Origin: Terriglobales bacterium
Lineage (GTDB): Bacteria; Acidobacteriota; Terriglobia; Terriglobales; Acidobacteriaceae
NCBI GenBank assembly: GCA_035487355.1
Contig: DATHMF010000093.1
Location: 1-64,000 of the forward strand
Length of the DNA: 64,000 bases
Reading direction: 5' to 3'
Each line of letters opens with the position of its first letter. The first letter of the stretch is position 1. The notes under the pieces were generated by a model. The model saw only the letters and a program-made list of their open reading frames with translations. It was not told the DNA's origin and did not search any database. Positions 1 through 64,000 of this stretch are shown here, in pieces. Position numbers and translations under genes: made by a program.

Positions 1-1132
1 TGGGACGTCCGTAGCGCTCGACCACACGCGTGGCAACAATTCCGATCACGCCGCGGTGCCAGCCGTCGCCATCGAGCACCAGGCAGTAAGGCTCGCGCTG
101 CGCGGCATCGCCATCGAGCCGCTCCTGTAGTTCTTTAACAATGCGCGCCTCTTCGTTTTGCCGCTCGGCGTTGAGCTGGTTCAGCTTGGCAGAAATTTTT
201 TGTGCCTGCTCCGTCTCGCGCGTAGTGAACAGTTCGATGACGTCGTTGGCTACATCCATGCGCCCAGCAGCATTGAGACGCGGAGCGATGCGAAAAGCCA
301 CATCCGATGCCGAGGGCGCGCTTCCGTTGCCGCCAACTGACGCCACTTCGAAGAGCGCTTTCAATCCGGCATTCACCGGTTTGCGCAAACCTGCCAGGCC
401 GAGCTTCGCCAGTACGCGATTTTCGCCGATCAGCGGCACGGCATCGGCAATCGTCGCAATAGCGACCATCTTGATAAATGAAGGCAGCAGGCGTTCGAGT
501 CCGGCGCCTTCGAGCAGAGCTTGCGCCAGCTTGAAGGCGACCCCGGCTCCGCACAGTTCCTTGCAGGGATATCCGCATCCTGGCTGGTTGGGATTCAGCA
601 CCGCAAGGGCCTGGGGAATTCCTGTAACTTCGGGCAGATGGTGATCGGTGACGATCAGGTCCAACCCCAGGCGGTGTGCGGTTTCGGCGGCGGCGAAGGC
701 GCGTATGCCGGTATCAACACTGATGATGAGGCGCACATCAGCGGCGGCGGCCTGCTCGATCACATCGCTCTTCATGCCGTATCCATCTTTGATGCGGTGG
801 GGCACGTGAAAATCGGCGACACCGCCGCAAAGTTCAATCGCCTTCTTAAGAATTACGATGGCCAGGGTGCCATCCACATCGTAGTCGCCGTAAATCAGGA
901 TGGTGTCTTTGCCGGCAATTGCGGCACGCAGCCGCTCGACAGCAGCGCTCATGCCCAGCATCAGGTAAGGCGAGTGCAAATGCGACAACGCCGGCTTCAG
1001 GAAGAGTTGCGCCTGCTCGGCGCTGGTGATTCCCCGCTGTAACAAGAGATGCGCGATCAGGGGCGAGACTTGCGCTTCTGAACTTAAACCCCTGGCAGCG
1101 GCGGGGTCCGGCGGCTTCACGATCCAGCGCAT
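1..1132 (-). CDS. recJ: Single-stranded-DNA exonuclease RecJ, 3' end cut by window
   Basis: This is a 5'-3' single-strand DNA exonuclease of the DHH phosphoesterase superfamily, which acts in recombinational and mismatch repair in the cytoplasm. Reading the minus strand from the ATG at 1132 gives 377 residues before the frame leaves the window, where RecJ is usually 550-600 residues, so the C-terminal OB and DHHA1 parts lie outside. Visible family motifs are DYDVDG near residues 83-88 and VTDHHLPE with the DHH triad near 163-165, both metal-binding signatures. The open frame contains no stop up to base 1. No clear Shine-Dalgarno precedes the ATG. The function is sure from the motifs; the exact start is less so. 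Confidence 0.93.
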   Translation of the reverse strand, partial: MRWIVKPPDPAAARGLSSEAQVSPLIAHLLLQRGITSAEQAQLFLKPALSHLHSPYLMLGMSAAVERLRAAIAGKDTILIYGDYDVDGTLAIVILKKAIELCGGVADFHVPHRIKDGYGMKSDVIEQAAAADVRLIISVDTGIRAFAAAETAHRLGLDLIVTDHHLPEVTGIPQALAVLNPNQPGCGYPCKELCGAGVAFKLAQALLEGAGLERLLPSFIKMVAIATIADAVPLIGENRVLAKLGLAGLRKPVNAGLKALFEVASVGGNGSAPSASDVAFRIAPRLNAAGRMDVANDVIELFTTRETEQAQKISAKLNQLNAERQNEEARIVKELQERLDGDAAQREPYCLVLDGDGWHRGVIGIVATRVVERYGRP

Positions 1133-1226
1133 GTGAGGAATAGATTACAGCAGGAGTGCGACAGTAACACTGTGGAAAACGGGGATGCTCCCACTTGACC
1201 CCCACTTGCTGGAGTGCCCTAAACCA

Positions 1227-1258
1227 CGTCTGACCCGCGTCTTTACTGGCGAAAATCG
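1227..1258 (+). repeat. Direct repeat copy 1 (32 bp identical core)
   Basis: A 32-base stretch is identical to 1419-1450. Similarity continues less perfectly on both sides (CCCACTTGCTGG upstream, GGGGGCTTGCTGG downstream), so each unit is about 100 bases and the period is 192 bases. No coding frame spans it. Confidence 0.85.
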
Positions 1259-1418
1259 GTCAAGAGTGGGGGCTTGCTGGCTAGTACTCAGTCCTCAGTA
1301 CTCAGAAAAGCAACCGAAAAATCTTTCACCGCAGATGAACGCGGATCAACGCTGATTTTCAGAGTGGGACTGTGCCCCCCACGCACTTGCTAGCTTATGG
1401 TTGACGTGCCCAAAATTG

Positions 1419-1450
1419 CGTCTGACCCGCGTCTTTACTGGCGAAAATCG
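1419..1450 (+). repeat. Direct repeat copy 2 (32 bp identical core)
   Basis: This is the second copy of the 32-base core at 1227-1258. It is followed by a variant of the same flank, a run of five G and then ACTTGCTGGGTAGT. The two copies flank the string of short repeats at 1285-1360. Confidence 0.85.
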
Positions 1451-1779
1451 AGCTGGGTTGGGGGACTTGCTGGGTAGTTAAAAACAGCTCCAAGTTGCAA
1501 ACTTCAAGTTCCAAGGATCAGGCGGCTAACGTTCTTGCCATCGCTCGCGCTCGTCCGGCAGGCACCAAGTTTTCAAAGAGCTTTTAAGGGCTCAGCAAAC
1601 CTCGACTCGTTCGAGGCAGGTTTCTCCCTTACCCTTGTTCTAAGGGTTCTGACACTTCAAGGGCAATGATGCGCCAAAACCGCTTAAAGACCAAGAGTTT
1701 GGTGCCAGAATGATATCAGTTTTTCCTGGTGATACCAGGGAAACAGGGTGAGATGAAATCTGCGGTCAGCAGTAAGCGA

Positions 1780-2232
1780 TCACTCTTCCGGTTCGTCGAT
1801 CATGAAGCCGCCGATTTCATCGGCGAGGTCCATGAGCCGCTGGTAGCGGTCATACCACTCGGTGGAGACTTCGTAGAGAAATACAACTCCCTGGCAGGGC
1901 CAGCCGAGCTGGATAAATCCGGTTTTGCCGCTGTAGACGCGCAGCATGCGCGCCTCTTCCTGGTCTTCGTCGCTGGGATATCCGCCGTTGCGCAGGCGTT
2001 CGATAAGGAAATCGAGCTCTTCCTTTTCCAACACCACGTCGCTCATGGTAAGAAAAGATGCGCCACCAGCCTTGGCGAGCTCGACAAAATCTTTCCAGGA
2101 ATCGGGGTTGTCGCCCGGCTCCCAATTCACGGTCGAAATCTCTTCGGTCACATAGCCGAGGAAGCGCTTCAGCCCGTGACCTTCAATGAAGGCGGTCATG
2201 TCGTCTTTTACGCTATGCAGGTCGTCTAACAT
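1780..2232 (-). CDS. Conserved hypothetical protein, about 150 aa, acidic
   Basis: I do not recognise the family. The protein is soluble, acidic and without signal peptide or membrane segment, and ends in a D-E-P-E-E tail. It looks like a compact mixed alpha/beta protein, and hydrophobic strands (GFIQLGWPCQGVVFLYEVS) precede an amphipathic last helix. I chose the ATG at 2232 (MLDDLHS); an in-frame GTG at 2259 would add nine residues. Neither start has a good Shine-Dalgarno. Codon use agrees with neighbouring genes, and the opposite frames look like shadows of it. Confidence 0.7.
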   Translation of the reverse strand: MLDDLHSVKDDMTAFIEGHGLKRFLGYVTEEISTVNWEPGDNPDSWKDFVELAKAGGASFLTMSDVVLEKEELDFLIERLRNGGYPSDEDQEEARMLRVYSGKTGFIQLGWPCQGVVFLYEVSTEWYDRYQRLMDLADEIGGFMIDEPEE

Positions 2233-2528
2233 GCGCGGATGATGAGCAGGAAATCTCACAGAGGGTTACGCTAACACGCAGGCAGAGCAGGGGTCAATGT
2301 ATTCCCCGCCTTAAATTATAAATTCTTGCACTCGCCTGAGAAGCGAAATTCCACCGCGGAGACGCGGAGGCGCTGAGAAAGACAAATGCTAACCACAAAG
2401 GGCACGATGTGGAGCCGGGAGGATTCTTTTTTGCAACGAGTCATGCCGTTGAACATCTGGGATAATCGTGGTGATGCTCTGTTGGCCTGATTAGACTGCA
2501 GGGTAGAACCGAAAATAAGGAGCCGACC

Positions 2529-2801
2529 TTGGCGAATCCCGAGTTCTTTGATGTTGCGGACAAATTCATTCATTTGGCTAATGAGTTGAGTAAAAAATGG
2601 CCAACTACTCGTATCAGTGCAGCCATCATGTACGCCTCGGCGAGGTACAATGCATTTAATTTCTTCGTCAAAGACGGCAAGGATGAAACCCAACAAAAGG
2701 CCATCGAATACTACTGTGAGCAGTACAAAAAAATGCTCAAGGAAAACATGGCCAACATCCAGAAAGAGTTTGAGGAAAAGGGAAATGACAGTGTAATGTG
2801 A
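2529..2801 (+). CDS. DUF3144 family protein
   Basis: This small soluble protein of 90 residues matches what I know of the DUF3144 family: an N-terminal helix (FFDVADKFIHLANELS), a central AAIMYASARYNAF segment, and a C-terminal KAIEYYCEQYKKMLKENM helix. The function of the family is unknown. The start is a TTG at 2529; AAGGAG at 2517-2522 sits six bases upstream and decides it. The gene stands alone, with about 120 bases before the next gene on the same strand. It is all-helical by inspection, with no membrane segment. Confidence 0.8.
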   Translation: MANPEFFDVADKFIHLANELSKKWPTTRISAAIMYASARYNAFNFFVKDGKDETQQKAIEYYCEQYKKMLKENMANIQKEFEEKGNDSVM

Positions 2802-2925
2802 GTTTTAATATGACAGGCCTGCCTGCACTTTCAATCCTCTGAAGGAATTAATGAATGTAAACGCGAAGCTGGGCTATGGCGAAAAACTATGAATCCTGAT
2901 CGTCAGACAAAGAGTAAATCAGCCG

Positions 2926-3537
2926 ATGCATAGAGCACTGTTGTTGTATTTTCTGCTGGCGACCGCTGCTTGGAGAGCAGAGGCTTCGCCTGCCACGCTT
3001 CAAGACGGCGATATCATCTTTCAAACGTCGCAATCATCCCAGAGTGTGGCCATTCAGCGGGCTACTGCTTCGCCGTACAGTCACATGGGGATCATTTTCT
3101 TCCGCAACGGCAAACCCTACGTGTTCGAGGCGATTGCAACGGTTCGCTACACTCCCCTCACAAGCTGGATTGCCAGAGGTAAAGGTGGCCACTACGTCAT
3201 CAAGCGGCTCAAAGATGCGCCTACGCTCTTAACCAGCGACGGGCTCGCAAAACTTCGCGCAACGACCAGCCAATTCGAGGGCCGGCGCTATGACCTGACG
3301 TTTGAGTGGTCTGATGATCGAATCTATTGCTCTGAGCTGGTGTGGAAGCTTTACGACCGGGCCCTCAATATTCATATCGGCGAACTGCAACACCTCAAGG
3401 ACTTCAACCTCAACGATCCAGTGGTCAAGGCCAAGATGCGGCAGCGCTACGGCAACCACGTTCCGCTGGAGGAACCAGTCATCTCACCGGGTGCAATGTT
3501 TCGGTCACCTCTTCTGGTGACGATCGCTGAGAATTGA
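2926..3537 (+). CDS. YiiX/YebB-like NlpC/P60-type cysteine hydrolase, exported
   Basis: A 203-residue protein with an N-terminal signal peptide (hydrophobic residues 4-20, cleavage likely after AEA). The mature part begins LQDGDIIFQT, then TASPYSHMGIIF with the probable catalytic His, and DRIYCSELVWK with the probable catalytic Cys. This circularly permuted order (His before Cys) is that of the YiiX/YebB-like branch of the NlpC/P60 superfamily, whose members are often cell-wall or lipid hydrolases. The substrate cannot be read from sequence. It is likely periplasmic. It is followed tail-to-tail by the NmrA-like gene. Confidence 0.8.
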   Translation: MHRALLLYFLLATAAWRAEASPATLQDGDIIFQTSQSSQSVAIQRATASPYSHMGIIFFRNGKPYVFEAIATVRYTPLTSWIARGKGGHYVIKRLKDAPTLLTSDGLAKLRATTSQFEGRRYDLTFEWSDDRIYCSELVWKLYDRALNIHIGELQHLKDFNLNDPVVKAKMRQRYGNHVPLEEPVISPGAMFRSPLLVTIAEN

Positions 3538-3560
3538 TCCCTCGCGATCTCCCGCTACTC

Positions 3561-4466
3561 TCACGCGGCGCGAGTTTTTCTTTGATACAGCGGAACAAAT
3601 TGCTCGGCAACAAAGACTTCGTACGAAGTTGGGGTTGTGTTTCGCGGTGAGCGTGGTTCGAGCGTCCGCATGTGACCTGAATTCAAGGCTGCTGCCATCT
3701 CCAGGATGAGGTTCGCCATGTCCAGCGACATGCCCATCTGGACCATCGCCGCCCGAACTTGCTCGTCGGGAAGCTGTTTGTAGACGACGCCGGGTTTGCC
3801 GATAGCTTTCCCGATCGTCGCCGTGACTTCGGTCATGGTGAGGTCGCGCTGGCCCAGAAGTTCGCGCGTCTGCTTCTGCTGAAAACCCAGTTTCAGCAGC
3901 TCTTCGGCAGCGGCGGCGCCAATGTCGCGCGCGGCAATCATGGGCAGCTTCAAATCCGGACGCAGCGGGCCAGCGGTGATGCCCATGGCTTGAATGATGT
4001 CAATTTGCGAGAAAGTGTTCTCCATAAAATAACCGGGGCGCAGATGCAGAACATTCAGTCCAGCGATTTGGTTGAGTTTCTGCTCAAGATTGTGCAGCCC
4101 GACGACCGGGCCGGTCTTGTCGGGCTTATCGGCGCCGAAGCTGCTGAGCGTCACGGCGTATGGAACTTTTGCCGCGGACAGGGCGGCGGCAATGGCATCG
4201 CTGATGCGGTCCTGATACGCACGATAATCCTGGGTGTTGGCGCTGGGCGGCGGAACCATGGCATAGACCGCGCGCGCGCCGGTGAAGGCTTTGGTGAGGG
4301 CCTGCTTGTCAATTAGATCGGCTACGAAAGGTTCGGCGCCCTCGGCTGCGATGGCCTGCAGGCGGTCGGCACTGCGACCGACGGTTCGCACCTTCTGACC
4401 ATTGACTAATAACTTCTGGGCGACGACGTGGCCGGTGTTTCCGGTAGCTCCAGTAACGACGTACAT
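3561..4466 (-). CDS. NmrA-family NAD(P)-binding protein
   Basis: A Rossmann-fold protein of the atypical short-chain dehydrogenase class (NmrA/QOR2-like). The N-terminal GATGNTGH glycine motif binds NAD(P), and HLRPGYFMEN in the middle is characteristic of the group. Such proteins act as NAD(P)H-sensing regulators or quinone/flavin reductases; which applies here is open. A longer frame starts with GTG at 4472, but AGGAGG five bases before the ATG at 4466 fixes the start as MYVVTGAT. It is the last of three minus-strand genes (VOC, NTF2-like, NmrA) with short gaps that may form one stress-related unit. Confidence 0.85.
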   Translation of the reverse strand: MYVVTGATGNTGHVVAQKLLVNGQKVRTVGRSADRLQAIAAEGAEPFVADLIDKQALTKAFTGARAVYAMVPPPSANTQDYRAYQDRISDAIAAALSAAKVPYAVTLSSFGADKPDKTGPVVGLHNLEQKLNQIAGLNVLHLRPGYFMENTFSQIDIIQAMGITAGPLRPDLKLPMIAARDIGAAAAEELLKLGFQQKQTRELLGQRDLTMTEVTATIGKAIGKPGVVYKQLPDEQVRAAMVQMGMSLDMANLILEMAAALNSGHMRTLEPRSPRNTTPTSYEVFVAEQFVPLYQRKTRAA

Positions 4467-4540
4467 AATCACCTCCTAATGTTGCTATTGATGCAATCGG
4501 AGCTGGGGATGCTGCTTTAAAATTTTCGCGGGTGCTGCCT

Positions 4541-4915
4541 CTAAGGCTTTCGGATTTCCATGCTGCGGATCAGGCCGTCTGCAAAGAGATAGATGTGTTG
4601 GACCATCTGGTCTACCACGACGTTTCCCGCCGGGTCGCGGACAGTGGTGTGGACATCCACAACTGTTCGACCCGATTCGCCGGCATGAAAGCGCAGGGGT
4701 TCGACATGAGGATTGATGGCGGCCCATTGCCGCGTCCAGTATTCGCGGACGCCGTTGTGGCCGTGAACCCGGCCTCCCTCCCAGCCGTTGGGCCAATCCA
4801 CATCAGGATGCATCGTGGTCAAAACCGTATCAATGTCCCGGGCGTTGAACGCATCATAGGCTTTCTTGAGGACCGACTGCTGGGTTGGCATCACTACGCT
4901 TGGTTTTGTAGACAC
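4541..4915 (-). CDS. SnoaL/NTF2-like protein
   Basis: A 124-residue soluble protein of the NTF2 fold (SnoaL-like, DUF4440-type). Features are the N-terminal helix (VLKKAYDAFNARDIDTVL), the MHPDVDWPNGW segment and the C-terminal strands ending in IRSMEIRKP. Members are small-molecule isomerases, hydrolases or binding proteins; the sequence does not name a substrate. It lies between the VOC and NmrA-family genes on the same strand. Confidence 0.8.
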   Translation of the reverse strand: MSTKPSVVMPTQQSVLKKAYDAFNARDIDTVLTTMHPDVDWPNGWEGGRVHGHNGVREYWTRQWAAINPHVEPLRFHAGESGRTVVDVHTTVRDPAGNVVVDQMVQHIYLFADGLIRSMEIRKP

Positions 4916-5013
4916 AGAACTGCCTCTAAATTGAGTCTACATCGAACCGATCACCCCAGGGAAACCGCGGCCTGCGGAGACCGCACCCGGCCATCCACCT
5001 GCCCAGTATTGTC

Positions 5014-5688
5014 TCAGGTTGAATTTTGGCTACGAGAAGGGAGGCGCATGACGAGGTCGAGACGTTCAACGAAGGAAATGGCATTGCCATCGGGATCTCG
5101 TACGTGAAAATCAGTTCCACCCCAGGCCTGCTTGGTGAGTGGTTGCGCGAACTCCACGCCTCGCGCCTTGAATTCCTCAAATAAACCCTGCACGTTTGAG
5201 ACTTCAATAGAAGCGCAGATCACCGATTTCTCCTGAACGGCGGCTTGTGCGAAGAAGGGTTGCTGCACGTAGCGGATGTGCAGACAAACGCCGTCTCGCG
5301 ATACCGCGCCGTAAAACGGAGGAAGACCATGGAGGAAGTCGATCTCGAAGCCAAGCTTCTGTTGGAAGAAGGCGGCGCATGTCTTAACATCCCGCACGAG
5401 CAGGACCGGCCTCACATTCATCAGGAACTGCTGACCGGACGAAGTGCGCGGCGTCTTGGGTGCTCCGGCCGTTGCCGCTTTCAGCTCCGCCCAACTCTGA
5501 TAACCGGCTTCCATCGCGACGATCTCCTGCGCCACGGTAAGAGTGAACTTAAGCGCCAATACTTCGCGGTCGGTCAAAGACTGGTAGCGTTCGAGCCTGC
5601 GTACCCTCCCGCCAATGGAATAGTCCCCTTCGCGATGCCAGCGGAGCAGCAGCTTCGCTTGCTTGCGGTATGTCTCGATGGTTGGCAT
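5014..5688 (-). CDS. VOC (glyoxalase-fold) protein with N-terminal helical domain
   Basis: Residues 1-65 form a helical domain ending in EAGYQSWAELKA, a segment seen at the N-terminus of some glyoxalase-like and ankyrin proteins. Residues 90-215 are a vicinal-oxygen-chelate domain: VRPVLLVRDVKTCAAFFQQKLGF at its start and FHVRDPDGNAISFVER at its end, the latter carrying the usual metal-ligand Glu. These proteins often give resistance to bleomycin-like drugs or act as lyases or dioxygenases. The ATG at 5688 was preferred over a GTG six bases upstream because an AGGA lies eight bases before it. Confidence 0.82.
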   Translation of the reverse strand: MPTIETYRKQAKLLLRWHREGDYSIGGRVRRLERYQSLTDREVLALKFTLTVAQEIVAMEAGYQSWAELKAATAGAPKTPRTSSGQQFLMNVRPVLLVRDVKTCAAFFQQKLGFEIDFLHGLPPFYGAVSRDGVCLHIRYVQQPFFAQAAVQEKSVICASIEVSNVQGLFEEFKARGVEFAQPLTKQAWGGTDFHVRDPDGNAISFVERLDLVMRLPSRSQNST

Positions 5689-5944
5689 AGGCACATTCCT
5701 GCTGAGATTTTTCAGCGGGCGGGCCTAGCCCTTTCGGCAGGGATGCCGACGTGCCCCACAGGGGAACAGATTTATGCTAGACCGGAACGCAACCTACTGT
5801 CAAAACAGCATAACTCGTTTTCCCGCCAACGTCTCAATGTGGCCGCTGAAATTCAAGCTGAGACATTATCACCTGCCCTGAGCGCCGCGCTGGCTGCTTG
5901 CCTGTGTTAAAATTTTTAATTCGGCACTACATCGCAAAACACCC

Positions 5945-6223
5945 ATGCTCTTTTCTAAGGAATATGTGGGCTATCTGGCCCGTGAAACCGTAAAAAAACT
6001 AATTGCAACGGAGATGATTGAGACCTCCGACGTGGCCGGCGTTACTGAAAAAGTGCATGCCGCCATGCAGGATGAGCTGGGCCTGGAAGACCGCATCCAT
6101 GACGAGGTGAGGGCCATCCTGGAGCAATATTCCGACGAAATGCGTAAATCTGGCGCCAGTTACCAGGAGATGTTCAAAAAGGTCAAGAACGAACTGGTGC
6201 GCAAATACAAGGCGGTGCTGTGA
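5945..6223 (+). CDS. DUF507 family protein (first of pair)
   Basis: A 92-residue, highly charged helical protein of the DUF507 family, whose role is unknown. It starts MLFSKEYVGYLARETVKKL and contains a DRIHDEVRAILEQY helix, matching the paralogue that follows. Its stop overlaps the start of that paralogue by four bases (GTGA), so translation of the two is likely coupled. No membrane segment or signal is present. Confidence 0.85.
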   Translation: MLFSKEYVGYLARETVKKLIATEMIETSDVAGVTEKVHAAMQDELGLEDRIHDEVRAILEQYSDEMRKSGASYQEMFKKVKNELVRKYKAVL

Positions 6224-6495
6224 GGCTCTCGCGCGACAAGATGAACAAGGTGGCCCACGTTGTGGCCGATAAGCTGGCTGAAATTGACGGCGTGGAATTT
6301 GTAGAAGACCGCAACACCATCCGCATGGAGGTGCGCAAGATCCTGGAAGACCTGCTCGGCAAAGAAGCCAAAATTGACGCCGCCGCCCGCCAGAAGATCG
6401 AAAGCCAGAAACGCACCATCATGGAAGGCACTCCTGAGTGGGACATTCTCTATAGGAAGTATTACAACGAAGAAGTGAAGAAGCTCGGGATATAA
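6220..6495 (+). CDS. DUF507 family protein (second of pair)
   Basis: A 91-residue paralogue of the preceding gene, starting at GTG 6220 as MRLSRDKMNKVAHVVADKL and containing NTIRMEVRKILEDLL. The two proteins align over their whole length but differ at many positions, so the duplication is old. DUF507 genes are often found singly or in such pairs in acidobacteria and delta-proteobacteria; a heterodimer is a reasonable guess. Confidence 0.85.
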   Translation: MRLSRDKMNKVAHVVADKLAEIDGVEFVEDRNTIRMEVRKILEDLLGKEAKIDAAARQKIESQKRTIMEGTPEWDILYRKYYNEEVKKLGI

Positions 6496-6604
6496 ACCTG
6501 ATCACCGAGTACCCGTCTTGTTTCATGCATTCTGTTTTTCTGCCGCCAGCATAGAACGCCTACAATAGTTCTTCAGGCTTTTTCTCTTCCCCTCTTCGCT
6601 GCCT

Positions 6605-7762
6605 ATGAAGCAGTTCTCCGAAGTCGCCAAACGCGCCGCTCAAGAGGCCGGCTTTGAGCTTTGTGGTGTGGTCGCGCTCGAGGGCACAGGGTTTGCTGAG
6701 CTTGAGTACTTCCCTTCCTGGATCGAAGCGGGCTACGCCGGCGAAATGGATTACCTCAAGACGCGGGATGAACAAGGCAAATTGAAGCGTGCTTCCTTGC
6801 AATCGGCGGTGCCCTGGGCGCGCTCGGTCATTGTTTGCGGCATCAACTACAACACTGCCCAGCCCTATTCCACCGAGGTAGCGCACAACAAAACTCGCGG
6901 CTGGATCGCGCGCTATGCCTGGAGCGCGGAAGACTACCACGATTCCCTCCTTCGCAAGCTGCGGCGGGTGGAGGCACGCATTCGCTCTGAGGCAGAGAGC
7001 GCGGGCGCGGACGAAGGCACAGAAATTTCCAAGATCACCACACGCTGCTACGTGGGTACCGGTCCGCTGGTCGAACGGGTTTACGCCAAGTACGCCGGGT
7101 TGGGCTGGATCGGAAAGAACACCTGCATTCTCAACCAGCAGTGGGGGTCGTGGATATTCCTGGGCGTGATTCTGACTTCAGTCGAACTTGATCCTGTTTT
7201 GCCGGTCCCGGATTCGCCTGTTCCCAATTTTCCTGTTCCCGATTTGCCTGTTGAAGACCGCTGCGGAAGCTGCACGCGTTGCATCGAGGCATGCCCTACG
7301 GGCGCCCTGGTGGAGCCTTATAAGCTCGATGCCACGCGCTGCATTTCTTATCTCACCATTGAAAAACGCGGGAGCATTCCCCAAGAGTTGCGCTCCGGCA
7401 TGGGGAACCATATTTTCGGGTGCGACATTTGCCAGGACGTTTGCCCGTGGAACGGTGGGGCGACGAACCATTTGCCCAAGGCTCCGGCAACCGAAGCCAC
7501 AGAATTCCAGCCGCGACCGGGATTGGTGAATCCGCCGCTGGAGCAGATCGCTGGCATGAGCCGGGAAGATTTTCAGAAGGCCTTTCGACGTTCGCCCATT
7601 AAGCGCGCCAAGTATTCCGGATTGCGCCGCAACGCGGTGATTGCCATGGGGAACAGCGGAGAGAGCAGCTTTTTACCCCAGCTTCGCGAGCTGGCGGAAG
7701 ATTCGGATCCCGATGTGGCGCAACATGCGCAGTGGGCCATCGAACAAATTCAGAAAAAATAA
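6605..7762 (+). CDS. queG: Epoxyqueuosine reductase QueG
   Basis: QueG makes queuosine from epoxyqueuosine in tRNA with cobalamin and two [4Fe-4S] clusters, the last step of the Q pathway in the cytoplasm. The clusters are shown by CGSCTRCIEACP at residues 220-231 and CDICQDVCP at 273-281. The N-terminal domain carries the usual TRCYVGTGPLVERVYAKYAGLGWIGKN region in two parts, and the C-terminus has a HEAT-like repeat (residues 338-380). At 385 residues it is slightly long because residues 197-217 are a Pro-Val repeat just before the first cluster. A TACAAT near 6561 may be a -10 element. It has no queuosine neighbours here. Confidence 0.95.
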   Translation: MKQFSEVAKRAAQEAGFELCGVVALEGTGFAELEYFPSWIEAGYAGEMDYLKTRDEQGKLKRASLQSAVPWARSVIVCGINYNTAQPYSTEVAHNKTRGWIARYAWSAEDYHDSLLRKLRRVEARIRSEAESAGADEGTEISKITTRCYVGTGPLVERVYAKYAGLGWIGKNTCILNQQWGSWIFLGVILTSVELDPVLPVPDSPVPNFPVPDLPVEDRCGSCTRCIEACPTGALVEPYKLDATRCISYLTIEKRGSIPQELRSGMGNHIFGCDICQDVCPWNGGATNHLPKAPATEATEFQPRPGLVNPPLEQIAGMSREDFQKAFRRSPIKRAKYSGLRRNAVIAMGNSGESSFLPQLRELAEDSDPDVAQHAQWAIEQIQKK

Positions 7763-7856
7763 ACTCGCTGCAAGGCCCTAAAAATCATGCGGGCAAACTT
7801 CCTACGCGACAACCGGCGCTGCCCGGCCCGTCTTTCATGGTTTCTTCAGGAAGAAT

Positions 7857-7872
7857 GTAAGTGTTTACTTAC
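7857..7872. promoter_or_regulatory. Inverted-repeat operator, copy 1
   Basis: GTAAGTGTTTACTTAC is a perfect 6-4-6 inverted repeat. It is followed at 7883-7890 by AACTTACA, a further half-site. The same arrangement recurs before the next two paralogous genes. It lies 144 bases before the start codon at 8017. I read it as the binding site of a dimeric repressor such as a TetR-type protein; no such gene is in the window. Confidence 0.7.
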
Positions 7873-8016
7873 TTAGCGGCACAACTTACACGAAGCTAAT
7901 TTGGCTCGAATGCTAACTCATCCACTATCAGTCCTTTACTCGCGCCAGCACTTTGGCACACCATCTGCACTAACAGGAGTAGTTTTTGAATTGGATTTAC
8001 CCATAGGGAGGTTGAT

Positions 8017-8397
8017 ATGAAAAGTACATTGCTTCGTAACACGATTGTGACAGCAGCGCTGGCGATAGGCATGGCTTGCGCCATGCCGCTGAGTGCCGCG
8101 GCACAGGAGAGGGACGGCAACGGGCGCGGGAATGACGCGCGCTATTCGCAACGGGACGACTCTTATCGTAACCAGCGTGATCAAAGCCGCGACGCGAATG
8201 ATTTTCGCCGTGACTGGCGATCCTCGCGCGACGACTCTTATCGGGCGCCACGTGAACGAGACGGCCGCGACCGTAACTGGGACCGGGGCCGGGGCGATGA
8301 CTGGCAGCGCTCGGATTTTCGACACGACCGTGGCGAACACATCCGGGATGATGGCCGGCGCCCTTCGGGAGTCTTCTTCCGGGTAACCATTCACTAA
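8017..8397 (+). CDS. Secreted Arg/Asp-rich protein (paralogue 1, no glycine zipper)
   Basis: A 126-residue exported protein. The signal peptide (MKSTLLRNTIVTAALAIGMA, ending AAA-Q) is closely related to those of the next two genes. The mature part is extremely rich in Arg, Asp, Asn and Ser, with repeated DDSYR segments, and is probably disordered. Unlike its two paralogues it lacks the C-terminal glycine zipper. The Shine-Dalgarno GGGAGG at 8006-8011 fits the ATG at 8017. Function unknown; the promoter repeat suggests co-regulation with its paralogues. Confidence 0.8.
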   Translation: MKSTLLRNTIVTAALAIGMACAMPLSAAAQERDGNGRGNDARYSQRDDSYRNQRDQSRDANDFRRDWRSSRDDSYRAPRERDGRDRNWDRGRGDDWQRSDFRHDRGEHIRDDGRRPSGVFFRVTIH

Positions 8398-8416
8398 AAC
8401 CCCGGATCGGAGGGAT

Positions 8417-8446
8417 AAAAAGCCTCTCGCAAGAGAGGCTTTTTTA
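8417..8446 (+). terminator. Rho-independent terminator 1
   Basis: AGCCTCTC, loop GCAA, GAGAGGCT, then six T (8421-8446). It lies 20 bases after the stop of the first paralogue. Nearly the same hairpin follows each of the next two genes. Confidence 0.92.
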
Positions 8447-8527
8447 TTGGATTGCTCAGTTCATTGCAGGTGGCACCCTGCCCAACCAACCCAGCAGGCA
8501 CCGCTTCAGCAATCCTTCAGAAAGAAT

Positions 8528-8543
8528 GTAAGTGTTCACTTAC
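8528..8543. promoter_or_regulatory. Inverted-repeat operator, copy 2
   Basis: GTAAGTGTTCACTTAC is a perfect 7-2-7 inverted repeat, one base different from copy 1; that change extends the palindrome, which argues for selection. AACTTACA follows at 8555-8562. The start codon of paralogue 2 is 146 bases downstream. Confidence 0.72.
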
Positions 8544-8689
8544 TTACTGAGAACAACTTACATAGACGCGATTTCACTCGAAGGCTAACCTGTTCGCCAT
8601 CAGCGGCTTGCTCATCCAGGCACTTTGGCACGCCGTCTGCACTAGCAGAAGGTAGTTTTTAGAATGGGATTCACCACAGGGAGGTTGAT

Positions 8690-9259
8690 ATGAAAAGCCC
8701 ATTGTTTCGTAACGTGATTGTGACATCGCTCGTGGCTGGACTCTTGGCTTATGCCATGCCGCTGAGTGCCGCGCCGCGAGACCGGCAAAACGACGGCCGC
8801 AACGGAAATGATTCTTATTATTCGCAGCCGGACAGAAATTATGGCCAAGCGCAGAATGACTCTTATCGTGCTCCCCGTGACCAGCGCGACCAGGGTCAGG
8901 GCGGAGATGACTCACACTATTATTCTCAGCCGGACGACCGTGCCCGGCAGCGGGACGATTCTTATCGTACTCCACGTGGGCAAGACAGCCGCGACCGCAA
9001 CGGGAACTGGAACCAGGGAGATGACAGGCAGCGCTCGTATGCTCAACCCACATATTCGCCGGATTATAACCAGCCGGCCCCCCAGCCGGTGTATCAGCAG
9101 CATCGTTCGCTGGGCAAATCTGTGCTGATTGTTGGCGGCTCGGCGGCGGCCGGAGCTGGAATCGGCGCACTGGCCGGCGGTGGCAAGGGCGCAGGTATCG
9201 GGGCGATCGTCGGGGGTCTTGGAGGTTTGATCTTTGACCGGGCAACCGCCCATCACTAA
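8690..9259 (+). CDS. Secreted glycine-zipper protein (paralogue 2)
   Basis: A 189-residue protein with a signal peptide (residues 1-27, ending LSAA), a long low-complexity region rich in Asp, Arg, Tyr and Gln with repeated DDSYR/SYYSQP units, and a C-terminal glycine zipper: SVLIVGGSAAAGAGIGALAG followed by GAGIGAIVGGLGG (residues 140-180). The zipper resembles YMGG/Rick_17kDa-type motifs that insert in or across membranes. It may be an outer-membrane-associated stress protein; no specific function can be read. GGGAGG lies eight bases before the ATG. It ends DRATAHH, exactly as does paralogue 3. Confidence 0.82.
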   Translation: MKSPLFRNVIVTSLVAGLLAYAMPLSAAPRDRQNDGRNGNDSYYSQPDRNYGQAQNDSYRAPRDQRDQGQGGDDSHYYSQPDDRARQRDDSYRTPRGQDSRDRNGNWNQGDDRQRSYAQPTYSPDYNQPAPQPVYQQHRSLGKSVLIVGGSAAAGAGIGALAGGGKGAGIGAIVGGLGGLIFDRATAHH

Positions 9260-9276
9260 ACCCCGGTTCGGAGGAT

Positions 9277-9308
9277 AAAAAGCCTCTCGCAAGGGAGGCT
9301 TTTTATTT
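9277..9308 (+). terminator. Rho-independent terminator 2
   Basis: AGCCTCTC, loop GCAA, GGGAGGCT with one G-T pair, then TTTTATTTT. It lies 20 bases after the stop of paralogue 2. Confidence 0.9.
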
Positions 9309-9390
9309 TGATCGCTTCGGCTCGTCCAAGGACAGCTCAATGCCGAACATGTTCCAAGAGGCTCCCTTTCAGCGATTTTTCAGAAAGAAT

Positions 9391-9406
9391 GTAAGTGTTT
9401 ACTTAC
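9391..9406. promoter_or_regulatory. Inverted-repeat operator, copy 3
   Basis: GTAAGTGTTTACTTAC, identical to copy 1, followed by AACTTACA at 9414-9421. It lies 127 bases before the start of paralogue 3 and is preceded, as in the others, by CAGAAAGAAT or a close variant. Confidence 0.72.
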
Positions 9407-9533
9407 TTAGTAGAACTTACATACTGCAGAGCCTCCCGCCGGCATTCAACCCGCCGGATATCAGCAACTTACCGGGAAGACAAATTTGGCATGGCAACTG
9501 CGATTATCCCTGGCAGTTGGATGGAGGTTGAAT

Positions 9534-9956
9534 ATGAAAAGCTCATTGGTTCGTACCGCGATTGTTACATCACTGGTAACGGCAATCACGGTTTGCGCAC
9601 TGACTTTGTTCGCCTATCCACGGCTGATGAACAACAACCCCAATGATTCGCAGCCGCTGGCGAGCAACACTCCGACGCAAGACGACACTTACGTCACGCC
9701 GCCGCCGCATGCGCGGCTGCGCCGGGCGTATTACAATTCACAACCCACATATTCGCCGGCCTACTCCCAGCCAGCTCCTCAACCAGTGGTGAGTCATCAC
9801 CGCTCGACGATGCACTCCGTGCTGATCGTCGCCGGCTCCTCGGCCGCTGGAGCTGGAATTGGCGCGCTGGCGGGTGGCAAGAAGGGCGCAGGCATTGGGG
9901 CGATAGCCGGTGGTCTGGGCGGTTTTATTTATGACCGCGCAACCGCTCATCACTAA
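9534..9956 (+). CDS. Secreted glycine-zipper protein (paralogue 3)
   Basis: A 140-residue protein starting MKSSLVRTAIVTSLV at the ATG at 9534, chosen over an upstream in-frame ATG at 9486 because it aligns with the two paralogues and has GGAGG seven bases before it. A hydrophobic segment (residues 7-27) may be a signal peptide or an uncleaved anchor. A short Pro/Gln/Tyr-rich region leads to the glycine zipper (SVLIVAGSSAAGAGIGALAG, then GAGIGAIAGGLGG) and the same DRATAHH end as paralogue 2. Function unknown. Confidence 0.82.
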   Translation: MKSSLVRTAIVTSLVTAITVCALTLFAYPRLMNNNPNDSQPLASNTPTQDDTYVTPPPHARLRRAYYNSQPTYSPAYSQPAPQPVVSHHRSTMHSVLIVAGSSAAGAGIGALAGGKKGAGIGAIAGGLGGFIYDRATAHH

Positions 9957-9974
9957 TCCGGCTGGATGTGGGTG

Positions 9975-10004
9975 AAAAAGCCCCTCGCAAGAGGGGCTTT
10001 TTTT
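9975..10004 (+). terminator. Rho-independent terminator 3
   Basis: AGCCCCTC, loop GCAA, GAGGGGCT, then seven T. It lies about 20 bases after the stop of paralogue 3. The two outer stem changes compared with terminator 1 compensate each other. Confidence 0.92.
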
Positions 10005-10203
10005 ATATTCATTAAAACTTCTCGCCAGGGATTCACACGGACCAATATGAATTTAAATATTTGTTCGCAAAGCAAGTTGACAGGCACGATGCCGGAACAG
10101 GCAATCAAGAAAACAAGCCATTGCAAAATTTTTGTATCCTCGCGAGCGAGGAGGTATCCTCTTGATGTAAGCTTTTATCTCCTCTCTCCTGGAGATGTAA
10201 GCC

Positions 10204-12105
10204 ATGCTTGGAAACAAGCCTTTTGTAGCCGTTGTTCTCGCCGCACTTGTTCTGATTGCGCTTCCCTGCCGCGCCAAAGATCCAGACTGGATTGAGGTAC
10301 ATTCGCAGCATTTTTCCGTGGTCTCCGACGCCGGCGACCGGCGTGCCCGCGAGGTCGCCCTACGCTTTGAGCAGATGTACTTTGTGTTCGGGACGCTATT
10401 TTCCAAACAGACGGTCAACACTCCGGTGCCGCTCGAAATTGTTGCGTTTCGCAACACGCACGAGCTGCGTGATTTTGTTCCGCTCTGGAAAGGCAAGCCT
10501 GTCCAGGTCGCGGGACTCTACCAGGGGGGCCAGGACCGCAACTTCATCCTGCTAGATCTCTCGGTGGAAGACCCCTACCAGGTTGTGTTCCACGAGTATG
10601 CGCATTTACTTCTGAACGGAAATTATCCGCCCACGCAGCTCTGGTTCGACGAGGGTTTCGCCCAATATTTCTCAACCATCCAAGTGCAGGTGAAAGGGAA
10701 CCAGGTACAGATGGGCCTTGCGCCTCAAGGCGCCTATGAAACGCTGCGGGGAAATCCTTTGTTTCACACCACCGACCTGTTCAGCGTGCGGCACGATTCC
10801 AAGGTCTACAACGAGAACGGCGATTACCGCTCGTTGTTCTACGAACAATCCTGGCTCTATGTCCACTACCTCTTCGACACCAAAAAAATGGACCAGGCCG
10901 CCAAATACTTTAGCCTGACGCAAAGCCAGCAGGTGCCTATTGCCCAGGCCCTGCAACAGGCGTTCGGGATGGATGCTGCGCACTTCGACCGTGAAATCCA
11001 CGATTACCTCAACGGCGATCGCATGTACGGCTACACAATTGACCTGCCAGAGATGGAAACCATGATCTATACATCGGAGAAGCTGCGGCCGCTGGATTCA
11101 CAGGCGATCCTGGCAGACGTTCACCTGCACTCTCCCGATTACATTGAGAAATCGGTCGACGAATTCCAGCAAATTCTCGGCGCCGATCCGGATAATGCCG
11201 TGGCTCATCGTGGCCTGGGCTATGCCTACCTGCTGCAAAATCAGTTCTCCAAAGCTGCGCCGCACTTCGAGCGGGCCGCGGTGCTGAACTCGAAAGATCC
11301 GCGGGTACACTATTACTCGGCTTACCTGATGCACGAGCAGGCGGAAGCTTCAGGCACCGAGGAGAATTGGCCGGGCATGCTGGCTCACCTGCAGACGGCG
11401 ATCAGGCTTGACCCGCAGTTTCCCGATGCCTACAACCTGTTGGCTTCCGTGCAGATAGAGCAGGGCGCAACCGACGCGGCCCTGGAGAGCAGCAAAGCTG
11501 CTATCGGGCTCAGTCCGCGCAATCTGCAGTTTCAAACAGTCTTTGGCCAGTGTCTCATCGCCGCCGGCAAATGGGACGACGCCGAAGCTATCTTCCAACG
11601 GCTGAAACTGAGCGACGACCCGGTGATCAGCGCGAATGCCAGCAAAAACCTGGAGTTGATTGAGCAGTATAAGACTCACGGAGCGCCGTCCCACATGGTG
11701 AGGGATTATCCGGTTTATAAGGAGAAAGAGTGGGGGACAAACGGCACACAGATGACACAGGCCGGTTTCAAAACGACAGAAAATCCAGCGGAGACCTCGG
11801 CGGTTCCCACCGCGGCTTCAGCCCAGAAGCCAGCGCCGTTAAAAATAGACAAGCGCCCCATCAGGTTCCTCAAAGGCACGCTGGTTAATGTTGATTGCGC
11901 CAGAGATTCCTCCGCTCTGCTGCATGTGGCGGTTCACACCAGCACCGGTCAAAAAGTCTGGAGTATGTCGATTGCAGACCGCGACAAGCTGGTGCTGGTC
12001 GGCACCGATTCTTTCTCCTGCGAATGGAACGGCCAGAAGGTTGCGGTGAATTATCGCGAGGCCTCAAGCGATAAGGGCGATCTGGTGTCTTTAGAGATTC
12101 AATAG
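10204..12105 (+). CDS. Exported peptidase-MA-like protein with TPR repeats
   Basis: A 633-residue protein with a signal peptide (residues 1-24, ending CRA-KD). The N-terminal half resembles the gluzincin peptidase-MA/DUF1570 group: HEYAH at residues 130-134 and FDEGFAQYF with the third-ligand Glu near 150. Residues 330-490 hold several tetratricopeptide repeats (for instance AVAHRGLGYAYLLQNQFSKA and LNSKDPRVHYYSAYL). A short beta-rich C-terminal domain follows a Pro/Ala linker. It is probably a periplasmic or surface metallopeptidase, or an inactive scaffold that keeps the zinc site. The ATG has only a weak ribosome site (CCTGGAGATGTAAGCC). Confidence 0.8.
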   Translation: MLGNKPFVAVVLAALVLIALPCRAKDPDWIEVHSQHFSVVSDAGDRRAREVALRFEQMYFVFGTLFSKQTVNTPVPLEIVAFRNTHELRDFVPLWKGKPVQVAGLYQGGQDRNFILLDLSVEDPYQVVFHEYAHLLLNGNYPPTQLWFDEGFAQYFSTIQVQVKGNQVQMGLAPQGAYETLRGNPLFHTTDLFSVRHDSKVYNENGDYRSLFYEQSWLYVHYLFDTKKMDQAAKYFSLTQSQQVPIAQALQQAFGMDAAHFDREIHDYLNGDRMYGYTIDLPEMETMIYTSEKLRPLDSQAILADVHLHSPDYIEKSVDEFQQILGADPDNAVAHRGLGYAYLLQNQFSKAAPHFERAAVLNSKDPRVHYYSAYLMHEQAEASGTEENWPGMLAHLQTAIRLDPQFPDAYNLLASVQIEQGATDAALESSKAAIGLSPRNLQFQTVFGQCLIAAGKWDDAEAIFQRLKLSDDPVISANASKNLELIEQYKTHGAPSHMVRDYPVYKEKEWGTNGTQMTQAGFKTTENPAETSAVPTAASAQKPAPLKIDKRPIRFLKGTLVNVDCARDSSALLHVAVHTSTGQKVWSMSIADRDKLVLVGTDSFSCEWNGQKVAVNYREASSDKGDLVSLEIQ

Positions 12106-12151
12106 CAGAAATTCAACAGCCGAAAATACAGTAAACTTGCAGTATTGCGCT

Positions 12152-13111
12152 ATGACTTCTCTTTCACAAACCTCAAGCGCCCGCTCCTGGCTGCAGATTG
12201 AGGACTATCGTTATCCCGGCGGCTGGAGCGCTTCTCAGCCCGCACAGCGCTCGCTGGAATATTGCCACGAGCTCGAAGCCGGACGCATCTTGTTCTTCCC
12301 CGGCGTGCCTTTTGATTTGCCGGCCGCGGATTGCGCTTTTCTCATCTCGCAAAAGCAAACCGGCTCGCGCTTTCACAAAAATATTTCTTATCGCCCCAAG
12401 CAGGATATTTTGCGCGGCGCTTCGGCAGAAAACTCCAGTGACCAGCAGCGCCTGCACAGCATCATGCGGGAATATTCCCGGCAGATTACGCAGTTCGTGG
12501 CTTCGTTTCTTGCGCCCTACGCGGGGAAGTTGGTCCTCGATTTCGCCAGCTTCCGCCCCCTGGAAGAGCAAGGACGCGATCTGCCCCTGCACAAGCGCAA
12601 TGACCTGTTGCACGTGGATGCATTCCCCACGCGCCCTACACGCGGGGCGCGCATCCTGCGGGTTTTTAACAACCTGAATCCCACCGTGCCCCGCATCTGG
12701 CGGACAGGCGAACCCTTCCACGAACTGGCTCCCCGCTTCGCCAAAGATGCGGGATTGAGCTACTACGCCATGCAGTCGCGCTCGGCGCTCTTCCGTTTGC
12801 GCCGCAGTGCAACCCGTGCTTTTCGCGGACTGGGCCTGCCGCTCGCCGACCGCTCCGCTTATGACCTCTTCATGCTGCACTTCCACGATTGGCTGAAAGA
12901 AAATGGGCCGTATCAGAAGGAAGAGCATGCCCGCTCGGAGTTCCCGCCTAATTGCACCTGGATGGTTTACACCGATGGCGTCCCACATGCCGCTCTCAGC
13001 GGACAATACGCCCTGGAGCATACCTACATCGTGCCACGAGAGGCGCTGGTCGCGCCCGAAGTGGCGCCGATTGATGTGCTGGAAAAGATGAGCGAAACGG
13101 CGCTCGGGTAA
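12152..13111 (+). CDS. Kdo hydroxylase homologue (KdoO-like dioxygenase)
   Basis: A 319-residue protein resembling the Fe(II)/2-oxoglutarate/O2-dependent Kdo 3-hydroxylase (KdoO) known from Burkholderia and Yersinia, which turns Kdo into Ko in the LPS inner core. The iron-binding H-x-D is visible as LLHVDAF (His154, Asp156). N-terminal segments (LEAGRILFFPGVPFDLP, KNISYRPKQD) and RARILR-like RGARILRVFNNLNP match the family as I know it. The ATG at 12152 was preferred to a TTG at 12137. It is a soluble protein, expected on the inner face of the inner membrane. It implies a Kdo-containing LPS in this organism. Confidence 0.82.
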   Translation: MTSLSQTSSARSWLQIEDYRYPGGWSASQPAQRSLEYCHELEAGRILFFPGVPFDLPAADCAFLISQKQTGSRFHKNISYRPKQDILRGASAENSSDQQRLHSIMREYSRQITQFVASFLAPYAGKLVLDFASFRPLEEQGRDLPLHKRNDLLHVDAFPTRPTRGARILRVFNNLNPTVPRIWRTGEPFHELAPRFAKDAGLSYYAMQSRSALFRLRRSATRAFRGLGLPLADRSAYDLFMLHFHDWLKENGPYQKEEHARSEFPPNCTWMVYTDGVPHAALSGQYALEHTYIVPREALVAPEVAPIDVLEKMSETALG

Positions 13112-13133
13112 AAACTCAGACGCTTAAGCATTC

Positions 13134-14018
13134 ATGAAAGCAAATAAACCTGTACGCTCGGCTGTAGCGCTCTGCTTTGTTGTTCTGCTGTTGCTCACCG
13201 CCTGCAGCAAGAAAAAAGCGGAACCCGATCATCCCCGTCTCACTCCCAAAGTGGCTTTGCGCGACGTCACGTTTCATAGCGCCGCGCTCAATCGCGACAT
13301 GCAGTATCGCGTTATCCTCCCGGCAAGCATCGCTCGCGGAGAAAAGCTGCCGGTGATCTATCTGCTCCATGGGGGCGGAGGCGGGTTTCACGACTGGTCG
13401 AACTACTCCGATGTTGCGTGCTACGCCGAGCACAACGTGATTCTGGTCATGCCGGAGGGCAACTCCTCGTACTACACAAACTCGGCCGAGCGACCGCAAG
13501 ACCGCTACGAAGACTACATCGTGAACGATCTCATCACCGATGTTGAAAGCAAATTCCCGGTAGCAGCAGGCCGCAACAACCGCGCCATCGTCGGGGTTTC
13601 CATGGGAGGCTTCGGAGCAGTCAAGCTGGCTCTCCGCTATCCAGAGCTATTTGTCTTCGCTGCCGGCATCAGTCCTGCGGTTGATGTTCCCAGCCTCCCC
13701 TTCTCCATCAAACGAATTCAACAGTGGCGATTCCACAGCTCGATTTTTGGGCCATGGGGAAGCCAGACGCGGCACGATAACGATCCCTTTGTGCTCGCCC
13801 GCTCCGCCGATCCTGCAAAAATGCCGTACCTGTTTCTCACCTGCGGCGAACAGGAAGGCCTGCCGCCCTCGAACCGCGCCTTCGCAGCGCTGCTGGCCAA
13901 GCGCCAATTTCAATATGAGTTCCACACTACTCCCGGGGATCATAACTGGAACCAGTGCGAGGAGTGGCTGCCCAGCGTCTTTCGAAGCCTGTTCGAGCAC
14001 GTCAATCCAAAAGGCTGA
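13134..14018 (+). CDS. Esterase-like lipoprotein (alpha/beta hydrolase, FrmB/antigen 85 type)
   Basis: A 294-residue lipoprotein: the lipobox LTAC ends at Cys24. The mature domain belongs to the esterase D/antigen 85 group of alpha/beta hydrolases. IYLLHGGGGG is the oxyanion loop, GVSMGG (Ser156) the nucleophile elbow, and GDHNW near the end gives the catalytic His. Relatives hydrolyse S-formylglutathione, feruloyl or acyl esters; lipidation suggests action on an external substrate. It starts 22 bases after the Kdo hydroxylase stop, so the two may be co-transcribed. Confidence 0.85.
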   Translation: MKANKPVRSAVALCFVVLLLLTACSKKKAEPDHPRLTPKVALRDVTFHSAALNRDMQYRVILPASIARGEKLPVIYLLHGGGGGFHDWSNYSDVACYAEHNVILVMPEGNSSYYTNSAERPQDRYEDYIVNDLITDVESKFPVAAGRNNRAIVGVSMGGFGAVKLALRYPELFVFAAGISPAVDVPSLPFSIKRIQQWRFHSSIFGPWGSQTRHDNDPFVLARSADPAKMPYLFLTCGEQEGLPPSNRAFAALLAKRQFQYEFHTTPGDHNWNQCEEWLPSVFRSLFEHVNPKG

Positions 14019-14122
14019 TCTGCGCCTGGCTGGAAGTAAAACCTTCTCTGATGTGCCGGAAAAGCTGCGCGGACCGACATAGACGTAGGAACCCAAGAGC
14101 TAATGGCTAAAAGCTAATAGCT

Positions 14123-14155
14123 GAAAAACAAAAAACCCTCTCCGCCGGAGAGGGT
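14123..14155 (-). terminator. Terminator of the cold-shock gene
   Basis: Read on the minus strand, the hairpin ACCCTCTCC / GGAGAGGGT (stem 9, loop 3; 14135-14155) is followed by TTTTTTGTTTTT. It lies 34 bases after the cold-shock stop codon. On the plus strand it would serve less well the esterase gene. Confidence 0.88.
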
Positions 14156-14188
14156 GAGCAATTGAGTGGTTTGAGTTTTTGCGAGGTT

Positions 14189-14401
14189 CTATGCGCCGCG
14201 GCCGACGTTGGCCGCCTGGAAGCCCTTTGGCCCCTTGATGCATTCGAACTCTACCGTTTCGCCTTCGTTGAGTGTGCGATAGCCGTTCCCCTGGATGGCG
14301 GAGAAGTGCACAAACACATCCTCGCCGGTTGACCTTTGAATGAAGCCATATCCCTTGGCTCCGTTAAACCACTTCACTGTACCCTTCTCTTTCACAGACA
14401 A
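14189..14401 (-). CDS. csp: Cold-shock protein, CspA family
   Basis: A 70-residue single cold-shock domain. RNP1 is KGYGFIQ and RNP2 is DVFVHFSAI, the nucleic-acid-binding motifs. It starts [28 protein letters not shown] lies just upstream of the ATG on the minus strand. Such proteins are RNA chaperones in the cytoplasm. The 370-base gene-free stretch ahead of it leaves space for a long 5' leader, as in other cold-shock genes. Confidence 0.96.
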
Positions 14402-14771
14402 CTCCTTTCGCCTCTCTCAAATGAAATCCTCTTCTACCGTGGTCGGTTTTGCCGCTCCTACGGAGACGAAGAGCTAGTGATCAATGGGCCGGCTCGCCTC
14501 CTAATCATCCCAGGAAGAGACTGCTCGCCGTGCGGAGCAGCTTGGCCAGTTCTTGCGATGAAAACTGGAGAGGAAAAGCCGAAACATCAATCACAACCGT
14601 CTGGCCTGTGGCCAGGTTTTGCGCCGGAACGAACGCAAAAACGAAAAGCGATGATACAAGAACCCTGAGTTTTGGCAATAGCTTTTGAGCAAACCTGAGC
14701 GGAGATTCAATGTAACATTTCAGTAATTACCGGTCGGGCCATTTTTTCTCATAGTCTGGTAACATCGCTTC
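14402..14771. other. Gene-free region between divergent cold-shock and YihY genes
   Basis: No convincing coding frame. It must hold the promoter and probably a long leader of the cold-shock gene (minus strand) and the promoter of the YihY/BrkB gene (plus strand). I cannot place either precisely. Confidence 0.5.
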
Positions 14772-15614
14772 GTGCCCCAGGCTGACTCGCGCCAAACCCC
14801 ACCCAAGAAGCCCTTAGGAGGCCCCTGGCTCTCTCTTGGCCGGTATCTCATAACTCCGGAGGCGCAGACCTTCTCTTTGGCGGTGGCCGCCTATGCTGTG
14901 CTGGCCTTTTTCCCCTTCATGATCGTCATCATCATGATTGTCCGCAGGGTATTCGAGTCCAAGGCCATGAACTATGTGTTGCTGCAGATCCTGCGGGACC
15001 ACCTTCCCATCGGCCAGGACCTCGTCATCAAGGCCCTGGACGACCTGGTAAACGCCCGTAAACAGGTGCAAATAGGTTCCTTGATCCTGTTGTTCCTGGC
15101 GACACGCGGGGTCTTTATGCCGCTGGAGGTGGCGCTCAACCACATCTGGAAATTTGAGGAGAGCCGCCCGTGGTGGCGCAACCAGATGGTAGGGGCCATG
15201 CTGGCCCTGGCGTGTGGGGCATTGGCGCTGCTTTCCATTGGCGTGACCGCTGTCGGAAACCACTACCTGATAGCCGAGTTCGTTGGGGGCCCCCGCCATA
15301 ATCCCACCTTCCACCTGGGCGCATTCGTGGTCATGAAGCTGGTGACCACCACCGCCAGCATTGGCATGTTCTTTTTGATCTACTGGCTCGTGCCCAGCGG
15401 CAAAGTCAAGATTCGCCGCGTTCTGCCGGCGGCAATCATCTTCGGCATTCTCTGGGAGCTGATGAAATACGCCTACATAGCCGCCCTGCCCCACATGAAT
15501 TTTCAGGAGGTCTATGGACCCTTCTCAGTCTCGGTAGCGCTGATCTTCTGGGCGTATTTATCGGGATTGCTGCTGCTCGCGGGGGCCTACAGCGCCGCCT
15601 ATACGCCGGATTAG
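14772..15614 (+). CDS. YihY/BrkB family inner-membrane protein
   Basis: A 280-residue polytopic membrane protein of the YihY/virulence factor BrkB family. Six hydrophobic segments are visible (about residues 30-60, 108-125, 138-160, 185-210, 218-240, 250-275), with the family hallmark FFPFMIVIIMI early and SVALIFWAYLSGLLLLAGAY at the end. The family was once called ribonuclease BN; that assignment is not supported for these membrane proteins. The start is GTG at 14772 (MPQADSRQ), without a strong ribosome site, so the start is uncertain. Confidence 0.88.
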   Translation: MPQADSRQTPPKKPLGGPWLSLGRYLITPEAQTFSLAVAAYAVLAFFPFMIVIIMIVRRVFESKAMNYVLLQILRDHLPIGQDLVIKALDDLVNARKQVQIGSLILLFLATRGVFMPLEVALNHIWKFEESRPWWRNQMVGAMLALACGALALLSIGVTAVGNHYLIAEFVGGPRHNPTFHLGAFVVMKLVTTTASIGMFFLIYWLVPSGKVKIRRVLPAAIIFGILWELMKYAYIAALPHMNFQEVYGPFSVSVALIFWAYLSGLLLLAGAYSAAYTPD

Positions 15615-15693
15615 CTCGAAGCTCTCAGCTTTTAGCCCTTAGCTTTTAGCGTGTGGTCGGTGGAAGCCCCGTACCAAAACCTCATACCTTTGT

Positions 15694-15785
15694 TGCGCGC
15701 TTGTGCGCGCATCGGTGGGAGCCCCCGGCTTTAGCCGGGGGTAAGGCTCGTGGAGTTTTGGGCTTTAGCCCTGGTCTCTTTGTGA
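15694..15785 (+). repeat. Hairpin repeat element, family A copy 1
   Basis: The core CCCCCGGCTTTAGCCGGGGG at 15722-15741 is a perfect hairpin, followed by GTAAGG and then the second hairpin GGGCTTTAGCCC. A near copy lies at 53371-53465. Such REP-like elements are common between acidobacterial genes. This copy lies between two convergent genes. Confidence 0.8.
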
Positions 15786-15846
15786 GCGGGACATTATTTC
15801 TGCAGCTATTTTCAATTACCCGATTGCCCAATTTGCAATTACACAA

Positions 15847-17940
15847 TCACTTCAAGTACTGATCCACCCAACCATTTACTGTCTGGTACCACAGACGGCT
15901 GTTCTGAGGTTTGAGCACCCAGTGGCCCTCATCCGGGAAATATAGCATTTTGGATGGCACCTTCAAACGTTGCAGCGTTGTGAAGAGCTGGAAGCCCTCG
16001 GAGACATCCAGCCGGTAATCCTTCTGGCTGTGAATGACGAGCGTTGGCGTCTTGAAATTTGCAGCAAACAGATGCGGAGACCACTTGCGGTAGAGCGCGC
16101 GATTCGTCCAGGGCATGCCTTTAAACTCCCACTCGTTGAACCAAAGCTCTTCCGTGCTGCCGTAAGCGGACTCGGTATTGAACATACCATCATGTGAGAC
16201 GATGCACTTGAAGCGGTTGGTGTGGCCCATGATCCAGTTCACCATGTATCCGCCATAGGAGGCGCCCAGGGCGCACTCGCGGTTCTTGTCAATGAACGGA
16301 TAAGTACGCTCGGCATAGTCGAGTCCCAGCATCAAGTCCTGATACGGCTTGCCGCCCCAGTCGCCGCTGATTTCGTCAACAAACTTCTGGCCGTAGCCGG
16401 TAGAGCCGCGCGGATTGATCAGGACCACTACATAGCCGCTAGCCGCGAAGAGTTCGAAATTCCAGCGATAGGACCACCAGTTACCCCACATGGTCTGCGG
16501 CCCGCCATGAATGATGAACTTTACTGGATACTTCTTGCTGGGGTCAAAGCCCGGCGGCTTGAGGATGAAGCCCTCGACTTGGGTCTTCCCAGCGCCCGTG
16601 AACATGAACGGCTCCAACGGCTGCATGGAAATCTGGGAAAGCACGGAATCGTTGAGATGAGTAAGCTGCTTGCCCATTCCCGGCTTGAGCAATTCTTCCT
16701 CGGTTCCGGCGATGACCTTTAGCGCGCGAGTGTCTGCGATATTGACGCCGTAGATTTCGTTTGGCGCTTTAACCGACATGCGCGTGAATAGCAGCGTCTT
16801 TCCATCCGCGGTAATGGTTAGGTCGTCATTGTGTCCCGCCACGATCGCGACGAACGGCCCATTGCCTGCTGCCACATTAACTTCGAAGATTGGCGATTGG
16901 CCCGCCTGTTCCGACGTAAAGTAGATCATCTTCGAATCCAAAGCCCAGACGAACGAACCCACCCAAAGATCAAAATTCTCTGTCAGGTTTTTGATCTCGC
17001 CGCTCTTGCGGTCATAGATCACCAGATTGAACTTGTCGCTCTCGAATCCGGCGCGCTTCTGCATGCGCCAGGCGATGTACTTTCCGTCGGGTGAATAGAG
17101 CGGCGTGTCGTCACTGCCCGGACTGGTGGAAATCTTCTTCGCCTCTCCGCCCGTTATGGGAACGATGAAGATGTCGTTGTTGGTGCTGGCCGCTTCTACC
17201 TCGTCGTGGTTGCTGGTGTAGGCGACTTCTTGCCCGTCGGGAGAGATGGCGTACATGTCCTGCCCGCCAAGGTTGAACGGCGGCACCTCGTGATCGCCCG
17301 GAGTAATATCGTGCGGCGTTCCCCCATCGGCAGCAATTATAAAAAGATGGCTGCGCTTGAATGAGGTGTAGCTGTTCCAATGGCGGTAGAAGAGCCGGGT
17401 GAAGATCTTGGCCTGCACCTTGGATTTGGCGCGCTCGTCATCGCGCTGCTTGTTGCAGGCATCGTCCGGACAATCGGGATACACACTGGAGACGAACAGA
17501 ATATTTTTGCCATCGGGCGACCAGACAGCGCCATCGGCTTCGGTGGAGATTGAAGTTAATCTGTGGGCGCCGCTCAGCGTGCCACTCTCAGCGTCAAAAT
17601 CGGCGACCCAGATTTGCGAGTTGCCATCTTTGGCCGAGGTATAGATCAGCCGCTTGCCATCGGGCGAGAAGCGCGGACGGTCTTCCCCGGCAGGATCGTC
17701 GCTAATCTTTTTCGCGTCGCCGCCGGCGAGAGGAACAATCCAGATATGCGGGGTCTTCTTGTTCGCCTCCAGGTCAACATCCTGCGCGGCGAAGACCACC
17801 CACTTGCCATCGGGAGAAGGCACGGGCTCGGCTACGCGCTTGAGCGCCATCATGTCCTCAAAGGTGAATGGATGTTTGGATTGGGCAAAACCGGCAGAGC
17901 TGAGAAGCAGGAAGAAAACAACTGCAAAACGAAGTCTCAT
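15847..17940 (-). CDS. S9 family prolyl oligopeptidase-type peptidase, exported
   Basis: A 697-residue dipeptidyl-peptidase/acylaminoacyl-peptidase-like enzyme. After a signal peptide (residues 1-19, SAGFA-Q) come WD40-like beta-propeller blades (repeated SPDGK motifs near 42, 92, 142, 233 and 284), then a C-terminal alpha/beta hydrolase domain. The triad is Ser561 in GASYGGYM, Asp near 641 (SQKDYRLD) and His673 (DEGHW). The longer frame from 17991 was rejected because the ATG at 17940 opens directly onto the signal peptide. It is probably periplasmic and trims proline-containing or acylated peptides. Confidence 0.93.
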   Translation of the reverse strand: MRLRFAVVFFLLLSSAGFAQSKHPFTFEDMMALKRVAEPVPSPDGKWVVFAAQDVDLEANKKTPHIWIVPLAGGDAKKISDDPAGEDRPRFSPDGKRLIYTSAKDGNSQIWVADFDAESGTLSGAHRLTSISTEADGAVWSPDGKNILFVSSVYPDCPDDACNKQRDDERAKSKVQAKIFTRLFYRHWNSYTSFKRSHLFIIAADGGTPHDITPGDHEVPPFNLGGQDMYAISPDGQEVAYTSNHDEVEAASTNNDIFIVPITGGEAKKISTSPGSDDTPLYSPDGKYIAWRMQKRAGFESDKFNLVIYDRKSGEIKNLTENFDLWVGSFVWALDSKMIYFTSEQAGQSPIFEVNVAAGNGPFVAIVAGHNDDLTITADGKTLLFTRMSVKAPNEIYGVNIADTRALKVIAGTEEELLKPGMGKQLTHLNDSVLSQISMQPLEPFMFTGAGKTQVEGFILKPPGFDPSKKYPVKFIIHGGPQTMWGNWWSYRWNFELFAASGYVVVLINPRGSTGYGQKFVDEISGDWGGKPYQDLMLGLDYAERTYPFIDKNRECALGASYGGYMVNWIMGHTNRFKCIVSHDGMFNTESAYGSTEELWFNEWEFKGMPWTNRALYRKWSPHLFAANFKTPTLVIHSQKDYRLDVSEGFQLFTTLQRLKVPSKMLYFPDEGHWVLKPQNSRLWYQTVNGWVDQYLK

Positions 17941-18083
17941 GGGAACTCCAGACAAACTTAGTAGTCTAGAAGAATCAGAGCAGCTTGTCATGCAACGCCC
18001 CTTGGTGACGTTCGGTTTCCGTTACGGAACAAAGAGCCTGCGGTTGGTGTCTACCGTTAGCATTGGTGGCGGTTGCCGCGCGT

Positions 18084-18536
18084 ATGCTAAGAATTATGTG
18101 GATGACGAAAGATCGAAAACAAAAGCTGTTGCAGGCCGCGAGTTGTCTGCTGTGTGCGATCGTGGCATGGAGATACCCTAGCCTTCTTGAAGGAACCGAG
18201 TTTAGCGGAGGCAGGGTCACCGGCCCTGTGCTCGGCCTGTTCGACAGCGGAACCTGTCTGTTTGTTCTCGCGCTGTTCCTGACGTTTGTGGTTCGACGAG
18301 TTGCTGCGGCGATGGCGCTTACGGCCTCACTGCTCTGCTTGCCGCTTTATCTCTACTTCACAGCTCCCGGTCCTTTCCGTCGAGTTTTCAGGGGTGAATA
18401 CTCGGTCCCGCTACAGGCGAGTTTCGTATGGGATGGGCGGACGATTGCGGGAATGCTCGCCATCGCGATTTTGGTATACGTTTGTCTTCGCAGTTTTTCC
18501 GCTATTGATCGTGAGTTCGTCCCAGAGCGACAGTAG
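18084..18536 (+). CDS. Hypothetical small membrane protein
   Basis: A protein of about 150 residues with four predicted membrane segments (around LLQAASCLLCAIVAW, TCLFVLALFLTFVV, ALTASLLCLPLYLYF and IAGMLAIAILVYVCL). I do not recognise the family. The start is uncertain: ATGs at 18084, 18096 and 18102 and a TTG at 18063 share the frame and none has a good ribosome site. It diverges from the S9 peptidase. Confidence 0.55.
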   Translation: MLRIMWMTKDRKQKLLQAASCLLCAIVAWRYPSLLEGTEFSGGRVTGPVLGLFDSGTCLFVLALFLTFVVRRVAAAMALTASLLCLPLYLYFTAPGPFRRVFRGEYSVPLQASFVWDGRTIAGMLAIAILVYVCLRSFSAIDREFVPERQ

Positions 18537-18994
18537 CCCAGCGCGGCAAGCCGCGAGGAAGAAGAGCAGCGTTTCTGTAAAGCCTCCACGCGCCATGTTC
18601 CTCCCCTCTGTCATGTTGAGCGGAGCGCCACGACTCCATGGGCAAGCTTACAGAATCTCAAGCGCGCAGTCGAAACACCCCGAAAAGGTGCGGTCTAGAT
18701 TCCGCATCAGGGAATTTTCCCGATGCCGCCGCCAGCGCAACAGGCTGGGCGCGCGCAACCGCTTCCCGCCCTACATTCCGGGATTATGCGCAACGATCGC
18801 CGCGAGTAGAAGTCACGACCTGCGGTTGCGGGGACACACTCTGGGGAGAATTCCCTACGGCGGCATTTCTTTCGCAAGGCTTTGTCGGGGCGTTTCGACT
18901 GCGCGCCCATCCCTCTCGAGGCTGCAGATTTTCTCCAGGCTCTCCGCTCAACATGACAGTAAGGAGATGGTTTGGCAGGTACCTATAGCCCAGT
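18537..18994. other. Gene-free region filled by an inverted-repeat element
   Basis: Between the membrane protein and the ArsR-type gene there is no convincing gene. Most of the stretch is the 352-base element with inverted ends that is listed separately. Confidence 0.6.
18608..18959. mobile_element. MITE-like element with two-part inverted arms
   Basis: The ends are an 18-base perfect inverted repeat: CTGTCATGTTGAGCGGAG at 18608-18625 and its complement at 18942-18959. Further inside, GCGCGCAGTCGAAAC at 18662-18676 pairs with 18892-18906, and GGGAATTTTCCC-like strings are also opposed. The middle has no gene. The end sequence resembles the widespread CATCCTGAGCGAAG-type bacterial repeats. 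No target-site duplication is obvious. Confidence 0.65.
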
Positions 18995-19723
18995 TTATCG
19001 GGTGATCGCGGTGCCGCTGCGGGTCACTCTGATCGCAAAGATCCGATCCATTTGTTTTTGCCCAGCCTCTGTTAGGCGTACAGCTCGGCTTGCCTTCCGC
19101 CGAACAATGGCCCGCGAGCGCAGTAGCCACTCCAGAAGGGCAGCTCCCAGAGCTCCGCCGAGATGGGGCACGCGGTGGCTCCAATCCAGGCAGGCGTAAG
19201 CGAAGCGCCGCCGTTGCGCCTGCGCACCGCTCGAGTCAATTCCCAAACCGCGCAAAAAATTCTCTCCGGCTCTGGTCAGGTGGAAGTCGCCGGTACGCTC
19301 GCGCAGGTAATCCTTGTCTTGCAGCCGGTGCAATATGGCTACGCTCAGTTCACCCGCCAGGTGGTCGTAGCAGGTACGCGCAAATACGAGTTCCGGGGCG
19401 GTGTGGTACGCGGCGCCATCGGAGGCTCTCTTGCCATGGACTGCAACGGCTAAAGATTCCAGGGCCGCGGCCACAGGTGGGCCGCCCAAGCTGTAGAACT
19501 TGTTCCGGCCCATCGCCTTCATCTTCACGAAACCGGCATCAAGAAGGAGCTTTAAGTGATTGCTGGCGGTTTGGGGAGAGACGTTGGCCAGCATGGCCAG
19601 CTCGCTGGCCGGCCGCGACTCGCCTCCCAGCAGGCTCCATAACATGGCTGCACGAGATGGCTCGCCAATCAAAGACCCGGCCCGAGATAAATAGTTGCCT
19701 GCATCCATACTTCGATCATACAT
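18995..19723 (-). CDS. ArsR-type winged-helix transcriptional regulator
   Basis: A 242-residue regulator. The N-terminal 90 residues form an ArsR/HTH_20 winged helix: GEPSRAAMLWSLLGGESRPASELAMLANVSPQTASNHLKLLLDAG contains both helices, with SPQTASNHLKLL as the recognition helix, and RNKFYSLG is the wing. The rest is an uncharacterised ligand-binding or dimerisation part that is also seen in other long ArsR relatives. No typical arsenic or metal Cys pair is present. It diverges from the cytochrome P450 gene with only 42 bases between starts, so it probably controls that gene and itself. A second ATG at 19708 is possible. Confidence 0.85.
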   Translation of the reverse strand: MYDRSMDAGNYLSRAGSLIGEPSRAAMLWSLLGGESRPASELAMLANVSPQTASNHLKLLLDAGFVKMKAMGRNKFYSLGGPPVAAALESLAVAVHGKRASDGAAYHTAPELVFARTCYDHLAGELSVAILHRLQDKDYLRERTGDFHLTRAGENFLRGLGIDSSGAQAQRRRFAYACLDWSHRVPHLGGALGAALLEWLLRSRAIVRRKASRAVRLTEAGQKQMDRIFAIRVTRSGTAITR

Positions 19724-19765
19724 GAACTATTGTGGAAGCGTGCACATGCAAAATAATTCAACGAC

Positions 19766-21040
19766 ATGCCGATCCCGCCGATCCCGATCCCAATTCCGAT
19801 TCAAAGTCCCGCGAAGCTGCAAGACCCGGTCGCTGCCGTGACCGATCCAGATCCGTATCCTTACTATGCCGAGTTGGTTGCCTCGAGACCGATCTACTGG
19901 GAGGAATCCACGCAAACCTGGGTGGCTGCAAGTACCGAGGCAGTAACCGCAGTCTTGACCAATCATCTTTTACGGGTTCGTCCAACGGCGGAGCCGGTTC
20001 CCAAAGGGCTGCTGGGAACGCCGGCAGAGAATATCTTCCGGCACCTGGTGCGCATGAACGATGGCGCGGCGCACTGTCCCTTCAAGCAGGCGGTCGCGGC
20101 GACTTTGCATGCGGCTGCCTCAGTTCACGTGGAGGCAGTGGGCAGCAAGTGTGCGCAACAGCTTTGGAGAGAAATGCGAGGGGAAGAGATCGAGCCGCAA
20201 TGTGATCTGCGGCGCATCGCGGATTTCGCCTTGCGGTTGCCGGCATATGTCATGGCGAGCTTGCTTGGCATTCCTGAAGACAAGCTACCCCAGACCGCTC
20301 AATGGACCGGGGAATTCGTACGCTGTCTTGCGCCTGCCGGCCGCCCCGAAGAAATCGAGCGCGGCAAAGTTGCCGCTGCTCACCTGCTTGATCTGTTCAG
20401 GTCTTTGTTGGCATCACGTCATGGGTTGGCATCGCGTTGCGGGTTCGCATCACAACCAGCCACGCCGGCAGGCTTGCTGGCCACGCTGGCCTTGGAAGCA
20501 AAACGCGTTGGAGAGGAAAACCTCGACGTAATTCTGGCCAACGGCATTGGCTTCCTCACCCAGGCATACGAGGCCACCGCGGGATTGATTGGCAATACGC
20601 TGCTGATGCTGGGCACGCACCACGATGTGCTTGAGCAGATTAAAGCAGACCGCAGTCTGCTGGAGAACGCCGTCGAAGAGACACTTCGCTACGATGCGCC
20701 AGTGCAGAACACGCGCCGCTTTGCTGCCCACAGCGGAATCATCGCCGGCCAGCCCATGAGCGCCGGTGACACAGTTCTTGTACTTCTGGCGGCCGCCAAC
20801 CGGGACCCGGCGGCAAATCCAAATCCCGAGAAGTTCGACATCCACAGAAAGAACCGGCGCATATTCACGTTTGGTGCGGGCGTGCATGCCTGTCCGGGTG
20901 AAGCCTTCGCTAAAAAAATTGCCCAAGCCGGCGTCGCACAGTTGCTGGAATCAGGAGTTGATCCCAGGCAACTTGCCGCAACCGTGACCTACCGCCCCTC
21001 GGCCAACACCCGGGTTCCAATTTTCGTGGACGCGAACTGA
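19766..21040 (+). CDS. Cytochrome P450
   Basis: A 424-residue soluble P450. The heme-thiolate loop is FGAGVHACPG (Cys376), the ExxR pair is Glu305-Arg308 (EETLR), and the I-helix is GFLTQAYEATAGLIGN (residues 262-277). There the usual acid-Thr pair reads Glu-Ala-Thr, so the proton-relay threonine may be shifted by one. The N-terminus is a Pro-Ile repeat (residues 2-13), and residues 215-229 are a short Leu-Ala-Ser repeat; both look like microsatellite expansions. The substrate is unknown. No ferredoxin partner lies nearby. It is followed after 21 bases by the sugar kinase and may be co-transcribed with it. Confidence 0.92.
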   Translation: MPIPPIPIPIPIQSPAKLQDPVAAVTDPDPYPYYAELVASRPIYWEESTQTWVAASTEAVTAVLTNHLLRVRPTAEPVPKGLLGTPAENIFRHLVRMNDGAAHCPFKQAVAATLHAAASVHVEAVGSKCAQQLWREMRGEEIEPQCDLRRIADFALRLPAYVMASLLGIPEDKLPQTAQWTGEFVRCLAPAGRPEEIERGKVAAAHLLDLFRSLLASRHGLASRCGFASQPATPAGLLATLALEAKRVGEENLDVILANGIGFLTQAYEATAGLIGNTLLMLGTHHDVLEQIKADRSLLENAVEETLRYDAPVQNTRRFAAHSGIIAGQPMSAGDTVLVLLAAANRDPAANPNPEKFDIHRKNRRIFTFGAGVHACPGEAFAKKIAQAGVAQLLESGVDPRQLAATVTYRPSANTRVPIFVDAN

Positions 21041-21061
21041 TCGTACATTCATGTTACCTTT

Positions 21062-22576
21062 GTGGTGGCTGACGACAGCACGGTGATGCGTCACGGCAAG
21101 CCGCTGAAAACCACATCCATGGACGTTCTCGAAAAGCTTTTTGAGCAGCACTTTCACGCACCGGTCAAGCGGTCGCAGCCGCTGCAGGGGCAACTGGGCG
21201 GGTCGGGGCGTCAAATCATCCGGCTGGCTGGGGAAAAACTCAGCGCCATCGGCATTCGCTACGGCGTGCGCGAAGAGAACATCGCTTTCCTCGAGTTCTC
21301 GCGGCATTTTCGCAGGCACGGCCTGCCCGTCCCGGAAATCTATGCGGAAGATTTGGGCCAGGGGGCGTACCTGGAAGAAGACCTGGGTGACATCACGCTT
21401 TTTGAGTTCCTCTCGCAGAACCGCGATGGCGACGACATTGCTCCTGAGGTCATTGAAGCCTATCGCAAGGTTGCGGCCACGTTGCCGCGCTTTCAGATCG
21501 AAGCCGGGCGCGACCTGAATTACAAGCGCTGCTATCCGCGCCACAGCTTTGATCGCCAGTCCATCGCCTGGGACCTGAACTATTTCAAATATTATTTTCT
21601 CAGGCTCGCCAGCATCCCCTTCAACGAGCAGGCGCTGGAAGATGATTTTGCCCGCCTGACCAGGTTCCTGTTGACCGCCGAGCGCGATTACTTTCTCTAT
21701 CGCGATTTTCAGTCACGCAACGTCATGTTGCGCGACGGGCAGCCATTTTTTCTGGATTACCAGGGCGGCCGCAAAGGCGCGCTGCAATACGATATCGCTT
21801 CTCTTTTGTATGACGCCAAGGCCGATCTGCCGTCTGAGCTGCGCCAGCAACTGCTCAATCACTATCTCGACACGCTTGCCGGTTTTATCAAGCTGGAGCG
21901 GGAAGTATTCATGCGGCACTACTATGGCTACGTTTATGTCCGCATCATGCAGGCGCTGGGCGCTTATGGCTTTCGCGGCTTTTACGAGCGCAAGCCTCAT
22001 TTTCTGCAAAGCGTGCCCTATGCGCTCAAGAACCTGCGCTGGCTGCTGCACAACGCCGAGCTGCCTATTGCACTGCCGGCGCTGATGGAAGCATTCAAAA
22101 ACATGCTGGGGTCGGAGAAGTTACAGAGCCTGGCGCCCGAGGGAAACAACCTGACGGTGCGGATTTTCAGCTTCTCATTTCACCACGGGATGCCGACCGA
22201 CGAGACCGGGCACGGTGGTGGATTCGTCTTCGATGCGCGCAGCATTCCCAATCCGGGACGCGAAGAGCGTTTCAAGGACCTCACCGGCAGAGATGTACCG
22301 GTGATCGAGTACCTCAATCAGCAGGAGAGCGTGCATCACTTTCTTGCCAGCGTGATGTCGCTGGTAGATGCGAGCGTGAGCGATTATCAGCGCCGCGGCT
22401 TTAAGAACCTGATGGTATCGTTCGGCTGCACCGGCGGCCAGCATCGCTCGGTGTACCTGGCGGAGCGGCTGGCAAAACATCTGCACGGCAAGAGTGGCGT
22501 GGAGGTCGTGGTGCGGCATCGTCAATTAGAGAAGCTGGGTCTGGAAAAGTTGAGCGTGGAGACGCCGGGCCAATGA
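21062..22576 (+). CDS. AmgK-like amino-sugar kinase fused to RapZ C-terminal domain
   Basis: A 504-residue two-domain protein. Residues 20-345 are an aminoglycoside-phosphotransferase-fold kinase most like AmgK, the anomeric MurNAc/GlcNAc kinase of peptidoglycan recycling: YRDFQSRN (213-220) is the catalytic loop and FLDYQGGRKGALQYDIASLL (230-249) the metal loop. Residues 364-490 match the RapZ C-terminal domain, with SFSFHHGMP, FDARSIPNPG and the hallmark GCTGGQHRSVYLAERLA (455-471). The RapZ N-terminal P-loop domain is absent. In E. coli that C-terminal domain binds glucosamine-6-phosphate. The stop overlaps the next gene's ATG. The GTG start at 21062 is uncertain; ATGs at 21086 and 21119 are possible. 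Confidence 0.88.
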   Translation: MVADDSTVMRHGKPLKTTSMDVLEKLFEQHFHAPVKRSQPLQGQLGGSGRQIIRLAGEKLSAIGIRYGVREENIAFLEFSRHFRRHGLPVPEIYAEDLGQGAYLEEDLGDITLFEFLSQNRDGDDIAPEVIEAYRKVAATLPRFQIEAGRDLNYKRCYPRHSFDRQSIAWDLNYFKYYFLRLASIPFNEQALEDDFARLTRFLLTAERDYFLYRDFQSRNVMLRDGQPFFLDYQGGRKGALQYDIASLLYDAKADLPSELRQQLLNHYLDTLAGFIKLEREVFMRHYYGYVYVRIMQALGAYGFRGFYERKPHFLQSVPYALKNLRWLLHNAELPIALPALMEAFKNMLGSEKLQSLAPEGNNLTVRIFSFSFHHGMPTDETGHGGGFVFDARSIPNPGREERFKDLTGRDVPVIEYLNQQESVHHFLASVMSLVDASVSDYQRRGFKNLMVSFGCTGGQHRSVYLAERLAKHLHGKSGVEVVVRHRQLEKLGLEKLSVETPGQ

Positions 22577-23301
22577 AAGCCATGGTTCTGGCCGCCGGCC
22601 TGGGCACGCGCCTGCGGCCGCTCACCGACACCCGGCCCAAGGCGCTGGTGGAAGTCGGCGGGCGCACGCTGCTCGGGACCACGCTCGCCCGTCTGCGCGA
22701 CTTTGGGATTGGCGAGGTGATCATCAATGTGCATCACTTTGCCGACATGATCGTTGACTACCTGAATGGCAACCATAACTTCGGCATGCGCATTGAAGTT
22801 TCGCGCGAAGAGGTTCTGCTCGATACCGGCGGCGGGCTGAAAAAGGCTGCCTGGTTTTTTCTCGAGGATTCCAGCCGCTTAGACACGCCGTTCATTTTGC
22901 ACAATGTGGATGTCATCAGCACGATTGATCTGGCGCGCATGGTGCAATTCCACACTGAAAATCAGGCCCTGGCCACGCTCGCAGTACAGGAACGCCAGAG
23001 CTCCCGACACCTGCTCTTTGATGAGCAGCTTCAGCTTTGCGGCAGAGGGCGCGGGCAAAATCAGAAAGACGAATTGGTTGGGTCTTCATCGCAAGCGCAG
23101 ATGAAAGCACTGGCGTTTTCGGGTATCCACGTTATCTCTCCTCGCCTTCTTACCATGATGACGGAAAACGGCGTCTTTTCCATCATTGACTCCTATTTGA
23201 ATCTCGCTGCCCGTGGAGAAAAGATCATCGCGTTCCGGGCGGATGAATATCAATGGCGTGATCTCGGCAAGGTGGAAGATTTGAGGCAAGGCGGCAATTA
23301 A
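22573..23301 (+). CDS. murU: MurU-like sugar-phosphate nucleotidyltransferase
   Basis: A 242-residue nucleotidyltransferase. The N-terminal signature MVLAAGLGTRLRPLTDTRPK binds the nucleotide and sugar phosphate; HNVDVIS is the metal-binding Asp segment, and EYQWRDLGKVEDL closes the domain. Next to an AmgK-like kinase the best reading is MurU, which makes UDP-MurNAc from MurNAc-1-phosphate in the recycling route that bypasses fosfomycin. Mannose-1-phosphate guanylyltransferase-like activity cannot be excluded. ATGA overlap with the kinase implies coupled translation. Confidence 0.85.
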   Translation: MKAMVLAAGLGTRLRPLTDTRPKALVEVGGRTLLGTTLARLRDFGIGEVIINVHHFADMIVDYLNGNHNFGMRIEVSREEVLLDTGGGLKKAAWFFLEDSSRLDTPFILHNVDVISTIDLARMVQFHTENQALATLAVQERQSSRHLLFDEQLQLCGRGRGQNQKDELVGSSSQAQMKALAFSGIHVISPRLLTMMTENGVFSIIDSYLNLAARGEKIIAFRADEYQWRDLGKVEDLRQGGN

Positions 23302-23399
23302 TCCCCTATCTCTCTAAATAACAGGGGCATAGATTCTGGCCCTGTTAATGCGCTATAATTCGCGCTCCCCATCACTTCATAATTTCAAGGAGTCACAAT

Positions 23400-24836
23400 A
23401 TGACCCGGCCTTGCTCGCGCAACAGCCTTGTGGTTTCCCTGTTCGTTTTCCTGGCAGTTACGCTTTCTGCTGCCCAGATGCAGGTGGCCAGCCTGCATTC
23501 CGATAACGGATTGGTGTGGCAGCGCACGTCGCCCACGGCACAGAAACCGGATGGCCCGGTGCTCTACCAGTTGCTGTTCAGCACCGCAGGCATACCGAAC
23601 CAGATTTCCAAGTTCGATACCAACCCGCGCCACCTGACCAACTCGCTGCTCAGCGACAACGGCAGCATTCGTGTGGGTACGGGCAATCTTTTCGCCATTG
23701 CCAGCAATGGCATCATCACCTTTGCCAGCGGCCAGACTTTTCCCGGCGGCGGTGCGGGTACGGTGACCAGCGTAGGTCTGGCAGCGCCGGTCTCGGATTT
23801 CATTGTCAGCGGATCGCCGGTCACCGGTACCGGCACACTGACCTTCAACTGGAACATAGCGCCAGCAACCGCCGACACCGCTAGCGCCATCGTCAAGCGG
23901 GACGCGAGCGGGAATTTCGGCGCAAACACAATCACGCTGGATGGCAACCTGGCGCTGCCTTCCACTGCTTCTGGCACTGTGGGCGTGCTCACCATCGGAG
24001 GTGCACCGTTCCTGCACAGCTTCGGGTCTCCGGCTAACACCTTCGTGGGCCTGGCGGCCGGGAACTTAAGCCTAACGGGAGCCCTGAATACAGTAGTGGG
24101 CAACGGTGCACTTTCCCATGAGACGAGCGGCGACAGCAACACAGCTATCGGCGTGAACGCTCTCTACACCAACACGATTGGCGTTGGCAACACTTCCACA
24201 GGAGTGAGCGCTCTCAACTCCAACACTCAGGGCGGCTTCAACACCGCCATCGGAATGGCGGCCCTCTTCTCCAATACGGCCGGGAACTACAATGTCGCCA
24301 TCGGCCGCGATGCCGGATACACCGGGACTCCCGCCAATGCGAACACTACAGGCTCGCAAAACACGTTTGTCGGCTACAGCGCCGGCCCAGGGACATCCAC
24401 CCAACTGACGAATGCCACCGCGATCGGCTCGAATGCCAAGGTTTCATCCAGCAACTCGCTGGTGCTGGGAGATGGCACTGTCAACGTAGGCGTCGGAACG
24501 CCCACTCCTGGAGCGAAGCTTGATGTCTCGGGTACAGTCCGCGTCGGCAATGCCACGACCACAGGCACAACCATCGGCGCTATTCAAGCTGGGACGGCGA
24601 CGCTTGGGACGAGCCTCACCCAGGAAGCGCAATTCACGGTAACGTTCCCTTCGACTTTTGCCAGTGTTCCCCACGTCATCGTCACGGCGCGCGCTGCAGA
24701 TGCCACCGTCGCCGACGTTTTTGCAGTTTCAACGCGGAGCATCTCGACCACTCAATTTGTGATCAACATCATACGGCTAGACATGAACGCAGGCTGGGGA
24801 CAAAACCTGCAGCTCGATTGGTTCGCGTGGCAGTAA
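23400..24836 (+). CDS. Secreted YadA-head-like protein with C-terminal H-type lectin-like domain
   Basis: A 478-residue exported protein (signal peptide to about residue 25, LSAA-Q). Residues 120-150 carry a phage-tail-fibre-like segment (TVTSVGLAAPVSDFIVSGSP). Residues 210-335 hold imperfect repeats of about 20-24 residues around NTAIG..AL..NT, as in YadA head domains, which form left-handed beta rolls in trimers. The last 70 residues (QFTVTFPSTFASVPHVIVTA ... LDWFAWQ) resemble the H-type lectin fold, as far as I can judge. There is no YadA membrane anchor, so it is probably secreted or attached by another route. AAGGAG nine bases before the ATG decides the start. Confidence 0.72.
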   Translation: MTRPCSRNSLVVSLFVFLAVTLSAAQMQVASLHSDNGLVWQRTSPTAQKPDGPVLYQLLFSTAGIPNQISKFDTNPRHLTNSLLSDNGSIRVGTGNLFAIASNGIITFASGQTFPGGGAGTVTSVGLAAPVSDFIVSGSPVTGTGTLTFNWNIAPATADTASAIVKRDASGNFGANTITLDGNLALPSTASGTVGVLTIGGAPFLHSFGSPANTFVGLAAGNLSLTGALNTVVGNGALSHETSGDSNTAIGVNALYTNTIGVGNTSTGVSALNSNTQGGFNTAIGMAALFSNTAGNYNVAIGRDAGYTGTPANANTTGSQNTFVGYSAGPGTSTQLTNATAIGSNAKVSSSNSLVLGDGTVNVGVGTPTPGAKLDVSGTVRVGNATTTGTTIGAIQAGTATLGTSLTQEAQFTVTFPSTFASVPHVIVTARAADATVADVFAVSTRSISTTQFVINIIRLDMNAGWGQNLQLDWFAWQ

Positions 24837-25437
24837 ATATAAAAGCCCCGGCATTGCTGCCGGGGCCGTGATTCACGATGAGCGGCGTGATTTTTTTGGA
24901 ACCACGCCGGCCTATCTCCCCGTGAAATCTGGCCTCTTGGAGCGCAGGGGAACTCTTCGTTCCCGTGGCTACCCCAGGAAACCAAGCTTGGGTGTACTGA
25001 AGTTCGCGAGGTTCGGGAAAATTGAATTAATCGAACCAGAGTGCCAGCGTGGTGGCACGAGCCGCCGAGCGTCTACCTGCGCCAGAACAGCCGCCGATCT
25101 CCCAATAAAAAACAACGCAGTGAATGCTGCGGCTGAACTCCATGGTCCCACAGTCGGCTCCGATTACCATTCTGTGATGTGGGCCGGGGGAAGCCAGAGC
25201 TTACGCTCATCACATCTTTAAAAACAGATACTAGTGTTGAAGAACAGATGCTAATGGAGTCTTCCTATCTGGCAAACATTACGTTGGTTTTCGTCCGCTG
25301 AGAATTAGGACGATGACTCAGTGGCCAGTGAGGTCCAGACACGTTATGCGCCGATGGGCCCGGTGCCCGGGCGGACTGCTCGTAGTGATATCTTGAGTTT
25401 CAGCCTGCTTTGTAGATTTGCCGCAAGGAATGCAGAT
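24837..25437. other. Gene-free region
   Basis: Apart from the hairpin at 24845-24866 I find nothing I can support. Open frames on both strands have unconvincing composition and no ribosome sites. A promoter for the DUF3291-like gene should lie in the last hundred bases. Confidence 0.5.
24842..24868 (+). terminator. Hairpin after the lectin-like gene
   Basis: GCCCCGGCA, loop TTGC, TGCCGGGGC (24845-24866) lies eight bases after the stop. It is a strong stem but has no T tract, so it may be a processing or weak termination site. Confidence 0.6.
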
Positions 25438-25866
25438 ATGCCTTTTGTCTCGATTACGCGTCTTCGTATACGATCATGGCGGTTTCTGCCCATATTCTTC
25501 ATACAAGTCTTGCGAACGGCGCGACAGGCCAAGTCTGCTGAAGGCAGCCTCGCTGTCTCGATGCTCCGCGAAGCCAAGAACACCTTTTGGACGCGGACGG
25601 TGTGGAGCTCCGAGCAGGCCATGAAAGCGTATATGCTGTCCGGCGTTCACGGCAGAGTCATGCGCCGATTGATGAAATGGTGCGACGAGGCCGCCGTTAT
25701 CCATTGGACCCAGGAATCGGCACAGCCACCCACCTGGGAGGAAGCGTATCAAAAGCTTCTGGAAACAGGGCGGCCATCCAAGGTCAATCATCCTACTGAA
25801 GCCCATCGCCTGCACCAGATTCCGTCGCCCAAGGTTCGGGCAAAATCGGAACTGCTGTTTAAGTAG
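25438..25866 (+). CDS. DUF3291-like / spheroidene-monooxygenase-type protein
   Basis: A 142-residue soluble protein starting MPFVSITRLRIRSWRFLP at the ATG at 25438, where AGGA lies eight bases upstream; longer in-frame starts were rejected because they carry no homologous-looking sequence. Features such as AKNTFWTRTVWSSEQAMKAYMLSGVH, ...AAVIHWTQ and GRPSKVNHPTEAH are those of a dimeric ferredoxin-like-barrel family related to antibiotic-biosynthesis monooxygenases and often annotated DUF3291. The reaction is unknown. Confidence 0.78.
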   Translation: MPFVSITRLRIRSWRFLPIFFIQVLRTARQAKSAEGSLAVSMLREAKNTFWTRTVWSSEQAMKAYMLSGVHGRVMRRLMKWCDEAAVIHWTQESAQPPTWEEAYQKLLETGRPSKVNHPTEAHRLHQIPSPKVRAKSELLFK

Positions 25867-26115
25867 CATTTTCCCTAACGCTGCGGAAAAACGTTTTTCT
25901 GGGCGCTTTGCTGCGCGCATGCCTGCGGCAGCAAGGAAGTGTTATTTCCCAACGACTTATGGCACAGTTAATCCGCAACCTCTAAATCCGTGCCCTGACA
26001 CAACCTTGAATTATGAAACTAGTCTTTGCCAACAAATCTTTACATTGCCTGGCCGTCAACTCTGATGGAACATTACGCATCTAATCTTGGTAAAATTCCT
26101 TTAGGTACAATCTGC

Positions 26116-26970
26116 ATGACTTACACGGCTTCATGGTGCTTTCGGAGTTTTGTCTTGGCGGCAATGGCTGCCCTGCTGTTCATCGTCGTCCCGGCGTTTG
26201 CCGATGAGGGTGAGGGTCCGCTGAAGCCGGCTGAGCCCACGGGCATAACTCCCGACGAAATCATCAAGAAGTTCGCGACGAAAGAAAAAGTGTTCAAACA
26301 GGCGCGCGACAACTATACCTACCGGCAATCGGTCACAGTCGAGACGCTGGATGGCGATACCGTGGATGGCGACTATCGGATCGTGACCGACATCCTGTTC
26401 GACGACAAGGGCCGGCGTATCGAAAATGTTGTCTTTGCGCCCCAGCCGACCTTAACCCGCATCGGAATGACCCGCGAAGATACGGATGACATTCAGAACC
26501 GCCTGCCTTTCGTGCTCACCAGCGACGAACTTCCGGAATACAGCATTCTGTATGTCGGCCAGCAGAAGGAAGATGATCTCGACACTTACGTTTTCGACGT
26601 CGCCCCCAAGCAGATGGAGAAGAACAAACGTTATTTCCAGGGGCGGATCTGGGTGGATAATCGCGACTTCCAGATCGTGAAGACTTACGGCAAGAACGTT
26701 CCCGATATCCACAAAGGCCAGGAAAATTTATTCCCCAAGTTCACCACCTACCGCGAGCAGATAGACGGCCAGTATTGGTTCCCGACCTACACCTACACGG
26801 ATGACACCCTTCACTTCAAGAACCAGGATGTACACATCCGCCAGATCGTGAAGTACACCAACTACAAGCGCTTCGGATCGAAGAGCAAGATCATCTACGA
26901 GGGCCAGGAGCTGCCGCCGGGCGAGAAGCAAAATCCACCGCAACAGACTCCACCGCCAAGCACGAAGTAA
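26116..26970 (+). CDS. Exported outer-membrane lipoprotein-sorting-like protein
   Basis: A 284-residue protein with signal peptide (MTYTASWCFRSFVLAAMAAL to FADEG). The mature part has the beta-rich layout of the LolA/LolB-like fold: FKQARDNYTYRQSVTVETLD, YRIVTDILFDDKGRR, RYFQGRIWVDNRDFQIVKTYG and YWFPTYTYTDD are typical strands. It ends in a Pro/Gln-rich tail. It is common in acidobacteria; lipoprotein transport is only a structural suggestion. The ATG at 26116 was chosen because it opens onto the signal peptide; the longer frame from 26026 does not. It faces the ccm operon tail-to-tail. Confidence 0.75.
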   Translation: MTYTASWCFRSFVLAAMAALLFIVVPAFADEGEGPLKPAEPTGITPDEIIKKFATKEKVFKQARDNYTYRQSVTVETLDGDTVDGDYRIVTDILFDDKGRRIENVVFAPQPTLTRIGMTREDTDDIQNRLPFVLTSDELPEYSILYVGQQKEDDLDTYVFDVAPKQMEKNKRYFQGRIWVDNRDFQIVKTYGKNVPDIHKGQENLFPKFTTYREQIDGQYWFPTYTYTDDTLHFKNQDVHIRQIVKYTNYKRFGSKSKIIYEGQELPPGEKQNPPQQTPPPSTK

Positions 26971-26985
26971 GAAGTGGAATTTTTG

Positions 26986-27011
26986 TAGAGACGCAGCATG
27001 CTGCGTCTCTA
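26986..27011. repeat. 26-bp perfect palindrome between convergent genes
   Basis: A perfect palindrome (centre GCAGCATGCTGC) lies 15 bases after the stop of the plus-strand gene, and its right end includes the stop codon of ccmD on the minus strand. A close relative stands at 57361-57388, also between convergent genes. It probably ends transcription in both directions. Confidence 0.85.
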
Positions 27012-27143
27012 TTTCTTCTCCGATTTCTCCAGTTTGCTCAGCTCGCGCTTGAGGCGCACGTGTTTCACCGCCAGGAACGAGAGATAGGCGATGTGGATCA
27101 CCCAGGTCACAGCATAAGCAAGATAAAGATGGCGTAACATCAT
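27009..27143 (-). CDS. ccmD: CcmD-like short heme-exporter protein
   Basis: A 44-residue protein: one membrane helix (HLYLAYAVTWVIHIAYLSFLA) followed by a basic, coiled-coil-like tail ending KLEKSEKK. Size, topology and place directly after ccmC match CcmD, which helps release holo-CcmE from the CcmABC heme exporter. Its ATG overlaps the ccmC stop (ATGA), and GTAGGAGGTG four bases upstream is a strong ribosome site inside ccmC. It is easy to miss because of its size. Confidence 0.88.
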   Translation of the reverse strand: MMLRHLYLAYAVTWVIHIAYLSFLAVKHVRLKRELSKLEKSEKK

Positions 27144-27829
27144 CGCGCACCTCCTACGGCGGCGAGCGCGTGCAATTCTTCCACGCGCTGTTGTTGGCGC
27201 TCCAGCAGGTAACGCACCCAGACCAGCAGAGCGCCGAAAGCAGAAAAAGCAATAAGGTTGATGAAGAAAGCGTGCAGCATGGCGGGATCAAGCCCGCTGC
27301 CCGGCCCCCCGGCCAACACCGGCTGCGGGTGCTGCGTGCGGAACCAGCGGATGGACATATACACAAACCCGGTATCCACCGATCCGAAGATGGCGAGCAC
27401 CGCCGCGAGCACCGGCATAGAGCCGGCGTGCGAGAAGCGGCGCAGCAGCAGATAACTCACATAGATCAACCAGAGCAGCAGCGTGCTGGTGAGGCGAACA
27501 TCCTCCCAAGTCCACCAAATGCCCCACACCGGACGCGCCCACAGCGGCCCGGTGATCAGCACGATGGTGCAGAACACCACCCCCACCTGCGCCGAGGCCA
27601 AAGCCAGGGCGTCCATACGCGGGCTGCGGGTCTTCAAGTAAATCAGCGACGCCGCCAGGTTCACAAAGAAGCACGCAAAAGCCGCAAAGGCAGAAGGCAC
27701 GTGATAGTAAAAAATTCTCTGGATGTTGCCCATGGTCGCCTCCGTAGGGGCTACGAACATGGCCTGATGGAATCCCCAGATGAGCAACCCAAGGGTAAGA
27801 AGAGAAAAAAGAATAAGAGCTGGTTTCAT
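27140..27829 (-). CDS. ccmC: Cytochrome c maturation heme-handling protein CcmC
   Basis: A 229-residue inner-membrane protein with six membrane segments and the tryptophan-rich heme-handling motif WGIWWTWEDVRLTS (residues 102-115). Candidate axial histidines flank it: His43 in YYHVPSA and His186 in AMLHAFF. CcmC presents heme to CcmE on the periplasmic side. The ATG at 27829 (MKPALILF) was chosen rather than a TTG six bases upstream. It lies in the gene order ccmE-ccmA-ccmB-ccmC-ccmD. Confidence 0.95.
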   Translation of the reverse strand: MKPALILFSLLTLGLLIWGFHQAMFVAPTEATMGNIQRIFYYHVPSAFAAFACFFVNLAASLIYLKTRSPRMDALALASAQVGVVFCTIVLITGPLWARPVWGIWWTWEDVRLTSTLLLWLIYVSYLLLRRFSHAGSMPVLAAVLAIFGSVDTGFVYMSIRWFRTQHPQPVLAGGPGSGLDPAMLHAFFINLIAFSAFGALLVWVRYLLERQQQRVEELHALAAVGGAR

Positions 27830-27928
27830 AAACAAATATTCAGGACGTACAGGAAGTCAGATTGGACTCAACCTACAGCAAAACCAGAAGAGGTGCGAAT
27901 TCTAACGTTTTAATGAACGCAATGCAAC

Positions 27929-28606
27929 TTACTCGGCGTGCAGCACGGTTTCAAACAGTAAAAGCGAAACCGTGGTGAAAACTATATCGTAAACCGCCAG
28001 AAACTTGAGTGGCAGGCTGGGAGAACCTTCCCCGGTAAAAATTGCGGTGGTTGCGCCCACCATGGCCAGCAGCGCGGGCACGGAGACGGGAAACAGCAGC
28101 AGCGGCAACATGAGTTCGCGGCTGCGCGTGCGCAACGACATAGCTGCAAAAAAAGTTCCGTTCACGATCAGCGCCCAGGTACCCAGCAAAAATACCAGGA
28201 TCAGCAGGGGCGTATCTCCCAGGGCGCGCAGATTGAAGAACACCACAAACAGCGGCGCCACGACGGCTTCCAGCAGGCAAACAAAAATAAAGTTGCCGAT
28301 GGTCTTTCCCAGAAAGAGCGCATTGGCTGGGGCGGGCGAACAGCGGAATGCGTCGAGCACCTGATTGCGCAGCTCACGCAGCCAGCTCTGATTGAGCGCC
28401 ATGGTAGAGGCAAACAGAAACGCCATCCAGATCAGCCCGCCGGTAATGCGGCGCGCCTCTTCGGCAGTGAAATCAAAGGTGAAGCTAAAGACCACCACCA
28501 CCAGCAAGGAAAAAAATAACATGCCGTTGGTGGCGTCTTTGGAGCGCCACTCCAGGCGCAGGTCCTTGGCCAGGGTCGCTCGGGTGATATCGAACAACTG
28601 GCTCAT
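27929..28606 (-). CDS. ccmB: Heme exporter membrane subunit CcmB
   Basis: A 225-residue membrane protein with six hydrophobic segments and the family segments LRLEWRSKDATNGMLFFSLL and the FRCSPAPANALFLGKT loop that touches the ATPase. It is the channel half of the CcmAB transporter. The ATG overlaps the ccmA stop by four bases. Between it and ccmC there is a 99-base gap, the only one of note in the operon. Confidence 0.95.
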   Translation of the reverse strand: MSQLFDITRATLAKDLRLEWRSKDATNGMLFFSLLVVVVFSFTFDFTAEEARRITGGLIWMAFLFASTMALNQSWLRELRNQVLDAFRCSPAPANALFLGKTIGNFIFVCLLEAVVAPLFVVFFNLRALGDTPLLILVFLLGTWALIVNGTFFAAMSLRTRSRELMLPLLLFPVSVPALLAMVGATTAIFTGEGSPSLPLKFLAVYDIVFTTVSLLLFETVLHAE

Positions 28607-29289
28607 GACGCGGCCCCCTCATTTCGCGAAGCCCCGCCCGAGCTGCCATGTTTTGCCGCCGCTGTTCCTGCTTCGCTGCGCAGCAGTTGGCCCTGGGAAA
28701 ACAACAGAGAGTAATCAGCTACCCCCTCGACGTGAGTCACCTGGTGCGTGACCACCAGAATGGTCTTGCCCTCGTCACGCAGTTTTTTTATCAGCGCCGC
28801 AATGTCGCGCGCCGAAGCCACGTCCAGGTTGGAAAAAGGTTCATCGAGAAGAAGGATTTCCGGGCCGTGCATCAGGGTGCGGGCCAGCGAGAGGCGCTGC
28901 CGCATCCCCTGGGAGTAATCACCGGCGTGGCGCTCCAGGTCAGGATCGAGTCCCACAGCCCGAATCGCCGCTACCATTTTCTGCTCTTCTTTGATGCCGT
29001 AGAGCGCGGCGAAGTAGCGCAGGTTTTCCATTGCCGAAAGCTCGTCATAGAGCATGCTGGCGTGCGCGACGTAGCCGATTCTCTGCCTCAGCGTTTCGGG
29101 CGGACCATCGAAGACCACTTTGCCGGAGGTCGGGCGCGCCAGGCCGGCGATCACCCGCAGTAGCGTGGATTTTCCTGCGCCATTTTCTCCGAAGATGGCA
29201 TAACAGCGGCCACTGGAAAACTCTGCGGTAACCGAGCGCAAGGCGGCGAAGCGTCCGAAAAGTTTGGTTACCTGCTGGAGCTGGATCAT
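28603..29289 (-). CDS. ccmA: Heme exporter ATP-binding subunit CcmA
   Basis: A 228-residue ABC ATPase. Walker A is GENGAGKST, the signature is YSQGMRQRLSLAR, and Walker B is ILLLDEPFSNLD. The frame is open upstream to 29547, but MIQLQQVTKLFGRF from the ATG at 29289 matches the family start. It energises release of holo-CcmE from CcmCD. Cytoplasmic, associated with CcmB. Confidence 0.95.
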   Translation of the reverse strand: MIQLQQVTKLFGRFAALRSVTAEFSSGRCYAIFGENGAGKSTLLRVIAGLARPTSGKVVFDGPPETLRQRIGYVAHASMLYDELSAMENLRYFAALYGIKEEQKMVAAIRAVGLDPDLERHAGDYSQGMRQRLSLARTLMHGPEILLLDEPFSNLDVASARDIAALIKKLRDEGKTILVVTHQVTHVEGVADYSLLFSQGQLLRSEAGTAAAKHGSSGGASRNEGAAS

Positions 29290-29341
29290 GGGGAGAACAT
29301 CATACTGGATTGGAGTGATTCGAACCGGTTGAACAGACAGC

Positions 29342-29788
29342 TTACATCTTTTGCGTGTTCCCTGTGGGATTCTGCCCATTTTGCGCGGGCGCGTACTTGG
29401 AGGCACACTTGGCTTGCAGGCCGGTGGCATGAAATACGCCGTCGCGTCCGAACTGGCCTTCGGCCAGTGCCTGCGCGCCGTCTTTGAATGTATCCGGGGG
29501 CGCTTCGGTTCCCTGATAAACCACCGGCAGAGTTTTATCCTGCTCAACTAGCTTGAACTCGATCCGCATGCCCTGGCGCTTGATGGATCCGGTGGCAACA
29601 TTACCCGCTACACGCAGCCGCATTTTATAAATCGCATCACTCTGGCTGGCTTGGGTTTGTAACTCGGAAATAGTTTTGTAATAGCTTTTGCTCTCCTGCA
29701 CACCGGTGTAGGCGAGGTACGCCAGCGCGAGCACAATGATGACGATCGCGGAGCCGAACTTCAGGTACTTGGAATACTGTGCAGACAT
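29342..29788 (-). CDS. ccmE: Cytochrome c maturation heme chaperone CcmE, Cys-type
   Basis: A 148-residue periplasmic heme chaperone anchored by an N-terminal helix (FGSAIVIIVLALAYLAYTGV). The OB-fold strands RLRVAGNVATGSIKRQGMRIEF and LPVVYQGTEAPPDTFKDG are clear. The heme-binding position, H-x-x-x-Y in E. coli, is C-A-S-K-Y here (Cys128, Tyr132). Cys-type CcmE is known from some archaea and Desulfovibrio. It is the first gene of the ccmEABCD unit; ccmF, ccmG and ccmH are not in the window. Confidence 0.93.
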   Translation of the reverse strand: MSAQYSKYLKFGSAIVIIVLALAYLAYTGVQESKSYYKTISELQTQASQSDAIYKMRLRVAGNVATGSIKRQGMRIEFKLVEQDKTLPVVYQGTEAPPDTFKDGAQALAEGQFGRDGVFHATGLQAKCASKYAPAQNGQNPTGNTQKM

Positions 29789-29915
29789 TCGCCTAAGACT
29801 CTACGCCTCCGCAGCAGAGAGGTCAATTGGGCATTCGACCTCTTGAACTTACCTAAGTCTCATAAGTCCCATTGTCCGGCCGGTGGGCCCACAAACACGC
29901 CCAGTTTCAACATCG

Positions 29916-31408
<1,493 letters not shown>

Positions 31409-31426
31409 AAATTCGCTCGCCTGAAA

Positions 31427-31981
31427 TCACATACGGCTCACGGCCTTTTGCGCAAGAACCTTCTCTGCGTCGGTATTCGCTGTGGCTCCTTTAAGACCAC
31501 TTACCGACAGATCCATTATTACCTTCGGCGTCAGTACATGCAGGTGACCATTGGGATCAACGTAAGCGTCCTTTCCCAGGCCTGTCACCGTGGTCAGGTT
31601 AGTCCCTTTATCTTGCCAGAGTTTTTTCTGCGCCTCCCACATGTTGCTTTCCGCGCCCATGCTGAGGGGACCAAGGTAAATGTAGACCATGGCCATCGAG
31701 GTAGAAGCTGTAGCTACGTATGCGCAGGCCTTCGCGCCCAGCGGCGTGGTCGTGTCTCCCTTTCCACGATCCAGCGGCTCGCCCAGCACCGCCTCTGCGT
31801 CGACTTTGGTGACCAAGGCACAGGCGTCGTAATCAGCAGGCCCTTGTTTATCGTTCAGCTGTTCGGTTTTGAATTGGTACTCGTAACCGGAATCGGAATT
31901 CTTACTGAAGTTGCAAGCCGCCAGCCCAAGCAGAATCATCAACATCAATATGGCAGTTTGATACTTAGTGTTGCGAGTCAT
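31427..31981 (-). CDS. Hypothetical lipoprotein
   Basis: A 184-residue protein with a lipobox LAAC ending at Cys23. The mature domain contains a segment ACALVTKVDAEAVLGEPLD and the cysteines at about 54 and 88, which could be a disulphide, in a layout seen in DUF3558-like lipoproteins. Function unknown; likely anchored to the inner or outer membrane. Confidence 0.75.
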   Translation of the reverse strand: MTRNTKYQTAILMLMILLGLAACNFSKNSDSGYEYQFKTEQLNDKQGPADYDACALVTKVDAEAVLGEPLDRGKGDTTTPLGAKACAYVATASTSMAMVYIYLGPLSMGAESNMWEAQKKLWQDKGTNLTTVTGLGKDAYVDPNGHLHVLTPKVIMDLSVSGLKGATANTDAEKVLAQKAVSRM

Positions 31982-32100
31982 GAGTTCGCCCTCCGAAAAT
32001 TTATATTGGATTGTGACTTCAGGGCCACTGCTGGGAAGGTGCAGTGGGATTCAGCAAAACCGATTATAGAAGGAATCTTGCAATTGCGGAGTGTGTGTTC

Positions 32101-32307
32101 TCAATCCCGCACACGGGTCAATGAGCGCCATTTGCCGTGCAGCCATATCACCACGCCCAGGGCAACAATTTCGGTAGGACCGCCGTTCGGGAGCGTGACC
32201 TCAGACCAGGAAGTGAAATTTTTTGTAATGACGTGGACGGCAAGCACCATCCCGCCCGCTGCAATGAGACTGCCTATGATTGCCTCGCTTCGTGGAGCAA
32301 TTCTCAT
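32101..32307 (-). CDS. Small hypothetical membrane protein
   Basis: A 68-residue protein with two hydrophobic segments (IIGSLIAAGGMVLAVHVIT and IVALGVVIWLHG). GGGAGG five bases before the ATG at 32307 is a good ribosome site and the main reason to accept it. Function unknown. Confidence 0.6.
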   Translation of the reverse strand: MRIAPRSEAIIGSLIAAGGMVLAVHVITKNFTSWSEVTLPNGGPTEIVALGVVIWLHGKWRSLTRVRD

Positions 32308-32492
32308 ACGCCCTCCCTGGATTTTGGGCGCAATGTATCACAAATTTCAGCGTGCAATAAAGTTAAGTGAGTGGATTGTTGACACTCTTGATTTCTGATT
32401 TGAATGCCATCCTTTCGTAGCGTTACATATATCTAGGGGCTCCGCGGTAACTGCTGCGCCCTCGCTCACCCTTGGGTATCTACTGAAAGCGA

Positions 32493-34640
32493 TTACTGAA
32501 AGCTTTCCAGTTTCTCCGCGCCCCGATTGATGGCAGCGGCCAGTGCAGCAAGCTGCTGCTGGGTGCGGAGGTTATCGCCGGCATCAATGGCTTCATTCAC
32601 GCCTGGAATCACCACCGCAGCGTAGCCGGTATATTCGCCCGGCGCATAGACCGCATGATGGAACCATGGACGATTAGGAAGGCCTTCAGGAATGAGTAAT
32701 CCCCGCTCCGCCTCCAGCAGGACGCGGTTTAACCTGGTTGCATCTGTCGCAGCATCTTTCTGTTTTGCTCCGATAGCAGCACCGGCAGCAGCCAAACGTT
32801 TCGCGGCATTCAAAGCAGGGAGGAAATCAGGCCCATTCTTTCCCAGCTTTTCCGACGACTTTTTCTGCGCAGCCTCAAGGTAAGAGGTAATCTCCCTGCC
32901 ATAGTTTTCGTAATCATAGGGCAGCACGTCGGCATCGGCCATGCGCAAGGCTTGCAGGCCGAACACCCGGGCCATCTGCTGCTCATATTCAAATGTCGGA
33001 TCGCCGAATTTCTTGAACCAGGTAAAGTCGTCGAAGGCCGAGTGATACACCCCGTAATCTCCACCTGATGTGATGTCGCCGGAAGGCACACCCAGGTGTT
33101 GCAGAAAGGCGGTGAAGTCAGATCCACTGCCCAGATCGCCTACACGCACCTCGGCAGCAGCGGGCTGTCTGGGACTGCTGATCTCCTCGTGGCCAGCGTC
33201 GCGTGGGGCGCTGTCTTTTGTCCGCTTCTCCTTCCATGCGTCATACACAGTTCCCCCAGCCGGACTGGGAACAGCTTTAGTTACGTCACGCACAAACTGT
33301 TTCAAACTGGGAACAGCAGAGGCGTTGAAGTTCGGACCGGAGACACCCACATCCATGTTGAAATACACTACTGCGTTGGCCAGCTCTTTCTCATGCTGCT
33401 CGGCCCACTCGGTCGAGCCGATGAGCCCTTCTTCTTCCGCGTCCCAGCTTGCAAAGATGAGGGTGCGTTTGGGCTTCCATCCGCTCTTGAGCAACTCGCC
33501 GATGCCGTGTACCGCCTCCAGCATGGCGGCCGTGCCACTGTTGGGGTCTACCGCGCCGTAAACCCAGGCATCGCGGTGATTGCCGGCGATCACTAATTGA
33601 TCGGGCTCCTCGGTTCCCTTCACCTTGGCGGTTACGTCCCAGATGGTGCGGTATTGATAATCCTGCTTCAGATGGATCTTCACGCGCACCGGTCCCGGAC
33701 CGATGTGATAGGCAAACGGAAGAGCGCCTTGCCAGGGACGCGGCGAAAGCGGGCCGCGGAGGTTTTCCATGATGGGGCGTGCATCCTGATAGGAGAGCGG
33801 CGTCGCGGGAATGTGCGGAAGATTGACTGCCTTCTCGGGGGGCACTCTCTGGTTGTCGGGCAATGATGGTACTGACGCTACTCCGGGGGTCGTGGGGTCT
33901 CCGGGATACTTGAACATGTACATGATGGAGCCACGCTGCACCGCGCTATCAGGACGCCACGGTCCATCGGGATACTTGTCACCCTTGAAATAGCCATCAT
34001 CGATGGGATCGGAGTAAATAATCATGCCGGCGGCGCCGTGCTGTTCGGCGATGTACTCTTTGACTCCCCGGTAGTTTTCGCCGTAACGCACAATGACGAT
34101 CTTGCCGCGCACGTTGATCTTCATGTCTTCCAGCTTCTTGAAGTCTTCCGGACGGCCGTAGTTAGCAAACACAACTTCAGCCTCAACATCGCCCGAGGGT
34201 GAGTATTCGTTGAAGCCCGGCGTTACCCGCGGATCATCCTGGAAGGGGTCACCATTGACGTGCTCCGGCCTGGGAGCGTGGTAATCGGGCATCGGCGGAT
34301 TGACGATGCTCACACTGACCTCGACCGGCAGGTTCATCCAGACTCTGTACTCGGTAATTTCGGCATCGAGTCCGGCTTCGCGGAATTTCTGGAGCACATA
34401 CTCCGCTGTCTTTTTGTCTTCCGCAGAGCCCGCGATGTGCGGCTCGGCTGTGAGGATTCGCAGGTGCTCTTCCGCCAGCTTAGGATCGGGTACCGCGAGA
34501 AAGCGGATTTCTGCCTGCTGCTCGGCGCTGAAATTGCGAAATCCGGTTATCGTGGATACGGACGCCGGCTGTTGCGCTGAAATAACAGAAGCCAAAAAAA
34601 ACATGGTGACCGGCAAACGCCCTAAAAGAGAAAGCTTCAT
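32493..34640 (-). CDS. M28 family peptidase, glutamate carboxypeptidase II-like
   Basis: A 715-residue exported protein (signal peptide MKLSLLGRLPVTMFFLASVI to SAQ). Layout as in glutamate carboxypeptidase II: a protease-associated domain (near GKIVIVRYGENYRGVKEYI), a di-zinc peptidase domain with GNHRDAWVYGAVDPNSGTAAMLE and SWDAEEEGLIGSTEW, GSGSDFTAFLQHLGVPSGD and a late His, and a C-terminal helical dimerisation domain. It probably removes C-terminal acidic residues or works as an aminopeptidase in the periplasm. The ATG at 34640 opens onto the signal peptide and was preferred to 34703. Confidence 0.92.
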   Translation of the reverse strand: MKLSLLGRLPVTMFFLASVISAQQPASVSTITGFRNFSAEQQAEIRFLAVPDPKLAEEHLRILTAEPHIAGSAEDKKTAEYVLQKFREAGLDAEITEYRVWMNLPVEVSVSIVNPPMPDYHAPRPEHVNGDPFQDDPRVTPGFNEYSPSGDVEAEVVFANYGRPEDFKKLEDMKINVRGKIVIVRYGENYRGVKEYIAEQHGAAGMIIYSDPIDDGYFKGDKYPDGPWRPDSAVQRGSIMYMFKYPGDPTTPGVASVPSLPDNQRVPPEKAVNLPHIPATPLSYQDARPIMENLRGPLSPRPWQGALPFAYHIGPGPVRVKIHLKQDYQYRTIWDVTAKVKGTEEPDQLVIAGNHRDAWVYGAVDPNSGTAAMLEAVHGIGELLKSGWKPKRTLIFASWDAEEEGLIGSTEWAEQHEKELANAVVYFNMDVGVSGPNFNASAVPSLKQFVRDVTKAVPSPAGGTVYDAWKEKRTKDSAPRDAGHEEISSPRQPAAAEVRVGDLGSGSDFTAFLQHLGVPSGDITSGGDYGVYHSAFDDFTWFKKFGDPTFEYEQQMARVFGLQALRMADADVLPYDYENYGREITSYLEAAQKKSSEKLGKNGPDFLPALNAAKRLAAAGAAIGAKQKDAATDATRLNRVLLEAERGLLIPEGLPNRPWFHHAVYAPGEYTGYAAVVIPGVNEAIDAGDNLRTQQQLAALAAAINRGAEKLESFQ

Positions 34641-34852
34641 GAAGTTTCCTGTTCTCGAACCTGAAACTATGAAGATTACACTAAATGCGAGGATCAAGAC
34701 CATGCGTGACCGAGGAAAGACCGGATAAAACCCGCCGTGCCATCACTTCCCACAGGTTTCTGCACCGCCCTTCCGAATGTGACAATTTGTAGTTGAGGTC
34801 AGAGGTTTCCAGGCGCGCCGTCATGTTCGTGAATGAATGATTTAGGGTTAGC

Positions 34853-35674
34853 TCAACCAGCGCAGGGGGATTTGGAAGATAACGCTTGATTCCGGTCTAT
34901 TTCCGCGGTGGGCAACGGCTTGATGAAGGACCTTCCAGAGTAGTCCAACCGTCGAAGAGGAGCATGGATGCCACGTGTTTCGAAAAATTCGTCTACCGCA
35001 TTCCGTGCTCCCTTCCAGTAACCGTAATCGTCGAATTGAATTATTCCTCCGGGAACAACTTTGTCGTACAGGTTTTCCAGACAAGCCTTTACACTTTCGT
35101 ACCAGTCTCCATCAATGTGTAGCAGGGCAATTTGTGGGATTGGGGCGGTGGGCAGGGAGTCTTGAAAGAGTCCCTTGACGAATTGCACCCGATCAGCCAC
35201 TGAAAGCTGCTGGAATAAACGCTTTACTTCTTCAAGAGTACCGACGCAATCGCCGGTATAAAGGTTTGCAATTTCGTAATCAGGATCTTTTGTAGTAGGC
35301 GCCGGCAAGCCTTCAAAAGTATCAAACAACCAGACTGTACGTTGTGCTTCCAGCCTGCGAAGAGTCATGGCCATCAGCGCCGCGCTGCCACCCTTGGCAC
35401 ATCCGCATTCGACTAAGTCTCCCGGAACCTGTTGGCGTACGACATGGCGAACCCCCAGATACAAGGCCCGTAGCCGAGCATTGCTGCACATGGTATACGG
35501 GCGCACCTGGCGATACAGGAGAGAAAACTCGAGCGGGGAGACAAGATCCCACACATTCATCGCTCCCCTTATGGCTGTGTCCATCACGAGCCTGGGGTCC
35601 CGCACTCTGTAGAGAACTTCTCTCAACGAATGACGCACTGGCCTCCGCTCCGAGGCCCGCAGACTGCGATGCAC
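34853..35674 (-). CDS. TylF/MycF-type O-methyltransferase
   Basis: A 273-residue SAM-dependent methyltransferase of the macrocin O-methyltransferase group, which methylates sugar hydroxyls. GDLVECGCAKGGSAALMA is the SAM loop, DTFEGLPAPT is typical, and HIDGDWYESVKACLENLY with QFDDYG supplies metal-binding aspartates. In this setting, beside a glycosyltransferase and DUF2142 protein, it more likely modifies a surface glycan than an antibiotic. Confidence 0.88.
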   Translation of the reverse strand: MHRSLRASERRPVRHSLREVLYRVRDPRLVMDTAIRGAMNVWDLVSPLEFSLLYRQVRPYTMCSNARLRALYLGVRHVVRQQVPGDLVECGCAKGGSAALMAMTLRRLEAQRTVWLFDTFEGLPAPTTKDPDYEIANLYTGDCVGTLEEVKRLFQQLSVADRVQFVKGLFQDSLPTAPIPQIALLHIDGDWYESVKACLENLYDKVVPGGIIQFDDYGYWKGARNAVDEFFETRGIHAPLRRLDYSGRSFIKPLPTAEIDRNQALSSKSPCAG

Positions 35675-35791
35675 TGTTTCGGCCGCTCAGGTTTCATCCG
35701 TGCCTCGGAATAAAGTAACCGGGGGGACAGGTTTTTTCTTTGCATTTCAACTCTCCGGGTTTCCGAGCGGAGCTCAACTCAGCCCATTACA

Positions 35792-36403
35792 TCAGGAAAT
35801 ATTGGAAGCGTGCAACCGGGCAATAAAATGGAGCGAAGCCCCAAAAACAAAATCGAACGGCGGCGGATAAAGATTGAGATTGCGTTCCATCCTTTCCGGA
35901 AAAAGTTCCAGCTCCTTCCACGCTTGCGCCCAACGAGATCGATTCCAGTAGTTGTAAGGCAAACTCACTCCAAAGCGGGCATTCCCCACCCAATCCATCA
36001 ACCGCAGCCGCGCTCCGGAAAATATCCCTTCGCGCTCATGGTCCTTGATCACGATAACCTTGCGAGATACCCTGCGCGCCTCGCGCAGCAACACCATGGG
36101 ATCTTCGGTGTGGTGCAAAACGTCAGCGAACAGAACCGTCTCGAACGCGCCGTCGGGATAAGGAAGGGTGTATCCATCGAACGATCGTACGGGAATGCAG
36201 GTTTGTTGCCGGACCAGCACATCCACCCCTTCCAATACGAGATCGGGGCGCAAGGCGAGCAAGCACCCGGCAACCAGTCCGCTGCCACAACCTACATCCA
36301 GCACAGTCGCGTTGCGGGGAATAAGCTCAGCAAACCACTTGCTAAGAATACGAACGCGGCGTCCAATCACCAGGCGTTGGTGCATCGAACCTACAATATT
36401 CAT
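35792..36403 (-). CDS. Class I SAM-dependent methyltransferase
   Basis: A 203-residue methyltransferase: VLDVGCGSGLVAGCLL is motif I, DGAFETVLFADVLHHTEDP motif III, and VSRKVIVIKDHEREG follows. Its start overlaps the stop of the upstream GT2 gene by four bases (36400-36403), so they form a translational unit. The acceptor, lipid or glycan, is unknown. Confidence 0.87.
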   Translation of the reverse strand: MNIVGSMHQRLVIGRRVRILSKWFAELIPRNATVLDVGCGSGLVAGCLLALRPDLVLEGVDVLVRQQTCIPVRSFDGYTLPYPDGAFETVLFADVLHHTEDPMVLLREARRVSRKVIVIKDHEREGIFSGARLRLMDWVGNARFGVSLPYNYWNRSRWAQAWKELELFPERMERNLNLYPPPFDFVFGASLHFIARLHASNIS

Positions 36404-37620
36404 TCGCGTTTCATACCCAGCACACTCAGAAAAAAACTGGAAAGGATTATTTCAAAACCAAGGGTAAGCGCAACTACGGAAGGACTCACCAGGCGCAACA
36501 TTTGAAATGGGTTCAACGGGCCGAATTGCCGGGCGCTCCAATCCGACACCGCCAAGACTGAGCCCCCAAATCCCACCAACATCAGGAGAACGCCCACAAG
36601 CAAACCTGTTTCCAGCTTAATGTAACGGAACGCCTTCATGAGCCGCGGATCTTCCGGCAAAAGCCCTTCTGAAATTGCGAATACTTTAGTGAAGGTTGCA
36701 AATGCAATCGCCTGAAAGCCCAGCAAAATGCTCATCAATGCATAGAGCAGCGTGTGTATGTCGAATACAACTTGCCCCACACGCTGCGGCCCCGGCAAGA
36801 GCCAAAAGGTGCCTGCCGCGCCGAAAAGAATTAACAATATTCCCGGATACAAAAACAGCCAGCGCGGACTGTAAAGCAAAAGGAAGCGCAGCGTGCGCCA
36901 CCCGTCATGCCAGGTGCGCAGATGGGGAGGCCGGTTGCGACCGTCGGGAGAGAGAGTGGTAGGAACCTCAGCGATCTTCATCTTCAGAAGAGTGGCCTTC
37001 ACGACCATTTCGCAGGCGAACTCCATTCCGGTGGTACGCAGGCCCATTTGCTCGTAGGCAGACTTACGAAAGCCACGCATACCGCAATAAAAATCACCGC
37101 ACGGTGAATGAAAGAACAACCGGCCGATTGCAGTGATTGCCGGATTTCCCAGGTAACGGTGTGAAAGCGGCATCGCGTTCCGCTTTATGCCTCCCCGAAA
37201 CCGGTTGCCCATCACCAGATCAGGGCCGGTGCGCAGTTTTTCGACAAACATCGGGGTGTGCCCGAAATCATAGCTGTCATCGGAGTCCGCCATAACGATG
37301 AACCGACCGCGAGCAGCGGCGATGCCTCTTCGCAGCGCGTTGCCATACCCTTTGGCCTCAACATGAATTACCCGCGCCCCAGCTTGTTTTGCAATCTCCT
37401 GGGAACCGTCGCTTGATCCGTTATCCGCAACAATAATTTCGCCTGCAATATTCGCCTGCCGCAGGGCATCGGCAGCTTTTTTGATACAAATCGCCAGGGT
37501 CTCGGCTTCATTGAGGCAAGGCATCACGACAGAAACTTCCAATTCGTCTTCTGTCGCGCCGGTTTGCACCTCTGCGGCGGTCCGCTTTTCATTTTTTTCA
37601 AGAGTTTGCACGAAGTTCAT
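36400..37620 (-). CDS. Family 2 glycosyltransferase, dolichyl-phosphate-mannose-synthase-like, membrane anchored
   Basis: A 406-residue GT-A enzyme. VSVVMPCLNEAETLAICIKK opens the domain, VADNGSSDGS and MADSDDSYDF carry the nucleotide-sugar Asp residues. Residues about 245-400 contain four membrane helices. This design fits transfer of a sugar to a polyprenyl phosphate, giving the donor for membrane-embedded glycosyltransferases such as the neighbouring DUF2142 protein may be. Confidence 0.9.
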   Translation of the reverse strand: MNFVQTLEKNEKRTAAEVQTGATEDELEVSVVMPCLNEAETLAICIKKAADALRQANIAGEIIVADNGSSDGSQEIAKQAGARVIHVEAKGYGNALRRGIAAARGRFIVMADSDDSYDFGHTPMFVEKLRTGPDLVMGNRFRGGIKRNAMPLSHRYLGNPAITAIGRLFFHSPCGDFYCGMRGFRKSAYEQMGLRTTGMEFACEMVVKATLLKMKIAEVPTTLSPDGRNRPPHLRTWHDGWRTLRFLLLYSPRWLFLYPGILLILFGAAGTFWLLPGPQRVGQVVFDIHTLLYALMSILLGFQAIAFATFTKVFAISEGLLPEDPRLMKAFRYIKLETGLLVGVLLMLVGFGGSVLAVSDWSARQFGPLNPFQMLRLVSPSVVALTLGFEIILSSFFLSVLGMKRE

Positions 37621-37839
37621 TTTGCGTAATTTAGCATTGTAACAAGGTCTTCAGCGCGTCCTGTTCACTCTTGTTGCTTTGTGCAAAATCGGCAAGTATT
37701 GCAACAAAGACATAGTTCCAGCCGCTCCAGCAGCATTCCGAAGCGTCATTGCCATGGTATATAATTTCTGCACTTTGTCGCTGAAGGACACTCAAAACTC
37801 GCCCATTGGCCGGGAAGCGGCGCCTCGCGATTTGCGTTC

Positions 37840-39522
37840 ATGAAGAATTCCCGCCGCATTCTTCTTTTCATTTGGATTGTTTTTGTTCTTCGCGGAGTAT
37901 TCTATAGCGCCGTGTTCCCGATATGGGAAGGATACGACGAACCATTTCATTTCGCCTACCTGCAGCAGCTCATCCATCACGGCGAAATTCCCGGCATGTC
38001 TACTCCCATGTCGCGGGAACTGTTGCAATCTCTACACGTGCTGCCGCTGCCCTGGGTCCTTTCGCAGGAAGACCTGCCGCAACCGGCCTTTTCGCACGAA
38101 GCCTATTGGAAATTGTCCGGAACCGAACGTGAGCGTCTGCAAAAACAGTTCCGGGAGATTCCCCCCTCCTGGGGCGAAGAAGACTCCACCGAAAAGAAAA
38201 TCAGTAATTATGAAACCCAGCAGATGCCTTTGTATTATCTTGTTTTCTATTTCCCGTTGAAGCTTATGCCAGGCTTTAGTCTGGCATTGCGCGTTTTGGT
38301 TTTGCGTTTCCTCAACGTTCTGCTTGCTTCCTGTATCGTCCCGCTCGGATACCTTGTGGCCACACGCGTCTTGAAGGACAAAAGTCCAGCCTTGTCCCTG
38401 ATGCTGTTGATTGTTGCCTTGCCGGAATTATTCATCGATCTGTCGCGCGTGGGAAATGAGAGCCTTGCCCTGGTGCTTTATACGGCTGCAGTCTACCTGG
38501 CGCTGAGGATTGTGGAGGGCCCGCAGAATTTCAAATATTTCCCATGGCTCGGAGTTGTTCTAAGCCTCGGGCTTCTCACCAAGGCGTACTTCCTCACTGC
38601 CGTCCCCGCCTTATTTCCGATCATCGTTTGGTGTTACCGGCAATGGCCGCGGGAGAGAAATCGGCTGCTCAAATTTTCAACTTTGACCGGCGCGGCCCTG
38701 CTGATAATAGCCGGCCCGTGGTATTGGCGGGTCCATACTCTGACCGGATCGTGGTCGGGTGTAACCGATGATGTCGCCTTGCGGTCACTCTCCCGCTGGC
38801 AAATTCTAGCCCAGGTTCCTCATGTGAATTGGGCCGGCGGGATCGTTTCCATACTGCTTTCGCATGTGTGGTTTGGCGCCTGGAGCTTCCTGAAATTCAA
38901 CAGACCCGTCTATTTATTCTTTGGTTTAATTATTCTTTTGGCGGTCCTGGGAATCTGCAGAGTTGTTCTGCTTCGTTTAAGAAAAAATTCTCCGGATTCT
39001 CAGGCAGAAGATAGGGGAGCGATAGAATCCGGCAAATTGCTGGTCCTGCTATCGTTCTATGCTTTCTTTTGGCTGGGATTGATCTACGACATATTGCTTG
39101 TCTATATCCATCTGGGTGTTTCTGCGAGCACAGGCTGGTACATGTATTCGCTGATCGTGCCGGAAGCAATTCTCCTGTATCTGGGATTATCTGCAGTTGT
39201 CACCAAAAAAAATCGCTCCTGGATTCTTCCGACTTTGACCAGCCTGTTTGTACTGCTCGATCTTTATGGATTGCATTTTCTGCTGGTTCCTTATTACACC
39301 GGCGTGATCTCTCACGTTGGTCAGAACCGCGTTGCCGCAGCCGGAGCCGGCCAGCTTATTCAGGTAGGCATTGCTGAATTTGCCCGGCGTTTGAGCATCA
39401 ACAAGCCTGCTTTTCTGGGCCCTGCGGAAATGATTGTCTTGTGGATTATCTTTTTGTTGGCAACGGTATTCTTAATCTTTGCAGCTTTTGGATTGCGGAA
39501 GGCCAGCACTAATCTGGAGTAA
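37840..39522 (+). CDS. DUF2142-type polytopic membrane protein, GT-C-like
   Basis: A 560-residue protein with about twelve membrane segments. The first extracytoplasmic loop has WEGYDEPFHFAYLQQLIHHGEIP, a pattern of DUF2142 and GT-C polyprenyl-sugar transferases in which the acidic pair is catalytic. A long loop (residues 60-125) follows. It probably transfers a lipid-linked sugar on the periplasmic side. It diverges from the GT2 gene by 219 bases. The ATG at 37840 lacks an evident ribosome site. Confidence 0.78.
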   Translation: MKNSRRILLFIWIVFVLRGVFYSAVFPIWEGYDEPFHFAYLQQLIHHGEIPGMSTPMSRELLQSLHVLPLPWVLSQEDLPQPAFSHEAYWKLSGTERERLQKQFREIPPSWGEEDSTEKKISNYETQQMPLYYLVFYFPLKLMPGFSLALRVLVLRFLNVLLASCIVPLGYLVATRVLKDKSPALSLMLLIVALPELFIDLSRVGNESLALVLYTAAVYLALRIVEGPQNFKYFPWLGVVLSLGLLTKAYFLTAVPALFPIIVWCYRQWPRERNRLLKFSTLTGAALLIIAGPWYWRVHTLTGSWSGVTDDVALRSLSRWQILAQVPHVNWAGGIVSILLSHVWFGAWSFLKFNRPVYLFFGLIILLAVLGICRVVLLRLRKNSPDSQAEDRGAIESGKLLVLLSFYAFFWLGLIYDILLVYIHLGVSASTGWYMYSLIVPEAILLYLGLSAVVTKKNRSWILPTLTSLFVLLDLYGLHFLLVPYYTGVISHVGQNRVAAAGAGQLIQVGIAEFARRLSINKPAFLGPAEMIVLWIIFLLATVFLIFAAFGLRKASTNLE

Positions 39523-39556
39523 GTCCAGGCAAAATCTCAACGGGAGCTGTGGGCGT

Positions 39557-39889
39557 TTACGTTTCCAAACTTCCCTGCTCAATCACCACATTCTCGCGCA
39601 CAATCAGACGGTGCGATGCCATCTCGCGCAGCTTGGGTAAAACCCGTTGCACATGCTCTTCGCTATCTACAAAGACAATGACCACAGGCAGCTTGCCTCC
39701 GGCATCCACCAGGCTTGAGGTCTTCACCCGGCTGCGTCCGGTGAACCCGGCCACGGCATGAAACACCGTAGCGCCGGCCACGTTTTCTTCGCGCAAATAT
39801 TTCAGGATTTCCAGATGCAACGGCCGGTGCTGCCACTGATCGGCTTCGTTGAGATAGATGGTGATCTGCACGGCCATACCGATGCCCAT
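39557..39889 (-). CDS. DUF190 protein, PII-like, partner of crcB
   Basis: A 110-residue protein of the DUF190 family, which has a GlnB/PII-like fold. VQITIYLNEADQWQHRPLHLEIL, AGATVFHAVAGFTG and LPVVIVFVDSEEHV are typical. It follows crcB by 28 bases on the same strand, a common pairing, and so shares the fluoride riboswitch. It may regulate or assist the fluoride channel. ATG at 39889 is taken; 39877 is possible. Confidence 0.87.
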   Translation of the reverse strand: MGIGMAVQITIYLNEADQWQHRPLHLEILKYLREENVAGATVFHAVAGFTGRSRVKTSSLVDAGGKLPVVIVFVDSEEHVQRVLPKLREMASHRLIVRENVVIEQGSLET

Positions 39890-39917
39890 TGTATTGCGCC
39901 ATTCTATAACTACCGCG

Positions 39918-40292
39918 CTATAGCCATCGCGCCAGGGCCGCTCCGCCGATGACGGCCGCCAGACACAAAATGTTGTTGGCCAGGATGTTGGCCGCCATCA
40001 AGTGCCACTGGCCCTGCTCCATGTAGGCGAAGGTCTCAAAGGCATAGCTGGAAAAGGTGGTAAACGATCCACAAAAGCCGATGGCAATGAAAAGACGCCA
40101 GCGCGGATCAGCCAGCACGCGCTCCGTGGTCCAGATCAGGAAGAAGCCAAGGACCAGGCTGCCGGAAACATTGATGATGAGCGTGCCGTACGGAAAAGTG
40201 GGTGAAAGGACCTTGGCCACATAACGGGAGAGAAAGTAGCGGAACCCAGCCCCTAGAATTGCGCCCAGAGAAACCCAAAGGTATGCCTGCAC
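39918..40292 (-). CDS. crcB: Fluoride exporter CrcB/FluC
   Basis: A 124-residue inner-membrane dual-topology fluoride channel with four helices. GAILGAGFRYFLSRY, TLIINVSGSLVLGFF and GFCGSFTTFSSYAFE (with the Phe box and central Na+ site residues) are diagnostic. The start is GTG at 40292 with GGAG eight bases before it. A fluoride riboswitch lies 24 bases upstream. Confidence 0.96.
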   Translation of the reverse strand: MQAYLWVSLGAILGAGFRYFLSRYVAKVLSPTFPYGTLIINVSGSLVLGFFLIWTTERVLADPRWRLFIAIGFCGSFTTFSSYAFETFAYMEQGQWHLMAANILANNILCLAAVIGGAALARWL

Positions 40293-40315
40293 GATGAAGT
40301 CTCCGTCAAAAAATT

Positions 40316-40370
40316 GTAGGAGTCATCAGCCCGCTGCATCCATGGGCGGTTATGGCGAACCCCATCGCCA
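40316..40370 (-). ncRNA. Fluoride riboswitch (crcB motif)
   Basis: On the minus strand the leader begins GGCGATGGGGTTCGCC, continues ATAACCGCCC, and ends GGGCTGATGACTCCTAC. This is the conserved order of the crcB RNA: stem P1 closed by GGCGAUG and the AACnGCC pseudoknot strand, then GGGCUGAUG and CUCCUAC. It ends 24 bases before the crcB GTG, so control is likely at translation (the GGAG ribosome site lies just after) or by a short terminator. A TATAAT at 40376-40381 places transcription start almost exactly at its first G. Confidence 0.93.
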
Positions 40371-40375
40371 AAAGA

Positions 40376-40381
40376 ATTATA
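40376..40381 (-). promoter_or_regulatory. -10 element of the fluoride riboswitch/crcB operon
   Basis: TATAAT on the minus strand, seven bases before the GGCGATG of the riboswitch. No convincing -35 at 16-18 bases. Confidence 0.65.
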
Positions 40382-40465
40382 GCAACAGGAATAGCTTCAA
40401 GCTCTCAGCTCCAAGCTGCAGCCGCACCTCTGAGAGTCTCAGGGCTTTAGCTAGTTTTAGTTATG

Positions 40466-40837
40466 CTAATCAACTTGTTTGAATTGTTCCCTTCGGCGAG
40501 CCGTAAGGGTGATCATAGCGATCCCGTAACCGCTAGGCTTGTTCGTCAAGAGCTCCAGTGTCTCGTCAATCCGGCCAGAAACGGTCCACTGATAACCAAT
40601 TCGCTGGCACGCGGTAAGCAATTCATACACGACAGTTGACCATTCAGCCTTGACGGGAGTAAGTTGCCAACGAAATGTCCCGACCCAGCCACCGGTCTTC
40701 TCGTAGGGCGCCCACTCCGAGTCAGTGGGAGCGAACCCTGCGGCTTCAAGTCTTTGGGCGGCAAACCGTTCAGCCACTGTCCGGTCTTTCGCCGCTACAA
40801 AGTATCTAATTGAACAGTCGATCACTTCGGTCTTCAT
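40466..40837 (-). CDS. Hypothetical protein, 123 aa
   Basis: A soluble protein with no recognised domain. Strands and helices alternate (SIRYFVAAKDRTVAERFAAQ, GTFRWQLTPVKAEWSTVVYELL), suggesting a small alpha/beta fold. The ATG at 40837 (MKTEVIDC) is preferred to the TTG at 40843. It lies 15 bases after the VWFA-type gene on the same strand and may share its transcript. Confidence 0.6.
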   Translation of the reverse strand: MKTEVIDCSIRYFVAAKDRTVAERFAAQRLEAAGFAPTDSEWAPYEKTGGWVGTFRWQLTPVKAEWSTVVYELLTACQRIGYQWTVSGRIDETLELLTNKPSGYGIAMITLTARRREQFKQVD

Positions 40838-40851
40838 GCTCAACGCTTTCT

Positions 40852-41889
40852 TTATGAATGCGGAATCGCATAATAACCCTTCCGGGCCTGCACCTTGTAG
40901 CCATCCTTGCTGCGGATCTCAATCTTGCGGAAGGTGCCATCTTTTTTGCTGTTGGTGGGTGTATAGCCAACTCCGTATTGGGTGCGCAGCTCAGCAACGA
41001 TCTGGTCGAAGGCGGTTTTCAGGTTTTCAACCCTGTCAATTTCGAAGACCCGGCCACCTGTATCTTCCGTCAGTTTTTTCATGTAACCCTCGCCTCGGAG
41101 CCCATAGATGCCTCTGGAAAACAAAAGAACATAACAGATGGCATCCGCCTTCTGGGCGCTCTCCACGGCTTCCTCCAGGCGCACTTTGCTGCCTTCATCC
41201 ACCCCATCAGTCATGATAATCATGGCCTTGCGCCCGACCTCGCCCGTGAGCTTTTCCGTGGCCGCCAGGTAAATGCCGTCATAGAGGGCCGTGCCGCGCG
41301 CAGAGTTGGAACCGGGAAACGGCCCCCGTGTAATTGATGGACCCGAAGCAGGCTCAACCACCTTGACCGTTTCCATAGCATGCCTGAGTTCGCGAGCCGA
41401 CGAGGTAAAGTCGTGCTCCAGGTTCACGTCAATATCAAAAGTCATGAAAAAAGCCAGGTCCTTCGGGGTCAGGACATCATTCAGGAAGGCGCCGCCTACC
41501 TCTTTTTCAGCGGGGATGACCTGCATCATGCTGCCGCTGGTGTCCATCAGGATGCCCAAGGTAAGCGGCTGATCGGTCTCGGTGCTGAAATACTTGATGT
41601 TCTGCTTCACGCCGTCTTCGGTAAGCTCAAAGTCCTCTTTTTTGAGGTTGGGAATCAGGGCGCCGTGTTTATCCTTTACATTGCAGTAAACACTGACCAC
41701 GTCCACGTTGACTTTTAAGGTGCCCATGGACGGCTCTTCCGGCGTTTGTGCCTGGGATTGCGCCGGCGGGTTTTGGGCCGTACTGCCCTGGGTAGATTGC
41801 TGGGCCACGCAGACCAGTGGGCCAATGAGCAGGAGACACCAAAGATGCAACACCATTGTGCAAGAGCGTGCGATGCGTACCAATACCAT
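40852..41889 (-). CDS. VWFA-related acidobacterial-type protein, intact MIDAS
   Basis: A 345-residue exported protein (signal peptide to about VCVAQ). A beta domain with VDVVSVYCNVKDKHGALIPNLKKEDFELTEDG precedes a von Willebrand A domain with the full metal site DTSGSM (116-121), ARGTALYDGIYLA and MIIMTDGVDEGS. This architecture is the acidobacterial VWFA-related family. Probably binds partners in the periplasm through a metal ion; role unknown. Confidence 0.9.
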   Translation of the reverse strand: MVLVRIARSCTMVLHLWCLLLIGPLVCVAQQSTQGSTAQNPPAQSQAQTPEEPSMGTLKVNVDVVSVYCNVKDKHGALIPNLKKEDFELTEDGVKQNIKYFSTETDQPLTLGILMDTSGSMMQVIPAEKEVGGAFLNDVLTPKDLAFFMTFDIDVNLEHDFTSSARELRHAMETVKVVEPASGPSITRGPFPGSNSARGTALYDGIYLAATEKLTGEVGRKAMIIMTDGVDEGSKVRLEEAVESAQKADAICYVLLFSRGIYGLRGEGYMKKLTEDTGGRVFEIDRVENLKTAFDQIVAELRTQYGVGYTPTNSKKDGTFRKIEIRSKDGYKVQARKGYYAIPHS

Positions 41890-42009
41890 AAGGGGCCTTT
41901 TCTGATAATTTAACAGTATCCTAAGGTTAATAGAGATAATCTAATTAGATGCAGCCATTCAGCCTGGGTTTAGGAAAAGCTGAGATTTTGGGCCCAAGGG
42001 ACACCGCAT

Positions 42010-43275
42010 ATGAACTTTAAGTCGTTCGCGTATCATCTGGTAGTTATAGCCGCTTTTCTCGTGCCGGCATACCCGCAAACTCAGCCGAGCCAGCAGGGCC
42101 AAATACCCGATGCTCCTACGCCCAGCAACTCAGCCCCCTCATTCCCCACTACCACGGCGCCGGCTTCGAAGAACGGTGATCGTCCTGTGCCGCCTCCAAC
42201 CTCGGCCGATGAGCCTCTTCCTCTGCCCCCGCCGCCGACAATGAGCCCAAAGCCCATGCCCACCTCAACCAAGCCGGCCAATGGGGAGAATGACAGTCGC
42301 GATGACTTCACCATTAAAAAAGTTGTTAACCTTGTTGTGGTCCCGGTCACGGTAAAAGATTCCGATGGCCGGTTGGTCGAAGGCCTGCTGAAGAAAGATT
42401 TCTCCGTTATGGAAGAGGGAGAACAGCAACAGATCAGGTATTTCACCAGCGATCCGTTTCCTTTGTCGGTGGCCCTTGTGCTCGATTCCAATCTGCCGGA
42501 GCAGACCATGCGCAAGGTCAAAGAAACCTTGCCGGCACTGGCTGGGGCTTTCAGCGATTTCGATGAGGTTGGGGTCTTTACCTACGGCAATTCAGTCACT
42601 GAGCGCCTGGATTTCAGTGGCGCCGGTGACCAGCTTTCAACCGCGCTAAGCCGCTCCGAGGTGGAGTTGCAGGGACGAAATGATGGCCCGCCGGTCGCCT
42701 CCGGACCCATGACCGGGGGTCCTTCGCCCTCAGTCAATGGCAAGCCCTTCGAGCCGGGTAAGCCGCACATTACCAATATCCGCCGCGAATCCAGCGTGCT
42801 GAATGATGCCATCCTGGCCGCCGCCACGGCCCTGGCCAAGCGCGAGAGCACCCGGCGCAAGATCATCTTCGTCATCAGTGACGGTATGGAATTGGGCAGT
42901 AATGCCAGCTATAGCGATGTGCTCAAAGTCTTGCTATCGAACGAAATCGCGGTGTACGCCATTGGCGTGGATTCTGCCGCCATCCCTGGCTACAACACCC
43001 TGCAAAACATCCGCATCCCCCGCATTGGGGCCAGCAATGTCCTCGGCAGGTACGTTAACGCCACCGGAGGCTGGCCATTCGCGGAATTTAGCAAGGAAGG
43101 GATTGAAGAGGCGTACTCTCGCGTAACGGAGCAGGCCCGTAACCAATACACCCTGGGCTATAGCGCACGGCTCACGGCTGCTAATAACTACCGTAGCATC
43201 GAAGTAGTTGTTCACCGCCCAGGGTTGTTAGTCCGCGCCAAAGCCGGATATTATCCGCTGCCTCCCGGGCGCTAG
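42010..43275 (+). CDS. VWFA-related acidobacterial-type protein, degenerate MIDAS
   Basis: A 421-residue exported paralogue. After the signal peptide (ending VPAYPQT) comes a Pro/Thr/Ser-rich linker (residues 25-95), then VVPVTVKDSDGRLVEGLLKKDFSVMEEGEQQ and a VWA domain. The metal site that should read D-x-S-x-S is DSNLP (159-163), so it has lost both serines; the later SVLNDAILAA and IFVISDGMELGS remain. It diverges from the other VWFA gene across 120 bases. Confidence 0.88.
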   Translation: MNFKSFAYHLVVIAAFLVPAYPQTQPSQQGQIPDAPTPSNSAPSFPTTTAPASKNGDRPVPPPTSADEPLPLPPPPTMSPKPMPTSTKPANGENDSRDDFTIKKVVNLVVVPVTVKDSDGRLVEGLLKKDFSVMEEGEQQQIRYFTSDPFPLSVALVLDSNLPEQTMRKVKETLPALAGAFSDFDEVGVFTYGNSVTERLDFSGAGDQLSTALSRSEVELQGRNDGPPVASGPMTGGPSPSVNGKPFEPGKPHITNIRRESSVLNDAILAAATALAKRESTRRKIIFVISDGMELGSNASYSDVLKVLLSNEIAVYAIGVDSAAIPGYNTLQNIRIPRIGASNVLGRYVNATGGWPFAEFSKEGIEEAYSRVTEQARNQYTLGYSARLTAANNYRSIEVVVHRPGLLVRAKAGYYPLPPGR

Positions 43276-43501
43276 CGCAAGAAAGGTTTATTTTTAGTTA
43301 TCAATATTAGACACAACCTGTGCATACGGCGCGATACGTATGGTATAAAACATATTCGGTTCGCGCCATATTCTCCAGGTTTTGTGCGGTGAGCTGTTCT
43401 CCGCGCCAGTACTCTTCCTTATGCAAGCTAGGCCCAGCCCGTGAGCCGGGACACAAGGCAAGGGTTTGGGCGCCAACTTATGTAAAAGGTCGGACAACGC
43501 A

Positions 43502-44086
43502 TTGAGTTTTATTAACTTCGCGGCCCGCGAAATTAACTGCAAAATCGTCTACTACGGCGCCGGTCTTGGGGGCAAGACGACGAACCTGCAGTATATCTAC
43601 GACAAGACGAACGATAAGGCCAAGGGCAAGATGATCTCTCTGGCCACCGAGACCGACCGAACTCTCTTCTTCGATTTTCTGCCCCTGGACCTCGGAACGG
43701 TGCGCGGATTCAAGACCCGCTTTCACCTGTATACCGTCCCCGGACAGGTCTTCTATGATGCCAGCCGCAAGCTAATTCTGCGCGGCGTGGATGGCGTGGT
43801 CTTCGTCGCCGATTCCCAGGAAGAACGCATGGACGCCAACCTGGAAGCCCTGGAAAACCTGCACAGTAATCTCAAGGACCACGGCTACGACCTCGTCAAA
43901 ATCCCCTATGTCCTCCAGCTCAACAAACGTGACCTTCCTAACGTGCTCCCGGTTGACGCCTTGAAGAAAGAGCTGATGCGAAAAAACGAACCCACCTTCG
44001 AAGCCATAGCCTTCCAGGGACCCGGGGTGTTTGAAACCCTGAAAGAAGTCGCCCGCCAGGTCCTCATCGAACTGAGGAAAGGCTAG
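43502..44086 (+). CDS. mglA: MglA-type small GTPase
   Basis: A 194-residue Ras-like GTPase of the MglA family, which sets polarity and motility in Myxococcus. Starts [19 protein letters not shown], with P-loop [10 protein letters not shown] (usually [10 protein letters not shown]), the switch/PGQ-like TVPGQVFYD and LNKRD. A TTG at 43502 gives the family N-terminus; the upstream ATG at 43466 adds residues without homology. No MglB-type roadblock gene lies in the window, unlike the usual mglBA pair. Confidence 0.92.
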
Positions 44087-44166
44087 AGACGCGGGCTAGT
44101 TGCTCCAAAGGTTTTGAAACGGAATTCCCTCTGCGCTCCTCCGCGTCCTCTGCGGTAAAACCGTAA

Positions 44167-46641
44167 CTACTTCCTGCCCAGAAACCTTATCCTGCCTGTA
44201 ATTGCTCTCTTCTGAAATGAGCTGAAGGTCAAGAATTGTGGAGAGTCTATGTTGTTGTTGACCACAACAGGATTCCTGCTGTTGGTAATGTTGTTCGAAC
44301 CGACGCGGAGAGCGAACTCGTATCCATGGAAGCGGAAGCGGCGCTCTACGTGCAAGTTAAGTGCGAAGTAGTCAGGAAAACGGTGGGAGTCGGGTGCTCC
44401 CCCAATCTGTTGTTGCTGGTTGACGACGTTGAAGGGAAACCCGGTGTGCCAATCCAATGAATAGGCCCAATCTATTTTCTTCGTGAGAGGAAACCATCCC
44501 CAGGAGACGAGGTGGTTCGGAGTGTCCCAGGGCAGCGCCCCTCCGGCCTGCCGCGCAAAAATAGGATTATCCAGCGAGAAATCCAGCACCGCGTTGGAGC
44601 GGGCCCGCGAGCGGGTATAGGAGATCATGAACTGGTGGTTCTGGGCAAATTTCTTCTCCGCGGCAATCTGGATTGAGTCATAGCGGCCATTTTGCACATT
44701 CAGCAACTGATACACCCCGCCGGTAGTTGCAACCGGATGCACGTTGAAAAAAGCAAAGCCTTCCCGGCCGCGCTTCTCGAGCGTCTCAATCCGCAGGTGA
44801 ATGGACTTGGGCAACATGCGCTCGAAGCTCAGGCTGGCATTGACAAACTTTGATGGCTGCAAAGTATTGGTATTCACCTGGAACAGGGTCTGCGTGGCTG
44901 GTCCGAGGCGCGTAACCCCGTCGGCGGCAAAGTTCTGGTCCAGGCGCACCCCTTGCAGGGAGCGTGTAGCAAAATCAAGGTTCGTGGCATCGTAGAACAG
45001 CCCCACGCCGGCACTGATCTTGGTCATGGTGGGTCCATCAAAGAAATAGCTTGTGGCCAGGCGGGGCGAGAACCATGCATCGCGGATAATTTCATCCCAG
45101 TCGCCGCGTAATCCATATTCAACAATCCATCGTTCGGCGGGAGACCATCGGTCCTGGGCGTAAGCGCTGCCCTCAAAATTGCTTATCCTGAACCGTGGCG
45201 GGCCGGAAAAGGTAGAACGCCGTTCCAGTGTGCCGTCTTCCCGCAAAGTTCTGATGGGTCGGCGCGTATTGAACTGGTGATCTTCAATACTGTCCAGGTC
45301 TGCGCCTATGCGCATTTCATGCCGTCCGTGCCATTCCGTCGGGGAAAGATAAAGATTGGCATATCCCTGTACCCGCCGGGCGCGCGAGGCGGTGCGCTCA
45401 AAAAAACTGCCCGAGATACCCTCCGGACGAATCGTGAAGGGCAAGCCTCCACGGGGAAGGGTGTCAGTCATGAACTCGCTGACGCCAACCCCGGTTTCAA
45501 GTAAAGTCTGCCCGGAATAGGCCGAGTCTCTGATGTCGAACATCTTGATCGAAGCGTGCTGATCGGTAGTACTGGCCGGGGGCGTCAACAGCGACAACCC
45601 CAGCCGCTCTACTTTCTGGTGATTGATCAAGAAGCTGGCGGTGAGAATGTTCCCCGGGGTTGCGTTGATCTGCACTTTACTCAGGCTGTCGACACGCCAC
45701 AAGGGGCTGCTATTGCGGCGTTTAAAGGGCAGGTCTTTATTAAAGTTGCTGTCGTATTCTCCACTGAGCCCTTCGAACCACCACACCCTGCCCTTCTTGA
45801 TCGGACCGGAAAAGGTAAAACGCGGGGTCCAATTCTCAAAGGTCAAGCCCCTTTGAAGACTGACTCCAGGCGTAAAGTTAGTGGCCGAATATCGAAAGCG
45901 GTCGTCACCCATACCGGTTTCCAGGCGCAGCACGCCTCCGGAACCTTTGCCGTATTGTGCCGTATAGCGGCTCTGGTCAACCTCGATCAACCGCAGCGAA
46001 TCCGGGCTTACGCGCAAATCCAGCAGCCCGGTCACAGGATGGGTGACGTTAAATCCGTCGAGCTGATGAAACAGCTCATATCCCGCCGAGCCTCCCACAT
46101 GAATCTGTTGGCTGTTATCAACCACCACGCCGGGGATAAACGGCAGCACGTTGCGGAAGTCGCGCGTGGTGGGATAAGGCAACGTAAAGATCTCACGGTT
46201 GGTGAGCTGTTCGGTGGAGCTGGTTTTAGCCGGGTCTACGGCCGGCGCTGTATCGTATACGTCAACATTTTCCCGGAACTCCTGCACATGCCGCAACAGG
46301 ACTGGAATTTCAGCTCCCGGAGCAAACTCCAGCTCTCCCACGGAAACCGGGTAAAATCCCTTCTTTTCCACCTCGAGCGCATATTTCCCGGGCATCATGC
46401 CGTAAAAACGATAGTGGCCGCCAAAATCTGTTTCTACCACCAGGGAAAAAGAAGATCCCGGCACAGTCAGGGTTACACGCGCACCGCTGACCGGGTCGTG
46501 GTTCTCATCGCGTACAACCACAAGAATGCTGGACTGTTTGGAAGAATGCTGGGGCACACCGCTTTGAGCAGGCTGGCCCTGTGCGAGCGCCATCCAGCTG
46601 CATGCCAGGAGAAATGCTGCGAGTTGGAAGCTGCGGTGCAT
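44167..46641 (-). CDS. TonB-dependent receptor with carboxypeptidase-regulatory domain
   Basis: An 824-residue outer-membrane protein. Signal peptide (MHRSFQLAAFLLACSWMALA), then a carboxypeptidase-regulatory-like domain (ILVVVRDENHDPVSGARVTL to FYPVSVGELE, residues 37-112), a plug (REIFTLPYPTTRDFRNVLPF) and a long beta barrel. No TonB box is obvious, which is usual for acidobacterial Oar-like receptors. The substrate is unknown. Single gene on the minus strand. Confidence 0.9.
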   Translation of the reverse strand: MHRSFQLAAFLLACSWMALAQGQPAQSGVPQHSSKQSSILVVVRDENHDPVSGARVTLTVPGSSFSLVVETDFGGHYRFYGMMPGKYALEVEKKGFYPVSVGELEFAPGAEIPVLLRHVQEFRENVDVYDTAPAVDPAKTSSTEQLTNREIFTLPYPTTRDFRNVLPFIPGVVVDNSQQIHVGGSAGYELFHQLDGFNVTHPVTGLLDLRVSPDSLRLIEVDQSRYTAQYGKGSGGVLRLETGMGDDRFRYSATNFTPGVSLQRGLTFENWTPRFTFSGPIKKGRVWWFEGLSGEYDSNFNKDLPFKRRNSSPLWRVDSLSKVQINATPGNILTASFLINHQKVERLGLSLLTPPASTTDQHASIKMFDIRDSAYSGQTLLETGVGVSEFMTDTLPRGGLPFTIRPEGISGSFFERTASRARRVQGYANLYLSPTEWHGRHEMRIGADLDSIEDHQFNTRRPIRTLREDGTLERRSTFSGPPRFRISNFEGSAYAQDRWSPAERWIVEYGLRGDWDEIIRDAWFSPRLATSYFFDGPTMTKISAGVGLFYDATNLDFATRSLQGVRLDQNFAADGVTRLGPATQTLFQVNTNTLQPSKFVNASLSFERMLPKSIHLRIETLEKRGREGFAFFNVHPVATTGGVYQLLNVQNGRYDSIQIAAEKKFAQNHQFMISYTRSRARSNAVLDFSLDNPIFARQAGGALPWDTPNHLVSWGWFPLTKKIDWAYSLDWHTGFPFNVVNQQQQIGGAPDSHRFPDYFALNLHVERRFRFHGYEFALRVGSNNITNSRNPVVVNNNIDSPQFLTFSSFQKRAITGRIRFLGRK

Positions 46642-46893
46642 TCAGTTCTCAATTCACGGCTCTCAGTTCTCAGAATCGCAACCAACGCAAAATTGTATAC
46701 CGCAGCGGGCAGGTTTCCCGCCACAGTGCGGCAAGAAGTACGATTTTAGAATTGATAGACGGATCGGGAGTGGATCGGTTTGGAAAAACATAGCAGCATG
46801 AGTATGAGTTGATTTGTTTCCGTGTTGCCCGTTATTCAGAACGTTCGAGTCCTGCGGTAGCAGTTAGCGAGTCGGGAATGGCGAATTGCCGTT

Positions 46894-47163
46894 TCAGTAA
46901 GGTGGTTTTCCGGGGGAGTCGACCCACTGACCACCCTTGCACTCCGCGTATCCATCCGAAAGACGAAGTAAGGCACTGTTATCGAGTGCTACAAAATCAT
47001 CGATCAGCCACCGATGGCTCTCTAGAATCACGGTCACAACGCCTTCATAATGCTCGTACGCTGTTGGATAGCCGCAGCAATATATTTGTTTGTGAGTGAA
47101 TCCGAGGTGAACATCGACCCGGTTTTCTCCGATGGCTGTGCTGCCGAGAATCGAGAACTTCAT
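46894..47163 (-). CDS. Small hypothetical, possibly the remnant of a longer exported protein
   Basis: Eighty-nine residues. The C-terminal part (VTVILESHRWLIDDFVALD and LLRLSDGYAECKGGQWV) looks like the end of larger exported acidobacterial hypotheticals, in which a signal peptide and domain come first. Here an in-frame TAG lies 39 bases before the ATG and nothing signal-like is present, so it may be a 5'-truncated remnant. Composition is gene-like, but no ribosome site is seen. Confidence 0.45.
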   Translation of the reverse strand: MKFSILGSTAIGENRVDVHLGFTHKQIYCCGYPTAYEHYEGVVTVILESHRWLIDDFVALDNSALLRLSDGYAECKGGQWVDSPGKPPY

Positions 47164-47296
47164 TGGACTAAGTTTCGAGTCGCCCGTGATTCGGAGTCTC
47201 TAACGCGGCTTCCTTGCTGAGCACTCGACAACTTTCGGCGGGTGATCCCGCTGAAATCCGCTCTCGACGTTTTACACCGGAGCTGTACCGCCTAAT

Positions 47297-48193
47297 TCAC
47301 TTTGGCTCGATGATTGGGCCATTCGTGATGAGCTTCGAATCCACTATGCCGATCTCGACCCGGCGGTTGGCAGCACGCGCTTGGTCGCTGTCGCCCGGAA
47401 CGCGCGGGTCGGACTTGCCAAAACCCTTGGCGCTCATGATTTTCGGGGAAATTCCGGCCTGTACCAAGAAGTCGCGGACAGCTTCGGCGCGACGCTGCGA
47501 CAGTTGCAAGTTGTACTTCTGCGTGCCGATGTCGTCCGTATATCCGTAGACAGCAACCGAATATCCCTTAAGCGCCATCAGGATCCCGGCGATGCGATTG
47601 AGGATGTCGCGGTATTCCGGTTTAATGGCTGCCTTATCAAAGTCGAAGCGAATTGACTTGCTGTCCAGCGTCATCACCAAGCCCATCGCGGTACGACGCG
47701 TTTCGGCGATTTGCCCGAGAGCCTGTTGCAGCTGTTGAAGTTCCGCCTCTCGCTGCTGCCGATACTGTTCAGCCTGCTGTGTGGCTTGATCCGCCTTTTG
47801 CTGCTCAGCGGCGGCCTGCTGCCGCGCAAGTTCCGCCTGAGCCTCCGAGTTCGATTGAGCCTGCTTCGCCAAGTCGCGCTCTTGAGCGGCTGCTTGCGCG
47901 TTCGCAGCCGCTTGCGAAGCTTGCTGAGCGGACGTCTGCGATTGTTCCTGTACCCGCTCGACCTGCCGGCTGAGAGCCTCCGTCTGCTGGCTGAGAGCCT
48001 CCGTCTGCTGGCTGAGCTGTGCCACCTCGCGCTCCAGGCGACGAACCGATCTTAGATAAACAAACCCAAGAATCAAGCTGAGCGCGATTGCGATCACTCC
48101 CAGAGCCAACGCCAACTTCCCTTGAGACTTGCCAGGTGCATCCCCAAGTCCACGCTCATTCAGCTTTAGCGGCACTCGTGAAGAGTCCATCAT
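47297..48193 (-). CDS. OmpA-family protein with coiled coil
   Basis: A 298-residue protein: an N-terminal membrane helix (LALALGVIAIALSLILGFVYL), a Gln/Ala-rich coiled coil (residues 50-165) and a C-terminal OmpA peptidoglycan-binding domain: IRFDFDKAAIKPEY, YGYTDDIGTQKYNLQLSQRRAEAV and ANRRVEIGI. It probably tethers the inner membrane to peptidoglycan across the periplasm. The coding sequence for the coiled coil contains exact short repeats (CAGACGGAGGCTCTCAGCC). Confidence 0.9.
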   Translation of the reverse strand: MMDSSRVPLKLNERGLGDAPGKSQGKLALALGVIAIALSLILGFVYLRSVRRLEREVAQLSQQTEALSQQTEALSRQVERVQEQSQTSAQQASQAAANAQAAAQERDLAKQAQSNSEAQAELARQQAAAEQQKADQATQQAEQYRQQREAELQQLQQALGQIAETRRTAMGLVMTLDSKSIRFDFDKAAIKPEYRDILNRIAGILMALKGYSVAVYGYTDDIGTQKYNLQLSQRRAEAVRDFLVQAGISPKIMSAKGFGKSDPRVPGDSDQARAANRRVEIGIVDSKLITNGPIIEPK

Positions 48194-48345
48194 TGGCCAA
48201 TCTTAGCTTGGAATTCTAGATAGAAGCAAAACGAAATAGCTCGCGGATGGTCGGCAATCCGGGCCTCCTAAATTGACCACTACTACCGATCAAAAAGTGA
48301 AGCTAGAAGTTAGAAAGAAGTCACAAAGCAGGAGTTGGGGAAGGG

Positions 48346-49779
48346 TTAACGCAACCGCAAACTGCGAAGCATGGCCTCGAAAGTCCCATGCATCTGATTG
48401 AAATCGGGGTCAGGGGAAATGAACACCAGATAGAGTACGTGCTGGCCGTCGCTGAGTGGCAGGGTCACCAGCCAGTCGCGCTCGCGCAAGGGGTTGCCGC
48501 TCTGGTCTTTGACGGGTGACACGCCAACCAGGTCTGCCGATTTGGCTGCAATTCCGTTCACCCGTATATCTTCGTCGGTACCAATTTGCTTGAGCTGCGG
48601 ATTCCCCTGGCGCAGCCGGGCTATCAGCTCATGTGTGGCCTGGTCGAGTGAATTTGAGTTTTCGGGCTGGAATCCACTCACAATCACGCCGTAGGCCACC
48701 TGGTCCTGGGTCACACCCGATTGCGGGGCAATGGTCACAGCCGTGGTATTGTCGCCGTAAACCTGCCAGTTATCGGGATAAGAAATCGTGTAAGCATCGT
48801 GCTGAAAATCGCGGACGTTCCCGCTGGGCGCCACCCCTTCGATAGCGGTGCTGGTAAGTTTGTTCCCCGATTTTTGCTGCTGTTGCTGAATCTGCTGCTG
48901 GGTAAGGGGCTTCATGCCCATGGCGCGCTGCTTGATTTGCGCGAACTCCGGGGTGCTGTCAGGCAGATATTGCTTGGCAGGCAGCGTGGCGACCTCCTTG
49001 GAGACATATTGATAACGGTTCGCAGGAATGGGGTGATCGCTGAAAAACTGCGAGGTGCTGGCCCCGCCCTGCTGCTGCAGTTTGCGGAAGAACTCGGCCA
49101 TCCATCTGGGGTTGTAGCCGGTGTCATACATGATGTCCGTGCCCAGCAAGTCGGCCTCTTGCTCGTTCTGGCGTGAATTCTTGAGGAAGTAGGAGCCTGC
49201 TCCAAACTGAATCCCAAGCTGGGCAAGCTGGCTGCCGATGCCCTTGCCGAGAAAACCTCCTAAGATGGAAAGCGGAAGCTGGGCCTCCATCTGCTTGGTG
49301 GCCGCGCGCGTGGAGTGGCGCTGCACCACGTGCGAGATTTCATGCGCCATCACCGCCGCCACCTCGGCCTCGTTGTCCGCTGCCTGGATTGTCCCCAGAT
49401 TGAGGTAGATCGGCCCGCCCGGCATGGCAAAGGCGTTGATCTCCTTCTGGTTGACCACGTGGAAGTTATACGGCCACTTTGCGCCGGGAGCATGCGCCGC
49501 CAGGTTGGCTCCCAGCCTTTGTACATATTTGGTGATGGGGTCAGAGTCACTCAGAAGCGGGAGCTGCTTGTTGGCATCAGCCGAGGCCTGCTGCCCCGCC
49601 GCGATTTCCTCTTGCGAGGAAAACAGGTTGAAGCCGCTGGTGGGTTTCACGCGCGCCTGCATCACGAGCGGAACCACCAGACCCAGGATTAGGATGACTG
49701 CCAGGCTTTGGGATAAAAAAGGTTTTCGGTTGTCAGTTGCCAGTTGCCGGAAGAGCTTTCCTCGTATGCGGTTCTTCAT
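48346..49779 (-). CDS. M48 family zinc metalloprotease, BepA/YfgC-like
   Basis: A 477-residue exported protease. N-terminal membrane/signal segment at residues 24-42, then FNLFSSQEEIAAGQQA (typical M48 N-region), the zinc motif HEISH (146-150) and NEQEADLLGTDIM (Glu208 area). A C-terminal domain of 170 residues, not of TPR type, follows (DAYTISYPDNWQVYGD on). Relatives degrade or help assemble outer-membrane proteins. Confidence 0.92.
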   Translation of the reverse strand: MKNRIRGKLFRQLATDNRKPFLSQSLAVILILGLVVPLVMQARVKPTSGFNLFSSQEEIAAGQQASADANKQLPLLSDSDPITKYVQRLGANLAAHAPGAKWPYNFHVVNQKEINAFAMPGGPIYLNLGTIQAADNEAEVAAVMAHEISHVVQRHSTRAATKQMEAQLPLSILGGFLGKGIGSQLAQLGIQFGAGSYFLKNSRQNEQEADLLGTDIMYDTGYNPRWMAEFFRKLQQQGGASTSQFFSDHPIPANRYQYVSKEVATLPAKQYLPDSTPEFAQIKQRAMGMKPLTQQQIQQQQQKSGNKLTSTAIEGVAPSGNVRDFQHDAYTISYPDNWQVYGDNTTAVTIAPQSGVTQDQVAYGVIVSGFQPENSNSLDQATHELIARLRQGNPQLKQIGTDEDIRVNGIAAKSADLVGVSPVKDQSGNPLRERDWLVTLPLSDGQHVLYLVFISPDPDFNQMHGTFEAMLRSLRLR

Positions 49780-50241
49780 GATCTATCTCCTCGTACACAT
49801 TACGAAGTAGGCATAGCTTTCACGTGGAGAATTATATAGTGCTTCCACAATTACTGTATCCACTACCGTGGAAGAGCACGGCTTTCAGAGTTTGTGGAAA
49901 AAGTCGGCTTTTTTGTCATTCCGAACACGCAGTGGAGGAATCCCTATTGTGCCGAGATTCTTTGCTTCTGCGTTTGTCAGGGCACGGGATTTTATCAGTG
50001 CCTCATGGGCTTTTAATGTAAATGTGTGGAAAACTCAATTTTGTGGGCACCTGAAGGGTGAACAACCCCGAAGGGGTGACGTATTATGCCCAGCGTTTCC
50101 AGCGCTGGGTATCGTAGGAAACGATTCGTAGTCCCGTTAGGGACGACGCTATCGCGCGTTATTTCTCAAGCCTACGAGAGCTATGGCAATGGTCCCCAAG
50201 AATCCTGTTATTCCTGACGACTGAGGACTAACGACTGAGGA
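49780..50241. other. Gene-free region with repeat elements
   Basis: No gene is convincing. It contains a string near 49913-49955 that resembles CATTCCGAAC..GGAATC-type repeats, the three-hairpin element at 50065-50144, and a CTGAGGACTAACGACTGAGG simple-repeat string near 50220-50240. Confidence 0.55.
50065..50144. repeat. Three-hairpin REP-like element
   Basis: Three consecutive stem-loops: ACCCCGAAGGGGT (50065-50077), CCCAGCG / CGCTGGG (50089-50109) and GTCCCGTTAGGGAC (50131-50144). Elements with an AGCGCTGGG hairpin beside a GTCCC-GGGAC hairpin recur in acidobacterial genomes, as far as I recall. Confidence 0.65.
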
Positions 50242-51393
50242 CTACTTGTTATTCGGGACGCTGAACTCGCGGGTTTTGGCCCCCGCACGGGCAGCGCGGG
50301 CCTGCGGAGGTGTGCCCACTTCCTGTCCGTACTTCTCAAGCATTACGGGAACCATGGCCCCCTCAGCTTCTTTGACGAAGGCCATCTTGCCTTCCGCATC
50401 CATATCAATGCGCACATAGTCGCCTAGCTTCACCTGGCTTGTAGCAACCAGGTTGGCCAGTGGAAAGACGATAAAACGCTCAATGGCACGCTTGAGGTGG
50501 CGTGCTCCGTACTTGAGGTCGGTGCCTTTTTCCAGCAGAAAGCTCTTCACCCGGGGCATGCAGTTAAAGACAAACTGGCTGTTCCCCGTCGCCTGCAGAA
50601 TGCGCTGTTGCACCATGCCCAGCTCGATTTCGAGGATGCGCTCGAGGTGCGCGGGCTGCAACATCTTAAAGACCACCATCTTATCAATGCGGTTCATGAA
50701 CTCAGGGGAGAACTTGCGCCGCGCCGCCTCCTGGGCGGTGCGGGTGATCTTGTCGTCGAGCTTGGAATCCACTAAGGCCGGTCTCTGGGCAAAACCCATG
50801 GCCCCGTGGATAAGCTCGTTCGTCTCACTGGCGCCGAGATTCGAGGTCATGATGATGATGCAATGGGAGAGGTCCACGCGGCGGTTGTCACCCAGGGTGA
50901 GTGTGGCTTTATCCAGTATCCCCAGCAGAAGCTGCCAGAGCGCGTCGCTGGCCTTTTCGATCTCGTCGAACAGCAGCAGGGAGAGGCGAAGTTTTTCCGT
51001 GTGCCACTCGTTCAGGGCCTCCTGGGTCAGCAGCGGATGGGTTTCGCGATGGCCGAGGTAGCCCGGTGGCGAGCCAATCAGCTTGGCAATCTCGTGGCTG
51101 TGCTGAAATTCAGCGCAATCAATCTTGATGCAGGCCTTGGGATCTCCGAAGAGCGCCTCGGCCATGGCCTCGACCACGCGCGTTTTGCCGGAGCCGGTGG
51201 GCCCCAGAAACAACAGATTGCCCACGGGGCGCCCTGGGGGAGTCAGGCCGGCCAGAAACATCTGGTAGATTTGTGTGACCTTCTCAATGGCGGCGTCCTG
51301 GCCCACGATTTTCCGCCGCAATGCCGCTTCAAAATCTAGTGCGTCGTTGCCGCGCCGGGTGGGATCCAACGCTGTATTCAATCCTGTCCTCAT
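50242..51393 (-). CDS. ClpB/ClpA D2-like AAA+ ATPase, single ring
   Basis: A 383-residue AAA+ protein: QDAAIEKVTQIYQMFLAGL, Walker A GPTGSGKT (64-71), Walker B LLLFDEIEKA (139-148), IIMTSNLGA as sensor and a C-terminal ClpB-D2-like small domain (YGARHLKRAIERFIVFPLANLV). It lacks the N domain, D1 ring and coiled-coil arm of ClpB and the zinc domain of ClpX. It could be an unfoldase or a remodelling factor with an unknown partner. ATG 51393. Confidence 0.85.
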   Translation of the reverse strand: MRTGLNTALDPTRRGNDALDFEAALRRKIVGQDAAIEKVTQIYQMFLAGLTPPGRPVGNLLFLGPTGSGKTRVVEAMAEALFGDPKACIKIDCAEFQHSHEIAKLIGSPPGYLGHRETHPLLTQEALNEWHTEKLRLSLLLFDEIEKASDALWQLLLGILDKATLTLGDNRRVDLSHCIIIMTSNLGASETNELIHGAMGFAQRPALVDSKLDDKITRTAQEAARRKFSPEFMNRIDKMVVFKMLQPAHLERILEIELGMVQQRILQATGNSQFVFNCMPRVKSFLLEKGTDLKYGARHLKRAIERFIVFPLANLVATSQVKLGDYVRIDMDAEGKMAFVKEAEGAMVPVMLEKYGQEVGTPPQARAARAGAKTREFSVPNNK

Positions 51394-51652
51394 AATGCCT
51401 GTGCCCCTTCCTGTCGGGCAGTTATTCTGACTGCGTCTCTCTCCCTAATACATTTGATGCAAGATGGGCAGCTTTGGAATCACCCTTTTGGAAATCTTGG
51501 GTACACTGCCTTGACTGTCCGCTTGCCCGGTCTCCCCTGAACGAACATCTTTGCGAAATACAACCTGCTTCTAAGGTATACACCGGGGTTGCAGGCTGCT
51601 TGAGAAGTGCTAGTATGCGGATTCTCCCCGAGAAGAATTGGAAGTACTTTAC

Positions 51653-53338
51653 ATGGAGCCTCGCAAGTTATCTCTTGGTGTATCTCACGTCAATTCATTT
51701 TTTGTTTTTCTGATTCTGATTTTGCTCGGCGGATGCGGGTTTTCGCGTTCCCAAATCGGGCAAACCGGAAATCCTGCGCCGGCACAGGCAGCGGCCACCT
51801 CCGCTACGGTGGCAACCACCGGCCTTCCATCCGGAGCTGCGCCGTTCCATTACACCGTCAAGCGCGGTGAAAGCATTCCGGCAGTGGTGCGGCAATTTAT
51901 TTCGCACACGTCGTATATGACAGGCGCCGAACTGGAAAGCGCCTTGCGCGAGGCCAACAACAAGCCTAAAGGAAATGGTCTGAAGCCGGGCGAAGACCTT
52001 ATTATCCCCGGCTATGAGACGGAGCCGATTGTGGAGCACTCGGTTACGGTGCCGAAAAATTTTGAAGTGCGGGCCATTTACCTGACGGGAACGATGGCGG
52101 GCAGTGACCACGGCATACGCATCATCCGGCGATGGCACGATCTGGGCGGGAACGCCGTGGTCTTCGACATCAAAGACAGCGATGGTTCGGTAAATATTGC
52201 CTTCGACCATCCCCTGGCCCCCAAGGTCAAACACCATTCCATTGCCAACCTGCCTAAATTCATCCGGTTTCTGCATTCCGAAAACATGCATGCCATTGCG
52301 CGCATCGCTCTCTTCCGCGATGAACACATTGCGCGCGACTACCCGGAGCTGGCCGTGCAATCAAAGCGTGCTCTGGCAGGCACGCAGACTGCACCTAAGC
52401 CGAATAAGGCTGCGCAAGACAATGCAGCCGCGCAGAATAATGTAGTCGCGCAGACTCCAGCTAACCAGAATCAAACCACCCCGGACCAAAGCACGCAAGC
52501 TCAGGCAACCCAGACTCAGGCTGCGCAAAATGAATCCGCACAAAATCAAGCTGCGCAAGCCACGACTGTGCAGAAAGAAGCTCCGCAGAAGAAAGTTGCG
52601 CAAAAGAAACCTGCGCAGAACAAGACCGCCCCTCAGCCCTGGCGGGAGAACGGCAAATTGGTCTGGGCCGATACTTCAAATCCCAAAGTTCAGGAATATA
52701 ACCTGGCGCTGGCGAAATTTGTTGCCGGCTCAGGGGCCGATGAAGTTCAATTTGACTATGTCCGCTTCCCCGCCGAAGGCGACCAGAAAGATGCTTGGTT
52801 TGCTTTCATGAAAAGCCATCCCGAGTGGCAGCGCGCCGATGTGATTGCCGATTTTCTGTCGCGCGCCTACTCAGAGCTGCATCCTGCAGGCGTGCTGCTC
52901 TCGCTCGATGTTTTTGGTGTGATGGCGTGGCAGCGCTCGGTTGACCTGAACCACACCGGCCAGGACATTGTTCGCATGGCAAAATATTGCGACGTGCTCT
53001 CGCCTATGATTTATCCTTCGCACTTCTTTGGCATGGATGGTTACAGGCGGCCGGGCGATGCGCCGGAACACTTTATCTCCAGTTCAATGCAGCGCTTCGA
53101 GAAGGTAACGCAGGGCAGCGGTGTAGTGCTGAGGCCGTGGCTGCAGGCCTTTGGCTGGCGCACCAGCACATATTCGCCACAGTACATCGAAACCCAGGTA
53201 AAAGTCGCCAAAAACAACGGCGGAGTCGGTTTCCTGTTCTGGAACGCGCGCAACGACTATGGCCGTCCCTTCACAGCCATGCCGGTGATGACCCACAAAA
53301 TGGATGAGTACTTCCAGGCAGCCACCAAAAAATCATAA
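51653..53338 (+). CDS. Lipoprotein with LysM and putative glycoside hydrolase (DUF4015) domains
   Basis: A 561-residue lipoprotein (LLGGC, Cys28). Residues 66-120 are a LysM-like domain (HYTVKRGESIPAVV ... LIIPGYE). Residues 138-240 and 330-555 form a DUF4015-type TIM barrel (AIYLTGTMAG, VFDIKDSDG, DEVQFDYVRFPAEGD, LSLDVFGVMAW, LSPMIYPSHF). Between them residues 241-328 are an Ala/Gln/Asn/Lys-rich low-complexity insert. Probably a cell-wall-associated glycosidase. A TTG at 51638 is in frame but ATG 51653 fits the signal. Confidence 0.85.
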   Translation: MEPRKLSLGVSHVNSFFVFLILILLGGCGFSRSQIGQTGNPAPAQAAATSATVATTGLPSGAAPFHYTVKRGESIPAVVRQFISHTSYMTGAELESALREANNKPKGNGLKPGEDLIIPGYETEPIVEHSVTVPKNFEVRAIYLTGTMAGSDHGIRIIRRWHDLGGNAVVFDIKDSDGSVNIAFDHPLAPKVKHHSIANLPKFIRFLHSENMHAIARIALFRDEHIARDYPELAVQSKRALAGTQTAPKPNKAAQDNAAAQNNVVAQTPANQNQTTPDQSTQAQATQTQAAQNESAQNQAAQATTVQKEAPQKKVAQKKPAQNKTAPQPWRENGKLVWADTSNPKVQEYNLALAKFVAGSGADEVQFDYVRFPAEGDQKDAWFAFMKSHPEWQRADVIADFLSRAYSELHPAGVLLSLDVFGVMAWQRSVDLNHTGQDIVRMAKYCDVLSPMIYPSHFFGMDGYRRPGDAPEHFISSSMQRFEKVTQGSGVVLRPWLQAFGWRTSTYSPQYIETQVKVAKNNGGVGFLFWNARNDYGRPFTAMPVMTHKMDEYFQAATKKS

Positions 53339-53370
53339 CCGGAGCCGCTGTGAGCAAAGCGAACAGCAGC

Positions 53371-53465
53371 TATTGCGCCGGCTTGCGGCGCGCGGTGGGA
53401 GCCCCCGGCTTTAGCCGGGGGTAAGGTTGTAGCGTTTTGGGGCTTCAGCCCCGGCGTTTTTGTAA
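53371..53465 (+). repeat. Hairpin repeat element, family A copy 2
   Basis: CCCCCGGCTTTAGCCGGGGG at 53402-53421 is identical to the core at 15722-15741, and a GGGGCTTCAGCCCC hairpin follows at 53439-53452. The GC-rich preceding string (TTGCGCCGGCTTGCGGCGCG) is also related to that of copy 1. Confidence 0.8.
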
Positions 53466-53793
53466 GTTAGGACATTTGCTATGCAGCCCCGAGGTAGTTC
53501 CTTCCTGCGCTCCAAGCGTTTATGAAGTGGCCCCATTGTGGTATCAAACTCTTGATTCCGGGAAAACACGGACTAACATATGTCTCAGAACTGTATTCAG
53601 CATTCCAGAAATGCGGAGGCTCTTGCCTTCAAGGATCTTTGAAAACTCGCCAACAATTCCCAGACCACCAAGCTAACAGGGGGTAGGGGCGCTAACTGGA
53701 TACCGTCTCTCCGAAGGCGAATCCGGGGCTTTCCTGATGACTGAGGACTTTCTTTTTGAGCAGCCAGCTCCTTCGAGAACTGAGAACTGTTTT

Positions 53794-54092
53794 GAGGACT
53801 CACTCACGGCACTAGCTGCTAGTGCACCATATTTCCTCGATATGTCATTGATTACTAGTAACTTAGTTTCAATAAGGCTATTTCAGCAAGTGCGGTCTTC
53901 TGAGAACTGAGAACTCTCCTTTACCGACGACTGAGGACTCTCTGAAGGGCGAAGCCGGGTTGCTAAGGACTCACTTGACGGCACTACCTTGCTAGTGCAC
54001 CATATTTCTTGGATATGCCATTGATTATAAGTGACTTAGTATCTATAAGACCTATTTCAGCAAGGGGGGTCTTCTGAGAACCAAGAACTGTT
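53794..54092 (+). repeat. Two-copy 128-bp direct repeat
   Basis: Copies at 53794-53920 and 53965-54092, period about 171 bases, share strings such as GCTAGTGCACCATATTTC, GCCATTGATTA and CTATTTCAGCAAG with scattered changes. The unit is too long and too diverged for CRISPR. It is AT-richer than its surroundings and has no gene. Confidence 0.8.
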
Positions 54093-54094
54093 CT

Positions 54095-55462
54095 TTAGCT
54101 TGTAGCCTGGCTACGGATGTGGCGGATGGCGTTTTTGCCTTGATGTTTGACCGTGTACATGAGTTCGTCTGCCTTTTGCACCATCTGCTCGGCGCTCTCG
54201 GGCGCCACTTCATAGGTCACCAGGCCCATGCTGAAGGTGACCGGCGAGCCCTTTTCCTGCATGGCGGAGGTCAGCAGGCGATGCAGCTTGGTGATCACGA
54301 AGGCAGCCGCGGCGTGGCCAGACTCGGGGAGCAGCAGCGCAAACTCATCTCCTCCCAACCGGGCGGCAAAATCCTCGGCGCGCAGATTGTTTTGCAAGAC
54401 GCTGGCAACGCTGACCAGCAGTTGATCGCCGGCCTCATGGCCACTGGTATCGTTGACCTGCTTGAAGTTGTCGAGGTCAATGTAGGCCAAGCTTAAAGGA
54501 CGAGTATAACGAATGGCGCGCTTTCGTTCCGATTCGGCCCTTTCATAAAAGGCGCGGCGGTTGGCCAAACCGGTAAGAGCGTCGCAGCGCGCGAGTTTCC
54601 TCTCGGCTTCGATCCGCGCCTCCTGGCTTTCATGAAGCTTCTTCTGCATCTCTATCGTCTGAGTAATATCCTGGGCATGGCCCAACACATACGGAGCGGT
54701 GCCGGGTTCCTGGAACAGGCGGTTGGTGAAATACCAGATGTGCTTCTCCCCTTTGCTGTCCACGACGGCCATATTTCCTTTAGCAATCTGCTTTTGCTCG
54801 ATCTCTTTCAGATAGAGGTCAAATTCGGGCCTGGCCCAGTGAATCATCATGTCTCGAAGGTTTTTTCCAATGCATTCCTCCACCGTATACTGCAGACCCC
54901 GGGCAGCAGCCGGGTTAATGGAAAGTATTTTGCCTTCCAGATCATGGGTGCAAATCAGGGCTGTGCTGTTTTCTACCAGGTTGCGATAGCGCTCCTGGGC
55001 AACAATAAGACGCTCTTGAAAAGAGACGATTCGCTCGGCCACCAAGAGCCGTGCTTCCAGTTCACCAGGGTCCGGAGGTTTGCAAATGTAGTCGTCGGCC
55101 CCCGAACCAAGACCTTCAATGATATGTTGCGGTTCATTCTTGGCGGTAAGCAGCAAGATGTAAGTGTAATGGCGCCGGTTGAGGCGCCGCACCCGGCGGC
55201 AAAGTTCAATGCCTTCCACTCCGGGCATGATCCAATCGAGAATGGCGATAGTGGGGGCGTCGCCGTACTGCAATAGATCCCAGGCCTCAGATCCATCTGA
55301 CGCTAACGAGACATCGTATCCCCATCTCTCCATGAAGCGCCGCAGCAGCTCCCGAACGACAGCGCTGTCATCCGCCACAATTACGCGGAGTGGCCCAGTC
55401 GAGCGATTGAGCCGTGTCTCTCCCGAGGCCCCGGTTGAACCCGACCTGGAGTCAGTAGACAT
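54095..55462 (-). CDS. Response regulator-PAS-GGDEF diguanylate cyclase
   Basis: A 455-residue cytoplasmic signalling protein. Receiver domain residues 24-145 (VIVADDSAVV, phospho-Asp76 in ILDWIMPG, ..LTAKNE, DYICKP), PAS domain about 158-285 (RNLVENSTALICTHDLEGKI) and GGDEF domain 286-450 with intact GGDEF (370-374) and inhibitory I-site RAED (361-364). It should make cyclic di-GMP under feedback control. The kinase that phosphorylates it is not adjacent. ATG at 55462 chosen over 55492. Confidence 0.93.
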   Translation of the reverse strand: MSTDSRSGSTGASGETRLNRSTGPLRVIVADDSAVVRELLRRFMERWGYDVSLASDGSEAWDLLQYGDAPTIAILDWIMPGVEGIELCRRVRRLNRRHYTYILLLTAKNEPQHIIEGLGSGADDYICKPPDPGELEARLLVAERIVSFQERLIVAQERYRNLVENSTALICTHDLEGKILSINPAAARGLQYTVEECIGKNLRDMMIHWARPEFDLYLKEIEQKQIAKGNMAVVDSKGEKHIWYFTNRLFQEPGTAPYVLGHAQDITQTIEMQKKLHESQEARIEAERKLARCDALTGLANRRAFYERAESERKRAIRYTRPLSLAYIDLDNFKQVNDTSGHEAGDQLLVSVASVLQNNLRAEDFAARLGGDEFALLLPESGHAAAAFVITKLHRLLTSAMQEKGSPVTFSMGLVTYEVAPESAEQMVQKADELMYTVKHQGKNAIRHIRSQATS

Positions 55463-55592
55463 GCTGGACCAAAATATAGTGCATATTAGCACTGTTTTCT
55501 TCCGTTCTCGGTTCTCAGTTCTCAGCGATTGCTCAGGATGTCAACAAGTCTGAGCTATACTCCCGCCTATAGCAGCATGCTGCGCTCCGTTC

Positions 55593-55598
55593 TATAAT
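55593..55598 (+). promoter_or_regulatory. Putative -10 element of ilvE
   Basis: TATAAT about 100 bases before the ilvE start at 55700. No -35 match at the usual distance, so this is tentative. Confidence 0.3.
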
Positions 55599-55699
55599 TG
55601 TTCTTCAAGCTTAGACACTGAAAGCCGGTAAAATTGTTTGCATACGATTTTGGCAGCCAGCGTCTAAATGAAACACTGACCAGGCGAGGAGTCCCGGGA

Positions 55700-56647
55700 A
55701 TGCCCATCAAAAAAAGCGAAAAAATATGGCACAACGGAAAGTTTATTAATTGGGATGATGCCAAGTTGCACGTCATGTCCCACGTGATCCACTATGGCAC
55801 TTCGGTCTTTGAGGGGGTTCGATGTTATGCCCTGCCATCAGGGTCGGGAATCTTCCGCGCCCACGAGCACGCCCAGCGCCTGCTGGATTCAGCCAAAATC
55901 TATCGCATTGACGTGGAGTACAGCCGCGAAGATTTGGTAGCCGCCATGGTAGATCTCGTGAAGACGAACGGGGTCACACCTTGCTACATACGTCCGATCG
56001 TATTGCGTGGTTATGGTGATGCCGGGGTCTCGCCATTTAATTGCCCCGCCGAGGTTTACATCATCAACTACGAATGGGGACGCTATCTCGGCCACGGCAG
56101 TGATGAGGGCGTGGATGTTTGCGTCTCATCGTGGAACCGGCTCGCGCCCAATACCCTGCCGGCCATGGCCAAGGCAGGCGCCAATTACATGAACTCGCAG
56201 CTTATTAAGATGGAAGCTATTCTCAACGGCTACGTAGAAGGCATTGCCCTCGATGTGAATGGCTACGTGAGCGAAGGTTCGGGCGAAAATATTTTCCTGG
56301 TGCGCCAGGGCTCACTCTACACCGGACCGCTGGGCAACTCGGTGCTGCCCGGCATTACGCGCGATTCCGTGCTGCGCATCGCCAAAGACAAGGGTATTCC
56401 CGTGGTTGAGCAGATGATCCCGCGCGAGATGCTGTACATCGCTGACGAACTCTTCTTCACCGGCACCGCAGCCGAGATCACTGCCATCCGCTCGGTAGAT
56501 AAGATCAGCATCAACAAGGGCGACGTCGGCCCGATTACCAAGGCCCTGCAAAAAGAGTTCTTCGGCATCGTGAACGGCACAGCGCCCGACCGCTTCAACT
56601 GGCTTACCCCTGTTCCCATTAGCGTGAAGCAGCCGGTCGGCGTGTAA
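55700..56647 (+). CDS. ilvE: Branched-chain amino acid aminotransferase
   Basis: A 315-residue class IV PLP aminotransferase that carries out the last step of Leu, Ile and Val synthesis. KIWHNGKFINWDDAKLHVMSHVIHYGTSVFEGVRCY is the classic N-region (in two parts), Lys in AKAGANYMNSQLIKMEA area and EGSGENIFLV with TGTAAEITAIRSVD near the end are diagnostic. The ATG at 55700 with AGGAG upstream gives the normal length; the frame is open to 55634. Confidence 0.96.
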   Translation: MPIKKSEKIWHNGKFINWDDAKLHVMSHVIHYGTSVFEGVRCYALPSGSGIFRAHEHAQRLLDSAKIYRIDVEYSREDLVAAMVDLVKTNGVTPCYIRPIVLRGYGDAGVSPFNCPAEVYIINYEWGRYLGHGSDEGVDVCVSSWNRLAPNTLPAMAKAGANYMNSQLIKMEAILNGYVEGIALDVNGYVSEGSGENIFLVRQGSLYTGPLGNSVLPGITRDSVLRIAKDKGIPVVEQMIPREMLYIADELFFTGTAAEITAIRSVDKISINKGDVGPITKALQKEFFGIVNGTAPDRFNWLTPVPISVKQPVGV

Positions 56648-56798
56648 GATCAATTCCCCGCGAGGGGCTTGCATGAAAGTATTTAACCCTCACTTCGATT
56701 TGGGTGAACAAGAGTGCGCCTGTGCACCCAGCACTGGAGTTCACCCGAAACCACTAACCAACGAACTCCCGAAAATACTAATTTAAGGAGAGATCATT

Positions 56799-57323
56799 AT
56801 GAGCACTGCCGTAGCACCTTCCACTGATTTCGCAACTGGTTTTCGTGAGATGTTACTCGATGACTACACCCGGAAAGAAATGCCTACAACCAAAGCTGTG
56901 ATTGACGCTATTCCCGAAAGCAGAAAGGAATACCGGCCTGATCCTAAAGCGCGCAGCGCCGGTCAATTGGCTTGGCACCTGGCTAACAGCGAGGTCTGGT
57001 TCCTGAAAGGAATTGCGGACCTGCAATTTCCCGACCCTACCGCCTTTGAAAAAGACACGCCAAAAACCATCGCGGAAATCTCACAGTGGTACGAGACCAA
57101 CGCCAAGAAGGAACTGGAACGCCTGCGCAAATTAAGCCCGGAACAACTGGCGACCCCCGTTGATTTCTTCGGCGCCTTCAAGATGCCGGCCTTCGCCTAT
57201 CTACTGTTCCAGAGCCGGCACTCCTGCCATCATCGCGGCCAGCTCGCGTCTTACCTGCGTCCCATGGGCTCCAAGTGCCCTGACATCTACGGCGGCAGCT
57301 ACGACTTCCCCTGGAAGGGATAA
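56799..57323 (+). CDS. DinB family protein
   Basis: A 174-residue four-helix-bundle protein of the DinB/DUF664 group. The metal triad is likely His in LAWHLANSE and the pair in SRHSCHHRGQL. Relatives include thiol-dependent enzymes such as bacillithiol transferases. AAGGAG lies ten bases before the ATG. Confidence 0.88.
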   Translation: MSTAVAPSTDFATGFREMLLDDYTRKEMPTTKAVIDAIPESRKEYRPDPKARSAGQLAWHLANSEVWFLKGIADLQFPDPTAFEKDTPKTIAEISQWYETNAKKELERLRKLSPEQLATPVDFFGAFKMPAFAYLLFQSRHSCHHRGQLASYLRPMGSKCPDIYGGSYDFPWKG

Positions 57324-57360
57324 ACTTCGAACACATCGCACGAAAGAAGACGGTCCGATC

Positions 57361-57388
57361 GTAGAGACGTAGCATGCTACGTCTCTAC
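57361..57388. repeat. 28-bp perfect palindrome between convergent genes
   Basis: A perfect palindrome with centre GTAGCATGCTAC, related to 26986-27011 by compensated changes at two symmetrical bases. It lies between the convergent dinB-like and ubiA-like genes. On either strand it can fold into a 12-13 pair hairpin and could end transcription both ways. Confidence 0.88.
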
Positions 57389-57415
57389 ACTTTTAGTGCG
57401 TCCGCTCAGATGGCA

Positions 57416-58333
57416 TCAGTGCAACGTTGTCAGGCTTGCCTTCCACCACACCCACGGTATGCTGCCTATCGCGATAATGTTCCAGGCAAGCAGAGCGAAG
57501 CTCATCTGGCGAGGAGTGTAAGGCCGGTCACGCCAAAAGACAGTCGCATCGAGCAGGAACCATAGGGCACTGGCCAGCAGAAAGCTGCTCAGGAAGATAT
57601 CGTGAAAGCAAACAAACACCAGGGCACATTCGGCGGCGAGCAAGGCAGCGATCAGAAATTTGGTGGGCACGCGTCCAATCACGGTGGCCGTGGTGCGGCG
57701 GCCGCTGGCGCGGTCAGGCTCGATATCCATGATTTCGCCGAACAGGTGTGCGTGCATGGCGAACATGACGCTAAACAGCATGGCCAGCCAGGGCAGTTGC
57801 GGAGCGCGGTTCAGCCAACTGCTGAGCACAAACACCAGCAAATATCCGCTCTGGTTCAGCAGCTCAAGCGGCGGGCGGCCCTTCCAGCCGTAGCGCGGCC
57901 AGTTGTAAAGCATGCCACCAATCAAAATCGATCCGGCAAAAAACAGCAGTACTCTGGCCCCTGCGAAATAAAGGAAGGCGAGCAGAAACGGTACTTGCAC
58001 CAGCGCCATCGCCAACGGCAGTTTGTGCAACTGCTCACGCGATCCGCGCGCGCCGAACAGGAAAGTCCCTTTGCGGGGATTGATGCTGTCAATCTCGAAA
58101 TCAACGTAGTCATTCCAGCCGTACAACAGCAATCCCAGGGGAAATGTGCAGTACAGCGCGCCAAGCCAGAAGGCCGCCGAATGAAATACGTTCCTCTGCC
58201 CCAGCGGCAGCAGATAAAACCACACTTGGGTGGACCAAAGTCCGGGCCGCGAGGCCTGCAGAATGAAAATCAAATCGGAAAAACGGGAGCGGGTTTCAGG
58301 CTGGTGGGCAAGTGTGGCGGCAGTTGCGGGCAT
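57416..58333 (-). CDS. UbiA-type prenyltransferase
   Basis: A 305-residue inner-membrane prenyltransferase with about eight helices. The first Asp motif is NDYVDFEID (74-82) and the second DIEPDRASGRRTTA (near 205), both of which bind Mg-diphosphate. The acceptor could be a quinone precursor, heme or another aromatic; the neighbours do not say. Confidence 0.88.
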   Translation of the reverse strand: MPATAATLAHQPETRSRFSDLIFILQASRPGLWSTQVWFYLLPLGQRNVFHSAAFWLGALYCTFPLGLLLYGWNDYVDFEIDSINPRKGTFLFGARGSREQLHKLPLAMALVQVPFLLAFLYFAGARVLLFFAGSILIGGMLYNWPRYGWKGRPPLELLNQSGYLLVFVLSSWLNRAPQLPWLAMLFSVMFAMHAHLFGEIMDIEPDRASGRRTTATVIGRVPTKFLIAALLAAECALVFVCFHDIFLSSFLLASALWFLLDATVFWRDRPYTPRQMSFALLAWNIIAIGSIPWVWWKASLTTLH

Positions 58334-58415
58334 CAGTTCTCAGCTCCCAGTGTACAGGCGCCGGTTGCCGGGGCGAAGGACAATAATTTTGAACACTGAT
58401 CTCGGCACAGTCCCT

Positions 58416-58757
58416 TTATTGTTCCGGCGTCGTCTGAGGCTGCGCTTTCGACTTTGATGCAGACGAGTCTTTTTCAAAAAATTGGGGGAACTTGTCGCGC
58501 AATTTGGGTGTAATGCGATAGCCCGCATCTTCGAACGCGTCCCCAAAATCGTTGCGTTCGCCGCCCCCGCGCCCAACGTGGCAGAGGATGCACTTCCCGC
58601 GCAGCTCTGCTTTGGCGTATGGATCGCGGTTGTAGCGGTCCATGAAGGCAGGCTTGGCTGAAGCAGGTTCAACCAGGAAGCCCGTCTTCATAAATCCAAA
58701 CACAGCAATCCCGGTGAATGCGGCGATCAGAATTGTTCGCAATCTCGGGCTCAACAT
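58416..58757 (-). CDS. Small mono-heme cytochrome c-like protein
   Basis: A 113-residue exported protein: membrane/signal segment (ILIAAFTGIAVFGFM), then CILCH (Cys56-His60) as a c-type heme site, followed by VGRGGGERNDFGDAF. GGAAGG four bases before the ATG at 58757 decides the start. It follows the porin by 18 bases (stop to ATG) and probably shares its transcript and operators. Its maturation would need the Ccm system. Confidence 0.82.
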   Translation of the reverse strand: MLSPRLRTILIAAFTGIAVFGFMKTGFLVEPASAKPAFMDRYNRDPYAKAELRGKCILCHVGRGGGERNDFGDAFEDAGYRITPKLRDKFPQFFEKDSSASKSKAQPQTTPEQ

Positions 58758-58775
58758 ATACCTTCCGTCTTCCAT

Positions 58776-60446
58776 CTAGAATACATAAGCCACTGAGCCG
58801 GTGAATCCATTCTTTCCATACTCGAGATGGGGCAGCGGACTGACGCCAAAATTTGCGCCTCCGACTGCTGCCGTCACTCTCGGAACCGGTCCGAAGCTGT
58901 GGTTGAAAAGATAATTCATCTTGAAAATTACACTCGCGGTGGGAGCAACATTAAACCCGATAGACGTGCGTGAACGGTTGAGATAAAAATTTGGGATGGT
59001 ACGGTCCAGACGCACCACTTCGTATCGGAACACCGGCGCAATGTAAGAGCCTTCATCGAACCCAAATTTCTTAGTCAGGAAGCGCGGAGAAAACTGATAG
59101 GCACCTTCCACGTAAAAGCCATCCTGTCCCGGGGAACGTTGTGCCACAAACTGCGCCAAGGCGTTCACGGTTGCCGGGTCATTTGGGTCAACGACCGGAG
59201 GCGCCGGGCTCCTGCGCGGAATCCCCCCACCCACGATGTTGGAGTGCGCATATTCTCCATTGATCGCCAGCGGCCCATGATGATAGGAGCCATCCAGGAA
59301 CACGATCGTCGCCGATTGCGACGGGTCTCCCAGTTGACTGAACTTCCCGTTATAGACTGAACCGCCAAACTCCAGACCCGAGATCGGGGATATTCCAATG
59401 CGGCTGGCTACAGCTTTCGTGCGATTGGTGGACTGAAAGGCGATGCGACCCGGTTCAGCGGCGGAGGACTGCCCCAGCAACCTGGAGAAGGGGGTTGGAG
59501 TGCCATCGGCATTCAAACCCTGCATTCCGTTCAACACATCGGCTTCGTAGCTCAGTTTCATCTTGTGAGGCAAGGTGATACGGCCTCGAACTCCCATGCC
59601 GGCATCGCGATAGGCAGTAGGAACAATAAACTGGTTGATGAGCGGCCGTATGGTCAGCAGATTCAGGTTGGAATCATGATAAACGTTGAACCGGCCCAGC
59701 GCAGGCACGAAGATTCCGCCCCGGAAAGCGAATTCGGGGCGCACTTTCCATTCGACGAAAGCCTGCTCCAAATCAATTTCGCGCGACCCAAACTCATATT
59801 CAATCTCAGAGTTGAAGACGATGTTTTGTCTCTCGGCCAGCACGGCGGCAACCCCCAGCACAAAGCGCGTGTTCTGAAATGTTGGCGTACCGCCGCCGTC
59901 GGCGCGCTCGCTGATCGAAGATTCGCGAAACTGGAAGTCGCCATACCCGCCAATCGTGATCCGGTCGGTGCGAAGAAGATTTCCCGCTCCCGATAAATCT
60001 CCGCCTTGCGCCTTGGTGGCTATGGCGATGCGGGGATTTTCAGGCACAGCCGTGGATTGGGTTGTGCCTGTACCGTATTGCAGCGTCTCAGAAGTTTGCT
60101 GCGAGGGTTGTTGAGCAGTGCCTTCCTGTGGCTTTGCCTGCGATTCGATAATGGCTTCCAGGCGCTCGATCTGGACTTTTAAGGTCTTGACTTCGTTTTT
60201 TACTTCCTGGAGTTCAGACTTCGATGCGGTCCCCTCAGACGCTTCGCTCGCCTGCGCGGTTGCGTCGGCAACTCCTGAACTTGCACCTGGCCCATTGGGC
60301 AATGCAAAAACATTGCCACTCAAACTCAATAAAAATAAGAATGTGCTGATTGTGCGCAAGATTGACGGAGGAAAGAACCTGCGGCCCTTCTTGCTACGGC
60401 ACAAAGAATCTGATAAGAAAAGAACAGCGCGGTATTGTCCAGGCAT
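58776..60446 (-). CDS. Outer-membrane porin with N-terminal coiled coil
   Basis: A 556-residue protein: signal segment (ILRTISTFLFLLSLSGNVFA), a coiled coil (SKSELQEVKNEVKTLKVQIE region, residues 75-105), a Gln/Thr-rich linker and a 16- or 18-strand barrel starting RITIGGYGDFQFRES and ending FTGSVAYVF with the terminal Phe needed for outer-membrane insertion. It resembles OprP/OprO-like anion-selective porins; specificity is unknown. ATG 60446 with AAGG five bases before. It diverges from the Fur-family gene with shared operators. Confidence 0.85.
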   Translation of the reverse strand: MPGQYRAVLFLSDSLCRSKKGRRFFPPSILRTISTFLFLLSLSGNVFALPNGPGASSGVADATAQASEASEGTASKSELQEVKNEVKTLKVQIERLEAIIESQAKPQEGTAQQPSQQTSETLQYGTGTTQSTAVPENPRIAIATKAQGGDLSGAGNLLRTDRITIGGYGDFQFRESSISERADGGGTPTFQNTRFVLGVAAVLAERQNIVFNSEIEYEFGSREIDLEQAFVEWKVRPEFAFRGGIFVPALGRFNVYHDSNLNLLTIRPLINQFIVPTAYRDAGMGVRGRITLPHKMKLSYEADVLNGMQGLNADGTPTPFSRLLGQSSAAEPGRIAFQSTNRTKAVASRIGISPISGLEFGGSVYNGKFSQLGDPSQSATIVFLDGSYHHGPLAINGEYAHSNIVGGGIPRRSPAPPVVDPNDPATVNALAQFVAQRSPGQDGFYVEGAYQFSPRFLTKKFGFDEGSYIAPVFRYEVVRLDRTIPNFYLNRSRTSIGFNVAPTASVIFKMNYLFNHSFGPVPRVTAAVGGANFGVSPLPHLEYGKNGFTGSVAYVF

Positions 60447-60525
60447 ATCCACCTTGGCTTTCTGCGTTTTCAGGGCTTTCGCCGTTGCTGCGGCGGGAGC
60501 CCGTTCTATTTGGATTTTTGATTCC

Positions 60526-60548
60526 TACTTGCAACTGGTTTGCAAGTA
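60526..60548. promoter_or_regulatory. TTGCAA-N5-TTGCAA operator 1
   Basis: TACTTGCAA, five bases, TTGCAAGTA: a perfect 9-5-9 inverted repeat, 80 bases before the porin start. Format matches the Nur box of Streptomyces (tTGCaa-N5-ttGCAA). Probable site of the Fur-family protein encoded next door. Confidence 0.8.
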
Positions 60549-60610
60549 GAAGTATTACAAATCAGCCTTGCTGTTCTGTCAATATATCGGGCAAAGATTT
60601 TGTTGCAGAC

Positions 60611-60633
60611 TTATTGCAACACAGTTGCAATAA
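60611..60633. promoter_or_regulatory. TTGCAA-N5-TTGCAA operator 2
   Basis: TTATTGCAA, CACAG, TTGCAATAA: perfect 9-5-9 (10-3-10 counting the inner pair). An extra TTGCA half-site lies at 60603-60607. Confidence 0.85.
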
Positions 60634-60768
60634 GAGAAGGGATGGGCTTTATCCCGATGTTGAACCGGCTATGGCTGCATGGAACTGCAATTTCCAGGAT
60701 TGAATCGCATTCCCGGGATGCAACTGCAGGTGCCAGCCTATGGTTTGCCAGTGAAACCTAACGTCTAC

Positions 60769-60789
60769 ACTTGCAACACTGTTGCAAAT
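60769..60789. promoter_or_regulatory. TTGCAA-N5-TTGCAA operator 3
   Basis: TTGCAA, CACTG, TTGCAA (7-3-7 perfect) 109 bases before the chosen start of the Fur-family gene, near a possible -10 (TATATT, 60796-60801). It suggests autoregulation. Confidence 0.8.
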
Positions 60790-60897
60790 GATTTTATATT
60801 TAAGATCAGATTCGATGCTTCTGTCAACGTACTGAGCAACATGTCGTTACAGAATGAACGCCACCGCTCGACGCAAGACCCCAAAAGGAGAACTGCT

Positions 60898-61344
60898 TTG
60901 CCTTTACCTCAGACCGAAACCCCCGGACGCTTGCATGATGAACTGATGGCCCGCGGAATTCGTCTCACCCGCCAACGCCGGACGATTCTCAGCATCATTG
61001 AAACCGCCAGCCAGCACCTGGATGCCGGCCAAATTCTACGGAAAGCCAAGAGGACCGACCCGGCAATAGACCGCGTAACCGTGTATCGCACCATAGGACT
61101 ACTGAAGCGCCACGGATTAGTGGATGAGCTGGACCTAATGCATGTGCAAGGCGAGCGCCACTTTTATGAGCGCCGCACCCAACGTGATCACCTGCATATG
61201 ACATGTCTGCGTTGCGGTAAAGTCACGGAATTTGAAAGCCTTTTATTTGAAAAGCTCAAGCATCAGGTGGAAAGAGAATGCCGGTTCCGTGTCGCCGTGG
61301 CCAGGCTGGAAATCGGGGGTTACTGCCCCAAGTGCCGCACGTAG
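60898..61344 (+). CDS. Fur-family metal- or peroxide-responsive regulator
   Basis: A 148-residue Fur-family repressor. GIRLTRQRRTILSIIETASQHLDAGQI and DRVTVYRTIGLLKRHGLV form the winged helix; RDHLHMTCLRCGK and GYCPKC give the metal-binding His and two C-x2-C pairs (103/106, 143/146) of a structural zinc site. The TTG at 60898 is chosen because AAGGAG lies seven bases upstream; an ATG at 60841 in frame has no ribosome site. The nearby operators suggest a Nur-like (nickel) regulator, but sequence alone cannot separate Fur, Zur, PerR and Nur. Confidence 0.9.
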   Translation: MPLPQTETPGRLHDELMARGIRLTRQRRTILSIIETASQHLDAGQILRKAKRTDPAIDRVTVYRTIGLLKRHGLVDELDLMHVQGERHFYERRTQRDHLHMTCLRCGKVTEFESLLFEKLKHQVERECRFRVAVARLEIGGYCPKCRT

Positions 61345-61397
61345 TCAGCCGGCAGTCATCAGTCGTTCGTCCTCAGGATTGGCCGGAAGCCGATTTG

Positions 61398-62099
61398 TCA
61401 GCGACAGATCCATCGGTATCCAACGGTATGTACCGTAGCAATCTGCTTGGAGTCGGCCCCGAGATCAGACAGCTTTTTTCGTAACTGCACAATGAATTGA
61501 TCAAGCGCTCGAGTTGTTCCGTAGTACTCATAGCCCCAAATCTCGTTGAGAATGCGGTCCCGCGAGAGCACTTCGCCGGGGTGGCTGATAAAAAGCTGGA
61601 AGAGCTTTACCTCCCGTCCCGAAAGCGGAACCGATTTTTTACCGCGCTTGAGTTCCAGGGTCTTGAGATCAAGCGTGCAATCCCCGAAGGTCACGCTGCC
61701 ACCATCGGAAGAATGGGATGGGCGGTTTCGCCGCAGTAGCGCATGCACCCGTGCGGTCAGCTCGCGCAAACCGAAGGGTTTGGTCATGTAGTCATCGGCG
61801 CCTAAATCCAGGCCAATGACCTTATCCATCTCCTGGCCTTTGGCGGTAAGCATAAGAACCAGCCCCTGATACGCCTGGGCGCGGAGCTGCTTGCAAACCT
61901 CATAACCACTCAGGCCGGGCAGCATAATATCAAGCACGATGAGGCTGGGCCGGTGCTTCTCCACTGCCGCCAGAGCAAGATCGCCCCGCGCACAGGCTTC
62001 GACCGCGAAGCCCTCGCTGGTGAGAAGTTCAACCAGACCGAAGCGGATATTGGTGTCATCCTCGACCACCAGTATTTTCGTGTTGGCTGTGGTTTTCAT
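61398..62099 (-). CDS. OmpR-type response regulator
   Basis: A 233-residue two-component regulator. Receiver: ILVVEDDTNIR, phospho-Asp57 (VLDIMLPG), LTAKGQ, Lys in MTKPFG. C-terminal OmpR/PhoB winged helix with LSGREVKLFQLFISHPGEVLSRDRI and YRWICR. Its ATG overlaps the kinase stop by four bases, so the pair is translationally coupled. Confidence 0.96.
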   Translation of the reverse strand: MKTTANTKILVVEDDTNIRFGLVELLTSEGFAVEACARGDLALAAVEKHRPSLIVLDIMLPGLSGYEVCKQLRAQAYQGLVLMLTAKGQEMDKVIGLDLGADDYMTKPFGLRELTARVHALLRRNRPSHSSDGGSVTFGDCTLDLKTLELKRGKKSVPLSGREVKLFQLFISHPGEVLSRDRILNEIWGYEYYGTTRALDQFIVQLRKKLSDLGADSKQIATVHTVGYRWICR

Positions 62100-64000
62100 C
62101 TGTCTTTGAATCGAACGTTTTCATTGGGCTTGTCATTCGACTGCGCCGCTGTGCTCAACGGCACCGTCAGCGTAAAGCAACTGCCACCACCGGCGCGAGG
62201 CGAATAGGTTACATCTCCGCCGTTGTCCCTCGCCATGCGCCGCGCCAGGGTGAGTCCCAGTCCCGAACCTGATACACCGCTGGCGAGAGAATCATCCAGG
62301 CGATGAAATGGCTGAAAGATTGCATCAAGCTTCTTAGGCGGAATGCCCGGCCCGCGGTCGAGCACATCAACACAACCAGAACCGGAGGAACCAAGTTGCT
62401 TCTCCCAGCGCACGCGGACAAGAATTTCATGCCCTCCATATTTTTCCGCATTGGAGAGAAGGTTAAGAACAACTTGCGCCAGGGCGTCGCGATCGGCGAC
62501 GAGCGGCAGCGCTTCGGCTGTGTTATCCAGCGTAATTTCAAAGCCCAACGCAACCCCGACAGTTTCGAGGTGAGGCCGGCAGGTATCAACGACCTCACGC
62601 ACAATTTCAACCAGGTCGCAACTACGGCGTTCGCCTGAAGGCGCGCCGCGCTCCATGCGCGCAAAATCGAGCACATTGTTGATGAGCCGCGTCAGACGCG
62701 CAGACTCCGCCGAGATGATGCGCAGATAGTTGGCTTGGCGATCAGGCTCGGCCACGCGGCCCTCGGCCAGCATGTCGGCAAACATCCGGATAGAAGTCAG
62801 GGGCGTTTTGAGTTCGTGCGAAACATTGCTGACGAAGTCGGTCTTCTGCTGGGCGAGAAGCATTTTGCGGCGAACGTCGGCTGCCATGAGCCAGCCTCCG
62901 AAAACAATGGCGGCCATCAGGGCCAAGACAATGAACCCCAAGGTGAATTGCAAAGTAGAGGCCGAGCGATTGATCTGCTGGGGGTCTACCAGATAGAGGG
63001 CAGCCTCCCAGTGGGGCAGTGCTTCGCCTATTTCGGTAGCGACAAACGGATGTTTCCAGTCTGCTTTAAAACCAGCCTTGGAAAGCGCAACCGGGTTTCC
63101 CCGGTCATCGAGAAGAGCAAGGCAATAGGTGGCATCAGCGTTGCGATGAAGCTCGGGCGACTGCAACAGGGGCTGCAGGCTGCGAATCAGGTTCGGCTGG
63201 CTGATCTGCGCCCCGAAGACCAGCGATCCCGCCGTGGGAGGGCGATACCACACCATTAAGCGCAGCTTGTCTTCGAGAAAGCGGGCCAGGGCACCGGTAC
63301 TTTCTGTACCGATGACTCGGCGAAAGTCGGATTCGGCCGGAACCGCCGTTGAAACTGTGCTCTGCTGGGGCAAAAAATTCTTTTGTGGTATGACCTGGCG
63401 TTGCACTTGTTCCGCCTGTGCCATCTCGTTGCCGGATTGGACGCTTTGTTGCGCAGCGTTTCGTAACTGTGTGACATCCGCAGAGCGCATGGCTTGTTGC
63501 TGAACCTGCGCCATCTGCGCCTCATTCCCAGATTGGGCCTCTGGCGGAGGAGCTGTCTGAGCTTGCTGGGCTTCCTGGGCGTGGATAAGCTGCCGCTGAA
63601 CCTGCTCCATCCGCCGATTCGCCCCGATCTGCTGCGGTATCGTCTGAGGTGGAGGTGCATTCTGCGCTTGCATCTGAGGCGGAGGGGCATTCACTGCGTT
63701 GTTCACGTTTTGTGTTGCGTTGGCCGACGCGGCCTGCTGCGGATATTGTGAAAATACGGGCACATTTTCACGGTTGCCGAGAAAGAGGCTGTTTTCCGTG
63801 CGAAACGTCTTAGCGACAGTCCCCTGATTGGGCGTGGGAGAATAGATGGTTCCATTCAGGTCTACCGCAAAACCGATCTCCGCCAGGTTCCAGTTGCTTT
63901 GCAGTTCATGGTTGAAATTCTTGGCCAACGTACTCGGAGATGAACTTTTTTGTAAAAGTTGTTGGGTTGTTTGTACAAAAGCCGAGCGTGAGCCATCCAG
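62096..64000 (-). CDS. Sensor histidine kinase, 5' end outside the window
   Basis: The frame is open to base 64000 (634 residues), so the start lies outside; a TTG at 63928 is not the likely start. The visible sensory part contains a Gln/Pro/Ala-rich stretch (about residues 90-220 of the visible part), a second hydrophobic segment (LQFTLGFIVLALMAAIVFGGW), HisKA with VSHELKTPLTSIRM, and an ATPase domain with NLLSNAEKYG, DRGPGIPP and GSGLGLTLARRM. Partner of the response regulator. The signal is unknown. Confidence 0.93.
   Translation of the reverse strand: MDGSRSAFVQTTQQLLQKSSSPSTLAKNFNHELQSNWNLAEIGFAVDLNGTIYSPTPNQGTVAKTFRTENSLFLGNRENVPVFSQYPQQAASANATQNVNNAVNAPPPQMQAQNAPPPQTIPQQIGANRRMEQVQRQLIHAQEAQQAQTAPPPEAQSGNEAQMAQVQQQAMRSADVTQLRNAAQQSVQSGNEMAQAEQVQRQVIPQKNFLPQQSTVSTAVPAESDFRRVIGTESTGALARFLEDKLRLMVWYRPPTAGSLVFGAQISQPNLIRSLQPLLQSPELHRNADATYCLALLDDRGNPVALSKAGFKADWKHPFVATEIGEALPHWEAALYLVDPQQINRSASTLQFTLGFIVLALMAAIVFGGWLMAADVRRKMLLAQQKTDFVSNVSHELKTPLTSIRMFADMLAEGRVAEPDRQANYLRIISAESARLTRLINNVLDFARMERGAPSGERRSCDLVEIVREVVDTCRPHLETVGVALGFEITLDNTAEALPLVADRDALAQVVLNLLSNAEKYGGHEILVRVRWEKQLGSSGSGCVDVLDRGPGIPPKKLDAIFQPFHRLDDSLASGVSGSGLGLTLARRMARDNGGDVTYSPRAGGGSCFTLTVPLSTAAQSNDKPNENVRFKDR

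Follow-up and report, generated by a model that had tools for sequence, protein, structure and literature searches.

The DNA analyzed here, a 64,000-bp stretch of a Terriglobales bacterium genome (contig DATHMF010000093.1; hereafter, the window), contains on its forward strand an open frame at positions 21062-22576 that encodes an AmgK-like kinase of the APH family followed by a complete RapZ C-terminal domain. The frame reaches a GTG codon at position 21062; however, a start at this codon would add 19 residues that are absent from the relatives, and most homologues begin at the methionine encoded by ATG 21119, which is therefore probably the start of the gene. Residue numbers of the fusion refer to the resulting 485-aa protein (21119-22576). 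The kinase domain, whose limits are approximate, spans positions 21119-22120 and includes the catalytic-loop motif YRDFQSRN (21698-21721; Asp196 and Asn201) and the metal-binding motif DYQGG (21755-21769; Asp213), both defined on an alignment of nine fusions. The RapZ C-terminal domain (residues 344-472; 22148-22534) carries an insertion, G-x-GGG, that is typical of the fusions and absent from RapZ proper (residues 364-368; 22208-22222), the pair Gly380-Arg381 (22256-22261) in place of the ligand-pocket residues His190-Trp191 of E. coli RapZ, and the phosphate-binding loop C-TGGQH-R-S (C437-S444; 22427-22450), i.e., C-x5-R-S, which corresponds to C247-S254 of E. coli RapZ (PMC7199280, PMC9841335). 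Downstream, and overlapping the stop codon of the fusion by 4 bases (ATGA), a gene on the same strand (22573-23301) encodes a MurU-like nucleotidyltransferase of 242 aa. A cytochrome P450 gene (19766-21040) lies immediately upstream of the fusion, with no conserved association seen, and the same genome (G000) also encodes a separate full-length RapZ on contig 104 (locus L001).

The first-pass annotation had described this frame as an AmgK-like kinase joined to a RapZ C-terminal domain without the RapZ P-loop domain and overlapping a murU-like gene, a composition that was borne out in full. Pfam identified the APH domain (PF01636) at E 1e-14 and, at residues 365-490 of the frame read from 21062, the RapZ C-terminal domain (PF22740) at E 1.2e-36, the search found no RapZ N-terminal P-loop domain (PF03668) in the fusion, and NCBIfam assigned the C-terminus to RapZ; structure prediction confirmed both domains. 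In AlphaFold2 models of nine fusions, the nearest known structure was 3csv for the kinase domain (Z 23.5) and the C-terminal domain of E. coli RapZ for the C-terminal part. The APH kinase fold is present with its catalytic Asp/Asn and its metal-binding Asp, the catalytic and DYQGG motifs are conserved, and the residues Y, R, D, Q, S, R and N of YRDFQSRN are invariant across the nine aligned sequences. The best NCBIfam kinase match of the fusion is AmgK (2e-15), with scores below the equivalog cut-offs (56.9 bits vs. 500 and 47.9 vs. 550), and that of the downstream protein is MurU (1.1e-37), also below its equivalog cut-off (130 bits vs. 250). The arrangement is that of the AmgK-MurU(-MupP) system of Pseudomonas (and Caulobacter), in which an APH-type anomeric kinase adjoins a small nucleotidyltransferase with UDP-MurNAc as the predicted product; it differs in that the kinase and the MurU-like protein of the window score far under the equivalog cut-offs. 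To our knowledge, the Pseudomonas AmgK has no RapZ domain, and the MupP protein of the Pseudomonas pathway is a separate HAD phosphatase.

A scan of genome contigs retrieved at least 574 relatives of the fusion, the best 80 of which were all fusions or fusion fragments ended by a contig edge. These 80 came from Acidobacteriota, Bacteroidota, Elusimicrobia, Calditrichota, Neomarinimicrobiota, Ignavibacteria and Opitutae, so that the fusion is present in many phyla rather than being a local oddity. In 71 of the 80 loci, murU lies directly downstream, and it is the sole conserved neighbor there. The fusion gene is patchy in a set of 61 genomes related to that of the window, one of which, G060, has the kinase without the RapZ-type domain; such domain-less kinases adjoin murU in G060 and G091. 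In a sample of 218 Bacteroidota genomes, requested at a completeness of at least 90, the domain occurs together with the kinase in 26. Four of these 26 (G113, G094, G177 and G292) contain the kinase, a separate RapZ_C gene of 133-135 aa and murU in succession, and Pfam confirmed the domains of this split operon in G113 and G292. Since the RapZ-type domain is fused to the kinase in most genomes and is encoded by its own gene between the kinase and murU in four, it is most likely a module of the MurNAc salvage pathway and not an RNA adapter.

Some loci depart from the common arrangement. In one without murU beside the fusion (L096:1613-5010), a gene of the glucosamine-6-phosphate isomerase type and one for a GH20 hexosaminidase are among the neighbors, while in G030 a murA-like ORF, recognized by sequence reading, directly follows the fusion and murU (L004:3855-4457). 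Additionally, 47 Bacteroidota genomes, exemplified by loci L151-L154, carry a distant kinase and lack both RapZ_C and AnmK; in the four examples, the next gene encodes a longer MurU-like protein of 311-324 aa, which in L151 has a GlmU-like hexapeptide tail.

The assignment of the two genes to the salvage of MurNAc, already made from the window alone, is backed by the synteny across phyla and by genomes that carry the pair without MurA and MurB. Three genomes of the Bacteroidota sample (G074, G214 and G197; loci L122, L129 and L140) encode the fusion and MurU and retain MurC, other Mur ligases and several PBP transpeptidases; in these genomes, no MurA was found above the cut-off, with AroA-level matches only or none, and MurB was not found. 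Missing sequence is an unlikely cause in G214, whose matches lie on a single contig that covers at least 3.5 of 3.7 Mb. A further genome, G262, was left out of this group because it has no MurA match but does have MurB. As no MurA and no MurB were found, the fusion/MurU pair is the sole recognizable route to UDP-MurNAc in G074, G214 and G197, which are thus apparent MurNAc auxotrophs and should depend on salvaged MurNAc. Tannerella forsythia, a MurNAc auxotroph without MurA/MurB that has this dependence, has AmgK/MurU (PMC7670621); Parabacteroides, a member of the same family, Tannerellaceae, has the fusion. Judged from gene content, these genomes are the strongest evidence for the role of the kinase, which very probably phosphorylates MurNAc (and perhaps also GlcNAc) at C1, with the MurU-like enzyme then producing UDP-MurNAc and by-passing MurA/MurB.

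The RapZ fold of the C-terminus, on which the first-pass annotation had made its reading depend, was recovered. The domain modelled alone from 55 sequences reached a pLDDT of 93 and matched the C-terminal domain of E. coli RapZ (5o5s) with Z 19.6 and an rmsd of 1.4 Å over 123 residues; beyond RapZ itself, the other structural matches listed, including phosphofructokinase, fall to Z of about 7 or less. The residues equivalent to E. coli C247, T248, G249, G250, H252, R253 and S254 are invariant in 91 fusion domains, and in the model the C-x5-R-S/T loop lies between a strand (88-95) and a helix (101-113). The complete RapZ pocket (H190, T248, G249, H252, R253) is not kept, since four of its residues are conserved in all 91 domains while H190 is replaced by Gly in every one; W191 is Arg or Lys in 91/91, and the G-x-GGG insertion is invariant. 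The C-terminal domain of E. coli RapZ binds glucosamine-6-phosphate (GlcN6P), and its H190A variant loses function (PMC9841335). Given that His190 is Gly in every copy, GlcN6P is doubtful as the ligand of the fusion domain, which probably binds a different compound. Thus, the GlcN6P pocket originally proposed stands as far as the phosphate-binding loop is concerned, and GlcN6P itself is not supported as stated.

In a phylogenetic tree based on few columns, the fused and the stand-alone domains fall together on one side of a branch with RapZ on the other (SH-aLRT 100). The domain shares with RapZ of E. coli and YvcJ of B. subtilis the C-terminal fold and the phosphate loop C-T-G-G-x-H-R-S, and differs from them in belonging to a separate clade, in lacking the P-loop NTPase domain, in its Gly for His190 and its G-x-GGG insertion, and in the loss of most RNA-contact residues. 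On this tree, the fusion-type domain represents an old subfamily that is sister to the RapZ C-terminal domain; its derivation from the local RapZ was rejected because the two groups form separate clades. The description of the kinase as having gained the domain at its C-terminus is consequently misleading, as this old subfamily also occurs as a stand-alone protein encoded between the kinase and murU.

What the domain does can be approached from its phosphate loop. Khan and Gorke pointed out a likeness between the RapZ pocket and the loop of cysteine-dependent tyrosine phosphatases (PTP), and they proposed that GlcN6P is hydrolyzed (PMC7199280). Sulfate or malonate binds to this loop in E. coli RapZ, the C247S variant has lost function, and the density of GlcN6P appeared chemically transformed (PMC9841335). 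Phosphatase activity of the RapZ homologue YvcJ is among the reports cited in PMC7525490, as is, going by the title cited there, that of HpaP. The reading we tentatively prefer, a little short of even in our estimate, is that the RapZ-type domain is a sugar-phosphate phosphatase joined to the enzyme that follows it in the pathway, with MurNAc-6-phosphate (MurNAc-6-P; the MupP step) as its likely substrate. AnmK converts anhydro-MurNAc to MurNAc-6-P; the C-terminal domain, acting as a cysteine-dependent phosphatase, would bind the phosphate of the sugar phosphate in the C-x5-R-S loop and strip the 6-phosphate from MurNAc-6-P; the kinase domain of the same chain would then phosphorylate C1 of MurNAc, and the MurU-like enzyme would turn MurNAc-1-phosphate (MurNAc-1-P) into UDP-MurNAc. 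The fusion would hence do the work of the Pseudomonas MupP and AmgK in one chain; in Pseudomonas, MupP dephosphorylates the AnmK product MurNAc-6-P, a step required before AmgK acts (PMC5371407). MurNAc-6-P accumulates in E. coli K-12 when murQ is deleted (PMC5371407). Speculatively, the lactyl group of MurNAc could be accommodated and bound by Gly380 together with Arg/Lys381. Consistent with this phosphatase role, 11 domain-bearing genomes have AnmK and lack MurQ, eight from Bacteroidota (G087, G094, G099, G169, G177, G210, G262 and G292) and three from Acidobacteriota (G004, G030 and G057), and in these genomes MurNAc-6-P needs another exit. Against it, AnmK and MurQ are both absent from six genomes with the domain (G101, G113, G198, G206, G222 and G270), and MurQ is also present in most fusion genomes of Acidobacteriota and in several of those of Bacteroidota. 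The structural matches listed for the C-terminal domain include no PTP, LMW-PTP or rhodanese-like fold, with which the loop motif alone is shared, no general-acid residue was identified in the domain, and an ordinary HAD phosphatase may perform the MurNAc-6-P step instead.

Two gene-content comparisons were set aside as support for a MurNAc-6-P phosphatase. AnmK occurs in 19 of the 26 domain-bearing Bacteroidota genomes (one of these, G074, by a weak match) and in none of the 48 kinase-only ones; this contrast was not used because the 47 genomes with the distant kinase look like one lineage, judged by size and spacing, and because AnmK is present in 132 of 144 Bacteroidota genomes without the kinase, i.e., at least as commonly as in the domain-bearing ones. 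Against this background, the co-occurrence with AnmK gives the phosphatase no positive statistical backing. The absence of MurQ from acidobacterial fusion genomes (3/12 vs. 2/41) was not significant (p = 0.07).

Nearly as likely as the phosphatase, and also below even chances, is an allosteric sensor, in which the RapZ-type domain would bind GlcN6P, GlcNAc-6-P or MurNAc-6-P and switch the kinase, balancing salvage against de novo synthesis. The ligand known from E. coli RapZ, the invariant phosphate loop and the location of the domain, fused to or encoded beside a salvage kinase, agree with sensing, and its persistence without AnmK or MurQ fits a general sensor of amino-sugar phosphates. However, the Gly at position 190 and the G-x-GGG insertion make GlcN6P itself doubtful, the stand-alone protein of some genomes would need to act in trans, and mere binding needs no invariant Cys. 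In the first-pass annotation, a sensor of this kind was to act within the protein or through RNA; that regulatory view finds partial support, in that a phosphate-binding pocket is kept, an action on RNA is unlikely, and a phosphatase accounts for the data no less well than a sensor. The domain is homologous to the part of RapZ that binds RNA, which suggests regulation of glmS or of the salvage genes through a small RNA, as in E. coli; we give this reading very little weight, as the E. coli RNA contacts are mostly replaced. In the 91 fusion domains, the position of K170 is occupied by His in 50 and by Lys in 33, Phe replaces R238 in 90, Gln mostly replaces R211 and the basic tail beyond K281 is missing, while R184 is retained; residue 251 is uninformative for RNA binding because it is Gln both in the fusions and in the RapZ proper of the phylum. 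Nor does any known family of regulatory RNAs lie close to the fusion gene; a fluoride riboswitch is the sole Rfam match in the window. Additionally, the RapZ N-terminal domain was not found in 18 of 22 non-acidobacterial fusion genomes (three of the remaining four are Elusimicrobia), so that in those 18 the domain cannot serve a RapZ-type RNA circuit alongside RapZ. Together with the residue losses, the lack of RapZ in most of these genomes led us to reject an RNA adapter as the main reading.

An oligomerization or scaffolding role, in which the domain would hold the kinase and MurU together so that MurNAc-1-P is channeled between them, with a vestigial pocket, would suit both the dimers formed by the RapZ C-terminal domain (PMC5737377) and the domain-less kinases beside murU in G060 and G091; it is improbable, as a pocket without function would not stay unchanged across 91 sequences that represent many phyla. 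Somewhat less probable still is that the kinase and the MurU-like protein activate a sugar other than MurNAc, i.e., a hexose or heptose for surface glycans. Their scores below the curated cut-offs and the additional matches of HddC- and mannose-1-phosphate-type NCBIfam models would allow such a substrate, but MurU is the top-scoring NCBIfam model for the tested homologues, and the fusion genomes without MurA/MurB keep the rest of the peptidoglycan pathway. Beyond this locus, a phosphatase in the fusion raises the possibility, to which we assign a rather low probability, that the RapZ C-terminal fold originated as a phosphatase of sugar 6-phosphates, which still acts on MurNAc-6-P in the ancient fusion, and that E. 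coli RapZ is a derived regulatory form.

The same fusion is present in public databases as WP_005858754.1 of Parabacteroides distasonis and WP_237923178.1 of Bacteroides finegoldii, both named "RNase adapter RapZ" by NCBI. In these two culturable species (L167:3481-4911 and L168:3481-4911, respectively), the two domains occur in the same order and are followed by a MurU-like nucleotidyltransferase, with nothing essential that differs from the window fusion. The name is misleading because the protein is mostly an APH kinase and the RapZ N-terminal domain is missing, and it is likely a misannotation of the kinase fusion in gut bacteria. Among the papers searched, none contains both the names AmgK and RapZ, and none combines Bacteroides with "RNase adapter RapZ". 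The fusion is a variant of the known AmgK/MurU pathway, and what is new is a testable function for the RapZ fold. A protein family that occurs in many phyla, among them the Bacteroidota of the gut, receives a probable function in place of its public name. Bacteria without MurA and MurB, which belong to the pathway targeted by fosfomycin, appear to depend on the fusion/MurU pair for their cell wall. Since it resides in a metabolic operon without RNA machinery, the fusion allows sensing and catalysis to be told apart directly as roles of the RapZ C-terminal fold.

Elsewhere in the window, the fluoride riboswitch (RF01734; 40310-40378, reverse strand; 61.7 bits) is an ordinary one, located just upstream of an ORF read from its sequence as crcB-like (39918-40292) and a small ORF (39557-39889).
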